Source of the DNA: Truepera sp. bin119
GTDB taxonomy: Bacteria; Deinococcota; Deinococci; Deinococcales; Trueperaceae
Length of the DNA stretch: 64,000 bases
NCBI GenBank assembly: GCA_002239005.1
Contig: MPNL01000003.1
Span: 62,001 to 126,000 of the forward strand
Reading direction: 5' to 3'
The notes beneath the pieces were generated by a model, which had not been told where the DNA came from, made no database searches, and saw nothing but the letters and a program-made list of their open reading frames with translations. Below are positions 1 to 64,000 of the stretch, piece by piece. The position numbers and the translations under genes are program-made. The first letter of the stretch is position 1, and every line of letters begins with the position of its first letter.

Positions 1-438
1 ACTGAGCCCAACCCGGGGCCCGTTATCGATGCCTCTCGGGATGGCGAAGTGGTGGGTGAGCACCACGGGATCCAGTACTATACTGTTGGCCAGAAGCGTG
101 GCCTGGGCCTATTCCAGTCACATCTTTCCCGCTATGTGATCGACCTTCGCGGCGACGACAATACCGTGGTTGTGGGCACCCGCGAGATGTGTCAGTGGGA
201 ACGCCTTGAGGTGCATCGGGCCAACTTCTTGCTTGATGTTGACGAGGTCCCAAGGTGCGTGATGGTGCAGGTTCGCTACCGTCAGGACCCAACCCCTGCA
301 ACCCTCGCATTTACAGGACCCGACTCGTTCGAGTTGCGCTTCGGCAAGCCTGTCTTCGCCGTGACCGTCGGCCAGTCAGCTGTGCTCTACCAGGGCGAAA
401 GGCTTCTGGGTGGTGGTGTAATCGTTGAGAGGGGCTGA
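1..438 (+). CDS. mnmA: tRNA-specific 2-thiouridylase MnmA, C-terminal part
   Basis: This is the last 145 codons of MnmA, the ATP-dependent enzyme that puts sulfur on U34 of tRNA for Lys, Glu and Gln. The reading frame is open from base 1, so the start lies outside the window. The segment GEHHGIQYYTVGQKRGLGL is the characteristic MnmA central/C-terminal signature, and the rest (VVVGTREM, VQVRYRQDPTPATLAF, AVTVGQSAVLYQGERLLGGG) matches the beta-barrel C-terminal domain that closes over the tRNA acceptor stem. The family identity is firm. The catalytic cysteines and the PP-loop are in the missing N-terminal part. The sulfur donor in most bacteria is a cysteine desulfurase; one such gene lies far away in this window, but no link can be shown from the sequence. 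Confidence 0.93.
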   Translation, partial: TEPNPGPVIDASRDGEVVGEHHGIQYYTVGQKRGLGLFQSHLSRYVIDLRGDDNTVVVGTREMCQWERLEVHRANFLLDVDEVPRCVMVQVRYRQDPTPATLAFTGPDSFELRFGKPVFAVTVGQSAVLYQGERLLGGGVIVERG

Positions 439-496
439 CTCGGGCGTGACACCTGCAGTGTACCCTACACTTCCGATGAGGGGGTCTTGCGCGTCA

Positions 497-1128
497 TCAT
501 ACTGGTGATTCCTGTAGTGATCGATCAAGAGTCGGATTGGTGTCCAGTTGAAGCGCCCCGGCGACCTCGTCCCCAGCCTTGCGGAGACCGTGCAGGGCTA
601 TGTCGCGCACGAGCAAGGGATCTTCGGATGTGAGGATCGCAGACATCATTTCAGTCTCTGGGTCTGTAGGCCAAACCTGTAATCCCGCTTCCTGAACTGC
701 TCCATTGAAGGGACATAATCAGGCCAACGCCTCCTTACCCAAGGGTGTAGCACCGGTCAGTTCACATGCACGGTCCATCTGTGCCTTCCTGCCCAATGAA
801 GAATGGGGCCGATGCTAGTTGTAGAAGGATTTCCACTTCTTCGAGCTGCATCCGGTCGTAACGTGAGATTATCTCCACCCCCAAAGGGGAGAGGCCAGCT
901 CTATCTCGTCGTTGGGTAGTGGAACGAACCTTTTCTTCACTGAGTCTCTGCCGGCGATTGGCTAAGGATTTTGAGAGAACTGTTGCGAGCTCTGTAGCGT
1001 GGGTGAGCCATCTGCCGGTTCCTGATGCGGCGGGTTGCCAGAAGTATTGTGCAACGGAAAGTACTTGGGGATCCTCTCGATAATGATTTATGGAAGAGAC
1101 CCTAAGGTTGCGAACAGGAACACCTTTG
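497..1128 (-). pseudogene. Decayed unknown protein gene between mnmA and the S1 gene
   Basis: No intact gene fills the 744 bases between mnmA and S1, but the minus strand reads like protein over several linked frames. The first piece, from about 1128 to 772, is open for about 119 codons and includes VLSVAQYFWQPAASG, LATVLSKSLANRRQRL and VEIISRYDRMQLEEVEILL. A second frame gives MDRACELTGATPLGKEALA (about 790 to 720). A third, 718 to 497, gives WPTDPETEMMSAILTSEDP and LVRDIALHGLRKAGDEVAGA and then a stop. I see no ATG/GTG start with a ribosome site at the upstream end. I do not recognise the family. The amino-acid quality of the joined pieces suggests a gene broken by at least two frameshifts; chance open frames in GC-rich DNA remain possible. 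Confidence 0.35.
855..876 (-). repeat. Dispersed short repeat, copy A (encodes EIISRYD)
   Basis: The plus strand reads TCGTAACGTGAGATTATCTC. It is 18/20 identical to copy B at 3619-3638, and its core returns inverted at 4176-4193. On the minus strand it encodes EIISRYD inside the decayed reading frame described for 497-1128. Confidence 0.6.
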
Positions 1129-1137
1129 TGCTAATAA
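1108..1137 (+). promoter_or_regulatory. Candidate promoter of the S1 gene
   Basis: TTGCGA at 1108-1113 and TAATAA at 1132-1137 are separated by 18 bases and lie about 45 bases before the S1 start codon. This is a pattern match only; it also falls within the decayed minus-strand frame. Confidence 0.35.
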
Positions 1138-1182
1138 TGGGCAATTGCCATTCTGACAACGGCTAAGGAGGAACCCTTATCA

Positions 1183-3498
1183 ATGGAAGATAAGACGAGA
1201 CCGGCTGTGGACGCCCCTGCCCCGGCCACCGACTACGACCCAGAGGTGAGTTTTAATCAGGTCCAGGCGGCAGCAGGCGAGCAGGGCAACGCTGGCGTTG
1301 CTGAAGAGGTCGAGAGCCAGGTCGAAGTCACGACAGAAGCGCCCGTCGACTCGGTTGCTCCTGAGGAAGCCACTGACAACCCAAGCCCTGACCCTAAAGC
1401 CGTTACAGAAGCGACTATAGAACCTTCTCTGGAATCGGAATCGGCCATCGGAGCCTCGACCGCTGAGAGCGCAGATGCGAAGGGGGAGGAGGGCACAACT
1501 CCTGGACCCGGGCCGATGAAATCCGCGTCGGCAGAAGCCCTTCTCATGAGCACGGAGGGGACAACCGCAGAATCCAAGGAGCTAGAAACTTTGGAGACTC
1601 CAGACCCCATCGCAACAACAGCTGTGGGGAAGGAGGCTGGGAATCACGACATCACCATGGAGGATGTCCTAAAGGCCAGTGATGAGCACCTCGCCAGCAA
1701 ACCGGTCCACCGGGGCATGATCACTACCGGTGAGATCATCATGTTGTCACAGGAGGGCATCGTTGTCGATGTCTCTTCCAAAATTGAGGGCATCCTACCC
1801 TACAACCAACTGTTCGAATATGAGTCGAGCGCCGAGGACGCCGCTAAGTATTTCAGACCCGGCGACAAGATCCAAGTGTTTGTGATCCGTGCCGACATCC
1901 CCAACAACACCATTGTTCTATCCAAACGGAGGGCTGACCAGGAGCGCGCCTGGAATCTACTCCAGGAAATCTATGACAAGCAGAAGCCCGTCGAGGTAGA
2001 GATCGTTGAAAAGGTCAAAGGGGGCCTAGTAGCTAACTTGGGCATCCGGGCGTTTTTGCCAGCGAGCCAAGTCGACATCCGCCGAGTTAACGACCTGTCG
2101 CCCTACGTGGATAAGCGCCTGCGGGTGAAGATCATTGAACTCAACCGCAAACGCAATCGCATTATCATCTCGCGCCGCTCCATCCTCGAGGAGGAGATTG
2201 CTGAGATCAAAGCTGAGACCCTCAAGAAGCTCGAGCCGGGGCTCAGGCTCAACGGCGAGGTTGTTGAGATCACCGACTTCGGCGTGTTCGTCAACCTAGG
2301 CGGTATCGACGGCCTAGTGCACCGCAGTGAACTGAGCCACGGTCGCTTCGGACACCCGCGCGAGGTCGTTTCCATCGGTGACAAGGTCAAGGTCGAGGTT
2401 CTCGACCTCGACCTTGAGCGAGAGCGGATCAATCTCTCAATGAAGCGCTTAGCCCCCGACCCTTGGGATGACGTGCTCAGCAGATATGTCATCGGCGAGA
2501 AGGTCGAGGGGAAGGTTACCAACCTGACCCAGTTCGGTGCCTTCGTCGAGATCGAACCTGGCCTTGAGGGACTGATTCATATCACTGAGATGAGTTGGAC
2601 CAAGCGCGTGCGACATCCCAAGGAGATCCTCAACGAGGGTGACATGGTCGAGGTCATGGTTCTTAAGATTGACACCACCCAACAAAGGATCTCCCTGGGC
2701 CTGCGGCAAACACAGCCCGATCCGTGGTCGAGCCTTCCGGACCGGTTCCCGCCGGGCACAGAGATCGCGGGTAGGATCACCGGAATCACCGATTTCGGGG
2801 TGTTTATGGAGATCGAAGAGGGTATCGAGGGTCTGGTGCACATCAGCGAACTGGCCCACGAGCACATTGAGAATATCAGTGAGCACTTCAACCGAGGTGA
2901 AGACATCACCGCGGTGATCTTAAACATCGACCCGGTCGAGCAGAGGGCAAGCCTATCGCGGAAGCGTCTCCTACCCTATACCGCCAGCGAGTTCGGTGAT
3001 TCGGCGCCGGGCGAGGGTGCGGCCCCCCAATCGCTAGGTGGCGGGCGTCGTGGACGGCGGGGGCGCCGCGGGAGCGATATCGACTACGACTACAGCTACG
3101 CCGCTGCGGATTCTGGAACCAAGACGACGACTAAGCTCGGTGACGTCTACGCTGATCTCTTTGCCCAGTTTGGCCTTACTGAGGGCACGGGTGTAGAGGA
3201 GGCTGTCACCGAAACCCCCAAAATTGCTGTCAAGCCCGCTGCAGAGACGGTGGAAGCCATTGTGCAACCCGAGCCAGAGGTCGAGCCAGAGAATGTGATC
3301 GACGCGGTCGAGGCGGCAGCCCTCCTAACGGCAGCCTTTCGGGAGGGGAAGCGCCCACCAAGGCTAGCTGAGACCGAGGTGGAGGCCAGCACTGGGGCTC
3401 TTGCAGGGCAGGCGGGAAAGGCAACCGAGACAGAAGCTGGTGAGACTGGGATGTCGGGTTCGGAGGCTGACCCAGAGAGCAATCGCCCAACCAGCTAG
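1183..3498 (+). CDS. rpsA: 30S ribosomal protein S1 (five S1 domains, long acidic ends)
   Basis: A 771-residue RNA-binding protein. Five S1 (OB-fold) domains can be seen starting near residues 174, 267, 352, 438 and 524; the last three carry the typical ITDFGVFV / [10 protein letters not shown] / [10 protein letters not shown] cores and GLVHxSEL turns. Before them lies a 150-residue acidic, low-complexity region rich in Glu, Ala, Thr and Ser; after them (591-771) come a basic [10 protein letters not shown] patch near 620 and another acidic tail. Ribosomal S1 anchors mRNA on the 30S subunit and helps unfold leaders. The protein is about 200 residues longer than the E. coli form; the excess is in the disordered ends. 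AAGGAGGA at 1165-1172 fixes the ATG at 1183. It stands alone, with decayed sequence on both sides. A general S1-domain RNA-binding protein is the only serious alternative. Confidence 0.9.
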
Positions 3499-3617
3499 GA
3501 CCTGCTGACTATAGCTCAGGACATACAGAGTAGATAAGGGAATCTCTACCCAAGTCTGCCAACCCTGCAGCTGCCAATCATAACGTTTGCCACTTGATCT
3601 AGAGGTATAAGGAAAGG

Positions 3618-3639
3618 GTCGTAACGCGAGATCATCTCT
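3618..3639 (-). repeat. Dispersed short repeat, copy B (encodes EMISRYD)
   Basis: The plus strand reads TCGTAACGCGAGATCATCTC, with two transitions from copy A (855-876). The minus strand encodes EMISRYD in a decayed frame. Confidence 0.6.
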
Positions 3640-4173
3640 GCACCCCTACCCGGGTACGTAGGTGAGCGAGGTAACTCTCGAGTACTCCAAATCCGACCAG
3701 AAGGACGGATTCGCTGGATCCTTTCACTTGTCGCGTCCATGCCCCGGCCAGTGCCGTTGTGTTGCTCGATGATGCTGTCTCGAAACCCAGCCGACAGAGT
3801 TCCCTGGCTAGGCGCTTCGTAGAGAGGATTCTCGATTCTCTCGGATCACCTCCATAGGCAATCTGAGCCTCGATCGCTAATGAGGCGCCCTCCCTGTCGG
3901 GGTCCTCCAAGAGCGGGTTCGACGGACCGGGGGGTACGGGTTTTGCGAACCATTACCTGTGCCTGACGCCTGGTGACCCGAAGTTCCAACGAATCCGTCC
4001 TTGGTAACGGATCTAGTGCGTAGGTCATTACGGACGTTCAGGCTGCCTTGTCCTGTCTGGCCGTAGCTAGGGCACTCAGGATGGACGCAGGTTAGACTTG
4101 CTATTGGAGGTCGGTCTGTATTTTCCATCTGGCGCAGGATGCACCAGGACGGGCCTCATCCCTTCGGGGGGCA

Positions 4174-4195
4174 GTGATGATCTCGCGTTACGATC
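4174..4195 (+). repeat. Dispersed short repeat, copy C (inverted; encodes VMISRYD)
   Basis: GATGATCTCGCGTTACGA at 4176-4193 is an exact 18-base inverse of copy B. It encodes MISRYD on the plus strand. A shorter, weaker echo (CTCACGTTACGGCCGGA, matching copy A inverted in 16 of 17 bases) lies at 4266-4282. Confidence 0.6.
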
Positions 4196-4395
4196 GTGTT
4201 TGTTGCTCCTCACGCAATGATCAATCCGTCCTGGACAATATCTACAAGAATATGCGGTACTTCTGCTCACGTTACGGCCGGAAGTCTGGTGTGGCCCTCA
4301 AAATGGAGTGGCCTCACCACCACTGCAGGTCCTTACCCACTTGACGCGTAAGCAGTCAGAGCGTAAGCTCCGTAAGCGATTGTGGCGAGCCTCGA

Positions 4396-4469
4396 CGGGG
4401 TGTAGCGCAGCCTGGTAGCGCACTTGACTGGGGGTCAAGTGGTCGCTGGTTCGAATCCAGCCACCCCGA
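4396..4469 (+). tRNA. tRNA-Pro (anticodon GGG)
   Basis: Full cloverleaf: acceptor CGGGGTG paired with CACCCCG, D-arm GCGC...GCGC, anticodon stem CTTGA/TCAAG around loop CTGGGGG with anticodon GGG, and T-loop TTCGAAT. CCA is encoded at 4470-4472. Confidence 0.95.
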
Positions 4470-4609
4470 CCAGAAGGCACGTTGCAAAGTCATCCCTGTC
4501 TGGTATCAGGATGGAGACGGCATATGTGCAGGACTTACACCTAGACGGCTAGCCTGTGGAGGATCCAGTAAATGCTGAAGCCATAGCGCGGGAGGTAGAA
4601 GTTGACGGC

Positions 4610-4627
4610 AGGAGTAGTTATACTCCT
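4610..4627. repeat. 18-base hairpin at the end of the IS630 relic
   Basis: AGGAGTA-GTTA-TACTCCT forms a perfect 7-bp stem just past the transposase stop codon. There is no T-run, so it is not an obvious terminator. It may belong to the element end or target site. Confidence 0.4.
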
Positions 4628-4628
4628 G

Positions 4629-5770
4629 TCACCCAATTAGACGGAATTGATCATGGGTAATAACCCGGAAGTTGTCGGTAACCGTGCTCCGTATGGTGTG
4701 CCAGTTTTCGGGCAGAGTTCGATCAAAGAACCCGAAGATCGCCTCGGCAAACTGATGGAAATCGGGATGGCATCGGTTGTGAGTGACCTGACGGTGCATC
4801 ACACCCCATAATCGCTCGATCGGATTCAGACCCGAAGAGTCCGTCCTTTGCGGCGCATAAGCAGGCAGGAAGTGCAGCCGAATGCGGCACTCCGGTCGCT
4901 CCAGGAATGGTCTCGGCAGTTTCGCCTGATGGTAGCGGGCATTGTCCAAGATGAGGTGGATGATCCGGCTCTCCGGGTAGCTGTGCTCAAGTCTCTCAAA
5001 TAGCCTCAGGGTGGTTTTGCGTTGACCTCCTTCCCTGCTACCCAAGTCAACCTTGGCTCTTCGAGATCCAGCGCCCCGTGCACCTTCAGCCGCTGACCTC
5101 CCATCGTCGACCTGACGGCGGGCTTGGCTGACTTCAGGAACCAGCCAGCTACCGGCTGGCTCTGGTACTCAGGATGGACCGCGTCGACAAAGACGACCCT
5201 CTTGTCTGGCTTCATCCCGCTCGTGAGTCGCTTATAGGCGTCGCTGAACTTCTCCTGGGCCTCCCTGTCAGCCTCTTTCGGAAGCCACTTCGGCTCAAGA
5301 CTACTCGAAGCCCAGTCGCTGCATCAGCTTGATGGCACCAGGGCGTGAGTAGCTCACCCCAAAGGTGCGAAGGATATCATCCCGCACTTCGTTGCTATCA
5401 CGCGGAGGATTGTCTCGAAAGTGGGCTTTGAGCACCCCCTCCTGGTTGCTATTCAGATAGCCCTCGCGCTCCAGATACTCCGCAGCTTCCAACGAGGCGA
5501 GACCTTGGTGGTGGAAGTCCCGCAACCAGCCACCAACCGTGTTGGATCGAGAAAGAGAACCTTGGCTACCAACTGGGCCGACTTCCCCTGATCCAGTAGC
5601 AGCAGACCCGAAACCCCAACGAAGCCGCTCTTGTCCGTCCTTGCATTCGCACGGCGCCCCTTCAGCGCCTCGATCTTGCGCTTGCACATCAGATCTTTGA
5701 GTGCCTTGCGTTCAGCAACCGTCAGCAAGAAAGCTCGTCTGCGCATCCTCGCTTTGGTATGGTCGCTCAT
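4629..5770 (-). pseudogene. IS630-family transposase, broken by frameshifts
   Basis: The minus strand carries most of an IS630-type DDE transposase in four linked frames. It starts near 5770 (MSDHTKARMRRRAFLLT). A helix-turn-helix region follows (LLLLDQGKSAQLVAKVLFLD), then a shift near 5545 into TVGGWLRDFHHQGLASLEAA. A shift near 5300 leads into MKPDKRVVFVDAVHPEYQSQ, carrying the first catalytic Asp. A shift near 5015 leads into RIIHLILDNARYHQAK (second Asp) and LNPIERLWGVMHRQVTHN (the Glu). All three catalytic residues are still readable, so decay is recent or partly a sequencing matter. Candidate ends share TGTCAC (near 4626 and, inverted, near 5820), but I cannot define inverted repeats with confidence. 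It sits between two tRNA genes. Confidence 0.85.
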
Positions 5771-5937
5771 CTTGTTGGAACTATCATGAATCCGCAAACG
5801 AGTTAGGTCAATACAAACGTGACAAATCAGACCGAATTGGGGATTCTGAGTATGAATCAGAAGCGTGTAGTCGAACCATGCCGACTCCGCCGTTAAAAGG
5901 CTTGCCCTAGCGAGTCCGGTTGGCTACAATGCCTTGC

Positions 5938-6011
5938 GCGCCCGTAGCTCAGCTGGATAGAGCAGGGGACTCCTAAGCCCAAGGTCATCCGTTCGAATCG
6001 GATCGGGCGCA
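5938..6011 (+). tRNA. tRNA-Arg (anticodon CCT), odd anticodon stem
   Basis: Acceptor GCGCCCG/CGGGCGC, D-arm GCTC...GAGC and T-arm ATCCG-TTCGAAT-CGGAT pair perfectly, and CCA is encoded at 6012-6014. The anticodon loop CTCCTAA gives CCT. The anticodon stem is poor: GGGGA against GCCCA leaves A-G at the loop closure and G-A at the base, with only three good pairs. The tRNA may be damaged, or the sequence may contain errors. Confidence 0.85.
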
Positions 6012-6095
6012 CCATAATTCTTCCTGCCCGAAACGGGGCTTTGATGTCCCAATGTGCCTCTTGGTGTATGGGCTGTGGAAGTTTTCAAAGTGTGT

Positions 6096-6106
6096 TAAAA
6101 TATAAT
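6096..6106 (+). promoter_or_regulatory. Minus-10-like TATAAT before the exported-protein gene
   Basis: TATAAT at 6101-6106 lies in a locally AT-rich patch about 50 bases before the start codon at 6157. No good minus-35 is visible. Confidence 0.4.
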
Positions 6107-6156
6107 TGTAGTAAAATTGCAAATTGGGAAACTAGACATCATAGAGGAGGGATACG

Positions 6157-6717
6157 ATGACGCACTTCACACCCGAACGCCGTGGCCTAGGCATGGCTCG
6201 ACTAGTGGTGGTAGGGCTATTGGTGCTCGGCTTGGTTTCCATAAGCGGGATAACCCGAGCACAAGAGCCATACGTCGGCGTTTCACTTGGGGGCACAATT
6301 CTATCTGGGACGTTGTCAGTGCCTATCGGGGGTCACATCGGAGTCAACGACGTAATGGCCGGTTTGGCCGGTTTCGGAATCCGCGGTGACGTAGCCTACA
6401 ATCTGACTTACAGGGACTTTGAGGTGGGAATTAGCGCGATCCTCTCCCTTGATGAGATGCTTGCGCAGGCAGGTGATGTTTCGCTCTATGCGGGAGCTGG
6501 GGCAAAAATTTTGGTTGGTGGCTCCGGGCCACAATTCGCAGCGCTGAGAGCAGCGAACCCAGCCTTGGCGCGGACGCTCTTTGGACTAGGCTTGCTTTTT
6601 GGTGGAGAGTTCCCGATCGACGAGCAGTTCAGCGTGTTCGTTGAGGGTTTTGGAAACTTCTACTTCGGTGCCATGAACAGACTGGGGATTGGAGCTGGTG
6701 TGAGGTTCAGACTTTAG
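6157..6717 (+). CDS. Exported, outer-membrane-like beta-barrel protein of unknown role
   Basis: A 186-residue protein. Residues 1-36 form a long signal peptide: a basic start, the hydrophobic run LVVVGLLVLGLVSISG, then TRAQ as a plausible cleavage site. The mature part alternates polar and hydrophobic residues and is rich in Gly (YVGVSLGGTILSG, SLYAGAGAKILVGG, FVEGFGNFYFGAM). It ends GAGVRFRL, the kind of strand seen at the C-terminus of small outer-membrane barrels. AGAGGAGGG just upstream supports the ATG at 6157; ATG at 6193 would also leave a signal peptide. I do not recognise a named family. A strong hairpin terminator follows, so it is probably a single-gene unit. Confidence 0.7.
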   Translation: MTHFTPERRGLGMARLVVVGLLVLGLVSISGITRAQEPYVGVSLGGTILSGTLSVPIGGHIGVNDVMAGLAGFGIRGDVAYNLTYRDFEVGISAILSLDEMLAQAGDVSLYAGAGAKILVGGSGPQFAALRAANPALARTLFGLGLLFGGEFPIDEQFSVFVEGFGNFYFGAMNRLGIGAGVRFRL

Positions 6718-6755
6718 GATTTCGCCCACATAAGGGCTTGCTTGCGCTTTGCTAA

Positions 6756-6790
6756 GGGGAGGAACCTTCCTCCCCTTCTCCTTAGTTTTC
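6756..6790 (+). terminator. Rho-independent terminator after the barrel-like protein
   Basis: GGGGAGGAA-CC-TTCCTCCCC is a perfect 9-bp stem (6756-6775) followed by the pyrimidine-rich TTCTCCTTAGTTTT. Confidence 0.75.
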
Positions 6791-6907
6791 CCAACAAACG
6801 TGCCCCTGACCTGCGGGCGATCTGATTAAGCGGATATCGTATCGGGATGTGACAGAGGAAGCGCTGAAGAGCGTAAGTGGTTGGCATGCCGAAGGGATGG
6901 GTCTCGC

Positions 6908-8563
6908 CTAACCCTCGATCACGGTCGGCAAGATAAGTGGGTTCCGACCTGTTGCCTTCCGCAGGTATCTCCGTACTGGGTAGAAGATGTCGTTCCGGAT
7001 ATCGTTCAGGCGCCGCTTCTCTCGTATGCCGCGCTGCACGTTATCAAGCGCGATCTGCTCGATCGCTGTGGCTAGTTTTCCATTGTTCTGAGCGACCCCT
7101 CTGGTGATCACTTCGATGTTCGGTTTCCTACTGACAACTGCCATGATAACTACAACTCCGTCATTCGAGAGCATCTGGCGGTCCTGGATGACCGGCTCGG
7201 TAATCTCATCGGTGAACTTCCCGACACTGTCTATATAGACTGCCCCTGACTCAACTTGGTCGACGACGCGGATGTCGTTGTGAGTCAGTTCAATGAGGTC
7301 GCCGTTCTGGGCGACGAGGCTCTTCTTGGGCGGAATCGACATTGATTCTGCGAGGCGCTGATGGTTAACCTGGTGTCGGATCTCGCCGTGCCAGGGGAGA
7401 AAGAACCGCGGCTTGGTGAGGTCGAGGATAAGCTTCAACTCCTCTTGGCTGCCGTGACCGCTAGTGTGCACCTTGTAGGTGGGAGGGTAGTAGACATCTA
7501 CGTGGCGTTCGTAGAGTTGGTTCACAACCCGGTTTACGGCCTCTTCGTTTCCAGGGATGGGATTCGAAGACATGATCACAGTGTCACCCGGCTTGAGTGT
7601 GATCTTTCGGTGCCCTCCCGTTGCGAGCCGGCTTAGGGCTGCCATCGGCTGGCCCTGCGAGCCGGTACACAGGAACAGGACCTTGTCGTCTTGGATCCCC
7701 TGCATCTCGTCGATAATGGCGAGCGGCTTTCGCGTCTCAAGGTAGCCGAGTTCCTGGGCGATGCGAGAATTCTTGATCATCGAGCGCCCCTCGACGATAA
7801 TGCAGCGATTGTGTTGCTCGGCGATGCGGATAACGTTCTGAAGTCGGTGAATGTGGCTTGAGAAGGTGGTTACGATAATCCTACCGCGGGTCCTCGCGAT
7901 GATCTCTTCGATCGCGTTCATAACGTCTTGCTCGCTTGGGGTGTAGCCTGGCTGCTCGGCGTTGGTGGAGTCGCTGATCAAGGCCAGTACGCCATCCTCG
8001 CCCGCCTGCGCCAGCTTGTGTAGGTGGCTGGTGTGGCCGTCTGAGGGATTGTAGTCGAGTTTGAAGTCTCCGCTGTGCACAATCCGCCCGAGCGGGGTAT
8101 GGATGATGAGTCCACTATTATCTGGGATTGAGTGCGTCATCCGGAAGTAGTCGACGGTGAAGTTCTTTGAAATCTTCACTCGGTCGCTGGGATTGACCAC
8201 GTTTAAGTCGACATCTTTCTCCCGGAGCATAAACTCTTCGAACTTGCCGCGTAGGAGCCCTAGTGTGAGCCTGGCACCGTATATCGGTACCTTGGGCAGG
8301 AGCCTCATCATATAGGGGAGGCCACCTATGTGGTCCTCGTGGCCGTGTGTGAGCACCCAGCCCTTGATCTGGTGGGCGTTCTCGACCACCCAGTCAATCT
8401 TCGGAACAAGGATGTCGACGCCGAGCATGTCTGCATCGGGGAAGGCGAGACCTCCATCGATGAGCAGGATTTCGTCCTCATAGCGGAGGGCGAGCATGTT
8501 CTTGCCGATCTCACCCATCCCACCGAGGGGAATAATCTGGAGTTTGCGTATCTGTTTTGCCAT
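6908..8563 (-). CDS. rnj: Ribonuclease J
   Basis: A 551-residue metallo-beta-lactamase/beta-CASP ribonuclease with endo- and 5'-to-3' exonuclease activity in RNA decay and rRNA maturation. The N-terminus QIIPLGGMGEIGKNM and the zinc motif HGHEDH at residues 73-78 are diagnostic. The beta-CASP part carries ISDSTNAEQPG and FLCTGSQGQPMAALSR, and HTSGHGSQEELKLIL holds a later metal and phosphate-binding motif. Length matches the family (about 550). GGAGGAG lies 6 bases before the ATG. It follows pnp by 72 bases on the same strand, so rpsO, pnp and rnj probably form one RNA-processing transcription unit. Confidence 0.97.
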   Translation of the reverse strand: MAKQIRKLQIIPLGGMGEIGKNMLALRYEDEILLIDGGLAFPDADMLGVDILVPKIDWVVENAHQIKGWVLTHGHEDHIGGLPYMMRLLPKVPIYGARLTLGLLRGKFEEFMLREKDVDLNVVNPSDRVKISKNFTVDYFRMTHSIPDNSGLIIHTPLGRIVHSGDFKLDYNPSDGHTSHLHKLAQAGEDGVLALISDSTNAEQPGYTPSEQDVMNAIEEIIARTRGRIIVTTFSSHIHRLQNVIRIAEQHNRCIIVEGRSMIKNSRIAQELGYLETRKPLAIIDEMQGIQDDKVLFLCTGSQGQPMAALSRLATGGHRKITLKPGDTVIMSSNPIPGNEEAVNRVVNQLYERHVDVYYPPTYKVHTSGHGSQEELKLILDLTKPRFFLPWHGEIRHQVNHQRLAESMSIPPKKSLVAQNGDLIELTHNDIRVVDQVESGAVYIDSVGKFTDEITEPVIQDRQMLSNDGVVVIMAVVSRKPNIEVITRGVAQNNGKLATAIEQIALDNVQRGIREKRRLNDIRNDIFYPVRRYLRKATGRNPLILPTVIEG

Positions 8564-8635
8564 GCCACTCCTCCGTGGCTAGAAACCAGCCCCATCCCTT
8601 GGCGCGAGAAGCATCGGGAACGGGCTAGGGGAGAT

Positions 8636-10801
8636 CTAGCGTCGGTTGCGATTACGGGAGTCGCGACCCCCGCGCTGCGGTCGCGCTGCGATGCGACCCT
8701 CGAGTTCGGGGCGTATGAGGTCGATCTTACCGCGGTCGTCGATCTTGTTGACCTTGACTCTGATCGAGTCCCCCGTTTTCAGGTGATCCTCGACCCGTTC
8801 GACGCGTCCCTCGGCAATCTGCGAGATGTGCAGCAAGCCGTCTGTGCCGGGGAAGAGTGATACGAAGGCACCAAAGTCCACAGTCTTCACGACCCGGCCC
8901 TCGTATACGGCGCCGACCTCCGCTTCGGCCGTGAGTGCCTCGATCTCTCTCTCAACCTTCGCGGCAGCCTCGCGATCCTCACTGTAGATCTTGATGGTTC
9001 CGTCCTCCCCAACCTCAATCTTTACCCCGTGGGCTTCGAGTTCCCGGATCTGCTTGCCACCGGGGCCAATTACACTGCCAATCTTGTCAATGGGGATCTT
9101 GGTTAGTAGGATGCGCGGCGCGCGTGGGGAGAGTTCGGGCCGCGGCCGGTCGAGCACCTCGCCCATGGCCCTCAGGATGTGCATGCGGCCCTCCCGAGCT
9201 TGGGCAAGGGCCTCGTGCATGATCTTGGCGGTGATGCCCGAGATCTTGATGTCCATCTGGAGAGCTGTCACTCCGTCGCGGGTGCCGGTCACCTTAAAGT
9301 CCATGTCGCCTAGAGCATCCTCCGAGCCGAGGATATCGCTCAGGATCCGGTAGGATTCACCCTCCTTGACTAGGCCCATGGCGACCCCCGCGACCGGTTT
9401 GGCCAAGGGGACCCCGGCGTCCATCAGGGCGAGCGAGCTTGCGCACACGCTGGCCATGGAACTCGACCCGTTGGATTCGAGGGTCTCGGCCACGACGCGG
9501 ATAACGTAAGGGAACTGCTCCTGGTCGGGGACCTGTGTGGCGAGCGCCCGCCTGGCAAGATTCCCGTGACCTTGCTCCCGCCTGCTGACCCCCCGGAGGC
9601 GTTTCACCTCGCCTGTGGAGAACGGGGGGAAGTTGTAGTGGAGCATAAACTCTTCGGTCTCCTCAAGTCCGAGGTCGTCCACGAGCCGGTTGTCGCGGCC
9701 CGTGCCGAGTGTGGAGACAGCTAGCACCTGAGTCTCTCCCCGGGTGAACACGGCGGAGCCGTGCGCCATGGGGAGGATGCCGACCTCGACCCAGATCGGG
9801 CGGATCTCATCTGTGCGCCTCCCATCGCTGCGGAGGTTGTCTGCGAGGATCATCTTCCGCAGTTCGACCTGTTCGGCTTTGCGGAAGGCCTCCTTGAGCT
9901 GCCCGATCCGTTCCGGTGCCCTCTCGGCCTCTGGATCAGGGACGAGGCTCTCTAAGATTTCGGCGCACAGGTTTGAGATCGCCTCAGAGCGCCCATGCTT
10001 ACCCTCCACGAGAAGAGCCTGCCGGAGGTTCGCACCCTGTGCTTTCCGAACCATGAGTTCGAGATCCTCCTCGGAGACGGTTGCGGCCGGATTGAATGAC
10101 CGTTTTCTGGTACCGACATTGGAGCGCATTCGCTCGATCATCTCAGTGACCGGTGCGAGTTCGCGCTGAGCGAACTCGATGGCGCCGATCATCTCGTTTT
10201 CGGAGAGCTCCTCGGCTGCAGCCTCGACCATAAGGACTGCGTCCCTGGTAATGGAGACGGTGAGGTCGAGCTTGGAATCGGGTTCCTCCAACTCCTGGAA
10301 GGAAGGGTTCATGATGTAGCGACTGCCGATGTAGCCGACCTTGCCGCAGACGATAGGCCCGCCCCAGGGGATATCGGAGATGGCCAGGGCCGCCGATGCG
10401 CCGATGGCCCCTAAGGGACCGGGGTCATTGATCTGGTCGGCGGAGAGGATGGTGATGATGACTTGGACCTCGTTGCGGAGGCCTTTGGGGAAGAGTGGCC
10501 GGATCTGGCGGTCAGTGATTCGGGCATTGAGCGTGGCCTGGGTTCCCGGGCGACCCTCCCTCCGAAGGAAGGATCCGGGGATCTTGCCGATGGCGTAGTG
10601 CCGCTCCTCGTATTCGACCGTCAGAGGGAGAAACGGTAGTGCCGTCTCCGAGTCTGACATCTGGGCGGTAACCAGCACCATCGTACCACCGTATTGGACG
10701 GTTACGCTGCCGGAGACCTGCTTGGCATATTTGCCGGTTTCGATGATCAGGTCCCGGCCGCCCAGTCTGATCACGTAGCGATGAGGGTTTGGGGTCGTCA
10801 C
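8636..10801 (-). CDS. pnp: Polyribonucleotide nucleotidyltransferase (PNPase)
   Basis: A 721-residue phosphorolytic 3'-to-5' exoribonuclease. It has the standard layout: a first RNase PH domain (1-210), a helical linker, a second, catalytic RNase PH domain (about 320-540, with FTRGETQVLAV, YNFPPFSTGE and SDILGSEDALGDMDFKVTG), a KH domain (near 565-620, with IGSVIGPGGKQIRELEA) and an S1 domain (near 630-700, with VVKTVDFGAFVSLFPGTDG). The C-terminus is Arg-rich. The start is GTG at 10801 with AAGGAGA seven bases upstream. It lies between rpsO and rnj, the usual rpsO-pnp order. Confidence 0.98.
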   Translation of the reverse strand: MTTPNPHRYVIRLGGRDLIIETGKYAKQVSGSVTVQYGGTMVLVTAQMSDSETALPFLPLTVEYEERHYAIGKIPGSFLRREGRPGTQATLNARITDRQIRPLFPKGLRNEVQVIITILSADQINDPGPLGAIGASAALAISDIPWGGPIVCGKVGYIGSRYIMNPSFQELEEPDSKLDLTVSITRDAVLMVEAAAEELSENEMIGAIEFAQRELAPVTEMIERMRSNVGTRKRSFNPAATVSEEDLELMVRKAQGANLRQALLVEGKHGRSEAISNLCAEILESLVPDPEAERAPERIGQLKEAFRKAEQVELRKMILADNLRSDGRRTDEIRPIWVEVGILPMAHGSAVFTRGETQVLAVSTLGTGRDNRLVDDLGLEETEEFMLHYNFPPFSTGEVKRLRGVSRREQGHGNLARRALATQVPDQEQFPYVIRVVAETLESNGSSSMASVCASSLALMDAGVPLAKPVAGVAMGLVKEGESYRILSDILGSEDALGDMDFKVTGTRDGVTALQMDIKISGITAKIMHEALAQAREGRMHILRAMGEVLDRPRPELSPRAPRILLTKIPIDKIGSVIGPGGKQIRELEAHGVKIEVGEDGTIKIYSEDREAAAKVEREIEALTAEAEVGAVYEGRVVKTVDFGAFVSLFPGTDGLLHISQIAEGRVERVEDHLKTGDSIRVKVNKIDDRGKIDLIRPELEGRIAARPQRGGRDSRNRNRR

Positions 10802-10960
10802 TGCTTCTCCTTAGATTGAGGTTTGGGCTTCACGCCGTCCGGGGCGTCGACCACGGTGTCAGAGGCGTCATCGGGACGCCAGAAAAAAGGAGGCGGCGTT
10901 TTGCCTCGCGAAGGGATTCTCTGAGTTGGAGAGGACGTGTGTGGTCCGTTTGATGTCACC

Positions 10961-11230
10961 TTAACGGCGAAGGCCGAGGTTCTGGATAAGCTCTTTGTAA
11001 CCCTCGTAGTTGCTTCGCTCGAGGTAGCCGAGGAGCCGCTTGCGCTGTCCGACCATGGCAAGCAGGCCCCGCCGGCTATGGTGGTCTTTGCGGTGAGCCT
11101 TTAGGTGCTCACTCAGTTCGTTGATGCGGGCGGTGAGGAGGGCCACTTGGACCTCGGTAGCCCCCGTGTCAGTCTCGCAACTGCCAAAGGTGCGCACGAT
11201 ATCGAGTTTTTGTTCCTTGCTGAGTCCCAT
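10961..11230 (-). CDS. rpsO: 30S ribosomal protein S15
   Basis: An 89-residue ribosomal protein that binds 16S rRNA early in assembly of the 30S platform. [20 protein letters not shown] and [19 protein letters not shown] are the S15 core helices, and the length is standard. In many bacteria S15 represses its own message and shares a transcript with pnp. The 159 bases between rpsO and pnp hold no gene I can identify. The 264 bases upstream, to the S9 peptidase gene, contain a TAGAAT-like minus-10 near 11333 but no convincing minus-35. Confidence 0.97.
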
Positions 11231-11494
11231 AGTCCAAATACCCCTTCCGACCCCAGAACGGAGGCCGAAGCGGTGAATCCAAGCGGAATCGTTATATAGA
11301 GCTCGATCTCCTCCCAGATCCCCAATACACTATTCTAGCATAGTAGGGGGCGCTATCCAAATGGAAACCTTGCACCCTCGCACCGCTCTGACGTCTGTGG
11401 CGTACTTCGGAGGCGCTCACCCTAACCACCCTAGCAACGTAAAGTGCTACCCGGAAGGCTTATGCTTGCAACCCATGTTTTGTGGGTTCGACAC

Positions 11495-13423
11495 CTACCT
11501 CCCGTGCTCATCGAACCATTCCAGGATCGCCTCGAGTCGCGCTACTCTCCGGTCGGGCCTGCCCGATCGGGAAAGTTCGTGCCCCTCATTCGGGAAGCGG
11601 AGCAGCTTCGTCGCGGCCTTTCCGATCCGTTTGAGGGCGGTGAACCACTGTTCGGCCTGTTCGATGGGGCAACGGTGATCCTCCTCAGAGTGGAGGATCA
11701 GGATCGGTGTGACCACATTGGCCACATGCCTAATCGGGCTCTGGCTCCAGAGTAGCTCCGTTTTGCTCCAGGGATCACCGCAGAGCTCTCGCTCTGTGAA
11801 GTAGGGACCGATGTCCGAGGTGCCATAGAACGAGAGCCAGTTGCAGATGGAACGCTGGGTGACGGCGGACCGGAACTCGTCCGTCCTCCCAACCAGCCAG
11901 TTGGTCATGAAGCCCCCGTAGCTTCCCCCTGTCAGGTGTACGGGGACCGCCTTGCCACCGAAAGCACCCCTCGCGTGGCGGGCGATAGCTAGGACATCGT
12001 CGGCGTCAACGGTGCCGTAGCGCCCAAGGATGGTTGTTGCAAAATCGGCCCCGAAGCTCGAGCCGCCTCGAGGGTTGCCGTATACTACGGTGTACCCGGT
12101 TGCGGCGAGGATATGAAACTCTAAGTAGAACCCGTATCCATAGTTCGTGTGGGGTCCCCCATGGACCTGGACAACGAGCGCTCTATCCTCTCTGGGCTCG
12201 TGTGGCTCAAGTTGCCAGTAGGCCGGCCCCGACTCCCCGGCGAGGATCGGCCCGCGCGGCTCGTTTAGTACGTGTGCCGCAGTGAACTCCGCATTGACAG
12301 CTGTGAGGGCCGTCGGTTCGCCACCCTCTCTAATGAGATAGAGCTCTCCTGGTTGTGTCGGCGTCTCCACGGTACATACGACCTTGCTGGCTCCGGCCGC
12401 GAATGAAGTTGTAGCCGCTGCGGCGTCGCCCCACGCTCGAATTTCTCCGTTCAGCGTGACGTCGGCGAGGTTCGACCGGCCCGCCCTGTTAAGATTAAAT
12501 AGGAGTCGTTCTTCGTCGAGCCAGTGCGGTACGTTGGGGTAGGCCCCGTAGCGGCTGTCGCCCCCGACGCTTTGGGTCGCGTCAGTATCCCCGGTCAGCA
12601 GGCGCGCCTTGCTCGATCCGGTGGGGAGGTAGAAGAGGCCCACCGGGCTGGCGGAGTTCTCGGGATCTATGGGACTTAAGTAGGCGATTCCCGCGCCGCT
12701 GGGATGCACGGAGAGCCCCTTGAGGTGCAGGGGGACGGGTGTGACTCCCCCTACCTTCCCAGAGCCCAGATCCAGGCGCTGGATGTGAGTGCGCCCTATG
12801 TCGGCCTCCTCCTCACTAAGGGCTCCGGTGAAATAGAGGGAGGAGCCATCGGGGGCTACCACGAGATGCTCCGGCTCGAACGCCGGTTGATAAAGTAGCT
12901 TAAGCGATCTGGAGCGTCGGTCGAGGCGGTAGATCGCAGCGGGAGTGTCGCGCAAAAGTCCTTTCCCGTCACGCTTGTAGGCCCTCCTAGTGATGGTACG
13001 GGGGCCTTTAGCCTCGTCGCTCCAGTCGCCAGCAGAGATAAGAAAGATCGATTCGCTGTTTGGGTGCCAGGCGAAGGATTCAACTCCTGCAGGCAGATGA
13101 GTTACTCGGATCGCCTCACCTCCGCCGGTGGGGATCAGGTAGAGTTGGGGTTTCGTGTCCGGGTGGGCTACGGAGAGGAAAGCGAGGTGGGCCCCGCTAG
13201 GACTAAAGCGCGGTGAGGTATCCCGCTCCCGGCCAGCTGTGAAGGGCCCGCCCACGCCAGCTTCGAGTTCAAACAGATAGAGGACCGTCCGGTAGCTCGG
13301 TGACCCCTCGTCGATCTCAATCCGGGTCACGCAGGCTGCGGCGAGGTGGCTGTCGAGACTGATTGCAGGATCGGCAACGAAGGCGAGGTTAAGGAGATGG
13401 TCGGGCTTAAGAGTGGAAGGCAT
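11495..13423 (-). CDS. S9-family serine peptidase (acylaminoacyl-peptidase type)
   Basis: A 642-residue prolyl-oligopeptidase-family enzyme. The N-terminal two thirds is a beta-propeller of WD40-like PD repeats (TSPRFSPSGAHLAFLS, SFAWHPNSESIFLIS, VVAPDGSSLYFTG). The C-terminal alpha/beta hydrolase domain has the Ser in LTGGSYGGF near residue 499, an Asp in LHSEEDHRCP and a His in PNEGHEL. VHGGPHTNYG marks the oxyanion region. The open frame extends further upstream, but that part lies inside the methyltransferase gene. I chose the ATG at 13423, whose A is also the last base of the rlmB stop (TGATG overlap). No signal peptide is seen, so it probably acts on peptides in the cytoplasm. Confidence 0.92.
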   Translation of the reverse strand: MPSTLKPDHLLNLAFVADPAISLDSHLAAACVTRIEIDEGSPSYRTVLYLFELEAGVGGPFTAGRERDTSPRFSPSGAHLAFLSVAHPDTKPQLYLIPTGGGEAIRVTHLPAGVESFAWHPNSESIFLISAGDWSDEAKGPRTITRRAYKRDGKGLLRDTPAAIYRLDRRSRSLKLLYQPAFEPEHLVVAPDGSSLYFTGALSEEEADIGRTHIQRLDLGSGKVGGVTPVPLHLKGLSVHPSGAGIAYLSPIDPENSASPVGLFYLPTGSSKARLLTGDTDATQSVGGDSRYGAYPNVPHWLDEERLLFNLNRAGRSNLADVTLNGEIRAWGDAAAATTSFAAGASKVVCTVETPTQPGELYLIREGGEPTALTAVNAEFTAAHVLNEPRGPILAGESGPAYWQLEPHEPREDRALVVQVHGGPHTNYGYGFYLEFHILAATGYTVVYGNPRGGSSFGADFATTILGRYGTVDADDVLAIARHARGAFGGKAVPVHLTGGSYGGFMTNWLVGRTDEFRSAVTQRSICNWLSFYGTSDIGPYFTERELCGDPWSKTELLWSQSPIRHVANVVTPILILHSEEDHRCPIEQAEQWFTALKRIGKAATKLLRFPNEGHELSRSGRPDRRVARLEAILEWFDEHGR

Positions 13424-14157
13424 CAGGATATCTTCGTACGGCTTGTCTGGATGGTGTGCAGGAGAATGCCCGTTGCCACTGAGGCGTTGAGCGATCCGAC
13501 CCGGCCGCGGAGCGGGATGCCTATGAGTTCGTCGCAGGTGTCCCGGACGAGGCGGCGCAGGCCGCGACCCTCCGAGCCGATCACTAGAGCGAGGTCGAGG
13601 TCCCAATCGACCGCATCTAGAGTGGAGGTCGCCTCTCCCGCAGCCCCGTAGACCCAGAGACCTCTGCGCTTTAGGACCTTAAGGTAGTGGACGATATTGG
13701 TGACCTGAACGATGGGGAGATGGGCTGTGGCCCCGGCGGCCGCCTTCACAGCCACCGCAGAGAGCGGGGCGTTCCTCCTCTGCTCGCTCACGACCCCATG
13801 CGCTCCTAGCGCCTCGGCGCTTCGGATGATCGCGCCATAGTTCCTAGGGTCTTGGATCTGGTCGAGGACCACTAGGAGGAGTGGTTCGCCCCTTTGTGCT
13901 GCCAGTTCGAAGGGTGCTTCTGGCTCGGAGATCTCGACCTCCGCCAACTCCGCTGCTATGCCTTGGTGCCTCGCGGTTCCGAGCGCCCGGTCGAGAACGA
14001 TCCTGGGGAGTGTGTCGGTGGGTATCCCAGCCTTGGCGGCGAGCCGTTCGAACTCGCGGGCCACCTTTGCTTCGATGCCGTCAGCGAGAAGGAGACGCTC
14101 GACCTGCCCACTACCCCAGAGGGCCTCTCGAACCGCTTGGCGCCCGTAGATGATCAT
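13423..14157 (-). CDS. rlmB: SpoU-family 23S rRNA (guanosine-2'-O) methyltransferase
   Basis: A 244-residue TrmH/SpoU methyltransferase. IIYGRQAVREAL starts the N-terminal RNA-binding domain seen in RlmB, which methylates G2251 of 23S rRNA in E. coli. The knotted catalytic domain carries VLDQIQDPRNYGAIIRSAEA, LVIGSEGRGL and IPLRGRVGSLNASVATGILL, the three SpoU motifs, including the Arg/Asn and SLNAS residues that bind S-adenosylmethionine. It overlaps ribF by four bases upstream and the S9 peptidase downstream, so all three are translated from one message. The exact rRNA target is inferred from the family; a TrmH-type tRNA enzyme is less likely because of the N-terminal domain. Confidence 0.9.
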   Translation of the reverse strand: MIIYGRQAVREALWGSGQVERLLLADGIEAKVAREFERLAAKAGIPTDTLPRIVLDRALGTARHQGIAAELAEVEISEPEAPFELAAQRGEPLLLVVLDQIQDPRNYGAIIRSAEALGAHGVVSEQRRNAPLSAVAVKAAAGATAHLPIVQVTNIVHYLKVLKRRGLWVYGAAGEATSTLDAVDWDLDLALVIGSEGRGLRRLVRDTCDELIGIPLRGRVGSLNASVATGILLHTIQTSRTKIS

Positions 14158-15047
14158 GGTTGCAGGACTGCCTTCGCAGCCTCCCGGTCCTGTTTCAGTT
14201 GGGCCTTAAGGGCTTCGAGGTTGTGGAATCGAAGTTGGCCTCGGAGGTGGGCATGGAATGAGGTTTCGATGGTTCGCCCGTAGAGGTTGAGGTCGTCGCA
14301 GAAGAGGTGAACCTCGAGCGAGGGGGGGGCGTCAGGAAAGCTCGGCCTCAGACCAGCGTTGGCCATGCCCTTGTAGGTTTCGCTCCCGATCCGTGCAGTT
14401 ACTGCGAAGACCCCAAGCGGTAGGGCCTTGCGCTCGTCTGCCATCACATTCGCAGTGGGGAAGCCGATGGTCCGGCCCCGGGACTTGCCCCGGGTCACGC
14501 GCCCGATTGCGAGGTAGGGGTAACCTAGGAGACGATTCGCCTCCTCGATCCTGCCAGTAGCTAGGTGTTCGCGGATGCGGGACGAACTTACTACCTCACC
14601 CTCTACAACCTTGAGTCCGAACACCTCAAGTCGGCTGGCGATGAGGCTGAGGTCGTTTAGGTTCCCAGCCCTCCTGTGCCCGAACCGGAAGTCCTCGCCG
14701 ACGACGATCGTGTGGGGGGCGAGGTGCCTCAGTTGGTCGATGAAGACCGCTCTATCGGTCTGGGCGTAGCTGTGATTGAAGGGGATGGTGACAATCGCAG
14801 CGGGTTCAAAGGGGGAGAGGAGGGCCCGTTTCTCCTCATCGCTGGAGAGGAAGTGGGCACCGGAGAAGACGACTCGAGTGGGGGGAAAGAAGGTGATCAC
14901 GACGCTGGATCTGCCGGTCGCCTTCGAGCGCCCCCGGACATGCTCGAGGAGCATCCGGTGCCCCCGGTGCACGCCGTCGAAGTTCCCGATGGTAACAATT
15001 GCCCCCTTTACGTCGAGCGCACTAAGGTTGTCGGCTAAGATCACCAC
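14154..15047 (-). CDS. ribF: Bifunctional riboflavin kinase / FAD synthetase
   Basis: A 297-residue RibF that makes FMN from riboflavin and then FAD. The N-terminal adenylyltransferase domain has IGNFDGVHRGHRMLL (a HxGH-type nucleotide site), FRFGHRRAGN and VVSSSRIREHLATG. The C-terminal kinase domain has GRVTRGKSRGRTIGFPTANV, and GVFAVTARIGSETYKGMANAG followed by LEVHLFCDDLNLYG. Length and order are normal. It overlaps rlmB (ATGA) and the NUDIX gene (7 bases), so it is part of the long minus-strand operon. FAD made here would serve the flavoproteins elsewhere in the window, but that link is general. Confidence 0.97.
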   Translation of the reverse strand: MVILADNLSALDVKGAIVTIGNFDGVHRGHRMLLEHVRGRSKATGRSSVVITFFPPTRVVFSGAHFLSSDEEKRALLSPFEPAAIVTIPFNHSYAQTDRAVFIDQLRHLAPHTIVVGEDFRFGHRRAGNLNDLSLIASRLEVFGLKVVEGEVVSSSRIREHLATGRIEEANRLLGYPYLAIGRVTRGKSRGRTIGFPTANVMADERKALPLGVFAVTARIGSETYKGMANAGLRPSFPDAPPSLEVHLFCDDLNLYGRTIETSFHAHLRGQLRFHNLEALKAQLKQDREAAKAVLQP

Positions 15048-15532
15048 TCCCTCCCGGAGCGGCCTAGGGCGACTAGGAGCCCGACGAGAGTGGGGGCGCT
15101 AGTGACGATCCTGCCCTCCGCGACGGAGCTCCATACTTTAGCGGGCTCTCTCCAGGCCACGGTAATCGACTCGCCTTCGTCCTGCTCCCCTTCAGTCCTG
15201 TGAAGCTGTGTCGCCTCAAAAAGATAGAGTTCCTCGTTGGAGAAGCCGGGGCTAGAGTACATCCGCGTGAGGGGTGAGAGCTCCCCGGCGAGGCGCGTCT
15301 CCTCGGCAAGTTCACGCGCCGCAGCCTTCGCCGGGGTCTCGCCGGGGTCGATCAGGCCCGCAGGGAGTTCCCAGGTCTCCTTGTTGATCGCTGGTCGGTG
15401 CTGAGTGACGCCCAACACGTACCCAGACTCCATAGCGAGGACGATGACAGCCGCAGGGTGATCCACCACTTCCCAGCGCCCCTCGAGGCGGATGAGGTCT
15501 AAGATGGTTCCCCGGTAGAGGAGTTCGCGCAC
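15041..15532 (-). CDS. NUDIX hydrolase, ADP-ribose pyrophosphatase type
   Basis: A 163-residue NUDIX protein. The Nudix box is readable as GLIDPGETPAKAAARELAEE followed by TRLAG; the metal-binding Glu residues of REL-x-EE are in place, while the usual Gly after EET is Arg, a common change. VTQHRPAINKETWELPAGL is the ADP-ribose pyrophosphatase-type segment before the box. The reaction would be hydrolysis of ADP-ribose or a related sugar nucleotide to AMP; the substrate cannot be fixed from sequence. It sits 38 bases after ftsZ and overlaps ribF. Confidence 0.9.
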   Translation of the reverse strand: MRELLYRGTILDLIRLEGRWEVVDHPAAVIVLAMESGYVLGVTQHRPAINKETWELPAGLIDPGETPAKAAARELAEETRLAGELSPLTRMYSSPGFSNEELYLFEATQLHRTEGEQDEGESITVAWREPAKVWSSVAEGRIVTSAPTLVGLLVALGRSGREW

Positions 15533-15570
15533 CCCGACAATGTATCAGAATAAGGGTTTCGCTTAAGGCT

Positions 15571-16623
15571 TCAGCTCTCCCCACCCTCAGGGTTATAGCG
15601 CAGGAAGGCGGGTATGTCGTAGTTGCTGGGGTCATAGGTCGCGCCGTCTTTAATGAACTTAGGTGGCCGAACAACATTCATCTGCGGGCTGTGATCGAAG
15701 CCTGCCGCAATGACGATCACCCGCACCTCGTCCGCTGCGTCCTCGTCATAGGTCACACCGAAGAGCACGTTCGGGTCCTCGACCTCGGTGGCCTCGCTGA
15801 TCTTTTCAACGATCTCATTAGCGTCGTGGAGGGTTAGATTTTCGGAGCCAGTGATGTTGATCAGGAGATGGTGTGCGCCCTCTACCCCGCGGGCGAGCAG
15901 AGGGCTATGGGTTGCAGAGAGTGCCGCCTCCTCAGAGAGCTTCTCGCCGCGTCCAGAGCCGATGCCCATACGGACAGTCCCGGCATTAGAGAGGAGCGTT
16001 GTCACATCTGCGAAGTCGACGTTGATCAGCCCGGGAACGTTGATCACGTCGGTGATCCCCCGAACGCCGTGGTAGAGGACCCGGTCGGCGATCCGGAAGG
16101 CGTCTGTCAGGGTAACCTTCTTATCGAGGAAGGAGAGCAGTCGCTGATTCTCGACCATAATCAGGGCGTCCACCTTATCCTCGAGCTTCCGCAGGCCCTC
16201 CTCGGCAACGCGCTGCCTCCGCGGGCCCTCGAAGCTGAACGGGGAGGTCACCACAGCGACGACGAGCGCCCCAAGTTCACGAACGATCTCAGCGATGACC
16301 GGTGCGCTGCCCGTACCGGTGCCGCCTCCCATTCCAGCTGTAAGAAAGACAAGATCAGAACCCCGGAGCGCCTCCGCAATCCGGTCACGATCCTCGATTG
16401 CGGCCTTCTCCCCGACCTCGGGATTCGCCCCCGCCCCTAATCCCTTGGTTAGGTTGTCTCCCATCTGGATGCGAGTGTCCGCTAGGCTGCTGGCAAGGAC
16501 CTGAGCGTCGGTGTTTGCGGCTAGGAACTCGACCCCACGCATCCCGGTCTCGATCATGCGGTTGATCGCATTGTTTCCGCCTCCCCCGAGGCCGACCACC
16601 CGTATCACTGCGTTGTCGTTCAT
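15571..16623 (-). CDS. ftsZ: Cell division protein FtsZ
   Basis: A 350-residue tubulin-like GTPase that forms the Z-ring. GLGGGGNNAINRM (residues 11-23) and the tubulin signature GGGTGTGS (99-106) bind GTP, and a T7-loop region follows near NVDFADVTTLL. The C-terminus has DIPAFLRYN, the conserved peptide that docks FtsA and other membrane tethers, with a short linker. GAGGAGCAAGGG lies just before the ATG. It is the last division gene of the cluster and follows ftsA by 27 bases. Confidence 0.99.
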   Translation of the reverse strand: MNDNAVIRVVGLGGGGNNAINRMIETGMRGVEFLAANTDAQVLASSLADTRIQMGDNLTKGLGAGANPEVGEKAAIEDRDRIAEALRGSDLVFLTAGMGGGTGTGSAPVIAEIVRELGALVVAVVTSPFSFEGPRRQRVAEEGLRKLEDKVDALIMVENQRLLSFLDKKVTLTDAFRIADRVLYHGVRGITDVINVPGLINVDFADVTTLLSNAGTVRMGIGSGRGEKLSEEAALSATHSPLLARGVEGAHHLLINITGSENLTLHDANEIVEKISEATEVEDPNVLFGVTYDEDAADEVRVIVIAAGFDHSPQMNVVRPPKFIKDGATYDPSNYDIPAFLRYNPEGGES

Positions 16624-16650
16624 CCCTTGCTCCTCACCCTATACCTAAGC

Positions 16651-17883
16651 CTAGAAGAAATCCTTCAATAGGTTTCGTATCGTCCCCATGATCCTGCTTG
16701 GGGTGTCGGGTCGTGCAGCCTTTGTGTGCTCGAAGGGGGCGTGCTGCACTCCGTAGCGGACTAGACCGACAGCGGTAGCGTGAGCCGGGCTCGCCACCAC
16801 ATCGACCAAACCAGAGACTCCCTCCGGTTTGCCGATGCGTACCGGAAGTCGGAACCTATCGATCGCGATTTGGTCGAGACCTGGCGTCAGGGAGGCGCCA
16901 CCCGTAATCACCACGTTGCCCGCGAGCAGTTCGAGAGCGCCCATCCGCTGTTCGATGTTCTGCTTTACCAGGTCTAAGATCTCCATCACCCTTGGCTTAA
17001 TCACCTGCGCTAGCTCGAAGGTAGAGAGCGAGGTCGTGTAGTTGGCGTTCGAGACCTCAAGTTCGACATCCCTGTCGGCCATGTCGGGGAGCGCCACACC
17101 GTAGCGCTTCTTCACCCGCTCCGCCTCGTCCGGCGGGATCCGCAGCCACTGGCTGATATCCTGGGTGATGTGGTCGCCACCTAGGGGGATGACTGCGGAG
17201 TGGGCCAGTTGGCCGCGCCGGAAGACCCCCACGTCTGTCGTCCCACCACCGATATCGATCAGCAGGCTGATGAGTTCCTCTTCAGCCTGGTTTAAGACTG
17301 CGAGCCCCGAGGCGAGTGCTTGCACGACCACGCCGTCAACGGCGATTCCTGCGTCTCGGGCGCAGCGTTTGAGGTTCTGTAGCGGCCCTTGGGCACCGGC
17401 GACGATGTGCACATCCACCTCGAGCCGCACCCCAGACATACCCACCGGGTCGCGGATGCCGTCGTGGCCGTCCACCACATATTCCTGGGGGATGACGTGG
17501 ATGATGTCCATGTTGGCTTCGAGGGGGACCGCTTGGGCATTTTCGATAGTTCGCTCGACATCGGGCCGAGTGATCTCCTGACCCCGGCGGATGGCAGCTA
17601 TCCCGTGGCTGGTGAGGGCCTTGAGGTGACTGCCCGCGATTCCCACCCAGGCCGCTTGGACCTCCACACCGGCCACGCGCTCGGCGGCTGAGATCGACTG
17701 TCGCACCGAGGCGATGGTCCGCTCGAGGTTGACTACCACACCCTTCCTGAGTCCGTCGCTGGGCACCGTGCCCTCGCCAATGATGTCGAGGACTCCATCA
17801 GCTGCCACCTCCCCGATAACCGTACAGATCTTGGTGCTCCCGATATCGAGGCCGACGATGATATGGTCGTCAGTCATTGCCAA
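16651..17883 (-). CDS. ftsA: Cell division protein FtsA
   Basis: A 410-residue actin-like ATPase that tethers FtsZ to the membrane and recruits later division proteins. VGLDIGSTKICTVIGE (phosphate 1), LLIDIGGGTTDVGVF (phosphate 2) and VVITGGASLTPGL (adenosine) are the actin-fold motifs. The 1C domain is recognisable around YVVDGHDGIRDPVGM. The C-terminus IMGTIRNLLKDFF is an amphipathic helix suited to membrane binding. The ATG at 17883 overlaps the end of ftsQ by 14 bases; ATG at 17877 is an alternative. Confidence 0.98.
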   Translation of the reverse strand: MAMTDDHIIVGLDIGSTKICTVIGEVAADGVLDIIGEGTVPSDGLRKGVVVNLERTIASVRQSISAAERVAGVEVQAAWVGIAGSHLKALTSHGIAAIRRGQEITRPDVERTIENAQAVPLEANMDIIHVIPQEYVVDGHDGIRDPVGMSGVRLEVDVHIVAGAQGPLQNLKRCARDAGIAVDGVVVQALASGLAVLNQAEEELISLLIDIGGGTTDVGVFRRGQLAHSAVIPLGGDHITQDISQWLRIPPDEAERVKKRYGVALPDMADRDVELEVSNANYTTSLSTFELAQVIKPRVMEILDLVKQNIEQRMGALELLAGNVVITGGASLTPGLDQIAIDRFRLPVRIGKPEGVSGLVDVVASPAHATAVGLVRYGVQHAPFEHTKAARPDTPSRIMGTIRNLLKDFF

Positions 17884-18493
17884 AACTCACTCCCCAGGGA
17901 TAGACGGCAACCCGTCTGCCGTGATGGCTTAAGAAAGCCGACCAGTGGTCTTTTAGGTCCTGAGCCTGTGGTGTTACGAGGACCCCCCCTGCGAACTGGA
18001 TCTCGAAGCCTTCTGGCGTGTAGCTTACTACCTTTGGCTCATGGTCCGCCAGCAGCAGCAGAAGATCTAACGCCTCCTCAATTCGTGGCTCTCCCCAGCC
18101 CCTGATCTGAACGAGCCTCTGCGCCTCCTCAGGAGAGACGCCAAGCACGATTGTACCATCTTTGGCCCACACCGTGGCACCGTCGGTAGCCACGGGTGTC
18201 CGCTCCCAGATGGTGACCGCGATTGTGCGCTCCAGCAGGTGTCTTATGACTCGTGCTTGGCGGATCCAGGGCGATGTAGAGAGGCCGCGCACGGTCCAGG
18301 CGTTGACCCAGAGGAGCGGATCCCCCACAGCTAGGCGGGCCAACTCAAGGATCTCCTCCTCGCTGAGCCGTTCGTTACCGAGGACCTCTACCCGCTTAAT
18401 CTCAGGGTAGAGTCGGGAGCCGACTAGCAGAGCGATGGCAAGGAGCGCGAGGGAGTAGACAATCCACCTCACGGCTGACCCCAAAGATGCCAC
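17870..18493 (-). CDS. ftsQ: Cell division protein FtsQ/DivIB
   Basis: A 207-residue single-pass division protein. One membrane helix (WIVYSLALLAIALLVGS) follows a short cytoplasmic N-terminus. The POTRA domain begins IKRVEVLGNERLSEEEILEL, and the beta domain contains VTIWERTPVATDG. It is shorter than the E. coli protein (276), as expected for this kind of cluster. The start is GTG at 18493, inside the end of murB. An alternative GTG a few codons later cannot be excluded, as neither has a clear ribosome site. It links the FtsZ/FtsA ring to septal wall synthesis through FtsL and FtsI, both encoded upstream. Confidence 0.9.
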   Translation of the reverse strand: MASLGSAVRWIVYSLALLAIALLVGSRLYPEIKRVEVLGNERLSEEEILELARLAVGDPLLWVNAWTVRGLSTSPWIRQARVIRHLLERTIAVTIWERTPVATDGATVWAKDGTIVLGVSPEEAQRLVQIRGWGEPRIEEALDLLLLLADHEPKVVSYTPEGFEIQFAGGVLVTPQAQDLKDHWSAFLSHHGRRVAVYPWGVSFGND

Positions 18494-19305
18494 TCCATCT
18501 GAAGGGGGATATCGATTCGGCTGCGGATCTCATCTATGAGGCGCAGCACTTCAGTGGAGGTGGCGTTGCCGAGGTTTACGATAAAATTGCCGTGCTCATG
18601 CGAGACCATTGCGTCCCCCACTCGTAAGCCCTTGAGCCCGTGGAGGTCGATGATGTGGCCAGCGCTGTCGTGGGGTGGGTTCTTGAATGCGCAGCCAGCG
18701 GATTTGATCTTAGGCTGGCCTCTCCTAGCCTCATCCGGGGCCTCCATAGCCTTAGCAACTCGCTCGGGCGTTGATGGCACTAGGCGGAAGCGAGCCTTCG
18801 TCACCACTGCTCCGGGCGGCAATTCACTCGAGCGGTAGCCAAACCCGACCTCCGCGACCGGCAGACGTACGCTCCTGCCCTCAAGGTAGAGTCCTACCTC
18901 GGTCAGTACGTCAGCGATGCTGCCGAAACGAGTCCCTGCGTTCATCACCACTGCACCGCCGACGACCCCGGGGATGCCGAGGAGTCCCTCGAGTCCCGAG
19001 AGGCCGAGGCGCTGTGCCCTGCGGACTAAGCCGGGCAGCGGCGTGGCCGCTCCCACCCAGGGTTCCACGCTGCCATCTAAGGCTTCTAGGGTGCTAAAAC
19101 TGCGCCCGAGCTTCACGACCCTCTCTGGAACTCCACTATCGCTCACCAGCAGGTTCGAGCCGCCACCTAAGATCCGGTAGGGTCTGCGCGTCGCTTCAGC
19201 CAGCTCCTCGGACCCCTCCACCTCCCAGAGCTCCGCCGGGCCTCCGATCCTTAGGGTGGTGAGGTCTCGGAGCAGGACGGTCCTCCCTACAGTGCTAGCC
19301 CTCAC
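18469..19305 (-). CDS. murB: UDP-N-acetylenolpyruvoylglucosamine reductase
   Basis: About 278 residues. MurB reduces UDP-GlcNAc-enolpyruvate to UDP-MurNAc with NADPH and FAD. FAD-binding pieces are RILGGGSNLLVSD and GLLGIPGVVGGAVVMNAGTR; KIKSAGCAFKNP is the segment with the catalytic Ser/Cys region. I set the start at GTG 19305 because AGAGGAGG lies six bases upstream, although the frame is open for 17 codons more inside murC. This gives an 11-base overlap with murC. The protein is of the short, type II-like class common outside the Proteobacteria. Confidence 0.93.
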   Translation of the reverse strand: MRASTVGRTVLLRDLTTLRIGGPAELWEVEGSEELAEATRRPYRILGGGSNLLVSDSGVPERVVKLGRSFSTLEALDGSVEPWVGAATPLPGLVRRAQRLGLSGLEGLLGIPGVVGGAVVMNAGTRFGSIADVLTEVGLYLEGRSVRLPVAEVGFGYRSSELPPGAVVTKARFRLVPSTPERVAKAMEAPDEARRGQPKIKSAGCAFKNPPHDSAGHIIDLHGLKGLRVGDAMVSHEHGNFIVNLGNATSTEVLRLIDEIRSRIDIPLQMEWHLWGQP

Positions 19306-20674
19306 TTGGACCTCCTCTAGCGAGGGCCTCGGCCACCTGCCAGACATCTCCCGCACCGAGGGTGATCACTAGATCGTTGGCTCTGAGCGTCGTTGAGAGG
19401 TAGTCGGAGGCAGACTTGAGGGTGTGATGATAATGGGCATCCTTGCCGGCCTTGGTGATCCGCTCGACGATGAGTTCCGGGGTGACCCCTGGGATGGGCC
19501 GTTCCCCTGCGCTGTAGATGTCGAGGACTAAGACCTCGTCTGCGAGCGCTGCTGCATCTGCTAGTGCTGGCCAGTGGAGGGCAGTTCGCACCCAGCGGTG
19601 CGGCTGCAGCACGGCGCGGACGCGGCGGCCTGTCTGGCGGGCTGTGCTTAAAGTGGCTGCGACCTCTGTCGGGTGGTGGGCGTAGTCGTCGATGATCAGG
19701 ACCTCCCCGCTCGTGTTCCAACGCTGCCAGCGCCGTCCGACGCCCGGGAAGGTCTCGAGCGCCGCCGCTGCCTCCGAAAGATCGAGGCCCATCCGGTCGG
19801 CGACGGCGAGCGCCGCTGCGGCGTTGAGAGCGTTATGCCGACCGGGTACGCTCAGGCGCACCGGTTGGGGGCGACCCGAGACCGGGTTGAGGTCGAAGCG
19901 GCTCCCCGCCGCCTCTAGGACGAGGTCGGTTATCTGGTAGTCGGCCCCATGGGAGAGCCCGAAGGTCGAGGCACCCGCTACGGCGGCAAAAAGCTTTACC
20001 GTGTGGGCCCAGTCTGCGCTGTAGACGAGGTCCTCAGCTTTAGCGGCAAAGGCTTGGGCACCCTGTAAGAGATCCTCTAAGCTGGCGTGGTAGTTGCGCC
20101 GCTCATCGTAGCCTCCTGCCACATGGTCGTCCTCTAGATTGGTAATGACCGCTAGGTGGGCTGGCAACAGGGCAAAGCCGGGGTCGGATTCATCCACCTC
20201 TGCTACCAGAGTCGGGCCTTTTCCGTAGCGCATGTTGCCGCCGATGAGCTGGAGGTCTGCACCCAGCTGCACAGAGGGATCGAGTCCGAGTCTGACAAAG
20301 ATGGTGGCGATCATTCCTGTGGTGGTGCTCTTCCCGTGACTCCCGGTGATTGCCACCGCTCGCCTCTTCTGGAAGAGGTCCCTAAGGAGGTCGATTCGGC
20401 TTCGGACCTCAAGGCCGAGCTCAGAGGCCCGCCCGACCTCTGGCTGAGACTCGGGAACCGCCATGCTCTTGACCAACACCGTGCCCGGGGTCAAGTGGTC
20501 GGGGTGGTGCCCCTGGTGGACCGGGATGCCCAGAGACCTTAGCCGCTGCACCGTGGGGCTTTGCGCGCTGTCGCAGCCGCTCACTTGGTACCCCTCGCGG
20601 AGGTACCAGCGGGCGAGCCCACTCATGCTGACGCCGCCTACCCCCATGAAGTGCAGGTGCGGTCGGTCGGTCAT
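19295..20674 (-). CDS. murC: UDP-N-acetylmuramate--L-alanine ligase
   Basis: A 459-residue Mur ligase that adds L-Ala to UDP-MurNAc. The N-terminal UDP-binding domain starts HFMGVGGVSMSGLARWYLRE; the ATP loop is ITGSHGKSTTTGMIA; DESDPGFALL and NLEDDHV are central-domain motifs; DDYAHHPTEVAATL is the MurC-specific C-terminal signature. It overlaps murG by four bases (ATGA) and murB by 11. Confidence 0.98.
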   Translation of the reverse strand: MTDRPHLHFMGVGGVSMSGLARWYLREGYQVSGCDSAQSPTVQRLRSLGIPVHQGHHPDHLTPGTVLVKSMAVPESQPEVGRASELGLEVRSRIDLLRDLFQKRRAVAITGSHGKSTTTGMIATIFVRLGLDPSVQLGADLQLIGGNMRYGKGPTLVAEVDESDPGFALLPAHLAVITNLEDDHVAGGYDERRNYHASLEDLLQGAQAFAAKAEDLVYSADWAHTVKLFAAVAGASTFGLSHGADYQITDLVLEAAGSRFDLNPVSGRPQPVRLSVPGRHNALNAAAALAVADRMGLDLSEAAAALETFPGVGRRWQRWNTSGEVLIIDDYAHHPTEVAATLSTARQTGRRVRAVLQPHRWVRTALHWPALADAAALADEVLVLDIYSAGERPIPGVTPELIVERITKAGKDAHYHHTLKSASDYLSTTLRANDLVITLGAGDVWQVAEALARGGPSEG

Positions 20675-21753
20675 GAGGCCACCTCGGCTCCCGCACGTAC
20701 CCGGTCGAGGAGGTCCCAGATTCGTAAGGCTGCCCCCTCAGACGACCGGGACCAAGCAGCTTCCCCCGCCCGCAGAAGTTCTGACGGTTCGAGCGACCGA
20801 TCCCACGTCTCCGCAAGCGTTTTGAGGTCCGCCTCCTCCACCACCGTTCCCCCACCCGCGCTCTCAACTGCACGGGCGTTATGGAGTTGGTGCTGTTCGG
20901 CTGAGGAGGGTAGCGGCACCATGATCAGCGGTACCCCGTGATAGGCGGCCTCGGCGAGGGTGCTGACTCCAGAGCGAGTGATGCCCAGATCCGAGGCCGA
21001 CCAGGCGAGGGTGGCATCGATGTAGGGCAGTGCCCGGTAGCCTGCGAGATCGCTCACACGTTCGGACACGGTGCGGTGCCACCGGGTTCCCGTGCTGTGG
21101 AGCACAGCGGTGGCGCGCTTCAGTTGCCGATAGGCCTCCGGCACGATCCGGTTTAAGGTCATCGAACCCTGCGAGCCTCCCATGACGAGAGTGACGGGCC
21201 CATCCGCAGGGAGACCGAGGTCAGCGCGGGCCTTCGGTCTCACCACCCTCCGCTCGCGGACCGGTTGCGGTAGTTGCACGAAACAGTGTTGCCGAACCGA
21301 CTTGGGCAGATGGGTCACCACCTCGGGCTGGGCGCCCACAACCGCTCTCGCCCTAGTAGCAAACCAGCGAGTGACCCTACCTGGGAAAGCGTTGCCCTCG
21401 TGAAGGACGAGGGGAATCCTTAGGAGGGTGGCTGCTGCACAACCGGGGAAGCTGGCGAAGCCTCCGAACCCGACCACCAGTTCGGCACGCATTATGCGCA
21501 GGCTCCAGACAGCCTGGATCACTCCAGTGGCGGCGGACAGCGCTTGCCTCGGGTTGGGTCGACCCCTATCCCACTTGCCTGCGCGGACGCCGTGAAACCG
21601 GAATCCAGCCCTGGAGATCACCTCCTCCTCTAGGCCTCCCGACTGACCGAGGAAAGCCACCTCCTCGCCACGATCCCTGCCCGCCTCAGCGACGGCGAGT
21701 GCAGGGTAGATGTGCCCACCGCTGCCCCCGGTGGCGAAGATAACAGTTCTCAT
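20671..21753 (-). CDS. murG: UDP-GlcNAc:lipid I N-acetylglucosaminyltransferase MurG
   Basis: A 360-residue GT-B enzyme that turns lipid I into lipid II on the cytoplasmic face of the membrane. TGGSGGHIYPALAVAE is the first G-loop; VMGGSQGSMTLNRIVPEAYR the second; ITRSGVSTLAEAAYHGVPLI binds the UDP-sugar, ending PLPSSAEQHQLHNA. The open frame runs 109 codons further upstream but would sit inside ftsW, so I chose the ATG at 21753, which overlaps the ftsW stop by four bases. Confidence 0.97.
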   Translation of the reverse strand: MRTVIFATGGSGGHIYPALAVAEAGRDRGEEVAFLGQSGGLEEEVISRAGFRFHGVRAGKWDRGRPNPRQALSAATGVIQAVWSLRIMRAELVVGFGGFASFPGCAAATLLRIPLVLHEGNAFPGRVTRWFATRARAVVGAQPEVVTHLPKSVRQHCFVQLPQPVRERRVVRPKARADLGLPADGPVTLVMGGSQGSMTLNRIVPEAYRQLKRATAVLHSTGTRWHRTVSERVSDLAGYRALPYIDATLAWSASDLGITRSGVSTLAEAAYHGVPLIMVPLPSSAEQHQLHNARAVESAGGGTVVEEADLKTLAETWDRSLEPSELLRAGEAAWSRSSEGAALRIWDLLDRVRAGAEVAS

Positions 21754-22799
21754 CCCAAAGGCTCCTTGGGGAGGGCGCGGAACCCGCTGTGGAGGAATCC
21801 CGCCGCGACCGAGACCGAGATCAAACTGTTGAGCCCATAGCTTACGAATGGCAGTGAGATCCCGGTTACTGGGACGAGACCAGCGGAGACGAGCAGGTTC
21901 AACCCCGCCTGACCACAGATGTAGGCGGTCGCCCCAACTGCCAAGATGCTGCTGGGACCTGAGAGGCGCGATGAGATCTGTAGTCCCCGGACGGCGAAGA
22001 GGATGAAGAGCGTGGTGATCGTGGCGATTCCAGTTAGACCGAGCGCTTGAGCGATATTCACGGCCACCATGTCGGTCCACGATTCAGGCACGCGAGTCAG
22101 GTGACCCGGTCCGATCCCTAAGAAGCCAGCGCGTTGCAGGGTTCTTTGGGCCATGACGCTCTGAAAGCTTAAGGAGTCGGTGTGCTCCCTCTCGGTCACA
22201 AAGTCCACGAACCCCACGACGCGATTGCCTATGTAGTTGAACTGACTGAGGTACGAGCCAGCGAGCAACAGGGCGATCAGGGCGGCGGCGATGCTGATGC
22301 TTACGAGTCTTGCCATCGGGGTTCCGGCCGCCAGCATGATTGCGAGGGCGAGGGCGAAGAGGAACACTGCAGTGCTGATGTCGGGTTGTGCCACGATGAG
22401 TCCTGCCGCGGAGCCGACCACCACCATCGGCCTCCAGATCTGCCAGTCCCCGAGATGGTTGTAGAAGAAGGCTGCGAGGTAGGCGATGATCGCTACCTTC
22501 ATGAACTCAGACGGTTGGAAGGTCGATTCTCCGATTGAGAGCCACCGTTTACTCTCACTTCCTATTGGAGAGTTGCCGAAGAAGATGACTGCGAGGAGGA
22601 GGAAGAGTGTAAGGATGTAGGCATAAGGCGAGATCTTTATGATCTGAATCGCGGGGATTCGCGCTACGACGATTGTAGCTAGCAGTCCCAAAACGACCCT
22701 GGCGGCCTGCTCCAGCCCCAGTTCGGGTCGGCCTGTTGCCACGGCGAGGACACCGAAGGCACCTAACACGATCTGGATAGTTAACAGGTAGCGGTCCAC
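21750..22799 (-). CDS. ftsW: Septal peptidoglycan glycosyltransferase FtsW (SEDS family)
   Basis: A 349-residue polytopic SEDS protein with about ten hydrophobic segments. ESKRWLSIGESTFQPSEFMK and AQPDISTAVFLF hold the conserved RW, QPSE and catalytic-type Asp motifs. SFQSVMAQRTLQRAGFLGIG and GISLPFVSYGLNSLISV are the later signatures (usually GxSLPFxSYGGSS). It polymerises lipid II with the transpeptidase FtsI, which is encoded in the same cluster. Its position between murD and murG is the classical dcw place; RodA is a less likely identity for that reason. Confidence 0.95.
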   Translation of the reverse strand: MDRYLLTIQIVLGAFGVLAVATGRPELGLEQAARVVLGLLATIVVARIPAIQIIKISPYAYILTLFLLLAVIFFGNSPIGSESKRWLSIGESTFQPSEFMKVAIIAYLAAFFYNHLGDWQIWRPMVVVGSAAGLIVAQPDISTAVFLFALALAIMLAAGTPMARLVSISIAAALIALLLAGSYLSQFNYIGNRVVGFVDFVTEREHTDSLSFQSVMAQRTLQRAGFLGIGPGHLTRVPESWTDMVAVNIAQALGLTGIATITTLFILFAVRGLQISSRLSGPSSILAVGATAYICGQAGLNLLVSAGLVPVTGISLPFVSYGLNSLISVSVAAGFLHSGFRALPKEPLG

Positions 22800-24118
22800 C
22801 GCTCCTCCTCCTCGCGCACCAGGGTCGCGAAGATCTCTGCCCGATGCCGGTAATCCCTAAACTGATCGAATGAGGCGGCCATCGGTGCTAGTAGCACCGT
22901 GCCACTCCCTTCTCCTCCTGCTCCTAAGTGCTCGAGGCCGGTCGCGAGGGCGCAGCGGAGTGCCTCGCGGCCGCTGGCCTCGGTGCAGGCAGTCGAGCAA
23001 ACCCAGCGCCCTATGGAGTCGGCGAGATCCCGGCCGGAGGCACCGACCCCGATGAACAGGGTTACCCGCTCGCGAACCAACCCCGCTAAGTCGTTGAAGG
23101 AGGCTCCCTTGTCCTTCCCACCACCGATCCACACCACAGGTTTCCGACAGGACTCGAGGGCCACTCGGACTGAGAGCGGCCGTGTCGCGTAGGAGTCGCT
23201 TATAATCTCGACCCCCCCTATCACACCCTCGCGGCGGAACCTCCCGGGGAGGCCTGCGAAGGTCCGTAGGCCCTCCTCGAGGGCTGCCGGGGGCAGGCCG
23301 TAAGCGTAGGCGATAAGCGCCGCCGCTAAGGCGTTGGTTCGGTTGTGCTCTCCTGCAACAGAGAGTTCGTCCTGATTACAGACCTCCCTGTCGGCGATGA
23401 CGAGCCTCCCACCGATGAGCTTCCCATCGCAGGAGCGGTCAGTACCGAAGTGCAGGACCCGTGCCCCCGAGTCATACGCCCATTCTGCCAGGGTCTGGTC
23501 GCTGGCTGCGATCACCATGGTGTCACCAGCCCCCTGATTCGCGACCGCGTTGCGCTTCGCCGCCTGGTACGCTTCTAGGCTTCCGTGCCGGTCGAGGTGA
23601 TCCTCACCTAAGTTCAGGACCGCAGCGACCTTAGGTCGCAGAGTAGGGCAGCGCTCGAGTTGGAACGAGGAAAGCTCTGCAATAAGCGGGGTTCCCGCCG
23701 ACGCGACGCTACAGAGCGGCGGGTCGATATTTCCGCCGGCCCCCGCCGGGTGCCCCGCCTGTCTCAGGATATGGGTTGTCCAGGCTGTTACCGTGCTCTT
23801 GCCCGCAGTGCCGGTGATCCCGATGATCGGTACCCGGACACTCCGGTAGACCCACTCGACCTCGCCGATAGTCTCCACTCCGGTCCCCCGGAGGGCTACG
23901 AGGTCGGGGTGATTGATGGGCACTCCAGGTGCGGCGATGCAGAGGTCAGCCGCCCAGCGAGTGGGTTCGGGGGGCCTCTCCCATCCCTCAGCAAGGGCCC
24001 TGTCAATATCTTCTCCCTCATCTCGCTGATCGAAGAAGGCGACCCGATTCCCCTGGCTGGCTGCCAGGAGACCCGCTGCCAGACCGCTACGGCCAAGTCC
24101 GTAGACCAGCACCCTCAC
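22781..24118 (-). CDS. murD: UDP-N-acetylmuramoylalanine--D-glutamate ligase
   Basis: A 445-residue Mur ligase adding D-Glu to UDP-MurNAc-L-Ala. LVYGLGRSGLAAGLLA is the N-terminal nucleotide-like fold, IGITGTAGKSTVTAW the ATP loop, LNLGEDHLDRHGSLEAYQAA the central signature, and VVWIGGGKDKGASFNDLA the C-terminal MurD-specific motif. It overlaps ftsW by 19 bases and lies 10 bases after mraY. Confidence 0.98.
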   Translation of the reverse strand: MRVLVYGLGRSGLAAGLLAASQGNRVAFFDQRDEGEDIDRALAEGWERPPEPTRWAADLCIAAPGVPINHPDLVALRGTGVETIGEVEWVYRSVRVPIIGITGTAGKSTVTAWTTHILRQAGHPAGAGGNIDPPLCSVASAGTPLIAELSSFQLERCPTLRPKVAAVLNLGEDHLDRHGSLEAYQAAKRNAVANQGAGDTMVIAASDQTLAEWAYDSGARVLHFGTDRSCDGKLIGGRLVIADREVCNQDELSVAGEHNRTNALAAALIAYAYGLPPAALEEGLRTFAGLPGRFRREGVIGGVEIISDSYATRPLSVRVALESCRKPVVWIGGGKDKGASFNDLAGLVRERVTLFIGVGASGRDLADSIGRWVCSTACTEASGREALRCALATGLEHLGAGGEGSGTVLLAPMAASFDQFRDYRHRAEIFATLVREEEERWTATC

Positions 24119-24128
24119 CAGGTCGCCC

Positions 24129-25022
24129 TCACGAGGCTGTTCCCTTAAGCCAGGCCGCTGCGGCCACGGCGAGTGCGGTCACGATCCAGAAGCGGGTCAC
24201 GACCCGCTGTTCGCTCCAGCCACTCAGTTCGAAGTGGTGGTGGAGGGGACTCATCCTCAGAAGCCGCCTACCGCCCGTGATCCGGAAGTAGCTTACCTGG
24301 ACGATCACGGAGAGGACCTCAAGGACGGGGATGAGCGCTACGAGCGGTAGATACCAGACCATGCCTTCTAAGATGGCGATGCTGGCCACCGCCGCACCGA
24401 GTGCCTCGGAGCCGACGCCCCCCATGAAGATCCGTGCGGGGAAGGCGTTGAACCAGAGAAAACCGAGTAGAGCACCTAGCAGAGGTGCCACAAAGGGCGC
24501 TGCCAAGAAGGCAAGGAGCACGATCGCTGCGACGCCAGCCGCGAGGCCGTCGAGGCCGTCGGTGAAATTAAAGCCGTTGATCGTTCCCACCACAATAAGG
24601 GCTAGGAGAGGGGTATCCAAAGTGGAGATCCCGATCGGTCCCAGACCCTGTCTGACGGCGAAGAACGCAAAGGCAAGACCTAAGACCCCCTGGATCGGCA
24701 GGCGGTAGCGGGCTAACAGGCCGGTGGTCTCACCCCCGCGTCTGCGGAGTGCGAGGAGGTCGTCGAGCAGGCCGAGAAGGCTGCTCGCCAGCACCAGTGC
24801 GACTACCACCGCACTTTCGAGGCTGTGGGGGCCTATAAGGGCCCAGCAGCCGACGGCAGCAGCGAGGAAGGCCACCCCCCCTAAGGTCGGGGTTCCCTCC
24901 TTTACCTTGTGACCCTCCGGGCCCTTGGCCCGGATCGCCTTGCCCCAGTTGCGCCGGCGGGAAAGCGCGAGCAATCCTCCGGTGAAGAGCCATCCCAGAA
25001 CGGCTGCCAGCGGCAGGGTCAC
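24129..25022 (-). CDS. mraY: Phospho-MurNAc-pentapeptide transferase MraY, atypical metal site
   Basis: A 297-residue membrane enzyme that makes lipid I from UDP-MurNAc-pentapeptide and undecaprenyl phosphate. The substrate-binding KEGTPTLGG (41-49), the DD pair in GLLDDLL (87-88), NFTDGLDG (152-159) and MSPLHHHFE (258-265) are all present, with about ten hydrophobic stretches. One feature is odd: the motif that is normally FMGDxGSLALG reads FMGGVGSEALG, so the metal-site Asp is Gly202 (codon GGC at 24417-24419) and the Leu is Glu. That Asp is one of the residues reported essential in E. coli MraY. The protein is also shorter than usual (320-360). It overlaps murF by four bases. The identity is firm; normal activity is not. 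Confidence 0.93.
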   Translation of the reverse strand: MTLPLAAVLGWLFTGGLLALSRRRNWGKAIRAKGPEGHKVKEGTPTLGGVAFLAAAVGCWALIGPHSLESAVVVALVLASSLLGLLDDLLALRRRGGETTGLLARYRLPIQGVLGLAFAFFAVRQGLGPIGISTLDTPLLALIVVGTINGFNFTDGLDGLAAGVAAIVLLAFLAAPFVAPLLGALLGFLWFNAFPARIFMGGVGSEALGAAVASIAILEGMVWYLPLVALIPVLEVLSVIVQVSYFRITGGRRLLRMSPLHHHFELSGWSEQRVVTRFWIVTALAVAAAAWLKGTAS

Positions 25023-26302
25023 GAGCGTCCCCCGGACCGCAAGAGGGCCTCGGTCACGAGGTCGAGGCGCATGCCGCGCGAGCCCTTCACTAAGAGGGTC
25101 CCCTCGAGCCGCAACTGCCCGAGGGAGGCCACAGCTTCGGGAGCGTCGGCAAGGCGCAGCGCCTCACCATGCTCGGGCGCGATCAGCCCGGCCCGCTCGC
25201 CCACGGTCACTAGGCGGTTGACCTGCATGGCCAAGGGGCTGAAGGCGAGATGGAGCTCGTCTGCGCGGTCGCCGAGCTCTAGCATGTCTCCTAAGATCGC
25301 TGTCTGTGGCCGGGGGGAAGCGAGGAGCACCTCGAAGGCCGCTGCCAGGGAGGTGGGGTTGCTATTGTAGCTGTCGTCGATCAGGGTGGTCCCTTTGATC
25401 GCATGGAGTTGGAGTCTACCGGCTGCCGGGGCCACATGGGTCATCCTGGAGGCGGCCAGTTCTGGTGCTACGCCGAGGTCGGTGGCCAGCGCGAGGGCGC
25501 CTGCGGCGTTCCGAGCCACACTTCGGCCCACGCCCGGGAGGCGGAAGGTCGTTCCCGCCACCTTAAGCACCGGCGCTCCGGCTGGCTCCGCTGAGAGATC
25601 TGCCTCCGCATCCGCCCCCTCTCCCTTAAGACCGTAGGTGGTCACCCTTGTGCGGAGTTCGGGTCGAAGGTGGTCGACTGCTGCGACGTCCGCATAGGAG
25701 TGGGTAGCGGCCTCGAGGAGCTTCGCCTTCTCCCGGGCGACGGTGGCGAGGTCGCCGAGACCATCTAGGTGACTCTCCGCGATCGAAGTAACGAGACCAT
25801 GGCTTGGCCGCACTAGTTCGACGAGCGCCGCCATCTCCCCGATCTGGTCGATTCCGAGTTCAAGGACAAGCGGCTCCGTACTCTTCCCCGCCTCGGCAAG
25901 ATTGATCATCTCGGCGGCGAGGGCCAGGGTGGTATTGCGGTTTCCGGGACTCGAGGGGCATGAGAGGGCGGCGGCGAGCAGGTCCTTCGTGGTGGTTTTG
26001 CCGACCGACCCAGTGATTCCGATGACCGGTGCTGACCAGCTGTTGCGCGCACTAGAGCCGAACTTGATGAGGAGTGCGGCAGGGTCGGAAACCAGGACTC
26101 CCTGCGGGTGTGGGCGGTCCGAGATCACCAGTAAAGCCCCTTGGGAAAGGGCTTCGTCGGCATAGTGAATGCCGTGTGTCGCGGCACCAGGGAGGGCGAA
26201 GAAGGCATAGCCGGGCTCGACTCTCATGCTATTGAAAGCGACCCCGGTCAGGGTTTGTCCGCTGGATAGGTGGGAAGAGAGGTCGCGCAAACTCCGACTC
26301 AT
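25019..26302 (-). CDS. murF: UDP-MurNAc-tripeptide--D-alanyl-D-alanine ligase
   Basis: A 427-residue Mur ligase that adds D-Ala-D-Ala to the UDP-MurNAc-tripeptide. TGVAFNSMRVEPGYAFFALPG is the N-terminal substrate domain; IGITGSVGKTTTKDLLA the ATP loop; PLVLELGIDQIGEMA and IDDSYNSNPTSLAAAFEVL (with ILGDMLELG) are MurF signatures. It is the first gene after a 73-base AT-rich gap behind ftsI and may have its own promoter there. murE, which normally sits between ftsI and murF, is missing from this cluster. Confidence 0.97.
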   Translation of the reverse strand: MSRSLRDLSSHLSSGQTLTGVAFNSMRVEPGYAFFALPGAATHGIHYADEALSQGALLVISDRPHPQGVLVSDPAALLIKFGSSARNSWSAPVIGITGSVGKTTTKDLLAAALSCPSSPGNRNTTLALAAEMINLAEAGKSTEPLVLELGIDQIGEMAALVELVRPSHGLVTSIAESHLDGLGDLATVAREKAKLLEAATHSYADVAAVDHLRPELRTRVTTYGLKGEGADAEADLSAEPAGAPVLKVAGTTFRLPGVGRSVARNAAGALALATDLGVAPELAASRMTHVAPAAGRLQLHAIKGTTLIDDSYNSNPTSLAAAFEVLLASPRPQTAILGDMLELGDRADELHLAFSPLAMQVNRLVTVGERAGLIAPEHGEALRLADAPEAVASLGQLRLEGTLLVKGSRGMRLDLVTEALLRSGGRS

Positions 26303-26375
26303 AGTCCGCCGATCATAAGTGAGATATGTAACTTACTCATTATACCTATAATATATACCATGCGTGTAAATATCG
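26303..26375 (-). promoter_or_regulatory. AT-rich gap before murF with a likely promoter
   Basis: This is the only sizeable spacer inside the dcw cluster. On the minus strand TATAAT (26339-26344) lies about 36 bases before the murF start. TTTACA (26365-26370) is upstream, but the 20-base spacing is too long for a classical pair. The base composition is far more AT-rich than the surroundings. Confidence 0.45.
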
Positions 26376-27758
26376 TCATTGCTTGGCCAGTGCCTCTGGT
26401 CCTGGGGTGATCCCTAAGTGGGCCGCTACCTCGCTCCCGATATCCCGGAATAGGGGTGCGGCGACGGCCATGCTCGTACTCCCCTCTTTAGGTCTTTGCA
26501 GGGAGACCACCATAGTAATCCTGGGTGCTTCTGCGGGGAATATCCCAGCGAAGGTGAGCGCGTAGGCGCTTTCGAGGTAGCGGCCCACCTCGTGATCGAA
26601 GATATCGGCCGTGCCCGTCTTCCCGGCGATTCGGATGTTGAGTAGGCGGAAGTCTCGTAGCCCGCTCTCCTCGACCGTGTAGACCAGCATCGACTTCATG
26701 GCTTCGGCTACCGTGGGGGAGAGTACCCTCCTCGGCTGGTGCTCCTCAGCAACCTCAAGCAGCCGCGGGAGGATCAGGAAGCCCCGGTTTGTGAAGATGC
26801 TGTAGGCTACGGCGAGTTGCAGAACGGTGGTGGAGACAGACTGACCGATCGTGACCGAGGCGTGGTCCTGTGGGACCCAGTCCTCCCAGGCGTTAAGCAC
26901 TCCGGAACGGGTGTAGGTGCCCTCCACAGGCAGGTCTTGGCCGAATCCGAATTCTGCGAGCCAACTGTGGAGTTCAGCAGAGTCGAGTCGCTCTGCTAGG
27001 TGGATCATGGCGCTGTTGCTCGAGTAGCGGAGGATGTCAGGGACCGACAGCACCGGGTCGTGCCAGCTGACGTCGTGGAAGGTCTGGTCTCCTACCGTCA
27101 GGCTCATCTCGGCGGGCACGATCTCACTGGTGGAGAGCCGATGCTCCTCGAGGAGTGCGGCGATCACGAACGGTTTTATCACCGAACCCGGTTCATAAGC
27201 CTCCATAAAGACCCGGTTGGCAAGCTGTTCCGGTTCGCGCGCGCTCCGGTCGTCTGCAGGATTGTAGGTTGGGAAGCTTGCCGCCGCTAGGATGCGGCCA
27301 CTGCCAGCCTCTAAGATTACCACGGACCCACTCGCGGCCTCATATTCCCGTGCGGCGGCGGAGAGGTGTCTCTCCGCCGCCGCTTGGAGGACAGGATCGA
27401 TCGTGACCCGCACCGTCTCACCCAACTGCAGCCTCGCGTCGAGGCTGTACTCGAGACCCTCGAGGCCGTAACGGCCGTCCGGCTGGAGAGCACCGCTGAA
27501 CCCGACGACGTTGGCGGCGAGGTGGCCCTGAGGGTAGCGTCTCGAGGCGGCGTCACCCTCCGCCAAGACCGTGCCCTCGCTAGCCAGGATCGGCCCGCGT
27601 TGGATGGGGAGGGTCACTGGCAAGGGCCACGCCGGACCCCTCTGGAGGTTTAGGCAGAAGCCGGTGAGAGCGAGGATCAGGGGCGCTGTCAGGCAGAGGG
27701 CGAGCAGGGGCCGACGGGAGAGTCTAAGCTCCTTGTTGTGTTCTGGGGTTAGCGCCAT
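26376..27758 (-). CDS. ftsI: Septal transpeptidase FtsI (class B penicillin-binding protein)
   Basis: A 460-residue class B PBP that crosslinks septal peptidoglycan. A membrane anchor (LLALCLTAPLILALTGFCL) follows a 15-residue cytoplasmic tail. The short pedestal domain contains YGLEGLEYSLDARL. The transpeptidase domain has SVIK (192-195, nucleophile Ser), SSN (246-248) and KTGT (380-383). No PASTA domains follow. It overlaps the ftsL-like gene by ten bases and pairs functionally with FtsW. Confidence 0.96.
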   Translation of the reverse strand: MALTPEHNKELRLSRRPLLALCLTAPLILALTGFCLNLQRGPAWPLPVTLPIQRGPILASEGTVLAEGDAASRRYPQGHLAANVVGFSGALQPDGRYGLEGLEYSLDARLQLGETVRVTIDPVLQAAAERHLSAAAREYEAASGSVVILEAGSGRILAAASFPTYNPADDRSAREPEQLANRVFMEAYEPGSVIKPFVIAALLEEHRLSTSEIVPAEMSLTVGDQTFHDVSWHDPVLSVPDILRYSSNSAMIHLAERLDSAELHSWLAEFGFGQDLPVEGTYTRSGVLNAWEDWVPQDHASVTIGQSVSTTVLQLAVAYSIFTNRGFLILPRLLEVAEEHQPRRVLSPTVAEAMKSMLVYTVEESGLRDFRLLNIRIAGKTGTADIFDHEVGRYLESAYALTFAGIFPAEAPRITMVVSLQRPKEGSTSMAVAAPLFRDIGSEVAAHLGITPGPEALAKQ

Positions 27759-28069
27759 AGCGACCTCACCTCGAGTCCCGTAGCCTCCGGTGTGGGGGCA
27801 GGGGCGAGGGTTGGCGAAATATAGCTGGTGTTCTCAATCTCGGTGGTGGGGATCATTCCCATGCCGACTGCCCAACTGTTGATCGCCTCCGGCGATCTGA
27901 CGGAGGCAGTCTCCGTCCGCAGTTCGGCGATGGAGTCGGCGAGTTCGTACGCTCTCTGGGCTAGGTCGGCGTGGCGTCGAAGCAGCCCCTGGTTTACGGT
28001 CCCGGCGTAGGCGAGTACTATCAGCAGCACTGCGTAGACGAGGCTCAACTTAAACTCCACCCGTCTCAC
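27749..28069 (-). CDS. ftsL: FtsL-like division protein
   Basis: A 106-residue bitopic protein in the classical ftsL position between rsmH and ftsI. One membrane helix (LSLVYAVLLIVLAYAG) is followed by a heptad-like region (LLRRHADLAQRAYELADSIA) suited to the FtsL coiled coil. FtsL sequences are poorly conserved, so the call rests on topology and place. The tail after about residue 80 is Pro/Thr-rich. It overlaps rsmH by four bases. Confidence 0.75.
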   Translation of the reverse strand: MRRVEFKLSLVYAVLLIVLAYAGTVNQGLLRRHADLAQRAYELADSIAELRTETASVRSPEAINSWAVGMGMIPTTEIENTSYISPTLAPAPTPEATGLEVRSLWR

Positions 28070-28920
28070 GCTGTGACCTTCACGCCGGCCCGGAGCTTCG
28101 CGCTTCGCGAGCGCGGGTTCGCCACCTCCTCCTCTGGAGAAGGGGTCAGCGGGTGTTTGGTGAGGGCTACTAAGCGGCGGCTCCCTCGCAGGAAGCGTTT
28201 CACCAGCCGGTCCTCTAGGGAGTGATAACTGAGAGCCACGAGCCTACCCTCCGCTACGAGGGCAGTCTCCGCAGCCACTAGTCCCGCCTGGAGCGCTCCC
28301 AATTCGTCATTCACGACGATACGAAGTGCCTGGAAGGTACGCCTCGCTGGATGGCTTCTGCGCCTGCCAGGTGGGTAGGCCCGCTCAATAACAGCTCCGA
28401 GTTCCTGAGTAGTCTCGATCGGACGTGATTTGCGGACAGCCACGATGGCCCGGGCGATCCGGCGACTGTAGCGATCTTCCCCGAAGCGGTATATGGCCTC
28501 GGCGAGTTCGTTCTCGGTGGCGTTGTTCACTAGCTCGGCAGCACCCGGTCTGGAACCGTCCATTCGCATATTCAGTGGCCCGTCGTTCCGGTAGGAGAAA
28601 CCTCGGTCACCACAGTCGAGCTGTATGCTGGAGACGCCCAGATCGAAGAGGACGCCGCGCACCTGGGTGACGCCCGTAGTCATCAGCACCTCGGCTAGGT
28701 CCCGGAAGTTGCGGCATTCGAAGTGGAAGTCGTCGCCAGCGAAGGCCTCAGCGTGTTGCTCAGCCATGGGATCCTGATCGAGGGCCAGCACACGTCCCCC
28801 GTGCTCAAGGATGGCCGCGGTGTGACCCCCGGTCCCGAAGGTGGCATCGACGTACCAAGCTCCCGGACTGACCCGGAGGTGCTTGACCGACTCGGCAAGC
28901 AAGACGGGGATGTGCGTCAT
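28066..28920 (-). CDS. rsmH: 16S rRNA (cytosine-1402-N4) methyltransferase
   Basis: A 284-residue RsmH (MraW). HIPVLLAESVKHLRVSPG, VDATFGTGGHTAAILEHG (the S-adenosylmethionine loop), FDLGVSSIQLDCGDRGFSYR and RTFQALRIVVNDELGALQ are all family signatures, with the C-terminal SYHSLEDRLVKRFLR. It modifies C1402 in the 30S decoding centre. It overlaps mraZ and ftsL by four bases each. Confidence 0.98.
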   Translation of the reverse strand: MTHIPVLLAESVKHLRVSPGAWYVDATFGTGGHTAAILEHGGRVLALDQDPMAEQHAEAFAGDDFHFECRNFRDLAEVLMTTGVTQVRGVLFDLGVSSIQLDCGDRGFSYRNDGPLNMRMDGSRPGAAELVNNATENELAEAIYRFGEDRYSRRIARAIVAVRKSRPIETTQELGAVIERAYPPGRRRSHPARRTFQALRIVVNDELGALQAGLVAAETALVAEGRLVALSYHSLEDRLVKRFLRGSRRLVALTKHPLTPSPEEEVANPRSRSAKLRAGVKVTA

Positions 28921-29345
28921 CCGACCAACTCCCGGAGCAGTTCTGGGGCCGGTGGCTGGCTCTGCACCTCAGCGAGATTGCTTAGCCAGCGGGACTCATT
29001 CCACACCTCAAGGCGATTGGGGGCGCCGGCGATCATCACCTGCTCCCTGACCTCGGCGAACATCCGTAGGGTTGCTGGAATGGTAATCCTGCCTGCGGCG
29101 TCGATCTTAGCCTTAGCCGCTCCAGAGTAGAAAAAGCGGACGAAGTTGCGGGCGTCATAGTCGGTCAGTGGGAGATCGGTGAGGCGCTCCTCGATTCGCC
29201 TCCAGGAGGTAAGGGGGAAGATGTAGAGGCACCCCTCCATGCCGCGCGTAACCACCATGCCGTCATCGACGAAGTCGCGGAACGGTGGGGGAATGATCAC
29301 CCTTCCCTTATCGTCGACTGAGTACTGGAACTCGCCAAATGGCAT
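28917..29345 (-). CDS. mraZ: Transcriptional regulator MraZ
   Basis: About 142 residues with two tandem AbrB-like MraZ repeats (FGEFQYSVDDKGRVIIPPPF at the start and AKIDAAGRITIPATLRMFA in the second half). MraZ is the first gene of most dcw clusters and represses it by binding TGGGN repeats. A matching four-copy array lies about 115 bases upstream (29460-29497). I chose the ATG at 29345 over the upstream GTG because GGGGAGA is correctly placed for it. Confidence 0.95.
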   Translation of the reverse strand: MPFGEFQYSVDDKGRVIIPPPFRDFVDDGMVVTRGMEGCLYIFPLTSWRRIEERLTDLPLTDYDARNFVRFFYSGAAKAKIDAAGRITIPATLRMFAEVREQVMIAGAPNRLEVWNESRWLSNLAEVQSQPPAPELLRELVG

Positions 29346-29459
29346 TTCCCACTGTCTCCCCACCTGTGATCATTTGCCCGAGCGAACTCTGGTGGCGTGT
29401 CAGCCGATGTTTGGGCCGTCGCGCTCGGCCTTTCCCTCTGAGGGGAAGTGTAACACAAT

Positions 29460-29497
29460 TCTACCACTATCTACCACTATCTCCCACTATCTCCCAA
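29460..29497 (-). promoter_or_regulatory. MraZ operator: four direct repeats with 10-bp period
   Basis: On the minus strand the array reads TGGGAGATAG, TGGGAGATAG, TGGTAGATAG, TGGTAGA. The 10-bp spacing of TGGGN-type boxes is the known MraZ-binding arrangement (TGGGN separated by 5 bases). Extra single boxes (GTGGG) occur near 29525 and 29535. A TAGAAT minus-10 (29458-29463) overlaps the downstream edge, so bound MraZ would cover the promoter. The rest of the roughly 315-base gap from mraZ to rnpB has no gene. Confidence 0.85.
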
Positions 29498-29627
29498 ATT
29501 TCTGAACTTTCTAGATCCTCTTTCCCACTTATGACCCACTACAGCTGCGATTTCACTAGGGTTTTGACCTTCAGGAAGTGGGCTGGAGTTCGGGTCTCCG
29601 GCTAGGTATAGTAGGGGGGTAATGACA

Positions 29628-29658
29628 GACGGGCGGTTCCCGCCGGGAACCGCCCGTC
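29628..29658 (-). terminator. Strong hairpin after RNase P RNA
   Basis: GACGGGCGGTTCCCG and CGGGAACCGCCCGTC form a perfect 15-bp stem directly after the 3' end of rnpB. There is no U-tract on the minus strand, so it may act as a 3'-end stabiliser or a non-classical terminator. Confidence 0.6.
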
Positions 29659-29661
29659 GCA

Positions 29662-30029
<368 letters not shown>

Positions 30030-30076
30030 CTGCAAAATCCCATTGTAGCATCATAGACTTTTGCCCGGATAGAGCG

Positions 30077-30102
30077 GGGCCCCCGCCTTGGGGCGGGGGC
30101 CA
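30077..30102 (-). terminator. Hairpin after the BMP-type binding protein gene
   Basis: GGCCCCCGCC and GGCGGGGGCC make a 10-bp stem with a TTGG loop, 43 bases beyond the stop codon at 30145. No clear U-run follows on the minus strand. Confidence 0.55.
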
Positions 30103-30144
30103 CACACCTTCCAGTCCTTCAGGCCCTTCGTGGGCCTATGAGTC

Positions 30145-31257
30145 CTACTGGGCTGTAAAGTCGGTAACGATGAGGTCACCTTCAATGATCTGAGTAGTGA
30201 TTTCGCCAAGGGCATATAGGAGTTCCATAGGGATCAGGGCTTCATTGTACTCGTCGACGGCGTAGCCCACGCCCTCCTCGGCGAGGCCGAGGATCTCGAA
30301 GCCCGGCCTGAACTCCTCATTGACGATGTCCATGACCGCGTTCGCCGAGGCGACATCGACCCGCTTGAGCATGCTTGTGAGGCCGTGGTTCAGCGTTGAG
30401 GGATCGCTGTCAGTGTCGCCCCGGAAATTCTGATTAGAGTCGACTCCGATGAAAAACAGCGGCTGGTCACTCGCCCCGCAGCGTTCGGTGTAGGCGCTAC
30501 TCACGTTGATATTTGCGAGGGTCTCGGCGAGCGGGCTGGAGCGGAGGTCGCCGGTGGGGGTATAGCACATCTCCTCGTTCACGAAGTCGATGACGCCGTT
30601 GCCTGACGCCCCGGCGGCGGCGTAGATAATGTCTGTGCCCTGGGCGCGTTGGGCGGTGGCGAGTTCTTTTGCCCGGGCGGGATCGTTCCAGGCCGCCGGG
30701 GTCACGCCGACGTAGTTACTGACCACGGTGCAATCTGAGCAGGCAGCACGCACTCCCTCCTCGTAGCCGAGGTTGAACTTACGGATCAGCGGGATATCCA
30801 TCCCCCCGACGAAGCCGACAGTTCCCGTCTGGGTGAGTGTTCCAGCGATGTAACCGACCAGGAAACTCCCCTCGTGCTCCTTAAACAGCACGCTGCGAAC
30901 ATTGGGACTGTCAACCACGCCGTCGATGATTACCCAGTTGGTGTCGGGGAACTCGCTCGACACGGCGCTGATTCCGTCCGCCTGTGCAAAGCCCGGTCCT
31001 ACGATCAGCTCCGCCCCCTCGCTGGCAATGCGCCGGTGCCCTTCGGCAGAGGTGTCGGGGGTGCCCTCGAACTCGATCAGATCGATCTCGAAGTCCGCCT
31101 CCAGAGCCTCGATGGCGCGGACCATGCCCCGCCAGGTGCCTTCGTTGAACGAGCCGTCGAACTTGCCACCAGCATCGAACACGATGCCCATGACGTAGTC
31201 TTGTGCGAGCGCAGTACCGAAGAGGAGCGCCGCCGCCAGCAGGATGAATTTTCGCAT
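30145..31257 (-). CDS. BMP/Med-family ABC transporter substrate-binding protein
   Basis: A 370-residue periplasmic binding protein. The signal peptide (RKFILLAAALLFGTALAQ) lacks a lipobox Cys. The mature part starts VMGIVFDAGGKFDGSFNEG, the BMP signature of nucleoside-binding proteins such as PnrA/Med, and continues with GFVGGMDIPLIRKFNLGYEE and IFFIGVDSN-like segments (LFFIGVDSNQNFRGD). GGGAGG seven bases upstream selects the ATG at 31257. The matching ATPase and permease genes usually follow; here RNase P RNA does, so the transporter partners must be elsewhere. The substrate is probably a nucleoside, from family knowledge. Confidence 0.9.
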   Translation of the reverse strand: MRKFILLAAALLFGTALAQDYVMGIVFDAGGKFDGSFNEGTWRGMVRAIEALEADFEIDLIEFEGTPDTSAEGHRRIASEGAELIVGPGFAQADGISAVSSEFPDTNWVIIDGVVDSPNVRSVLFKEHEGSFLVGYIAGTLTQTGTVGFVGGMDIPLIRKFNLGYEEGVRAACSDCTVVSNYVGVTPAAWNDPARAKELATAQRAQGTDIIYAAAGASGNGVIDFVNEEMCYTPTGDLRSSPLAETLANINVSSAYTERCGASDQPLFFIGVDSNQNFRGDTDSDPSTLNHGLTSMLKRVDVASANAVMDIVNEEFRPGFEILGLAEEGVGYAVDEYNEALIPMELLYALGEITTQIIEGDLIVTDFTAQ

Positions 31258-31773
31258 GTCGCCTCCCAAAGCGGTTCAGTTGGATTTGCGGCTGCGATTA
31301 TATCACGCTAGCGGAGACCCAACCCCGTGCAACCCGCTTGTCGCCTTGCACGGAAATCTTGAGGAAATAATGCTGTGCCGAGATCTATCAGGTAAGGTGA
31401 TACACCCTTTGCTAAGGCCGGACCCAGATGGCGCTTGCCTATACCGGGGGAGAGCCCACAAGTTCGGGGTAGCTCTTGGATCCAGTTGTGGCGAAGGTGC
31501 CACTAACGACGGCGATCAGCTAGCCCGAGTTGTCCCGAGGTCGTTGGACCGACGATGGGATGTTGCAGCGAGGGGGCGTCATCCTCAACCCCTAAAGCGG
31601 TTGATATGCAGTTACCGGGGACTGTTGTCAAGCAGCGCGAGTCACTTAGCAGGTCAACGAGGGGCGAGGTCGTGCGGGGTCGCGTTGACAATCTTCTAAT
31701 GGAGGCGCAATAATGTTCCTGACGTTAAGAGAAGGGCTCTAATCGCAAGAGAACCATATTCAGGAGGTTCAGC
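31258..31773. other. 516-bp divergent promoter region between the BMP gene and livJ
   Basis: No gene is visible; open frames here have no family signature and no ribosome site. It separates two divergent binding-protein genes and must hold both promoters. A good livJ promoter is listed separately. I see no clear operator palindrome. Confidence 0.5.
31685..31714 (+). promoter_or_regulatory. Promoter of the liv operon
   Basis: A perfect TTGACA (31685-31690) is followed after 17-18 bases by CAATAAT (31708-31714), about 60 bases before the livJ start. Confidence 0.65.
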
Positions 31774-32907
31774 ATGAAAAGGTTTCTTGTCATCCTCGTA
31801 CTCGCCCTCTTCAGTTCTGCAATGGCGCAGGTGACTGTAGGGGTCAACTTGGAGCTCTCTGGGCGCTTCGCCACGATCGGGATTTCGACATTGCAGGGAA
31901 TCGAAGCAGCCCTGGCGCAGCTCGACACCGATATCGAGCTCTCGGTCTGCGACAACGCTACCACCGTGGAGGGTTCGGTCGCCTGCGCTAACCGATTCGT
32001 GGATGAGGGGGTAGTCGCCGTCCTCGGGGCTATCAGTTCCAGCATGTCGATCCCCGCTGCCGAGGTGTTGCAAGAGGCTGAGGTCATCATGATCTCGACC
32101 AGCTCGACCAACCCGGCGACGACCCAGATCGGTGATTACATCTTCCGTATGGCCTACACCGATGACTTCCAGGGCAAGGTTGCTGCCCGCTACGCTTTCA
32201 ACGACCTCGGCGCCAGCAACGCTATCGTCTTCCGGCAGCAGGACGACGACTATAGCTTCGGTCTCGCAGGCTTCTTTGTCGAGGAGTTTGAAGCCCTCGG
32301 TGGTACGACTCAGGTGGTCGACTACGTAGCTAACACTGCGGACTTTAACGCGCAGATCAACGATATTCTTGGGGTTGACGCGGACATCATCTACAACTCT
32401 GGCTTCTGTGCTGAGGGTGCCACACTCGTTCCCGCCCTGAGGGGTGCGGGCCTTGACACGCAGCTATTGGGTGCCGACGCCAGCGATGATTCGCAGTGCC
32501 CGGATGCGGGAGGAGAGGCGTTCAACGGCTACCTGTTCACGGGCTTCGGAGGGGCCGAGATCCTCAGTGGCGAGGCGGCTCAGCGCGCCCAGGACTTCAG
32601 GTCATTCTTCAATATGGCCTTCCCAGATGCGGCAGATTTCAATGGTTTCACGCTGGCGGGTGCCGATAGCCTTAACGTCATCGCCGAGGCGGTCGACCTT
32701 GCCGGCGATATGGCTTCGGTTGCTGACATCCGCGATCAGCTCGCTGCGCTGGTGGGGTTCCCCGGTGTCTCCGGTGAGATCACCTATGCAGGGACGGATG
32801 GAACTCCCTCCGACCGTACCATCGGGTTCTTCGAATACGTCGTCCCTGCCGACAACGAGCGGGGATGGGACAAGATTGCGAAGTTCGGTATCGGCACTGG
32901 AGAGTAG
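31774..32907 (+). CDS. livJ: Branched-chain amino acid ABC transporter, substrate-binding protein
   Basis: A 377-residue periplasmic binding protein. Signal peptide KRFLVILVLALFSSAMAQ, then VTVGVNLELSGRFATIGIST, the type I Leu/Ile/Val-binding fold start. GVVAVLGAISSSMSIPAAEV and MISTSSTNPATT form the ligand cleft edge, and DYSFGLAGFFVEEFEALG the second lobe. CAGGAGGT precedes the ATG. It is the first gene of a complete livJHMGF set, with a hairpin before livH that would favour extra binding protein. Confidence 0.93.
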   Translation: MKRFLVILVLALFSSAMAQVTVGVNLELSGRFATIGISTLQGIEAALAQLDTDIELSVCDNATTVEGSVACANRFVDEGVVAVLGAISSSMSIPAAEVLQEAEVIMISTSSTNPATTQIGDYIFRMAYTDDFQGKVAARYAFNDLGASNAIVFRQQDDDYSFGLAGFFVEEFEALGGTTQVVDYVANTADFNAQINDILGVDADIIYNSGFCAEGATLVPALRGAGLDTQLLGADASDDSQCPDAGGEAFNGYLFTGFGGAEILSGEAAQRAQDFRSFFNMAFPDAADFNGFTLAGADSLNVIAEAVDLAGDMASVADIRDQLAALVGFPGVSGEITYAGTDGTPSDRTIGFFEYVVPADNERGWDKIAKFGIGTGE

Positions 32908-32929
32908 TTCTCTGGGTTCGGTATTCGGT

Positions 32930-32960
32930 ATGGGCGGGGGCACCCCGCCCATTCTTCTTG
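32930..32960 (+). terminator. Partial terminator between livJ and livH
   Basis: ATGGGCGGGG-GCA-CCCCGCCCAT is a perfect 10-bp stem (32930-32952) followed by TCTTCTTGG. It lies between the binding-protein gene and the permease genes, where incomplete termination commonly sets a high ratio of binding protein to membrane parts. Confidence 0.75.
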
Positions 32961-33056
32961 GCTTCTGCAGGATTTCGGTCGGCCCTTAGGGTAAGATGCC
33001 CAGAGATCGGGCTCGAGGGCGGTGAGGGCTCTACTGCCGAACGCGGGGTGAGGTGA

Positions 33057-34262
33057 GTGGCCGCAGTAACTGAACGTCGCGCAGGAAATCGGCGCTGGTT
33101 GCCTTGGGCAATAGTGCTCGGTGTGGTCGTCCTCGTGATCGCCAGAATCGTCTATCTGGGAACTGCCTACGATCGTTTCGACGCTGCCTTTTTCACGCGG
33201 GCCTTTATTGAGTCTGTCAAGCTCGGCAGTCTCTACGCCCTTATTGCCCTAGGCTACACCATGGTGTACGGCATCATCCGCCTCATCAACTTTGCCCACG
33301 GCGAGGTGTTCATGGTCGGAGCCTTCTTGACCTACTTCCTCTTCACATTGACCCCCTACTCGTGGCCTATCGCTGCTCTTTACGGCCTCGCCATCGCGTT
33401 TGGTTTCATGCGGATCCTCGAGTTCTGGCGAGGGAGGCTCAGGGATCCCATTGTGCTCTTGGGAGGCGCCGTCGTTTTTTCCGTAGCGACCGTCGTTTTG
33501 AGCACTGTGACAGCAAACCTCATCCTCGCCCTCGTGTTCAGCATGCTCTTGACCGGAGTGCTGGGCGTCTTTATCGACCGGGTCGCCTATGTACCGCTGA
33601 GGAAAGCTCCACGGAATTCGTTGCTCATCACGGCTATCGCGGTCTCGTTCTTTCTTCAGAACTTTGGTCTCCTCACCCTTAGCAACCGCCAGACCCCGTT
33701 CCGCCCTGAGACGAACATCAATAACGCGCTGAGCTTCGAGATCCTCGGGGGTACGGTGCGGACCAACTGGCTCCTAGTGACGATCCCGGTAGTGACGATG
33801 CTGCTCGTGGTGATCCTCACCCTGTTCGTGAACCGTACACGGCTCGGTAAGGCGATGCGGGCGTCCGCCCAGGACGCAGAGACAGCCCAAATGATGGGTG
33901 TTAGCGTCAATCGGGTTATCGCTACGACGTTTCTGCTCGGCTCCATGCTGGCGGCCGCGGGCGGCGCGATGTGGGGCCTGAACTTCGGGAGTCTCAACCA
34001 ACCCGCCATCATGGGGATCCTGCCCGGCATCAAAGCGTTCGCCGCCGCTGTCATCGGTGGCATCGGGAGCCTACCCGGTGCCGTCATCGGCGCGATGATC
34101 ATCGGCTTCAGCGAAAACTTCCTCACCGCGATCTTCCCACGTACACCCAATTTCCTGGGAATCACGGAGTTCAAGGATACCTTTGCCTTCATCCTGCTGA
34201 TCTTGGTCCTATTGATCCGGCCTAGCGGAATTGTGGGTGAGGATCTGTCGGAGAAGGTCTGA
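33057..34262 (+). CDS. livH: Branched-chain amino acid ABC transporter permease LivH
   Basis: A 401-residue membrane protein with about nine hydrophobic segments. SLYALIALGYTMVYGIIRLI and NFAHGEVFMVGAFLTYF are the LivH signatures; TRLGKAMRASAQDAETAQMM and GVSVNRVIATTFLLGS are the loop that meets the ATPases; AFAAAVIGGIGSLPGAVIGA is the conserved end. It is longer than E. coli LivH (308) because of an extra membrane stretch near residues 95-175. The GTG start at 33057 follows GAGGTGA. Its stop overlaps the livM start (TGATG). Confidence 0.93.
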   Translation: MAAVTERRAGNRRWLPWAIVLGVVVLVIARIVYLGTAYDRFDAAFFTRAFIESVKLGSLYALIALGYTMVYGIIRLINFAHGEVFMVGAFLTYFLFTLTPYSWPIAALYGLAIAFGFMRILEFWRGRLRDPIVLLGGAVVFSVATVVLSTVTANLILALVFSMLLTGVLGVFIDRVAYVPLRKAPRNSLLITAIAVSFFLQNFGLLTLSNRQTPFRPETNINNALSFEILGGTVRTNWLLVTIPVVTMLLVVILTLFVNRTRLGKAMRASAQDAETAQMMGVSVNRVIATTFLLGSMLAAAGGAMWGLNFGSLNQPAIMGILPGIKAFAAAVIGGIGSLPGAVIGAMIIGFSENFLTAIFPRTPNFLGITEFKDTFAFILLILVLLIRPSGIVGEDLSEKV

Positions 34263-35686
34263 TGTTGGGTGAGAATCGGCTGAGGAACGCCTTGCTGACC
34301 CTCGCTGGTCTCGCAGTGCTGGCCGCTTTTATGTTCCTGGTCGATAGGCTCGCTGCAGCCGACGATCCGATCCGAGGGATTGTGAAGTTCAGAGGTGCCC
34401 TCACGCTGTTCGCAATCTGGGGGGTCGCCGCGGTAAGCCTCAATTTGATCAACGGTACCCTGGGGATCCTCTCCCTCGGTCACCACGGCTTTATGTTGAT
34501 CGGTGGCTACACCACAGGCCTCCTGATCCTCTCCGAGCAGGCTCGTAGCAGGATCCTCTTAAGCGCCCGGAGCCAGATGACCGAGGGGACCCTTGGGCTA
34601 AGCGTCAGCAACGGCCTGAGCGCCCTCGGACTCGACTTCCTTACGACACCTGAGACCCTCTGGGTTCGGTTCCTTATCGCCGTGCTATTGGGGGGCTTTG
34701 CTGCCGCCTTCGCCGGGATGCTCGTCGGCATCCCGAGCCTGCGGCTACGAGGAGATTACCTCGCTATCGTGACCTTCGGCTTTGGCGAAATCATCCGATT
34801 GTCGGCCTCGACACGACTCTTCTCGCCGCTGACCAATGGGGCCCTCGGTTTCCCAGGATTGCCTCAGGAGTTCGGCAAGGGTGCTCTCTGGACCTTTGGC
34901 TTTCTCGTCCTAACTGTCTTTGTCCTTGCCCGGCTCAAATACTCCTCTTATGGTCGGGCTATGGAGGGGATCCGCGAGGACGAGGTCGCTGCGGAGGCTA
35001 TGGGCATAAACCTGGCCTACCACAAGGTCCTCGGCTTCGTCTTCTCTGCCTTCTTCGCTGGAATCGCTGGCGGGCTCTGGGTGTCGTGGCTGGGCGGGGT
35101 GCGCCTCGACTTCTTCCTATTCCAACTGACCTTCTTCTTCTTAGTTGCGCTTTCAGCTGGGGGCACAGGATCGATCACGGGTGTGCTCTTGGGCACTGCC
35201 CTCGTTGTGTTTATCCGCCAGTACGGCGATCCACTCGAGCAGAGCTACAGCGTGGCTACTTGGCTCCTCATCTTGGCTGTCGCTCTATTTATCGCGGCTG
35301 CGGGACTCTTTGTCTACAGGCTGACGCGGAGGCTCAGACCCCGCGTACATGCGGGGATCTTCGTCTTTGTAGGGGTTGGCCTCCTCGCTCTGGTGATCAG
35401 CCTCGTCGATCCGGGCTTTATCGCTGGGGCGTTTCGGGGCTTTGGCATGAGGGCTATCTTCCTCTCTGTGCTTCTAGTCGTCATCATGGTTTTCCGGCCG
35501 GAGGGAGTCACGGGACGGGCGGAGTTCAGTTGGGCTTGGCTCTTCCGCGAGCGGCGGGACCGTCCTACAGATGAAGAGCGTGCCCAGGATGCTTGGCTGA
35601 CAAACCCCGACCTCACTAGGAGGCTCGAGGTAGCTGGAGGGAAGGCCGAGGCCGGTACCGGAGAGGGGGCCGATGGCGATGCTTGA
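34262..35686 (+). CDS. livM: Branched-chain amino acid ABC transporter permease LivM
   Basis: A 474-residue polytopic permease. LSLGHHGFMLIGGYTTGLL, LRLRGDYLAIVTFGFGEIIR and RAMEGIREDEVAAEAMGIN are LivM signatures, the last one the ATPase-coupling loop. AFFAGIAGGLWVSWLG and VALSAGGTGSITGVLLGTAL follow. A C-terminal extension with further hydrophobic segments and a charged tail makes it longer than E. coli LivM (425). It overlaps livH and livG. Confidence 0.93.
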   Translation: MLGENRLRNALLTLAGLAVLAAFMFLVDRLAAADDPIRGIVKFRGALTLFAIWGVAAVSLNLINGTLGILSLGHHGFMLIGGYTTGLLILSEQARSRILLSARSQMTEGTLGLSVSNGLSALGLDFLTTPETLWVRFLIAVLLGGFAAAFAGMLVGIPSLRLRGDYLAIVTFGFGEIIRLSASTRLFSPLTNGALGFPGLPQEFGKGALWTFGFLVLTVFVLARLKYSSYGRAMEGIREDEVAAEAMGINLAYHKVLGFVFSAFFAGIAGGLWVSWLGGVRLDFFLFQLTFFFLVALSAGGTGSITGVLLGTALVVFIRQYGDPLEQSYSVATWLLILAVALFIAAAGLFVYRLTRRLRPRVHAGIFVFVGVGLLALVISLVDPGFIAGAFRGFGMRAIFLSVLLVVIMVFRPEGVTGRAEFSWAWLFRERRDRPTDEERAQDAWLTNPDLTRRLEVAGGKAEAGTGEGADGDA

Positions 35687-36494
35687 GATCAGGAATGTCA
35701 CCAAGAACTTCGGTGGGATCCAGGCCATTGGTGACCTCTCTATCGACCTCAATGAGGGGGAGATCGTCGCTGTGATCGGGCCCAACGGTGCGGGCAAGAC
35801 CACCCTCTTCAACCTCATTACCGGCGTCTACCGGCCCGACTCGGGAGAGGTTCGTTTCGAGGGGCGCTCGCTCGTCGGATTGAGCCCGAATCGGATCGTG
35901 GAGCGCGGGGTCGCTCGCACCTTCCAGAATCTGCGTCTGTTCACCAACCTGTCGGTTCTCGACAACGTCCTCATCCCTCAGCACCACCGGCTCCGGGCGA
36001 TCTGGCCCTCCGCTGTGCTTCGAACTCGCGGTTACCGACGCAAGGAGATGGCGATGCACGATCTAGCCCTCGAGAAGCTGAGCTTCTTCGGCCCGAGGCT
36101 CATGAGTTTCAGGTTGTATCAGCCGGTGAGCGTCCTCTCCTACGCTAACCGCCGGCGTGCGGAGATCGCCCGCGCCATGGCGACCGGGGCGCGGTTGCTG
36201 CTGCTCGATGAACCTTCGGCGGGGATGAATCCGAAAGAGACGGCTGAGATTACCCAGATCATCCGCCGCATGAGAGATGAGGGGGGCTACACCATCTTAC
36301 TCGTCGAACACAAGATGAACTTGGTGGGGGAGATCAGCGACCGCGTCGTAGTCCTCGACTACGGTCGTAAGATCGCAGAGGGGGCTTACCAGGACGTGGT
36401 CAACGATCCCAAGGTTGTAGAGGCCTATCTTGGGAGGCGGGCAGAAGAGGGCACCTCGGGGGGGAAGCCGGACGGGGCGGGGGGTGAAGCGTGA
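35673..36494 (+). CDS. livG: Branched-chain amino acid ABC transporter ATPase LivG
   Basis: A 273-residue ABC ATPase. Walker A is GPNGAGKTTLFNLITG, the switch segment is ARTFQNLRLFTNLSVLDNV, and Walker B is LLLLDEPSAGMNP, followed by LLVEHKMNLV (His switch). The ABC signature is unusual: LSYANRRRAEIARAMA where LivG proteins normally have LSYGQQRRLEIAR, so the GQ pair is AN. It overlaps livM by 14 bases and livF by four. Confidence 0.93.
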   Translation: MAMLEIRNVTKNFGGIQAIGDLSIDLNEGEIVAVIGPNGAGKTTLFNLITGVYRPDSGEVRFEGRSLVGLSPNRIVERGVARTFQNLRLFTNLSVLDNVLIPQHHRLRAIWPSAVLRTRGYRRKEMAMHDLALEKLSFFGPRLMSFRLYQPVSVLSYANRRRAEIARAMATGARLLLLDEPSAGMNPKETAEITQIIRRMRDEGGYTILLVEHKMNLVGEISDRVVVLDYGRKIAEGAYQDVVNDPKVVEAYLGRRAEEGTSGGKPDGAGGEA

Positions 36495-37222
36495 ACGCCC
36501 CAGTTCAGGAACCCCTCCTCGAGCTGCGGAAGGTTACTACCCATTACGGCCCGATTCGCATCCTCTATGAGGTGGACATGGTGATCTATCCCGGAGAGAT
36601 GGTCTGCCTCCTCGGGGGAAACGCGTCGGGCAAGTCGACCACGCTGAAGACCATCCTCGGCATCGTGAGGGTCTCGGAGGGCGAACTCTTTTTCCGGGGT
36701 GGTCGGGCAGATACCCTGGCCACGGCGGAGAGGATCGCCAAGGGGATGGCTGTGGTGCCGGAGAATCGGCGCATCTTTCCGAAGATGACGGTTCGCGAGA
36801 ATCTCGAGATGGGTGCCTATCTGCGGAGCGACCGGGGTGGGATTCGGGAGGACATGGAGTACGTCTTCGAGCTTTTCCCGAGACTCTCCGAGCGGCTTGG
36901 GCAACTCGGTGGCACCATGTCAGGTGGAGAGCAGCAGATGCTGGCGATGGGCAGGGCGCTCATGAGCAGGCCCAGACTCATCCTTATGGACGAGCCCTCT
37001 ATGGGGCTTGCTCCGCTGTTCGTCGAACGGATCTTCGAGATTATCAAGCAGGTCAATGAGCGCGGCACCAGCGTCTTTGTCGTCGAGCAGAACGCTAACG
37101 TTGCCCTCTCGATCGCAGATCGGGGGTACGTGCTGCAAACGGGTGAGGTGGTCCTACACGGTCCAGCCCTAGAGTTGCTAAATAATGAGGGCATGAAGCG
37201 GGCCTATCTGGGGGAGGTGTAG
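36491..37222 (+). CDS. livF: Branched-chain amino acid ABC transporter ATPase LivF
   Basis: A 243-residue ABC ATPase. Walker A is LLGGNASGKSTTLKTILG, the LivF-type VVPENRRIFPKMTVRENLEM follows, the signature is MSGGEQQMLAMGRALM, Walker B is LILMDEPSMGLAP and the His-switch region is VFVVEQNANVALSIADR. The GTG start overlaps the livG stop (GTGA). It pairs with LivG to drive LivHM. It converges with the reductase gene across a 26-base gap. Confidence 0.95.
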   Translation: MNAPVQEPLLELRKVTTHYGPIRILYEVDMVIYPGEMVCLLGGNASGKSTTLKTILGIVRVSEGELFFRGGRADTLATAERIAKGMAVVPENRRIFPKMTVRENLEMGAYLRSDRGGIREDMEYVFELFPRLSERLGQLGGTMSGGEQQMLAMGRALMSRPRLILMDEPSMGLAPLFVERIFEIIKQVNERGTSVFVVEQNANVALSIADRGYVLQTGEVVLHGPALELLNNEGMKRAYLGEV

Positions 37223-37248
37223 CACCCTCGCTATGCCCTTAATCCTGA

Positions 37249-38643
37249 TCAGTTCACCTCGCAGCGTTCGAGCATCTCGGCCACTGAGGTGACTTTGATT
37301 CGGGGTCGGCCCTGATCCTCCCCACAGCGCATCTCGAACGCATTGAGCTTCTGCCAGTCTTTGAACTGAACGAAGCAGACCCCACGCTCCTGGAGGAGGG
37401 CCTCGACAGCATCTCGTCGCGAGGCCCCTTTCGCAACGGTGCGGACATCGTCCTCGAGCAGGGACGTCACTGTTTCCTGAGCGTCGGCCTTGTTGGTGCC
37501 GATCACGCCTGTGGGCCCCCGCTTGATCCACCCAGCCACGTACTCGCCCTTCACAGGCGTGCCACCGACACTGTCGAGGACCCGTCCGCGGGTGTTCGGG
37601 ATGATGTGACGTTTGGAGTCGAAGGGAACTTTCGGGAGGGGTAATCCTTGGTAGCCTACAGACTTGAGGGCCATCCCGACCTGGAGTCGGGATCTTTCGC
37701 CTGTGCCGACCGCCCGGATGCCCCCCTCAGTCAATTCGAGGCGATTCCTCTCCAGTTCGATTTCGTCGACCCGATTACAGCCTAAGATGGCTGTGGGTGA
37801 CGCCAGAAAGATAAGGTGAAGTCTCCTGGGTCTTCCCCTGCTGGCGAGGGTGGCGAAGCTCTTGAGGACGTCGAGATTGCGCTTTGCCACCACATTGTTC
37901 GCGATAGACTCAAGGCTCGCCCCATCTATCTCAAGTTGACTCGGCTCGATCACGATATCGGCGTTCTTAAGCTCCCCGAGTTCGCGGAGCTCCTTGGTGG
38001 TGAACTTGCCTTGGGCTGGCCCGCGACGCCCGACCATGTAGACCTCTTCGACCTGGCTCGACGTGAGTGCCTCAAGCGCGTGGTCGGCGATATCTGTCGC
38101 CCGCAGCTCATCTGCGGACTTGGCTAGGACCCTGGCAACATCTACCGCCACATTGCCCATGCCGATCACAGCGACAGCTCTTATGGAGAGGTCGGGGTTT
38201 AGCTCGACGTAGTCAGGATGACCGTTGTACCAGGCGACAAGCTCAGTGGCGGAGAGGCAACCGGGAAGCTCCTCACCGTCGATCCCGAGCCTGCGATCCG
38301 ATGGAGAGCCTACGGCGTAGATGGTCGCATGGTAGTGGCGCTTAAGGTCATCGTTCGTGAGGTCGGTACCGTACTCCACATTGCCTAGGAAGCGGACTCT
38401 GGGGTCCGCAGCCGTTCGCTCATAAAGTCGGATCACAGACTTGATTTTGGGATGATCCGGAGCCACGCCGTAGCGTACGAGACCGTAGGGAGTCGGGAGT
38501 CGGTCGATCAGATCGATGTCGACCGGCTCCCGACCCTTTAGCAGCGCCTCAGCCGCATAGAATCCCGCAGGGCCCGCACCGACGATGGCGACCCGCAATG
38601 GCGTGGTCTCGGTGGTGTTCATGACGACTGTTTTACCATGCAC
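37249..38643 (-). CDS. Ferredoxin-NADP reductase, FprA/adrenodoxin-reductase type
   Basis: About 464 residues. RVAIVGAGPAGFYAAEALLK is the FAD loop, and PTPYGLVRYGVAPDHPKIKS is the hallmark of the adrenodoxin reductase/FprA group. VAVIGMGNVAVDVARVLA is the NADP loop, GRRGPAQGKFTTKELRE follows it, and GWIKRGPTGVIGTNKADAQE is the C-terminal FAD-contact signature. It moves electrons between NADPH and ferredoxin. The start could be ATG 38643 or ATG 38622; neither has a strong ribosome site. It is divergent from the aspartokinase gene with very little space. Confidence 0.92.
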   Translation of the reverse strand: MHGKTVVMNTTETTPLRVAIVGAGPAGFYAAEALLKGREPVDIDLIDRLPTPYGLVRYGVAPDHPKIKSVIRLYERTAADPRVRFLGNVEYGTDLTNDDLKRHYHATIYAVGSPSDRRLGIDGEELPGCLSATELVAWYNGHPDYVELNPDLSIRAVAVIGMGNVAVDVARVLAKSADELRATDIADHALEALTSSQVEEVYMVGRRGPAQGKFTTKELRELGELKNADIVIEPSQLEIDGASLESIANNVVAKRNLDVLKSFATLASRGRPRRLHLIFLASPTAILGCNRVDEIELERNRLELTEGGIRAVGTGERSRLQVGMALKSVGYQGLPLPKVPFDSKRHIIPNTRGRVLDSVGGTPVKGEYVAGWIKRGPTGVIGTNKADAQETVTSLLEDDVRTVAKGASRRDAVEALLQERGVCFVQFKDWQKLNAFEMRCGEDQGRPRIKVTSVAEMLERCEVN

Positions 38644-38683
38644 GCTTTACGACGGGAGGGGCCGAAGGTATTCTCAATACTCT

Positions 38684-40013
38684 ATGGGATCGGGCGACTT
38701 GGCACCGACTGATGCGAAGCTAGTCGTGCAGAAGTATGGTGGTACCAGCGTAGGCGATATCGAACGTATCCACAAGGTTGCGGCCCGTATCTCCCGTGAG
38801 GTCGACGGGGGCCGTAAGGTTGCAGTGACCGTCTCGGCTATGGGGCACGCCACAGACAGACTGATAACCATGGCTCACGAAGTCTCGGCGCGACCCCCCT
38901 CCAGGGAGCTCGATATGCTCCTTGCCTCGGGTGAGCAGCAGTCGGCAGCGCTGCTATGCATGGCCCTGCATGAGCGGGGGATCTGCTCGAGGTCGTTCAC
39001 CGGTCTCCAAGCGGGGATCTTCACGGACAGCAGCTATGGTAGAGCCCGGATCGTTGAGGTGAATCCAGGGACGCTGCTTCGGGCCCTTGAGGATCACGAT
39101 GTCGTGGTGATTGCGGGGTTCCAGGGGTCGACCGAGGGTGGAGACATCACCACTCTCGGGAGGGGTGGGTCGGATACCACCGCCGTGGCTGTTGCCGCTG
39201 CCCTCGGGGTCACCGTCTGTGAGGTGTATACGGATACGGAAGGGGTGTATACCACCGATCCGCATATCGTACCGAGCGCGAGAAAGCTCGACCGGATCGA
39301 CTATCAGGAGATGCTGGAGATGGCGGCCCTCGGCGCCTCAGTCCTCCATCCCAGGAGCGTGTGGTACGCGAGGCGCTACGGTATCAAGGTGCACGTCCAG
39401 TCCTCGTTCAGCTTCAATCCGGGGACCGTCGTGGAGACCACTGAAATGGAGGAGAAGGTGAAGACGGACAGGCCTGTGACTGGGGTCGCCCTCGACCGAT
39501 ATCACGCCCGGATCAACGTCCTAGAGATTCCCGACAGGCCCGGGGTTGCGGCAGAGCTCTTCGCAGCACTCGGCACGGCCGGTGTCAGTGTCGACATGAT
39601 CATCCAGGGGGTTCCTGGGGCGACGACGAGCCGCCAGCAGATGTCGTTTACAGTGAGCGAGAGCGACGTGCAAGTCGCACTGGACACCGTGGCTCCCGTT
39701 CTCAATCGGCTCGGCGGCCGGGCAGGGGGGGGCCGCGGGATAGGCAACCTTTCCCTCCGCGGCCTCGCCGCGGCTCGGCGGCAGTGCAGGGGCGGACCGC
39801 GACATCGCCAAGCTTTCCATCGTCGGCATCGCCGTCGGGTCGACCCCCGGCGTCCCAGGTACCATGTTTGAGGCCGTTTCATCGGTGGGAGCTAACATTG
39901 AGATGATCGCGACCAGCGAGATCAGGATCTCTGTCGTGATCCCCGATCCCTTCGCTGTAGCTGCGCTCAGGGCTGTTCACGAGGCGTTCGGGCTTGACCA
40001 GGACCCTGCCTGA
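38684..40013 (+). pseudogene. Aspartate kinase, reading frame broken by a 64-bp insertion-like duplication
   Basis: The kinase domain is intact: VQKYGGTSVGDIERIHKVA, LASGEQQSAALL, GRGGSDTTAVAVAAALG and CEVYTDTEGVYTTDPHIVP, then a first ACT domain (VTGVALDRYHARINVLEIPD). Near residue 340 the frame leaves the family sequence and ends at 39871 with Arg-rich nonsense. The true C-terminal ACT sequence (DIAKLSIVGIAVGSTPGVPG and on to FGLDQDPA) continues in another frame to a stop at 40013. CGGCTCGGCGGC occurs at 39707 and again at 39771, 64 bases apart; removing 64 bases joins the two frames exactly at RLGG. The kinase part could still be made. It catalyses the first step of Lys/Thr/Met synthesis. 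The ATG at 38684 is preferred over an earlier in-frame one that lies inside the divergent gene. Confidence 0.88.
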
Positions 40014-40098
40014 GGAAGATTGGCGGCGCAGTGGTGCAAGAGTTGGGTCTGAGGTTACTGGACGCGCCATCCTCTCCTTGATGCTTTAGAGGGCTATC

Positions 40099-40392
40099 GT
40101 GCTTACCGATTATGACCTTGAACAGGTGTTTCTCACGCCTAAGAGGACTACAGTTGAGGTCCAGTTGGTCCTGGTCTCCGTTGTGGGCTCTCCCTTCCGG
40201 GAGAAGTTCCCCGTTGTGGCGGCGGATCTCAAATCCGCCGCCCGAATGCTCGGTCTCAGGCTAGCTGAACGACCCGATGTCGCATCGGTCGACCGGGCTC
40301 GTGTCAGGGTGCGCAGGGGGGGTAGCCTTGAGGACGCCTCGGGCCTTCGGGCGACCTTGCAGGAGGCCTTCCGCCGGGGTCGGCGAGGCTAG
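40099..40392 (+). CDS. Small protein of unknown function
   Basis: A 97-residue soluble protein beginning at GTG 40099, with AGAGGG upstream. VEVQLVLVSVVGSPFREKFP and VVAADLKSAARMLGLRLAER suggest a compact alternating alpha/beta fold. The C-terminus is basic (RVRVRRGG, FRRGRRG), compatible with nucleic-acid contact, but this is speculation. I recognise no family. It lies alone between the broken aspartokinase and the acyl-CoA dehydrogenase genes. Confidence 0.5.
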   Translation: MLTDYDLEQVFLTPKRTTVEVQLVLVSVVGSPFREKFPVVAADLKSAARMLGLRLAERPDVASVDRARVRVRRGGSLEDASGLRATLQEAFRRGRRG

Positions 40393-40773
40393 CGGGTTAC
40401 TCGAGTGGAGCGGCCCAAGCTCTGGGGCCGCCTTCTGCCCTCTGGTGGCAAGGGCCCTTGTCGGGGAGCCGAAGAGTCTCACCCCTCGTCTGGAGATGGC
40501 TAGAGCGAGGTTTGGATTGCCGAACTCACCTTCGTGTACGGTTTATAGTGCCACCTTGGTGCCGCGCTTTGAGGGTCTAGTATGGTGGTGAGTCGCGCTG
40601 GATTCCCTTGCTGCGGCGATGGGGTTGAGGGAATTGGGGGGTCGACTTGCGATGTAACCACTGGCCGACCTGAGATTCGGTCATAGCGGTTTTGTGGGGT
40701 GTACGGATGCCAACGAGGGAGTTCGGGATGGCCTCGTTATACTCGTGATGCGTAGAGAGCGAGGCGGGCAGGC
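40393..40773 (+). other. 381-bp spacer before the acyl-CoA dehydrogenase gene
   Basis: No gene signature is visible on either strand. GTTATACT near 40736 is a possible minus-10 for the following operon. Nothing else stands out. Confidence 0.4.
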
Positions 40774-41925
40774 GTGAATTTTGCACTACCTGAGGAACTC
40801 CTGCTCATGCAGCGTCACGTGCGGGAGTTCGCTCAGAAGGAGATTGTTCCCATCGCATCGGAACTCGATAGGGATCCCTCGTTCCCCTGGGAGACCCTGC
40901 GGAAGATGGGCGAACTGGGATTGCTGGGGATACTTACCCCCGGACGATTCGGGGGTGCCGGACTGGACCACCTCAGCTACGCTGTCCTCCTCGAAGAGAT
41001 CTCCGCTGCTGACGCTTCCCACGGGACTATCATGTCCGTGACCAACGGATTTCCTCAGACCGTGCTGCGAGACTACGGCTCCAGTAGACAGCAGGAACGC
41101 TACCTGCCTAGGCTGGCTACAGGGGAGTGGATCGGATCGTTCTGCCTGAGTGAGCCGCATGCGGGCTCGGACGCCGCATCGATGATCACGCGTGCAGAGC
41201 GCGTGCCGGGGGGGTTCCGTCTCACTGGAACGAAGGCCTGGGTCACTTCCGGGGGAGAGGCCCAGTTCTACCTCGTCATGGCCAAGACTGATCCAAGTGC
41301 CGGTGCTCGCGGAGTCAGCGCTTTTATCGTGGAGAAGGGCGTTGAGGGGATGTACTTCGGTAGGCCGGAGGAGAAGCTAGGACAGCACGCCGCTGTGACT
41401 GCGTCTGTGACGTTCGAGGCCTGCTTCCTTCCTGAGGAGGCGCTGCTCGGTCCCGAGGGCCAGGGGTTTGTGATCGCCATGGCCTCGCTCGACGCGGGCA
41501 GGATCGGGATTGCGGCTCAGGCGGTTGGGATAGCACGAGCTGCGTTTGATGCGGCCTGCCACTACGCAGATGAGCGGAGGGCCTTCGGTCAAGCTATTCG
41601 CGAGTTCCAGGGGGTCGGATTTAGGCTTGCAGATATGGCGACCGAGCTCGAGGCTGCTCGGCTTCTCGCCCTCCGCGCCGCTTGGCTTAAGGATCGGGGT
41701 TACCGGGTTACGCAAGAGGCATCGATGGCCAAGCTGTTCGCGTCGGAGGCCGCGTCCCGGATCACGCACGCAGCGGTGCAGGTTTTTGGGGGCTACGGCT
41801 ACAGCAAGGAATTTCCCATCGAGCGCTATTTTCGCGATGCGAGGGTGACCGAGATCTATGAAGGGACGAGCGAGATCCAGAGAGTGGTCATCAGCAGGCA
41901 GATCTACCGGGAGCGGGGCCGCTAG
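40774..41925 (+). CDS. Acyl-CoA dehydrogenase
   Basis: A 383-residue FAD enzyme for the first oxidation of acyl-CoA beta-oxidation. [20 protein letters not shown] and [19 protein letters not shown] are the two family signatures; [20 protein letters not shown] and [20 protein letters not shown] follow; [10 protein letters not shown] holds the Glu used as catalytic base in short-chain members. The length is typical. The start is GTG at 40774. etfB and etfA follow closely, so electrons go to the flavoprotein encoded next to it. Chain-length preference is not readable, though the closeness to butyryl-CoA dehydrogenase is notable. Confidence 0.94.
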
Positions 41926-41980
41926 AGGTGCGGACATCGATAGAGAGGGTGCCAGTGGGGCGGTGCCGAGGGAGTTCGGA

Positions 41981-42736
41981 ATGAAAATTGTTGCCATTAT
42001 CAAACAGGTTCCCGACGCGGAGGCGCGCCTCCACATCACCGGCGACAGGATTGACCTTGAGGGTGCCACCTTCGTGATCGACGGCATGGATGAGTATGGG
42101 GTGGAAGAGGCACTGAGGATTCGCGAGTCAGGGCAAGAGCTCGAGATTGTGGCGGTCGCCCTCGGACATCGGCGCTGCGAGGAGGCCCTCCGAACGGCTC
42201 TCGCCATGGGGAGTGACAGGGCGATCCTTATTGAGACCGACGAGCGAATCGATCCCATTGAGCAGGCTCGGGTCCTCGGGGCTGTAGTCGCCGACGAGGG
42301 GGCGGATCTCGTATTTGTCGGTGGCAAGCAGGCCGATTGGGACAGTTCAGCCCTCGGACCGGCTCTTGCGGAGGTCCTAGGCTGGCCGCACAGCGATTGG
42401 ACCACACAACTCACACTCTTAGGCGAAAGGGCCAGGGTTCGTCACGACGCTGACGGGGGGAGTGAGGACCTAGTCCTCCCGCTACCTGCGGTGATCACTA
42501 CTCAGCAGGGCCTCAACGAACCACGCTACCCGACCCTTCCCAATATTATGAGGGCTAGGAGGAAAGAGCTGCGAAGGATGACGCTCGAGGATGCCGGGGG
42601 GGCTACCCCGGCGACCAGATTGGTGGAGGAGTCGTTGCAGGTGTCGGAGCGCCGTAACCGGGTCATCGAGGGGGGTCCCGTCGAGGCTGCGGAGAGTCTG
42701 GTTCGCCTGTTGCGGGACGAAGCGAAGGTGATCTGA
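41981..42736 (+). CDS. etfB: Electron transfer flavoprotein, beta subunit
   Basis: About 251 residues. [20 protein letters not shown] starts the protein, and [40 protein letters not shown] and [20 protein letters not shown] are EtfB signatures (the last is the AMP-binding/docking region). The open frame runs back to 41858 inside the dehydrogenase gene, but family alignment supports ATG 41981. It forms a heterodimer with EtfA. Confidence 0.95.
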
Positions 42737-42745
42737 GGTGCTCTC

Positions 42746-43714
42746 GTGATTCTGCTCGTTGCCGAACACGAGGGTTCGACCCTCCAGAAGAGTGCCGCCG
42801 AGCTCGCTGCTGTTGCCACGAGCCTCAAGTCGTGCCTCGGGGGGCGGGTGACGGGTCTGGTGGTGGGCGTGGATGCCGGGGCTGCTGCAGCAGAGCTCTC
42901 TCACTTCGTCGATTCGGTGTTGCTGGTCGAGGAGCCTAACTTGGCCGACATCCGGTCAGAGGCACTCACTACTGTCGTCTGCGAGGCTGCCGTTAGGTCG
43001 GAATCCCGCATCGTGCTCATGGCTGGTTCTAGGACTGGGCTCTCGGTCAGTCCGCGGGTGGCGGTGAGGCTGGGGGGCGCCCTCCTTGAGGAGGTCACCT
43101 CCCTAGAGGTCGATGGGGAGTCGCTATTCGCCACCCGATTGAGCTACCTCTCGAGGGTTACAGAGAGGGTGCGAGCGGACCGTGAGGTGATCGTCGTCTC
43201 CGTCAAGGCGAACATGTTCCCGCTAGGAGAACAGGGTGGGGGGGCTCCCATCGAGCAGTTCTCTGTAACCCTGGGTCCTGCCGACCTGAGGGTTGAGGTT
43301 GGCGAGAGGACAGAGGTCCAACGGGGCAGGGTGTCCCTCGAGGAGGCCGATGTCGTAGTGACAGGCGGTCGGGGGGTCGGCGGACCGGAGGGATATTCCG
43401 ACCTAGTCGAGCCGCTCGCGGACCTGCTCGGTGCGGGGGTAGGTGCGACGAGGGCGGTGGTCGACGCTGGCTGGCGGCCATACGCTGAGCAGGTGGGGCA
43501 GACCGGCAAGTCGGTCGCCCCGACCCTGTACATCGCCCTAGGGGTGTCGGGAGCGGTTCAGCACCTGTCTGGAATGAACAGGTCGAAGGTGATCGTGGCC
43601 GTCAACAGAGATGGTGACGCTCCAATCTTCAAGGTTGCGGATTATGGCATCGTCGGTGACGTGAACCGGGTGGTTCCCGCCCTCTTGGAGGCGTTCGTCT
43701 CCCTCCAGGGCTGA
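42746..43714 (+). CDS. etfA: Electron transfer flavoprotein, alpha subunit
   Basis: A 322-residue subunit. The C-terminal FAD domain is clear: VTGGRGVGGPEGYSDLVEPL, GATRAVVDAGWRPYAEQVGQ, TGKSVAPTLYIALGVSGAVQ and HLSGMNRSKVIVAVNRDGDA. The N-terminal domain is more divergent. The GTG start at 42746 is nine bases after the etfB stop. EtfAB accepts electrons from acyl-CoA dehydrogenases and passes them to the quinone pool through a separate oxidoreductase not in this window. Confidence 0.96.
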   Translation: MILLVAEHEGSTLQKSAAELAAVATSLKSCLGGRVTGLVVGVDAGAAAAELSHFVDSVLLVEEPNLADIRSEALTTVVCEAAVRSESRIVLMAGSRTGLSVSPRVAVRLGGALLEEVTSLEVDGESLFATRLSYLSRVTERVRADREVIVVSVKANMFPLGEQGGGAPIEQFSVTLGPADLRVEVGERTEVQRGRVSLEEADVVVTGGRGVGGPEGYSDLVEPLADLLGAGVGATRAVVDAGWRPYAEQVGQTGKSVAPTLYIALGVSGAVQHLSGMNRSKVIVAVNRDGDAPIFKVADYGIVGDVNRVVPALLEAFVSLQG

Positions 43715-43732
43715 TAGTGGCTAAGGCGCGCT

Positions 43733-44929
43733 TTAGGGTGCGAGCGCCGCGATGCCCGGGAGGACTTTGCCCTCTAGCAGCTCAAGGGAGGCACCTCCTC
43801 CGGTAGAGATGTGGCCGATCCGGTGGGCGAAGCCTGTTGCGTTCACCGCCGCCACGCTGTCACCGCCACCCACGACGGTGAAGCCGTCGAGTGAGGCTAC
43901 AGCCTCCGCTAAAGCCCGGGTCGCTCTGTCGAATGGCGGTACCTCGAAGACACCCAGCGGGCCGTTCCAGAAGACGGTCTTGGCGTCGGCAAGGCCGGCT
44001 CGGAAGGTCGCCACCGCCTCGGGGCCAGCATCGAGGCCCATCAGGCCGATCGGGATTCCATTCGAGGGATGTACCTCGGTGGCGACGCCAGGTACGGCCT
44101 TGGCAGCGCAGATCGAATCTGCGGGCAGGTGGATGGTAACCGACTGTTCCCGAGCTCGCTCGATGAGGTGCCTGGCGAGGTCGATCTTGTCCTCCTCAAC
44201 GAGTGACTTCCCTACCTTGCCCCCCTGCGTACGGAGGAGGGTGAAGGCCATGGCTCCGCCGATGAAGAGTTCGTCCACAAGCGGGAGGAGATTCTCGATC
44301 ACCGCGATCTTATCTGAGACCTTAGCACCTCCTAGGACGACCTTAAAGGGACGCTCGGGGTTATTGAGGAGTCTGCCCAGACTCTCTAGTTCAGCGACTA
44401 GGAGGTGCCCTGCTGCAGCTGGCAGGAGGTGTGCTATCCCCTCTGTGCTGGCGTGCGCGCGGTGGACGGTTGCAAAGGCATCGTTGACGAACAGGTTCCC
44501 GTAGCCAGCCAGGATACGCGCAAGTTCCGGGTCGTTGCACGACTCGCGGGCATCGAACCGGGTGTTCTCCAGCAGCGTGACGCTTCCGGCCGGAGCTTTG
44601 GCGACGAAGGCCGCTTGCTCGAGTGATCCGGGTCCCGGGGTCTCGACGTAGCGAACCTCCCGATCGAGAAGCTCCGCTAGGCGACGCGCGACGGGTGCGA
44701 GCCGGAGTTCGGGAGTCATCCCCTTCGGCCGACCGAGGTGACTCATGAGCACTAGGGAGGCATCCCTCTGAAGCAGGTGCTCTAGGGTCGGTAGGGAGGC
44801 TCGTAGCCTGGTGTCATCGCTAATTGCTCCCGAACTGAGCGGAACGTTGAAATCGACCCGGACCAGCACGCACTTGCCGGCCGGATCGACCTCGGCGAGA
44901 GTGCGGTAACTACGCTCCGGCGCAGTCAC
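43733..44929 (-). CDS. pgk: Phosphoglycerate kinase
   Basis: About 398 residues. CVLVRVDFNVPLSSGAISDD, LVLMSHLGRPKGMTPELRLA, KVVLGGAKVSDKIAVIENLL, FWNGPLGVFEVPPFDRATRA and VVGGGDSVAAVNATG are the standard PGK blocks for 3-phosphoglycerate and nucleotide binding. I chose GTG at 44929, giving the usual family length; the longer frame would overlap gap. It follows gap by 34 bases in the common gap-pgk order. Confidence 0.96.
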   Translation of the reverse strand: MTAPERSYRTLAEVDPAGKCVLVRVDFNVPLSSGAISDDTRLRASLPTLEHLLQRDASLVLMSHLGRPKGMTPELRLAPVARRLAELLDREVRYVETPGPGSLEQAAFVAKAPAGSVTLLENTRFDARESCNDPELARILAGYGNLFVNDAFATVHRAHASTEGIAHLLPAAAGHLLVAELESLGRLLNNPERPFKVVLGGAKVSDKIAVIENLLPLVDELFIGGAMAFTLLRTQGGKVGKSLVEEDKIDLARHLIERAREQSVTIHLPADSICAAKAVPGVATEVHPSNGIPIGLMGLDAGPEAVATFRAGLADAKTVFWNGPLGVFEVPPFDRATRALAEAVASLDGFTVVGGGDSVAAVNATGFAHRIGHISTGGGASLELLEGKVLPGIAALAP

Positions 44930-44963
44930 TGAGGCACTGCCCTGTTCAGAATCGTAAGGTGCC

Positions 44964-45995
<1,032 letters not shown>

Positions 45996-46079
45996 TTAAG
46001 GTATAGATACACAGTTGTGCCCCAGATATTGTAACCGACCCTAGTCTGCCGGACGCGGCACCTCTTGGTCGTTCTTTAA

Positions 46080-46107
46080 CCCTCCCGGGATCGGTCTAGC
46101 GGGAGGG
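46080..46107 (-). terminator. Terminator of ileS
   Basis: CCCTCCCG and CGGGAGGG form an 8-bp stem just after the ileS stop, followed on the minus strand by TTAAAG. Confidence 0.6.
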
Positions 46108-46109
46108 AT

Positions 46110-49100
46110 TCATCTCTTGCGTACGCTGATCGTAATCTCCGTTCCGTCGGAGACGACTCTCTCGCTATGGCCCTGCCCCAACTCCCCGAATGAGAGATCC
46201 TCCGCAAGAACCTCGGACAGGAGGGTCTCCCTTCCCTCCGCGACCGTCGGTCGGAGTTCGACTGGGATCACGAGCCCGAGGTCGATGCGGTCTGATACCT
46301 CGAATCCGGCGCTCTTACGCACATTCTGGATGAGCCGGATGAGGTCGCGCAGCTGTCCCTCGCGCACCAAGTCGGGCGTGAGCTCGGTGTTCAGCGCCGT
46401 AAGGTATCCGCGATCTTCCACTGCAGCAAAGCCGTCAGGACTTTTCGCCTCGAGGAGAAAATCCTCCGCTGTGAAGCTGTAGGGTTCACCCTCGAGCTCT
46501 ATCACTGTGGGTTTCGCCTCGCGGATGTTCGCTGCGATGACCTTCCCGTCGACCTCTTGCAGGGCCGCCTTCAGAGCCGGGATCATCCTGCCTAGCTGGC
46601 GTCCTATCCTGCGCAGGTTCGGTCGGACGGTATACTCTACGAAGTCGGCGGTGGGATCTAAGAAGGTGAGCCGCTTGACATTGAGCTCTTCTAAGACCTG
46701 CGCCTCAAGCTGCTTCACCCCCGAAAGTTCCTCATCGCTCTGGACACGGATGAGGGCCTCGGGCAGCGGTTGGCGGACCTTGAATCCCGACCGTGCACGG
46801 GCACTCCTGCCCAGTTCGACAAGTCTGATTACTGCGGCCATCGCGCGGTCGAGGTCACCATCGATTAGGCCTTTGTCTACCGCAGGCCAGGAGGCGAGGT
46901 GGACCGACTCTGGGGCTGTGGGGTCGACCGTTCGCATCAGATTCTGGTAGATCTCCTCACTTACGAACGGAGCCATCGGGGCCATCAGTAGTGCCACGGT
47001 GCAGAGGGCTTCATGGAGGGTGGTGTAGGCGGCGAGCTTGTCGGCGTCGTTTGCGGACTTCCAGAACCGACGCCTGTTGCGCCTTACGTACCAGTTGGAG
47101 AGCTCGTCGACCACAAAGTTACGAATGTTTCGACTAGCGCCGGTGGGATCGTAGACGTCCAGTTGATCGGTTACTTGTTCGGTGAGGCCATTCAGGCGTG
47201 AGAGGAGCCAGCGGTCGATCGTCGGCCGCTCCGAGACCGAGATCGGTGACGCCAGGTCGGGCTTGTCGAGATTGGCATAGAGAACGAAGAAACTGTAACT
47301 GTTCCACAGGGTCATGAAGAAATCCCTTAGTACCTCATCGACGAGGTTTGCCGAGAAGCGTTTTGTCGCCTCGGGAGGGCTCGTGCTGTAGAGGTACCAG
47401 CGGAGGGCGTCGGCGCCTTGTCGATCTAGTACGGGCCAGGGATCGACGACGTTCCCCTTCGATTTCGACATCTTCTCACCCTGTTCGTCCACGATGTGAC
47501 CGAGCACGATCACGTTCTTGAACGCCGACGTGTTGGTTGCCAGTTCTGCAAGCGGTCCGGGCTCCCGCCCCTCGGCCTTGTCACCTCCATCGGTAAGGAG
47601 CGTGGCGAGAGCGTGGAGGCTATAGAACCAGCCTCGCGTCTGGTCGACCGCCTCGCAGATATAGTCTGCGGGGAAGTTCTCCGCAAGAGCCGCTCTCTCG
47701 CGAGGACCACTCTTCTTGCCGAGGTAGTGCTGCTGCGCGTAGGGCATAGCGCCCGACTCGAACCACACATCGACCGTATACGGCACCCGGCGGTAGATCT
47801 TTCCGCCCCGCTCGAAGGTGATCTTGTCAACGTAGGGCCTGTGAAGATCGAGGTCTGAGAGATCCCTGCTGGCGAGCGCCTGGAGTTCAGCGACGCTTCC
47901 TAGGCAGATCTGCTCACCGTCCTCGGACTCCCAGATGGGCAGCGGCGCTCCCCAGAAGCGCTCTCGGCTTAAGGCCCAGTCGACGTTGTTCTCCAGCCAC
48001 CTACCGAAGCGACCTGTGCGCACATTGTCCGGGTACCAGTGGATAGCGTCGTTGTTGGCCAGAAGTTGCTTCTTTAAGTGCGTGGTCCTGATGTACCAAC
48101 TCCTCTTTGCAACGTTCATGAGCGGGGTGCCGTCGCGCCAGTTGAACGGGTAAGCGTGCCTCACGGTCGTTTCCGCAAACATCAGGCCACGGTCGGCTAA
48201 GTCTTGCGTAATCAGGGCGTCGGCATCCTTAAACCACGCTCCGGTATAGGGCCCAGCCCCTTCGAGAGCATCAAGCGGCCGCACCTCTGGAAGGACTTTG
48301 CCGGTGAGGTCGACCGAGAACGCTGTGGGCAGGCCGTGTTTGCGTCCCAAGTCGAGGTCGCCATATGCGGGCGCAAGGTGCACGATCCCGGTACCGTCTT
48401 CCAGACTTACGAATTCGTCGAGGACGACTCTCCAACCGCTCTCCACTCCCCCACTATCCGGTACCCGCCCCATGAGGATGGGCTGGTATTCTATTCCCTC
48501 TAGGGCTGATCCAGGAAACGTGGTGAGGGGGCAGGGATGCTCTTTGCCGAGGACGGCTTGGAGGAGATCCTCAGCCAGGATGTAGAGTTCTTCAGCCTCG
48601 GTACCTCCGCGCATGCCCGGTCCCTCGACAAGGGCGTAGCGCGCATCTGGGCGGACGGCGAGACCTGTATTGGCTGCGAGGGTCCATGGTGTGGTCGTCC
48701 ACGCTAGCAGGGAGCACTTGCGCCCCTCGTGTGACTTAAGGAGCCCCCGGTCGGCGAGGTCTGCAACCCGTGCCGGGAACTTCGGAAAGACAGAGGGGTC
48801 CTCGACGTCCTCGCGATACCCTAACGAGACCTCGTGGGAGGCGAGAGTCGTGTTGCTGCTGGGGCTATGCCAGGTCGTCTTGTAATCCTCCACCAATAGC
48901 CCACGGGTCCAGAGTTCCTTCAACACCCACCAGCACGATTCGATGTAGCGGTTATCGTAGGTGATGTAGGCATCTTCTAGGTCGAGCCAGAAGCCGATCC
49001 GCTCCGTCATCCTGTTCCAGTCCTGGATGTATTCGAACACCGATTTCCGACATAGCCTGTTGAACTTCTCGATGCCGAAGGCCTCGACCTGCGCCTTGCT

Positions 49101-49409
49101 TGTGAAACCCAACTGCTTTTCGATAGCGATCTCTACTGGCAGACCATGGGTGTCCCAACCCCCCTTGCGACTGACTCTGAACCCCTGCATGGTCTTGTAG
49201 CGTGGGAACAGGTCCTTAAAGGCTCGGCTGATCACATGGTGGACGCCAGGTTTCCCGTTCGCTGTCGGAGGACCTTCGTAGAATATATAATGACCGTTCG
49301 GGGAGTCTTTTTCTAGCGACTTATGGAAGATCGAACGCTCCTGCCAGAAGGTGATAATCCTCTGCTCTGAGTCTGGGAAATCGACAGTTGCGGGCACCCC
49401 TTTAAACAT
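46110..49409 (-). CDS. ileS: Isoleucyl-tRNA synthetase
   Basis: A 1099-residue class I synthetase. The start FKGVPATVDFPDSEQRIITF is typical. The HIGH region reads GPPTANGKPGVHHV, the GVHH variant found in one IleRS branch. GGWDTHGLPVEIAIEKQLGF and WNRMTERIGFWLDLEDAYIT are IleRS-specific. The CP1 editing domain contains WTTTPWTLAANTGLAV and DGTGIVHLAPAYGDLD. KMSKSKGNVVDPWPVL is the second active-site motif, and the anticodon-binding domain fills the rest. Upstream lies a T-box with an AUC specifier, so the gene should respond to uncharged tRNA-Ile. Confidence 0.97.
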   Translation of the reverse strand: MFKGVPATVDFPDSEQRIITFWQERSIFHKSLEKDSPNGHYIFYEGPPTANGKPGVHHVISRAFKDLFPRYKTMQGFRVSRKGGWDTHGLPVEIAIEKQLGFTSKAQVEAFGIEKFNRLCRKSVFEYIQDWNRMTERIGFWLDLEDAYITYDNRYIESCWWVLKELWTRGLLVEDYKTTWHSPSSNTTLASHEVSLGYREDVEDPSVFPKFPARVADLADRGLLKSHEGRKCSLLAWTTTPWTLAANTGLAVRPDARYALVEGPGMRGGTEAEELYILAEDLLQAVLGKEHPCPLTTFPGSALEGIEYQPILMGRVPDSGGVESGWRVVLDEFVSLEDGTGIVHLAPAYGDLDLGRKHGLPTAFSVDLTGKVLPEVRPLDALEGAGPYTGAWFKDADALITQDLADRGLMFAETTVRHAYPFNWRDGTPLMNVAKRSWYIRTTHLKKQLLANNDAIHWYPDNVRTGRFGRWLENNVDWALSRERFWGAPLPIWESEDGEQICLGSVAELQALASRDLSDLDLHRPYVDKITFERGGKIYRRVPYTVDVWFESGAMPYAQQHYLGKKSGPRERAALAENFPADYICEAVDQTRGWFYSLHALATLLTDGGDKAEGREPGPLAELATNTSAFKNVIVLGHIVDEQGEKMSKSKGNVVDPWPVLDRQGADALRWYLYSTSPPEATKRFSANLVDEVLRDFFMTLWNSYSFFVLYANLDKPDLASPISVSERPTIDRWLLSRLNGLTEQVTDQLDVYDPTGASRNIRNFVVDELSNWYVRRNRRRFWKSANDADKLAAYTTLHEALCTVALLMAPMAPFVSEEIYQNLMRTVDPTAPESVHLASWPAVDKGLIDGDLDRAMAAVIRLVELGRSARARSGFKVRQPLPEALIRVQSDEELSGVKQLEAQVLEELNVKRLTFLDPTADFVEYTVRPNLRRIGRQLGRMIPALKAALQEVDGKVIAANIREAKPTVIELEGEPYSFTAEDFLLEAKSPDGFAAVEDRGYLTALNTELTPDLVREGQLRDLIRLIQNVRKSAGFEVSDRIDLGLVIPVELRPTVAEGRETLLSEVLAEDLSFGELGQGHSERVVSDGTEITISVRKR

Positions 49410-49432
49410 TGTTCTCCCTTACTCTCTGGGGC

Positions 49433-49740
49433 AAAAGAACCGCCCCGAACGCATTCTCGGCGTTGGGGCGCAGTGCGCGCGGTACCACCCAACTTCCCCG
49501 GCGCCTGCCGACAACCGGGCTCTTGAGCTGCCCCTTCCAGGAGAGCTCTGCGCTGTAACGGGCGCGTCCCGGCACCGCCTACTCGGCGCCGAAGCAGTCA
49601 GATCGCCTTTCGGGGAGCGGCTCGGGGAGGATGTTCGGAGGGGTCGGCTACCGGGCTCACACCCTCCCCGGTTCGCTCGTAGCCCGGTGTTCCCTCGTAC
49701 TCGTTCCCGTCGTTGCCTTTTTGCCACTGGGATCGCCCCA
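49433..49740 (-). promoter_or_regulatory. T-box riboswitch of ileS (specifier AUC)
   Basis: On the minus strand the leader contains, in order, GAACGAGTA (AGTA bulge of stem I), GGTGTGAGCCCGG, GAACATCCTCCCCGAGCC with ATC as specifier (49630-49632), GGGTGGTACCGCG (T-box bulge, 49478-49490, UGGU to pair with ACCA), then a terminator. The terminator stem CGCCCCAACGC/GCGTTCGGGGCG (49441-49470) is followed by GTTCTTTT. The arrangement is that of a transcription-attenuating T-box for isoleucine. TTGACT near 49812 is a candidate minus-35 for the leader. Confidence 0.92.
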
Positions 49741-49755
49741 GCGTAGCCGGAACGC

Positions 49756-49783
49756 TTTACACACCACCGCGTTCCTGTATAAT
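49756..49783 (+). promoter_or_regulatory. Promoter of rho, overlapping the ileS leader start
   Basis: TTTACA (49756-49761), 16 bases, TATAAT (49778-49783) on the plus strand, about 235 bases before rho. It lies across the presumed start region of the divergent ileS T-box transcript. Confidence 0.6.
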
Positions 49784-50017
49784 TACGGTAGCAGCAGACC
49801 CAGACCAAGTCAAATTGCCGCTGCGCCTCCAAAAACAACCCTAGCCCTTCGGCGATTTCGCCTCACGTCTGTAATCGAATGGGCAGGGAATACCCGAACT
49901 CGGAGTTTACTACTGCATGCCATCCCGCGAAGGGAATTCTGATGATTGATAGTCAATCTGGAACCTGTGTGAGGACGTGAGGAGACAAGGTTTCCTGCTT
50001 TGAGGAAGGGAGTTGCC

Positions 50018-51586
50018 ATGAGTCCTCGTGCCAAGAAAGAGGAGTCCCCTGTCTCCGCCACCTTGATCGATGAGTCGGTAGAGGAGCAGTCGGGGCGCAG
50101 GGCCCGAAGTCGGAGGAAAATAGAAAGTGAACTCTCCGATGCAGCCTCGTCCGACTTGCCCCTGTCAGAACTAGGAGGAAATCCCGACGCAGGAGCCTCT
50201 TCTGGCAAGGACGGGAAGGAGGAGCAGAGGGAGACCCGTCGGACCGACAGTCCCCCCAACAGAGAGCGGAGTGAACGGCGGGTGCAGAACAGGTCATCAC
50301 ATAGTAAGCGTGGCAGGTCAGGAAATCGCAAGCAGGGACTGAGCTTTAAGGATTTGCAATCCAAGATTGTTCCCGAACTCCATCTCCTGGCTAAGGAGGT
50401 AGATCTCAAAGAGTACCGGCGGATGAGTAAGGATGAGTTGGCCGTCGCGATTCTGGAGCGGAGTGCCGTCAGTGAGGGGCTCAAGCTCGTCAACGGATAC
50501 CTTGAGATCTCTTCCGACGGGTACGGCTTCCTGCAACAGTCCCTGCTGCAGAACAGTTCCCGGTCGGTCATCGTGTCTGCTGGCCTCATCAAACAGTTTA
50601 AACTCAGAACAGGCGACTTCATCCTTGGGAAGTCGCGTCGGCCGAGGGACAATGAGCGCTACGGAACTCTCATTCGGGTTGAGGCCGTCAATGGTGTGGA
50701 CCCATTTGAGGCCTCGAAACGGCCGCGTTTCGACGACCTCGTACCGACCTTCCCTGAGCAGCGGATCACCCTCGAGACTGCACAGGACGAGCTTTCCGCC
50801 CGAGTAATCGATCTGCTGGCACCGATCGGTAGGGGGCAGCGTGGTCTCATCGTGGCTCCGCCCAAAGCAGGGAAGACCACACTGCTTAAGAAGATCGCCA
50901 ACTCTGTAGTTGCCAACGAGGATGATATTAAGGTGATCGTCCTGCTGGTTGACGAGCGTCCGGAAGAGGTGACGGACTTTCGCGAATCTGTCGATGGGGT
51001 GGAGGTCATCGCCAGTACCTTCGACGAGCCTCCGGCAAACCACATTCGCGTCGCCGAGTTCGTGCACGAGCGCTCCCGCAGGATTGTTGAGGAAGGGGGT
51101 CACGTAATGGTCCTGCTCGACTCCATCACCCGGCTCGCGCGGGCGAACAACCTGGTCACCCCGCCGACTGGACGCACCCTCTCGGGGGGTCTCGACTCGA
51201 ACGCGTTGCACTGGCCTAAGCGCTTCCTAGGCGCGGCCCGGAATATCCGTGGTGGCGGCTCCCTGTCGATCCTGGCCACGGCCCTTGTGGAGACTGGGTC
51301 GCGAATGGACGACGTCATCTTTGAGGAGTTCAAGGGCACAGGGAATATGGAGCTTCATCTCTCCAGGAGGCTCGAGGAACGACGAATCTTCCCAGCTATC
51401 GATATCCTGAGATCAGGGACACGGCGGGAGGACCTTCTCCTCAAAGAGGAGACCCTCGCGAAGATGTGGCTACTTCGCAAGGTAATCAGCGATATGGACG
51501 CTGCGGAAGCCATGGAGATGCTGCTCTCGAAATTGGGGCGCACCGGCAGCAATGCGGAGTTCCTCTCAACGTTGGGGCAGGGATAG
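50018..51586 (+). CDS. rho: Transcription termination factor Rho
   Basis: A 522-residue hexameric RNA helicase. A charged, low-complexity N-terminal extension of about 110 residues comes first. Then the Rho N-domain (LSFKDLQSKIVPELHLLAKE), the RNA-binding cold-shock-like fold (VNGYLEISSDGYGFLQQ) and the RecA-type motor: Walker A IVAPPKAGKTTLLKKIA, Walker B region HVMVLLDSITRLARANN, and the R-loop GGGSLSILATALVETGSRMD, ending with FEEFKGTGNMELHLSRRLEE. I chose ATG 50018, with GAAGGGAG upstream, over the in-frame TTG at 50000. The long leader may allow autoregulation, as in other bacteria. Confidence 0.97.
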   Translation: MSPRAKKEESPVSATLIDESVEEQSGRRARSRRKIESELSDAASSDLPLSELGGNPDAGASSGKDGKEEQRETRRTDSPPNRERSERRVQNRSSHSKRGRSGNRKQGLSFKDLQSKIVPELHLLAKEVDLKEYRRMSKDELAVAILERSAVSEGLKLVNGYLEISSDGYGFLQQSLLQNSSRSVIVSAGLIKQFKLRTGDFILGKSRRPRDNERYGTLIRVEAVNGVDPFEASKRPRFDDLVPTFPEQRITLETAQDELSARVIDLLAPIGRGQRGLIVAPPKAGKTTLLKKIANSVVANEDDIKVIVLLVDERPEEVTDFRESVDGVEVIASTFDEPPANHIRVAEFVHERSRRIVEEGGHVMVLLDSITRLARANNLVTPPTGRTLSGGLDSNALHWPKRFLGAARNIRGGGSLSILATALVETGSRMDDVIFEEFKGTGNMELHLSRRLEERRIFPAIDILRSGTRREDLLLKEETLAKMWLLRKVISDMDAAEAMEMLLSKLGRTGSNAEFLSTLGQG

Positions 51587-52172
51587 CCGGAAAGCCGAAC
51601 GCCTGCCTTGTTGCTATACTCACCGAGTTCGGAGGGTGAGGATCTTTCTAGGGGTACGCTAAGAAACCACGAGTGGTTCGCCGCTAGCGCTGCCAAGCGG
51701 AGATGTCCTTCATACTCACCGCGACCACCACTACTGTCGCGGTTGTTGGGAACATTCTGCCAGCGCTGACTCACACAAGATTCACTGAATTGGCGGTTGC
51801 GGTGAGTATTTACGGCACCGGCGGCACAGAGCGATTCGCCTTGGGGGCCTTTGCGATGAACGGTTGTGCCGAGTGGAGGGTGCGCTCGCTTGTCTAGGCG
51901 GATATCTACTCCTGACTTGAGGTGGTTAATGTCGAGCTGAAGGTTGAGGGTGTAGAGGCTGTGCCCACAGCGGGTCGAGGTTAACGTCGATAGACTGGGT
52001 CAGGCTGGGGTATTCGTTATACCAGGATCAGCAAGGGGCTTATTTGAGGCTTTTCCCTATTATGAGGGCCACATCAGACTTCCGTGTTCGCTCGGTCCGT
52101 TACCGGCGAAAGCTCCAGAAGTCTTCAAGTCCTGCAGGTTGTGACACCCTGCATCTCTCGTTTCCCCAATCA
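51587..52172. other. 585-bp spacer after rho with repeated ATACTCACCG arms
   Basis: No gene is recognisable. ATACTCACCG occurs at 51617-51626 and 51712-51721 and inverted at 51800-51809. The second copy can pair either with GTCGCGGT (51736-51743, 8-bp stem) or with the far arm (51795-51809, 14 of 15 pairs); these pairings exclude each other. A hairpin CTCACC/GGTGAG (51620-51641) could end the rho transcript. Confidence 0.5.
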
Positions 52173-52229
52173 TTGACCTGACGCTTTTTCATTCGATATA
52201 CTTGGCTCAGACTTCGGAATGATTCCGAA
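52173..52229 (+). promoter_or_regulatory. Promoter and palindromic operator of the Rrf2 gene
   Basis: TTGACC (52173-52178), 18 bases, TATACT (52197-52202). Right after the predicted start of transcription comes TTCGGAATGATTCCGAA (52213-52229), a perfect 8-1-8 palindrome. Such a site just downstream of the promoter fits self-repression by the dimeric Rrf2 protein encoded next. Confidence 0.75.
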
Positions 52230-52256
52230 ATCTAATGGTGTTGTGTGGAGAGTGCC

Positions 52257-52706
52257 ATGTGGATTTCGACTCGAGCCCAGTACGGAATGCGGGCCCTAGT
52301 AGAGGTTGCCCTCAGAGGTGACCGGCCGACTAGCCTCAAGATGGTTGCCGAGCGACAGGGTCTCAGCCAGCAGTATCTCGAGCAGATCTTCGCTAGGCTT
52401 CGTCGTGGAGGTCTCGTCGAATCGGTCCGTGGCGCTCACGGCGGCTACCGGATAGCCCATTCGCCCTCCTCCATCGATGCTCTGGAGATTGTCGAGTTGC
52501 TCGAGGGCAGCCTCGTACCTGTCGTATGTATCGAGGATGAGGAGGCCTGCGACCGTGTTGGGAATTGTGCAACTGAGGGTTTGTGGCGGCGGGTTGACGC
52601 CGCCGTGCGCTCGGTACTCTCTGGCACCACACTGGCCGACCTTATGAACGACAGTACACTTGTCCAACTTGGACCTTTGCCTGCGCAGTTTGCTGAGTCA
52701 TCCTGA
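52257..52706 (+). CDS. Rrf2-family transcriptional regulator, IscR-like
   Basis: About 149 residues. The winged helix domain is typical of Rrf2: MWISTRAQYGMRALVEVALR, VAERQGLSQQYLEQIFARLR and VRGAHGGYRIAHSPSSI. Three Cys (VVCIEDEEACDRVGNC; spacing C-x6-C-x5-C) match the IscR iron-sulfur ligand pattern. The next gene encodes a cysteine desulfurase, so the pair resembles an iron-sulfur-controlled sulfur-mobilising unit (iscR-iscS). I use the ATG at 52257; the frame opens 12 bases earlier. The presence of a cluster is inference from the Cys pattern. Confidence 0.9.
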   Translation: MWISTRAQYGMRALVEVALRGDRPTSLKMVAERQGLSQQYLEQIFARLRRGGLVESVRGAHGGYRIAHSPSSIDALEIVELLEGSLVPVVCIEDEEACDRVGNCATEGLWRRVDAAVRSVLSGTTLADLMNDSTLVQLGPLPAQFAESS

Positions 52707-52712
52707 TCGGAG

Positions 52713-53842
52713 ATGGTATCTACCTGGATTATGCGGCAACCACGCCGCTTCATCCTCTTGTTCTTGAGGCCATGTTGCCTCACCTGTCAGGGTCGTTCGC
52801 GAACGCCGCGTCGATCCACCGTGCTGGACAGCGTTCCAGGAGGGCGGTGGAGGAGGCCAGAGAGGCTGTCGCTCACGCTATAGGTGCGACTGGGGGACAG
52901 GTGATCTTCACTTCGGGGGCGACGGAGGCGGATAACCTTGCCCTCCGGGCTGTGATGGCGACGAAATCCAGAGGTCACCTGGTAACGAGTGTTCTGGAAC
53001 ACCCGGCGGTGCTCGAGACCGCACGATTCCTCGAGCGAACGGGTGTGGAGGTCAGCTATATCGAACCGGATAGGTCGGGAGCCATCACGGCCCGGAGCGT
53101 GCGCGGTGCCTTACGCCCGGAGACAGCGCTGGTGGCCCTGATGCAGGTGAACAATGAAACGGGCATTGTCACAGATGTGTCCGCCGTTTCCGAACTTACC
53201 CGAGAGGCGGGTGTGCTCCTCTTCTGCGACGCTGTGCAGGGCTTCGGCTCCGTTCCCGTCTCTGTGGTGGATCTAGGTGCAGATCTGCTCAGCCTCTCGG
53301 GGCACAAGGTGTACGGCCCGAAAGGTGTCGGTACCCTCTACCTCCGCGACGGGCTCGACCTCGGACCCATCCTATACGGCGGGGGTCAGGAGCGCGGTCT
53401 CCGACCGGGTACTCTCAATACCGCAGCGATCGTGGGCATGGGCAGAGCGGCCGAACTGGCGAGTGCCAACCTGATGAGTGAGCCTGGACGCCTCGTCAGG
53501 TTGCGGGACAGGTTTGAAAGGGCGATCGTGGAGGGGATTCCCGCCTTGGTCATCGGCGCAGATGCTGAGAGGGGGCCGAGACACTCCTGCATTCACTTCC
53601 CAGGGGTAGATGGACAGGCCTTCCTCATGAACCTTGATCTTGAGGGTGTGATGGCCAGCCTCGGATCGGCCTGCTCCGCTGGGAGTCCAGGGCCGAGTCA
53701 CGTCCTTACAGCGATGGGCCTCACTGAGGAGGAGGCCCGGTCCAGCGTACGCTTCTCGTTCGGCAGCGACCTCACCGCAGCCGACATCGATCTCGCAGCT
53801 GAGCGCGTGCTCCGGGCTGCGAGGAGGTCTTTGGCCGATTAG
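52713..53842 (+). CDS. Cysteine desulfurase (NifS/IscS type), start region disturbed
   Basis: A PLP enzyme that takes sulfur from cysteine for iron-sulfur clusters and tRNA thiolation. [19 protein letters not shown] (from 52718), [33 protein letters not shown] (PLP Lys) and [16 protein letters not shown] (active-site Cys) are present. The conserved N-terminus has no in-frame ATG, GTG or TTG: the frame opens only at 52697. The ATG at 52713, right after a GATCGGAG site, is one frame off (ATGGTATCTAC where ATGGTNATCTAC would fit), suggesting a missing base. The next in-frame ATG (52772) would remove the conserved start. The gene follows the Rrf2 regulator directly and converges with clpX, sharing four bases. 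Confidence 0.88.
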
Positions 53843-55038
53843 GCGATCTTGCGGCGTTTTGCGGACGCTAGGACCTTCTCGGGGTGGTCCATAGAACCCG
53901 GCTCGATGGTGAGTTCGGCCATGTCGCTTCCCGGCACCTCGAACATCAGGTCGAGCAGGAGATCTTCCATAACCGACCGCAAGGCTCGGGCACCCGTCCG
54001 GTAGCTGCTGGCCCGCCGTGCGATCTCGGCTAGTGCACTTGCTTTGAAAACGAGCTCTACCCCCTCAAAGGCGAACAACTCCTGATACTGTTTTACCAAG
54101 GCGTCCTTCGGCTTCGTCAGAACCTCTACCAGAGCCTCGGGGCTCAGGTTGTGCAGTTTTACGGTGATTGTCAGGCGTCCTATGAGCTCGGGGATGAGGC
54201 CGAACCTCATCAGATCCTCCGGCAGGACCTGGGCACTGGCCACAGGATCTTCCCCGTCGGCTCCCCGGTGCTGGAATCCAATCCTGGTAATGTCGACCCT
54301 GCTCCGGACGATGTCCTCGAGCCCTTCGAAGGCCCCGCCGCAGATAAACAGGATGTTCGAGGTGTCGACCGGAATCAGTTCTTGGTGGGGGTGCTTCCTG
54401 CCGCCCTGCGGGGGCACATAGGTGACCGTCCCTTCGATTATTTTCAGCAATGCCTGTTGAACGCCTTCCCCTGAGACATCTCTGGTAATCGAGACCCCTT
54501 CGGACTTGCGGGCTATCTTGTCGATCTCATCGAGGTAGATGATTCCTCGTTCAGCGGCACTGACATCGTGATTGGCTGTTTGGAGGAGGCGGAGCACGAT
54601 GTTTTCTACATCGTCTCCCACGTACCCGGCCTCGGTAAGGGTGGTGGCGTCCGCGATGGCGAAGGGGACCTGCAGGATCTTCGCCAGGGTCTGCGCTAGC
54701 AGCGTCTTGCCAGTTCCGCTCGAACCCACGAGCAGGATGTTCGACTTCTGGAGGCCGGATTCGGGATTCTGGAGGCGCCGGAAGTGGTTGTGCACCGCCA
54801 CCGCTAGGGTCTTCTTCGCAATCTCCTGCTCAATGACATGCTGATCGAGTTGAGATTTGATCTCTCGAGGGGTGGGTAGGCGAAATGCTGGTGCGTAAGT
54901 GGTCTGCGAAGCGTCGAGGACATCGGAGATCCGGTCGACACAGTCGCTGCAGATGTGCGACATGGCTGTTTCCGACGCAACGAGTTGCCGGACCTCGTTG
55001 TGGGTTCTTCCGCAGAAGCTGCACCTCGGTGTCGCCAC
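53839..55038 (-). CDS. clpX: ATP-dependent Clp protease ATP-binding subunit ClpX
   Basis: A 399-residue AAA+ unfoldase. The N-terminal C4 zinc finger ([16 protein letters not shown] ... HICSDC), Walker A ([20 protein letters not shown]), sensor and pore region ([19 protein letters not shown]), Walker B ([17 protein letters not shown]) and the ClpX signature ([16 protein letters not shown]) are all present. It feeds unfolded substrates to ClpP, encoded six bases upstream in the same operon. Its stop overlaps the convergent cysteine desulfurase gene by four bases. Confidence 0.98.
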
Positions 55039-55044
55039 GGTCCG

Positions 55045-55665
55045 CTACCTTTCGTCCTGTGGAACCTTAGCGAGCCGTGAGACCTCTTTAGGGGAGACGA
55101 CGTGGTCAATTAGACCATAGGCTACGGCCTCTTCAGGGGACATGAAGTTGTCCCGCTCCATGTCGTGCCGGAGCTTTTCCTTGGAGTGACCTGTGTGTTT
55201 GTGATAGATCTCCTCCATGATGTCGCGGAGGCTCAACACCTCTTGTGCCTGAACCTCGATGTCGGGGGTATTGCCCCTGAACCCGGCCGAACCCTGATGA
55301 ATCATAATCCTGCTGTTCGGCAGGGCGACTCGGTGCCTGAGTTCTCCAGCCATAAGGATGATCGCTCCCATCGACATCGCGATGCCTACGCAGTTCGTAT
55401 GGACCGGGGTCGAGATGTATTGCATAACGTCGTAGATGGCGAGTCCGGCGTAGACCTCCCCGCCTGGGCAGTTGATGAAGAGGTTGATGGGTTGCTCGCC
55501 CGATTGGGACTCGAGGAGGAGTAGCTGGGCCACGACAACGTTGGCGACATCGGGGGTGACCGGGGTGCCTAGAAAGATGATGCGCTCTTTAAGCAGGCGG
55601 CTGTAGACATCGTACGTTCGCTCGCCCCGTCCTGTCTGCTCAATGACATAGGGAACGAGAGTCAT
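55045..55665 (-). CDS. clpP: ATP-dependent Clp protease proteolytic subunit ClpP
   Basis: A 206-residue serine peptidase forming the Clp barrel. [20 protein letters not shown] and [13 protein letters not shown] begin it; the catalytic Ser is in [17 protein letters not shown], the His in [13 protein letters not shown] and the Asp in [19 protein letters not shown]. Order tig-clpP-clpX on the minus strand is the common chaperone-protease cluster. A 111-base gap to tig could carry a promoter. Confidence 0.98.
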
Positions 55666-55776
55666 TCCGCCACCCCGAGCGGTGGGTCTCGCTGTGGATA
55701 CATAGGTCCAGTATGGCCCCTCTCATCTGGTGGCACAGTTAGCGAGGTCACTGCATTACCGATTCCGGCAGTCCGC

Positions 55777-57036
55777 TCACTCAGTGACAATTGAGGATCT
55801 GGCGTCGACCTTCTCCTTCACCACGTCATTCAGTGTTCGGTTGCGAGCCATAAGGAAGCGGTAGTTGACCAGCCAAGCCTCTCCTCGGTCGCGCTTGAAC
55901 CTAGCGACATCCTTACGCTCTTGGGCGGCGAGATGCTGCAGAGTTTGGTCGAACTCCTTGTCATCGATCTCCTTGCCCACGGACTCGTGCAGTTTTTCTA
56001 AGACTAAGTCGCGGCGGACCCCACTCTCAGCACGCTCAGTCAGGTTCTGGTCGAACTCCTCTCGCTTCCCATCTTCCTTAAGCGAGTCTAGGTACCCTTC
56101 GAGGGTAAGGTTGCGGCGGGCGAGATCTTCTGCTAGGCCTTCGAGCAGGCGGACCTTACGCCGGCTGATCAGACTGTGGGGGATCTCGAAGGGGGTCTCC
56201 GCTACGAGCTTCTCCACAAACTCCTCCCTCTGCATTTCGAAGGCCTCCTCGTCTGCTTGCGCCTGGATGCCCTCCCTGATCTGGACCGCCGCCGCCGCCC
56301 AACTCTCCAGACCGAGCGTCTTAGCGAAGTCGTCGTCGAGTTCCGGCAACTCCTTCTCCTTGACATCGATAACCTTCACCCTAAGGGTCATCTTCCCCTC
56401 TGCTTCGTCGGAGGAGCGCAGTGTGAGGTCGAGTTCGTCGCCGATGCTCCTGCCTAGGAGTTGCTCCACGAGTTCGTCGCTGGCCCTCTCGAGATCTATC
56501 GGCAGGGTTGAGCCGCTCCCATCGCCTGTGAGCGATTCGACCAGGACATAGTTCTTCGGGTCTATGGGCCGCTCTGCAGGGACCAGGGTTGCGTTCAGGG
56601 TTGCAAGCTGCTCGGCTGCCTGGTCGAATTCCTCGTCCGTGATCGTCCGGGTACCGGAGTCGATGGTGATCTCCCTTAGATCTGGGAGCTCGAGTGTCGG
56701 GTAGAGGTCGACTTCGACCTCGAAGACATAGCTTCTTCCCTCTGCAGGTGGTCCCGCATCGAAGTGGGCATGGATTGCGCTGAGTTCCAACTCCTTGACA
56801 GCCTTCGGGTAGCTTGCGTCGACGAGCGCCTCCCGCACCTCGTTTCCGAGCGCCTCCTCGCCGATGCGGCGGATGAGGACCCCGCGCGGGGCCTTGCCTG
56901 GGCGGAACCCCGGTACCCGGATCTGTCGGCTCAGCGTGTTCAAGACCGACCGATAGGTCCGGCTTACCTCGTCAGCGGGAATCGTGATGCGGAACCTCGC
57001 CTGTACAGTGGTCTTGTCGAGGAGCTCAGTTTCCAT
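55777..57036 (-). CDS. tig: Trigger factor
   Basis: About 419 residues. The N-terminal ribosome-binding domain has RSVLNTLSRQIRVPGFRPGK and APRGVLIRRIGEEALGNEV (with the GFRxGKxP signature). The middle part stands where the peptidyl-prolyl isomerase domain is and is only weakly FKBP-like (YVLVESLTGDGSG). The C-terminal arms are helical. I chose the ATG at 57036, with GGAGACA upstream; the longer frame would run through tRNA-Leu. It chaperones nascent chains at the ribosome exit. Confidence 0.93.
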   Translation of the reverse strand: METELLDKTTVQARFRITIPADEVSRTYRSVLNTLSRQIRVPGFRPGKAPRGVLIRRIGEEALGNEVREALVDASYPKAVKELELSAIHAHFDAGPPAEGRSYVFEVEVDLYPTLELPDLREITIDSGTRTITDEEFDQAAEQLATLNATLVPAERPIDPKNYVLVESLTGDGSGSTLPIDLERASDELVEQLLGRSIGDELDLTLRSSDEAEGKMTLRVKVIDVKEKELPELDDDFAKTLGLESWAAAAVQIREGIQAQADEEAFEMQREEFVEKLVAETPFEIPHSLISRRKVRLLEGLAEDLARRNLTLEGYLDSLKEDGKREEFDQNLTERAESGVRRDLVLEKLHESVGKEIDDKEFDQTLQHLAAQERKDVARFKRDRGEAWLVNYRFLMARNRTLNDVVKEKVDARSSIVTE

Positions 57037-57112
57037 GGTCTCATTGTCTCCAGGTGCTGTACCGTCGGAGCGGCCAAAAAGGGCGACAAGGCAGACCTTG
57101 CCGCCCGAGTGG

Positions 57113-57193
57113 TGCGAGGAGCGGGACTTGAACCCGCACGGATAATCCACCAGATCCTAAGTCTGGCGCGTCTACCAATTCCGCCATCCTCGC
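57113..57193 (-). tRNA. tRNA-Leu (anticodon TAG)
   Basis: Acceptor GCGAGGA/TCCTCGC, anticodon stem CCAGA/TCTGG around CTTAGGA (TAG), a long variable arm (TGGATTATCCGTG) as in type II tRNAs, and T-loop TTCAAGT. CCA is not encoded. Confidence 0.95.
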
Positions 57194-57239
57194 AGGCAGG
57201 AGGCCCGTACTTGCTCCAGCCGGAGCCTCCAGATGCTGG

Positions 57240-57314
57240 GGTGGATGATGGGATTTGAACCCATGACTTCCGGAACCACAATCCGGCGCTCTAACCGACT
57301 GAGCTACATCCACC
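57240..57314 (-). tRNA. tRNA-His (anticodon GTG)
   Basis: Acceptor GTGGATG/CATCCAC, with the extra 5' G (57314) opposite C73 that marks tRNA-His. Anticodon stem CCGGA/TCCGG around TTGTGGT. It lies 46 bases upstream of tRNA-Leu on the same strand. Confidence 0.96.
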
Positions 57315-57806
57315 GGACTAGCGACTAAAGTGTAGCAGAATGTGGCTACTGTGGGAATACGTTGCCGTCACATCAGCACCACGCATTAGGGGACGACCTT
57401 GAATCGGCAAGGTGAAGGGCCCAGAATCCTGCAGACGAGGGGTCAGGTTCTGAACCTCTGAGAAGGGGTGGATTCTATTGCTTGTTTCCGGCCCCTTTGC
57501 ACTTCACAAGAATGCCCCGCAATCGATATGTCGTTATTCTGAGGATTCATGGTTCGATCCGTCGGATCCACTCTTTGTGAGCAGTGCAAGTTCGAGTATC
57601 CTCGCCACGACCGTTGTACTCCCAGAGGCATTCGTTTTACCATGGCCGTGGCGTTTCGGAACATGCGCTGCCGTGCCCATAAAGCCCCACTAGGTTCCTC
57701 ACAGAAGACGCGAGAAGGAAAAAACGATCCAGGGTCATAACCGATGAATTTCCGGTCGACCGTCGAGGTGCGATTGTGCTGCTTGAGAATGGGGGAGGAT
57801 CAGGCT
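57315..57806. other. About 490-bp spacer before the M28-family gene
   Basis: I see no supported gene. A 63-codon plus-strand frame at 57549-57740 has GAGG before its ATG and a CEQCKFEYPRHDRC segment that could bind metal, but there is no family match or other support. The region must contain the promoters of the tRNAs (minus) and of the peptidase-like gene (plus). Confidence 0.35.
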
Positions 57807-59531
57807 GTGACTGATCACGAGCGAGAGGTTCTGGCGGACGCATCCCTCGACGAGCCTTGGTCGCTGCTCGAAGCGTTTGCCGAGATCGTTCGCGAGCACC
57901 CGACCGAGGTCAACCGGGCCGCCGACCTGCTGGTCGGCCGGCTCGAGCGGCACGGCATCCCCGTGACCGTGTACGAGCCCGAACTGTACCTGAGCCTTCC
58001 TAAGGATGCCGAGGTGAGGGCTGCCGAGCGCAGCTTCCGCGCTAAGCCCCCCTCGGCCAGCGCCTCCGCCCCCGATGGGATCGAGGCTGAACTCTATTAT
58101 GTCCCCGCCCAGTTCGCCCGCGGGGCTGAGGATGTCTTCGGCACCGTGAGCCGAGAAGCCCTTAGGGAGAGCGATATCTGCGGCAAGATCGTGCTGACCG
58201 AGGGCTTCGCCATGCCTGCCAATGTCTCCCAGTGCGAGGCTCTGGGGGCGGTGGCGCTGATTGCCATCAACCCGGGCCAGGATATCCACTGGGGCACCTG
58301 CACCACCATTTGGGGCATCCCCGACCTGCGGTCGCTGGAGCGTCGCCCCACGATCCCGGCGGTTGCCGTTAATAGGCCCGACGGGGAGGAGCTCAAGGCA
58401 CTTGCCCGGGCTGGCGAGCGGGTCACGGTAACTACCCTGATGGAGGAAGGTTGGTTCTCCTCCAAGCTGCCGGTGGTGACGATCCCAGGCAGTGTCGAGC
58501 CGGAGAGGTTCGTCCTCCTGCATGGTCACTACGACTCTTGGGATATCGGCATCGGCGATAACGCCACCGGCGACGCCACCATGCTCGAGGTCGCCCGGGT
58601 GCTGTGGCGATACCGGAACGCGCTGAGGCGCTCGGTGAGGATCGCTTGGTGGCCGGGGCACTCAACCGGCCGCTATGCGGGTAGCACTTGGTTCAGCGAC
58701 ACTTTCGCTCTCGACTTGGAGGAGAACTGCGTTGCTCAGGTCAACTGCGACTCCCCCGGCTGCCGCTGGGCCACGGAGTATAAGAATGTCTCGCTGATGC
58801 CCGAGACTGAGGCGTTCGCAGCGCGAGTGATTCGCGACGTCAGTGGGCAGGCCCTGCATGCCGAGCGGCCACATCGGGCCGGAGACTACTCGTTCAACAA
58901 CATAGGCATCAGCGGCTATTTCATGCTGCTGTCGACCATGCCTGATGATCTCCGGATCCAGAAGGGCTACTACGGCGTTGGGGGCTGCGGCGGCAATATC
59001 GCCTGGCACACTGAGAACGATCGGCTTAAAGTCGCGGACCGGGATGTCCTGCTCACGGATATTAAGATCTACCTGCTAGCCGTGCTTCGCAATGCTACAG
59101 CCGAGGTACTGCCCTTCGACTGGCGCGCTACCGCCCTAGAGCTTTCGGGAACTGTGGAGCGCTACCAGCGGGCCGCTGGCGAGCACTTCGACCTGAGTGC
59201 CACGCGCGCCGCCGTTGATGAACTGCGCGCCTCTTTAGAGGCGTTCTACGGTGCTGTCGAGTCCCGCGCTGTTGCTGCGGCTGACGCCAACGATGTCATC
59301 CTTGAGCTTGCCAGACTACTGGTGCCTGCCAACTACACCCGCGAACCCCGTTTCTGGCACGACCCCGCGCTCACCATTCCGCCGCTTCCCGATCTGTCGG
59401 TTGCAACTGAACTCGGACGCTACGGGGAGGGGGAACTCGGCTTTGCAACGACTGAACTTATGCGCGGCCAGAACCGCGTCGTCTCGACCCTTCGCCAGGC
59501 CCGCAGGCGGGTGGAGGGCGCCCTGCCCTAG
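57807..59531 (+). CDS. M28-family peptidase-like protein with PA domain, altered active site
   Basis: About 574 residues. A PA (protease-associated) insert lies around KIVLTEGFAMPANVSQCEA. The M28 zinc core starts LLHGHYDSWDIGIGDNATGD (His and Asp ligands), continues with QVNCDSPG (Asp) and ends AWHTENDRLKVAD (His). Where M28 enzymes have the catalytic EE pair (AEExGLLGS), this protein has WWPGHSTGRYAGSTW, so both Glu are absent. The group may use another residue, or bind without cleaving. GTG 57807 follows GGGGGAGGA at 57791-57799 with good spacing; ATG 57789 and 57744 are alternatives. No signal peptide is seen. Confidence 0.8.
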   Translation: MTDHEREVLADASLDEPWSLLEAFAEIVREHPTEVNRAADLLVGRLERHGIPVTVYEPELYLSLPKDAEVRAAERSFRAKPPSASASAPDGIEAELYYVPAQFARGAEDVFGTVSREALRESDICGKIVLTEGFAMPANVSQCEALGAVALIAINPGQDIHWGTCTTIWGIPDLRSLERRPTIPAVAVNRPDGEELKALARAGERVTVTTLMEEGWFSSKLPVVTIPGSVEPERFVLLHGHYDSWDIGIGDNATGDATMLEVARVLWRYRNALRRSVRIAWWPGHSTGRYAGSTWFSDTFALDLEENCVAQVNCDSPGCRWATEYKNVSLMPETEAFAARVIRDVSGQALHAERPHRAGDYSFNNIGISGYFMLLSTMPDDLRIQKGYYGVGGCGGNIAWHTENDRLKVADRDVLLTDIKIYLLAVLRNATAEVLPFDWRATALELSGTVERYQRAAGEHFDLSATRAAVDELRASLEAFYGAVESRAVAAADANDVILELARLLVPANYTREPRFWHDPALTIPPLPDLSVATELGRYGEGELGFATTELMRGQNRVVSTLRQARRRVEGALP

Positions 59532-59556
59532 GTTGCTCCAAAGGCGCTGTGGGCCG

Positions 59557-60313
59557 ATGACAGGCTGCAAACCGCACAAGTGCGCCGTGCAGAAGAAGGG
59601 CACATATAAAGGCACCACCAATACCTCAAGTCGGATCAGGATTACAAGGGGTTCGAGTTCGCTAAGGAGCTAGTCCTAGTGCTGCCTAGCGTCTATCCGG
59701 CTTCAGAAGACGGGGAGGAGAGGGTTCGTGCATCTTCAAGGAGAACAGCATCACCGCATTGCACGACCACTGCTTCGTGGCGCCCGAGAATCTTGAGGAC
59801 TACTGCGAGTTTCTCTGCCTGGGGTGCGACTGGACCGGCTATGAGGGCTTAGGTTCTCCAACCTCGACATGGTGACCGACGCGATGATGGAGGGCACCGC
59901 AATGACCCACCTCCAAAGCAGGCTGGAAGTGAGACGATATCGCCCTGCGGCTGAGCGACATCGCCCACCAGGATATGGTTGTCCTGGCGCTCACCACCGA
60001 GGGCCTCAAGCGCATCAAGGCCGGCGGACAGATCGACTTCGTGGCATCGCTTGAGTTGTCCACTATATATCGAGAACGGACTTGACCGCATCGACATCCT
60101 CGTGACCGCGCTTGGAGAGACAGCCCTGCTCACCGCCCGGATGCTGGCCCATCACTCCTCACAATTGATCCCTTTGAAGAGACCGTCCTGCTGGTGCGGG
60201 AGCAGGTTTACAATGCCGGTATACCCTCCTTCGCTGCCTCGGTCCGGTTGCTCGACCTACCGGTCAAGACCTTCCGCCAGAGGGGAGGGATCGATCCACG
60301 GTCGAGACGCTGA
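59557..60313 (+). pseudogene. Decayed gene of unknown family, at least five frames
   Basis: After the M28 gene the plus strand reads as protein in short linked frames: MTGCKPHKCAVQKKGTYKGT, then LKSDQDYKGFEFAKELVLVL, then NSITALHDHCFVAPENLEDY with CEFLCLGCDWTGYEG, then DIALRLSDIAHQDMVVLALT with GLKRIKAGGQIDFVASLEL, then GLDRIDILVTALGETALLTA, and finally TIDPFEETVLLVREQVYNAG with IPSFAASVRLLDLPVKTF, stopping at 60311-60313. The last piece faintly recalls CoA-ligase-type domains. I cannot name the family. The joined length would be about 240 residues. Confidence 0.6.
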
Positions 60314-60533
60314 TAAAGATCGGGTAGGCCTGCGTCGAGGAGAGTAGCGCCGAGCCAACGATCTTCAGCTGTGTCGGCATGTCGATGCTGGTCTCAGGAT
60401 CTATTCCATAAGTCGCTAGTACTAGGCTTAGCGGAAGGCCCGCTGGGAAGAGGGCTGATGGGGGATTGGTGATGCCAAAGTGGATGCATGGTGGGTCTGT
60501 GAGAAGGCCAAGAATTAAGGAGGGATGTGCAAA

Positions 60534-60989
60534 ATGAGGGAGTTCTTTAAAGACTTCGCGAAGTTCATCAATCGGGGCCACGTCATTGACCTTGCTGTCG
60601 CCGTTGTCATAGGCACTGCTTTCGGTGCCATCACCAAGTCGCTGGTCAATCACATCATTATGCCGCCTATCGGTCTGCTCCTAGGAGGCGTCGACTTCAG
60701 CGACCTCGGCATCGTCATGCGGGGCGCTGGCCAGTATGGTTCGGTCGCCGAGGCGGTCGAGGCGGGGGCACCTGTCTTGCAGTACGGGACCTTTGTCAAC
60801 ACTGTAATCAACTTCTTCATCATTGCCTTGGCCGTGTTTACCACTGTGCGGGCCTATAAAAATCTGCGTGCGCGGTTTGAGAAGGAAGAGCAAGAGGCCC
60901 CGGCGAAACCAGCGACACCCCCCAGGGAGCAGGTTCTGCTCGAAGAGATCCGTGACCTGCTAGCTCAGCAGCAATCAGGACCAAGTTGA
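60534..60989 (+). CDS. mscL: Large-conductance mechanosensitive channel MscL
   Basis: About 151 residues. The N-terminal amphipathic helix and first membrane helix read REFFKDFAKFINRGHVIDLA and VAVVIGTAFGAITKSLVNHI (pore-lining Gly/Ala pattern); IMPPIGLLLGGVDFSDL is the conserved loop; YGTFVNTVINFFIIALAVFT is the second membrane helix; the cytoplasmic helix ends EQVLLEEIRDLLA. The ATG at 60534 is nine bases after AAGGAGGG; the ATG at 60525 is too close to that site. The channel opens under membrane tension on osmotic downshock. Confidence 0.96.
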   Translation: MREFFKDFAKFINRGHVIDLAVAVVIGTAFGAITKSLVNHIIMPPIGLLLGGVDFSDLGIVMRGAGQYGSVAEAVEAGAPVLQYGTFVNTVINFFIIALAVFTTVRAYKNLRARFEKEEQEAPAKPATPPREQVLLEEIRDLLAQQQSGPS

Positions 60990-61132
60990 TAGCGAAAGCT
61001 CTCTTGGCGTTTGGCAAAATTGGGGCATTTGTGAAGAGTGGACACGCCCAGCTTTGGACTTAGGCCGATCACAGCAGCACTCGCTGCTGTCTGGCCAGTC
61101 GCCAGGCAGGGCTTTTGGCGTCCCTGACTTGG

Positions 61133-61206
61133 TGCACCAGGAAGGACTCGAACCCTCGACCTACCGCTTAGAAGGCGGCTGCTCTATCCAACTGAGCTAC
61201 TGGTGC
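61133..61206 (-). tRNA. tRNA-Arg (anticodon TCT)
   Basis: Acceptor GCACCAG/CTGGTGC, D-arm GCTC...GAGC, anticodon loop CTTCTAA (TCT), T-loop TTCGAGT. CCA is encoded (61130-61132). Confidence 0.96.
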
Positions 61207-61217
61207 ATAGGGTGGGT

Positions 61218-61251
61218 GCACGAGCGCCGGGTTAGGACCCGGCGCTCGTGC
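61218..61251. other. 15-bp perfect hairpin between two tRNA genes
   Basis: GCACGAGCGCCGGGT and its exact inverse ACCCGGCGCTCGTGC flank a four-base loop (TAGG). It lies between tRNA-Gly and tRNA-Arg(TCT) on one transcript strand. No U-run follows on either strand, so a processing or stabilising element is as likely as a terminator. Confidence 0.7.
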
Positions 61252-61259
61252 CGGCCTGG

Positions 61260-61332
61260 AGCGGGAGACGGGATTCGAACCCGCGACATACAGCTTGGAA
61301 GGCTGTCGCTCTACCAACTGAGCTACTCCCGC
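61260..61332 (-). tRNA. tRNA-Gly (anticodon TCC)
   Basis: Acceptor GCGGGAG/CTCCCGC, D-arm GCTC...GAGC, anticodon stem ACAGC/GCTGT around CTTCCAA (TCC), T-arm GCGGG-TTCGAAT-CCCGT. CCA is encoded (61257-61259). Confidence 0.96.
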
Positions 61333-61356
61333 ACACCTAGGCGGTTGGGGCGGTTC

Positions 61357-61386
61357 GATTCGAACCCGCGACCTGCTGCTCCCGAA
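61357..61386 (-). pseudogene. Relic of a tRNA 3' half (Pro CGG-like)
   Basis: On the minus strand TTCGGGAGCAGCAGGTC (a CGG-type anticodon loop, the 3' side of its stem and a variable loop) continues into GCGGGTTCGAATC, the T-arm start. The last 16 bases are identical to the tRNA-Gly 25 bases away. The 5' half does not fold with it, and the T-stem closes badly (CGAAC). Confidence 0.4.
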
Positions 61387-62007
61387 TGAGACTGTAGTGC
61401 TCAATCTGCTCAGTACCAAAGTGGGCCTTATCTCGCGTGCCCTAGTGCTATCAGCCCTGTTATGGTCGAGGTTTTGGTCAGAATCGGGAGTCACTTGGCA
61501 GGGCACATTCTATCCAGAGAGCATTGGCAACGCAAGCTGTAAGGCGGTGGATTGTAGCAGACGTATCTGATGCAGCCAGCAGATTCGCGGGCTCAATGTT
61601 GAATCGAGCCGTTATGGGACCCGCTCGGTGTCCAGCATCTTGATCAAAAGAGGGCTTTGTTATGAGATCGCCCACGTGTGCTTTTGTAGGAGCGTCACGA
61701 GGTTATCGAGATGGTGGGAAAGCGAGTCATCAAGCCAGTCACTTGATCTGGTCCATAGATTGGGCAGTTTTGCACGCTATATGACTATGTTATCGCTGAG
61801 GTGCTCACCGAACCTGAGTCCCGAGTCTGGAAGACCCACTCTCCGAAACAGTCTTTAGTGCAGTTGGTTTCCTCTTGGAGCAGTAGCGGTTCGGCCCTGG
61901 GGGACTTCAGCTTCCGGCAGGATAAGCTTATGACCCTTGTAGTCCAAAGCATGATGGTTGCTACTCTACTAGGGGCTTCATGTACCTCTCCCCTTTGCAG
62001 CGTTGTG
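61387..62007. other. About 620-bp spacer between the tRNA cluster and the ankyrin genes
   Basis: Open frames here match no family and lack ribosome sites; the plus-strand frame at 61801 is the shadow of the ankyrin gene and its tail. I see no repeat or hairpin of note. Confidence 0.4.
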
Positions 62008-62781
62008 CTAGAAGCTAGCCTCCTGCAGTCGCAAGTAGGCGTCTGTACCTCTGAGTTCGTCCCGGTCTTTGGCATAGTCCCAGGGGGTCTTGTCGTAACC
62101 GTCTTGTAGGTTGGCATCTGCGCCGGCATCCAGCAAGGTGGTGATGACGGCGGGGTTTGGATTGTGGGCGGCCGCAGTGTGTAGGGGGGTCGAGCGAAAT
62201 CCGCCGAGAGCGAAGAGGTCCGCACCGGCCTCGAGCAATACAGCAATTACGGCAGGACTTTGATTACTCCCAGCCGCCTCATGCAGGGGAGTGTAAAGGA
62301 ACTTATTTCGTGCATCCACATCCGCCCCTATTTCTAGCAGCAGGCTGGTGACAGCAGGGTTCTGGTTATTCTCTGCGGCATAGTGCAGAGGGGTGGCGCC
62401 GAAGTCGTCTAGGGTATTGACATCCGCACCAGCATCAATCAGGAGAGCGATTATGGCGGGGTTTTCGTTAAACCAAGCTGCCCAATGCAGAGGAGTGAGG
62501 TTAGAGGAGCTCCGCCCCATCACCTCCGCCCCCGCGTCTAGCAGGAGTGTGATGCTGGCGGGATCTTCGTTGAACCGGGCCACCCAGTGTAAGGGGGTGT
62601 AGCCATACCTGCCTCGCACGGTGGGGTCCGCCCCAGCTGCCAGGCAAGTGGTCACGACCTCCAGCGAAGCCGACCCAAAGAATTCCTTCGTCGTGTCCCA
62701 ATCTGAGTTCCAGCCTCCACAGTCGTTTGCCAGTGTTTGAGACGCCACTAGGAGCAAGATACAGATAAGGAATCGCTTCAT
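62008..62781 (-). CDS. Exported ankyrin-repeat protein
   Basis: A 257-residue protein with a signal peptide (KRFLICILLLVASQTLAND). Then come six ankyrin repeats with TPLHxAA starts: YTPLHWVARFNEDPASITLL, LTPLHWAAWFNENPAIIALL, ATPLHYAAENNQNPAVTSLL, YTPLHEAAGSNQSPAVIAVL, STPLHTAAAHNPNPAVITTL and a degenerate last one (KTPWDYAKDRDELRGTDAYL). Between them runs LDAGADVN-type text. Two Cys near the start (NDCGG ... TTCLAAG) could form a disulfide outside the cytoplasm. Ankyrin repeats bind other proteins; the partner is unknown. It is divergent from a second ankyrin gene 264 bases away. Confidence 0.9.
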   Translation of the reverse strand: MKRFLICILLLVASQTLANDCGGWNSDWDTTKEFFGSASLEVVTTCLAAGADPTVRGRYGYTPLHWVARFNEDPASITLLLDAGAEVMGRSSSNLTPLHWAAWFNENPAIIALLIDAGADVNTLDDFGATPLHYAAENNQNPAVTSLLLEIGADVDARNKFLYTPLHEAAGSNQSPAVIAVLLEAGADLFALGGFRSTPLHTAAAHNPNPAVITTLLDAGADANLQDGYDKTPWDYAKDRDELRGTDAYLRLQEASF

Positions 62782-62796
62782 ATCACAAATGGTAGC

Positions 62797-62967
62797 ATGG
62801 AGTGGCTGGAGCGTAACTCCCCTCGCACCGCGCCAGGTGCGCCGGAGGTCTCCCAGTACACCTCATCCGCATCCGTTTCACGGCGGACCAAGGAAGCGGC
62901 TGATACACTCTTTGCCAAGCTCTCCGCAGGCGGCTTCCTGACCGCGCCGCTGTGGGATATGTTCTGA
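62797..62967 (+). CDS. Possible 56-residue protein or gene remnant
   Basis: ATG 62797 to TGA 62967. The second half reads SRRTKEAADTLFAKLSAGGF then LTAPLWDMF, which looks like a genuine helical protein end, while the first half is Pro/Ser-rich. No ribosome site is evident, and I do not recognise it. It lies in the promoter gap between the two ankyrin genes and may be the tail of a lost gene. Confidence 0.25.
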   Translation: MEWLERNSPRTAPGAPEVSQYTSSASVSRRTKEAADTLFAKLSAGGFLTAPLWDMF

Positions 62968-63045
62968 GGTGTCTACTTCGACTATGTGCACCGACAAATT
63001 TCCCGTTGACTGGATAGTCAACAGCTCCTTGGACTGGGGGAACCT

Positions 63046-64000
63046 GTGAGTGGATATAAGGCCCTCTGCGCAGCCGTCGCGTCGAAAGATGCAAACCGGC
63101 TCTCAGAGGCCATTTCTCGTTTCCCTGATGCGGTTGAACACTGGAAACCCATTATGGATGCCGCTTTCTTAGGACAGCCTGCGATGATCACCCTGCTGCT
63201 GGCCTCCGGTGCCGATCCCAACGTGGTCGCGCGCACAGCGGCTAAGCACACGCCGATCATTCGGATCTTAGAGCGTCACAAGACGATCCCTAGGCATGCC
63301 GGTCACTATGCGAGCCTTAAGACGCTCCTCGCCACGGGTGCCGACCCGAACCTCGTAGGGGGCCCCCACGGACTCCCACCTTTGGGCTACGCAGCTATGA
63401 GTGGTTCACAGCGATTTGTCGACCTGCTGACCGAGGCCGGAGCTAAGCCGGGCTTGCACGCGAGCGCAATGCTCTATGACATCACAAGGGTACGTTCCGG
63501 CATCCTTGTCGAGGGACCTGAATGCCCTGATAACAGGGGTCGAACCCTGCTCCACAGCTTCGCTTTCTCAGGGATGTGGAGAGCGGGAATTGACCGGCTG
63601 GAGAAGGCCTGCGCCACTCTCGACGTACTCCTTGCAGCGGGAGCGGACATAAACGCCACTCAAGAGATCAAAGACGGCAGCGAGGTCTTCATGGCCACCC
63701 CTCTCTGGCGCGCCCTCGGCTGGCAGGAGAACGAGATTGTCGGCCGGAGACTCCTCTTGGCAGGAGCAGATCCTAACCCGGCTGTGTTTGCGGTCACCTT
63801 CTCTGGTAAGGAAGCACTTTGCGAACTGCTCTTCGAGTTTGGTGCCGACTTTAACCAACGCTTCCACGGGCGCACGGTACTAATGGACCTGCTACACAGC
63901 AAGCGGCCGCGTTGCATAAGGTGGCTACTCGAACATGGTGCCGACCCGAATGCGGTCGACGAAGACGGCCTCACAGCCCTCCACTACGCGGCCCGTCAGG
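63046..64000 (+). CDS. Ankyrin-repeat protein, 3' end outside the window
   Basis: At least 318 residues, open to the window edge. Start GTG at 63046 with GGGGG six bases upstream. It has no signal peptide (SGYKALCAAVASKDANRLSE), unlike its divergent neighbour. Irregular ankyrin repeats: ITLLLASGADPNVVARTAAK, LKTLLATGADPNLVGGPHGL, LDVLLAAGADINATQEIKDG, RRLLLAGADPNPAVFAVTFS, LCELLFEFGADFNQRFHGRT and RWLLEHGADPNAVDEDGLTA, then LHYAARQ. The spacing between repeats is longer than canonical, with insertions. Function unknown; probably a protein-binding scaffold. Confidence 0.85.
   Translation, partial: MSGYKALCAAVASKDANRLSEAISRFPDAVEHWKPIMDAAFLGQPAMITLLLASGADPNVVARTAAKHTPIIRILERHKTIPRHAGHYASLKTLLATGADPNLVGGPHGLPPLGYAAMSGSQRFVDLLTEAGAKPGLHASAMLYDITRVRSGILVEGPECPDNRGRTLLHSFAFSGMWRAGIDRLEKACATLDVLLAAGADINATQEIKDGSEVFMATPLWRALGWQENEIVGRRLLLAGADPNPAVFAVTFSGKEALCELLFEFGADFNQRFHGRTVLMDLLHSKRPRCIRWLLEHGADPNAVDEDGLTALHYAARQ

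Follow-up and report, generated by a model that had tools for sequence, protein, structure and literature searches.

A long-loop hairpin downstream of rho in Truepera sp. bin119 as a candidate 3' structure of the rho message

Results

Genes and repeated arms of the rho-rrf2 spacer

The DNA analysed here is a stretch of 64,000 nucleotides (hereafter the window) from Truepera sp. bin119, whose genome of 3.2 Mb is assembled in 91 contigs. Within it, rho is followed by a gene for an Rrf2-family regulator (rrf2), and 3' of rrf2 lies an aminotransferase class-V gene that is cysteine desulfurase-like (Table 1). The spacer separating rho from rrf2 spans 670 bases, with a GC content of 54% as compared to 60% over the 64-kb window. 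Searching genome contigs for Rho returned 31 loci, nearly all of them from Trueperaceae or Thermaceae and two from distant Firmicutes, in a contig collection from which the window's own genome was possibly absent.

Three sites of ATACTCACCG had been reported after rho in the preliminary description; those at 51712 on the plus strand and 51800 on the minus strand are placed correctly, and the first starts at 51616 instead of 51617. Copies 2 and 3 belong to the opposite arms of a hairpin, here called the main hairpin (51712-51809), which starts 125 bases 3' of rho on the same strand. Its far stem (51712-51726 with 51795-51809) is made of 14 Watson-Crick pairs and one G-U pair, matching the 14 of 15 positions given earlier; extended without gaps, 17 of 19 positions are paired (51712-51730 with 51791-51809) around a loop of 60 bases, and over a longer ungapped stretch 81% of 26 positions are paired. 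The near stem (51718-51725 with 51736-51743) pairs at all eight of its eight positions by Watson-Crick rules and shares 51718-51725 with the far stem, so that the two are on paper mutually exclusive, both points as first described. The partner that copy 1 has close by, GGUGAG facing CUCACC, is a feature absent from that description. From the consensus, we take TGCTATACT at 51612-51620 to resemble an extended -10 promoter element. The next gene had been placed about 450 bases away, which agrees with a far arm ending at 51809 and an rrf2 start at 52257. A short reading frame running across the hairpin (51703-51897) matched no protein family.

Table 1. Features of the rho-rrf2 region, in window coordinates.
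Feature	Position	Strand	Remarks
rho	50018..51586	+	Rho_N, Rho_RNA_bind and ATP-synt_ab domains
Copy 1 of ATACTCACCG	51616..51625	+	exact match; overlaps TGCTATACT (51612-51620)
GGUGAG, near partner of copy 1	51635..51640	+	6 pairs with CUCACC at 51619-51624
Arm of the rival near-stem fold	51686..51695	+	90% complementary to 51758-51767
Main hairpin, 5' arm	51712..51730	+	first 10 bases are copy 2 (51712-51721)
Near arm	51736..51743	+	8 pairs with 51718-51725; incompatible with the far stem
Main hairpin, far (3') arm	51791..51809	+	contains copy 3, minus strand, 51800-51809
Relic of IS3-type right end	52041..52085	+	in the rho-rrf2 spacer, 230 bases past the far arm
Promoter-like site of rrf2	52173..52202	+	TTGACC, 18, TATACT
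Palindrome AGACTTCGGAATGATTCCGAAATCT, near-perfect	52209..52233		directly after the rrf2 -10-like box
rrf2, Rrf2-family regulator gene	52257..52706	+	domain match

Transcription signals between rho and rrf2

The site preceding rrf2 is the sole promoter-like match in 51400-52350, where 0.6 would be expected by chance. Among 23 relatives, 7 also have a palindrome related to AGACTTCGGAATGATTCCGAAATCT 5' of rrf2 at a level that exceeds all 200 shuffles of the final 110 bases, and one further relative has it at a level reached by 1 of 200. Because of this recurrence, AGACTTCGGAATGATTCCGAAATCT is likely to be the Rrf2 operator, as predicted from sequence. The predicted promoter and the palindrome, together spanning 52173-52233, would leave about 400 bases between the arms and the probable transcription start of rrf2 downstream of them; since rrf2 appears to be equipped with signals of its own, the position of the arms is not that of an rrf2 leader and the rho transcript should end in the gap. 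No terminator-like site, that is, a compact GC-rich hairpin with a U-run, was found in 51400-52350, and the flanks of the main hairpin contain no U-run after it; on these two grounds the main hairpin was rejected as an intrinsic terminator.

Stability of the main hairpin and its competing stems

Folding of 51706-51815 gave z-scores of -3.96 on the plus strand and -4.55 on the minus strand, which none of 200 shuffles reached in either case, and a structure following the gene and stabler than random is what characterizes a protective 3' UTR hairpin. The longer segment 51587-51860 is not unusual as a whole (z -0.86; 39 of 200 shuffles). When 50500-53000 was scanned in 120-base windows, the lowest z, -4.46, fell on the window starting at 51700, a result that we count in favor of a 3' UTR structure. 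We count against such a 3' UTR structure that the minus strand folds no less stably than the plus strand; this is expected, because any DNA palindrome behaves in this way.

Taken alone, 51706-51815 prefers the far-stem hairpin over the near stem by 10.3 kcal/mol, the near stem having a probability of 2e-8. In the 274-base context of 51587-51860, the disadvantage of the best near-stem fold relative to the best far-stem fold shrinks to only 1.3 kcal/mol, which counts against a 3' UTR role, and the penalty is again 1.3 kcal/mol in 51587-52208; this difference is smaller than folding energies can resolve. In the ensemble of 51587-51860, the outer far stem has a share of 0.66 and the near stem one of 0.19; the shares of the far and near stems in 51587-52208 are 0.69 and 0.13. 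The rival fold of 51587-51860 includes a helix of 51686-51695 with 51758-51767, and in it copy 1 retains its near partner, which excludes capture of the far arm by copy 1 as the cause of the near-stem share. Energy gaps of 1.3 kcal/mol or less are ordinary, being found in 72 of 200 shuffles; a 15-bp helix of any kind arose in 3 of 200, and the two together in none of 200, a combination that may speak, mildly, for a picture of rival stems. Across seven simulated transcript end points, the near stem is present in the folds of RNAs that end at or before 51805, and the far stem in the folds of RNAs that end at or after 51812 (51812 and 51830), an order that is expected because the hairpin encloses a smaller hairpin.

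Content of the gap in relatives

The rho-rrf2 gap was compared in 24 genomes of a single family, presumably the Trueperaceae (Deinococcota), that of the window included; they were chosen because a single retrieved stretch carried rho as well as rrf2. An ORF with an M23-type motif occupies the gap in 14 of the 23 relatives, and the two of these 14 that were tested by Pfam are both Peptidase_M23. One more M23-type motif, with YGWR, lies in the gap of L019, ORFs with LysM-like starts in those of L027 and L028, and a different ORF that has no Pfam match in that of L039; five of the 23 have short gaps of 75-207 bases. Altogether, an M23-type or LysM ORF separates rho from rrf2 in 17 of 23 relatives (within L006-L040) and is absent there in the window's genome, where M23-like genes are present elsewhere. 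An M23 peptidase pseudogene in the spacer was rejected: its score of 34.7 was reached by 18 of 100 shuffles (mean 30.8, sd 3.7), 188 was the score of a control gene with 40% of its positions randomised, and tblastn matches of M23 to the spacer were short and not collinear. A search of the family's 38 other genomes at E <= 0.001 gave no match to the spacer itself, and the absence of the hairpin from these 38 counts against a 3' UTR function. Of the 39 genomes in this search, 26 have little contamination and a completeness of 90% or more.

The core of the IS3-type relic occurs at six places in the genome. One copy (L095) adjoins two transposase frames, both uninterrupted, in which HTH_Tnp_1, HTH_21 and rve domains occur; from these Pfam domains we presume the element to be of IS3 type. 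Another (L093) is without a transposase frame of at least 120 aa, and a further right-end relic lies at 4279-4304 on the minus strand of the window. The end relic shares the spacer with the arms, but the arms lie outside the element's end and only the 7-base ACTCACC is common to them and to the element's left end. A decayed IS3 interior in the spacer was also rejected, with a score of 41 against 39.8 (sd 4.8) for shuffles. Given the variable gap content in relatives, the unmatched spacer and the IS3-type relic, the spacer looks like replaced, partly invaded DNA.

Known classes of RNA and mobile elements

Neither the window nor 51400-52300 gave a relevant match to Rfam at gathering and E-value thresholds, in agreement with the earlier remark that no known riboswitch class fits; two weak matches were to eukaryotic families and under the cut-offs. 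Like 6S RNA, 51666-51836 is able to adopt an extended rod-like fold, but the 6S RNA model (RF00013) had no match at 51400-52300, nor, under stricter filters, in 41 genomes including the window's own, with 5 of 14 control genomes matched. A MITE was rejected since the element has one full match in its own genome and the arms form no repeat family: exact copies of the 10-mer ATACTCACCG occur four times elsewhere in the genome, as do those of a reversed control pattern, and a loose gapped palindrome occurs at three other places versus two for its control. A plasmid search gave no match, and a phage search gave six records with matches of 21-24 bases at E 0.8, which we take as chance. Among the open-access literature matches listed, no title concerned the rho-rrf2 spacer.

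Interpretation of the main hairpin

Arms, stems, folding energies, the missing U-tract, the absence from searched relatives and the separate rrf2 promoter-like site are all computed results. Any function of the structure would, by analogy, most simply be that of a 3' element of the rho message that lacks a U-tract. The available text of one study describes, in E. coli operons, structures that have no U-tract and withstand 3'-5' exonucleases (PMC5927463), and as presented there, 3' structures of the malE-malF type are, like the main hairpin, stable, on the same strand as the gene, located after the coding sequence and devoid of a U-tract; the main hairpin, a predicted structure, differs by its 60-base loop. 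We thus propose, tentatively and with a probability of roughly 0.43, that the main hairpin is a lineage-specific structure of the rho 3' UTR protecting or marking the mRNA 3' end. RNA polymerase would transcribe beyond the rho stop codon, the near stem arising first and yielding once the far arm has been transcribed, and the long hairpin would then mark or protect the 3' end of the rho mRNA, an end presumably left further downstream by termination, probably Rho-dependent, or by processing. Transcription of the hairpin, the way in which transcription ends and the protective role are what we infer here; copy 1 would play no part in the protective hairpin. Should this 3' UTR assignment hold, a rho message in Deinococcota would end at a structure without a U-tract. 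A point against it is loop size, which is 60 bases in the main hairpin versus 3-11 in the five strong repeats of compact form that the window contains.

It is nearly as likely that the spacer is a functionless relic, having replaced earlier rho-rrf2 DNA and been hit by insertion, with arms that arose by chance or are the remains of an inserted palindrome. The gap content that varies among the 24 genomes, the lack of a spacer match in the 38 others and the IS3-type end within the spacer are consistent with such a neutral origin, and so is the incidence of comparable repeats in random sequence: when the whole 64 kb was shuffled, at least one 10-mer triple within 244 bases appeared in 5 of 160 shuffles (none of 40 in a smaller earlier run), and an inverted repeat of equal score with a loop of 20-120 bases in 29 of 160, the latter rate also counting against a 3' UTR structure. 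On the other side, 20,000 dinucleotide shuffles of 51587-51830 yielded no such triple, the hairpin clearly exceeds its shuffles and the arms belong to no genome repeat family. The triple is therefore very improbable locally and modestly improbable over 64 kb. The lesson is mainly a cautionary one, in that repeated arms that are rare locally become much less striking across a 64-kb reading, in a spacer that is not kept in the family.

The window does contain two 10-mer triples, that of the arms after rho and one starting at 2389, and two long-loop repeats of equal score, at 51712 and 43154. The second triple, AAGGTCGAGG, lies at 2387-2509 with starts at 2389, 2406 and 2500 in either orientation, and two of its copies make a 13-bp hairpin. 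The second repeat, AGGGTTACAGAGA, is an exact inverted repeat of 13 bases at 43154-43272 with a loop of 93 bases.

An RNA switch, in which a signal would toggle between the far stem and the near stem with its 51686-51695/51758-51767 helix and thereby alter how far the rho message is read through, how it is processed or how stable it is, appears unlikely. Its appeal comes from the exclusive stems 1.3 kcal/mol apart in 51587-51860, accompanied by the 15-bp helix as in none of the 200 shuffles, and from the ensemble shares of the far and near stems, 0.66 and 0.19; the gap, however, is ordinary when taken alone and falls inside the error of folding energies. The preliminary description had seen switching pairs typical of attenuators or structured RNAs: the exclusive stems stand, and the regulation is unsupported, with neither a leader position, a terminator, an Rfam class nor a homologue in the 38 genomes. 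By position, a riboswitch or attenuator is disfavored because the arms follow rho and the predicted rrf2 promoter lies downstream of them; by output, because neither state resembles a terminator, with no terminator-like site and no U-run, or the block of a ribosome site, the short frame across the hairpin matching no protein family. Rho autoregulation by attenuation acts in the rho 5' leader according to the available text of PMC6582626, on the same gene, but the main hairpin sits after the rho stop codon. Were a switch nevertheless at work, it would imply regulation of rho from the 3' side.

We consider it just as improbable that the arms act at the DNA level, as binding sites of a regulator or as promoter elements, with copy 1 providing an extended -10 after rho. 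Copy 1 lies in part within TGCTATACT and TATACTC-like words are found 5' of rrf2 in several relatives, but the promoter scan found no -35-like match at copy 1, TG is missing from copies 2 and 3, the genome shows no excess of the 10-mer, and TATACTC, with 5 occurrences in the window versus 2.35 expected (10 of 100 shuffles), has no clear excess there. Least probable of all would be a genus-specific RNA of the rho 3' UTR, perhaps initiated from the extended -10 of copy 1, that toggles between the folds and tunes rho mRNA stability or read-through to rrf2. Of these readings, the likeliest is an ordinary hairpin, specific to the lineage, with which the rho message would end, rather than a demonstrated RNA switch.

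Elsewhere in the spacer, a second low folding z, -2.95, was obtained for 51900-52019 in a 60-shuffle scan.
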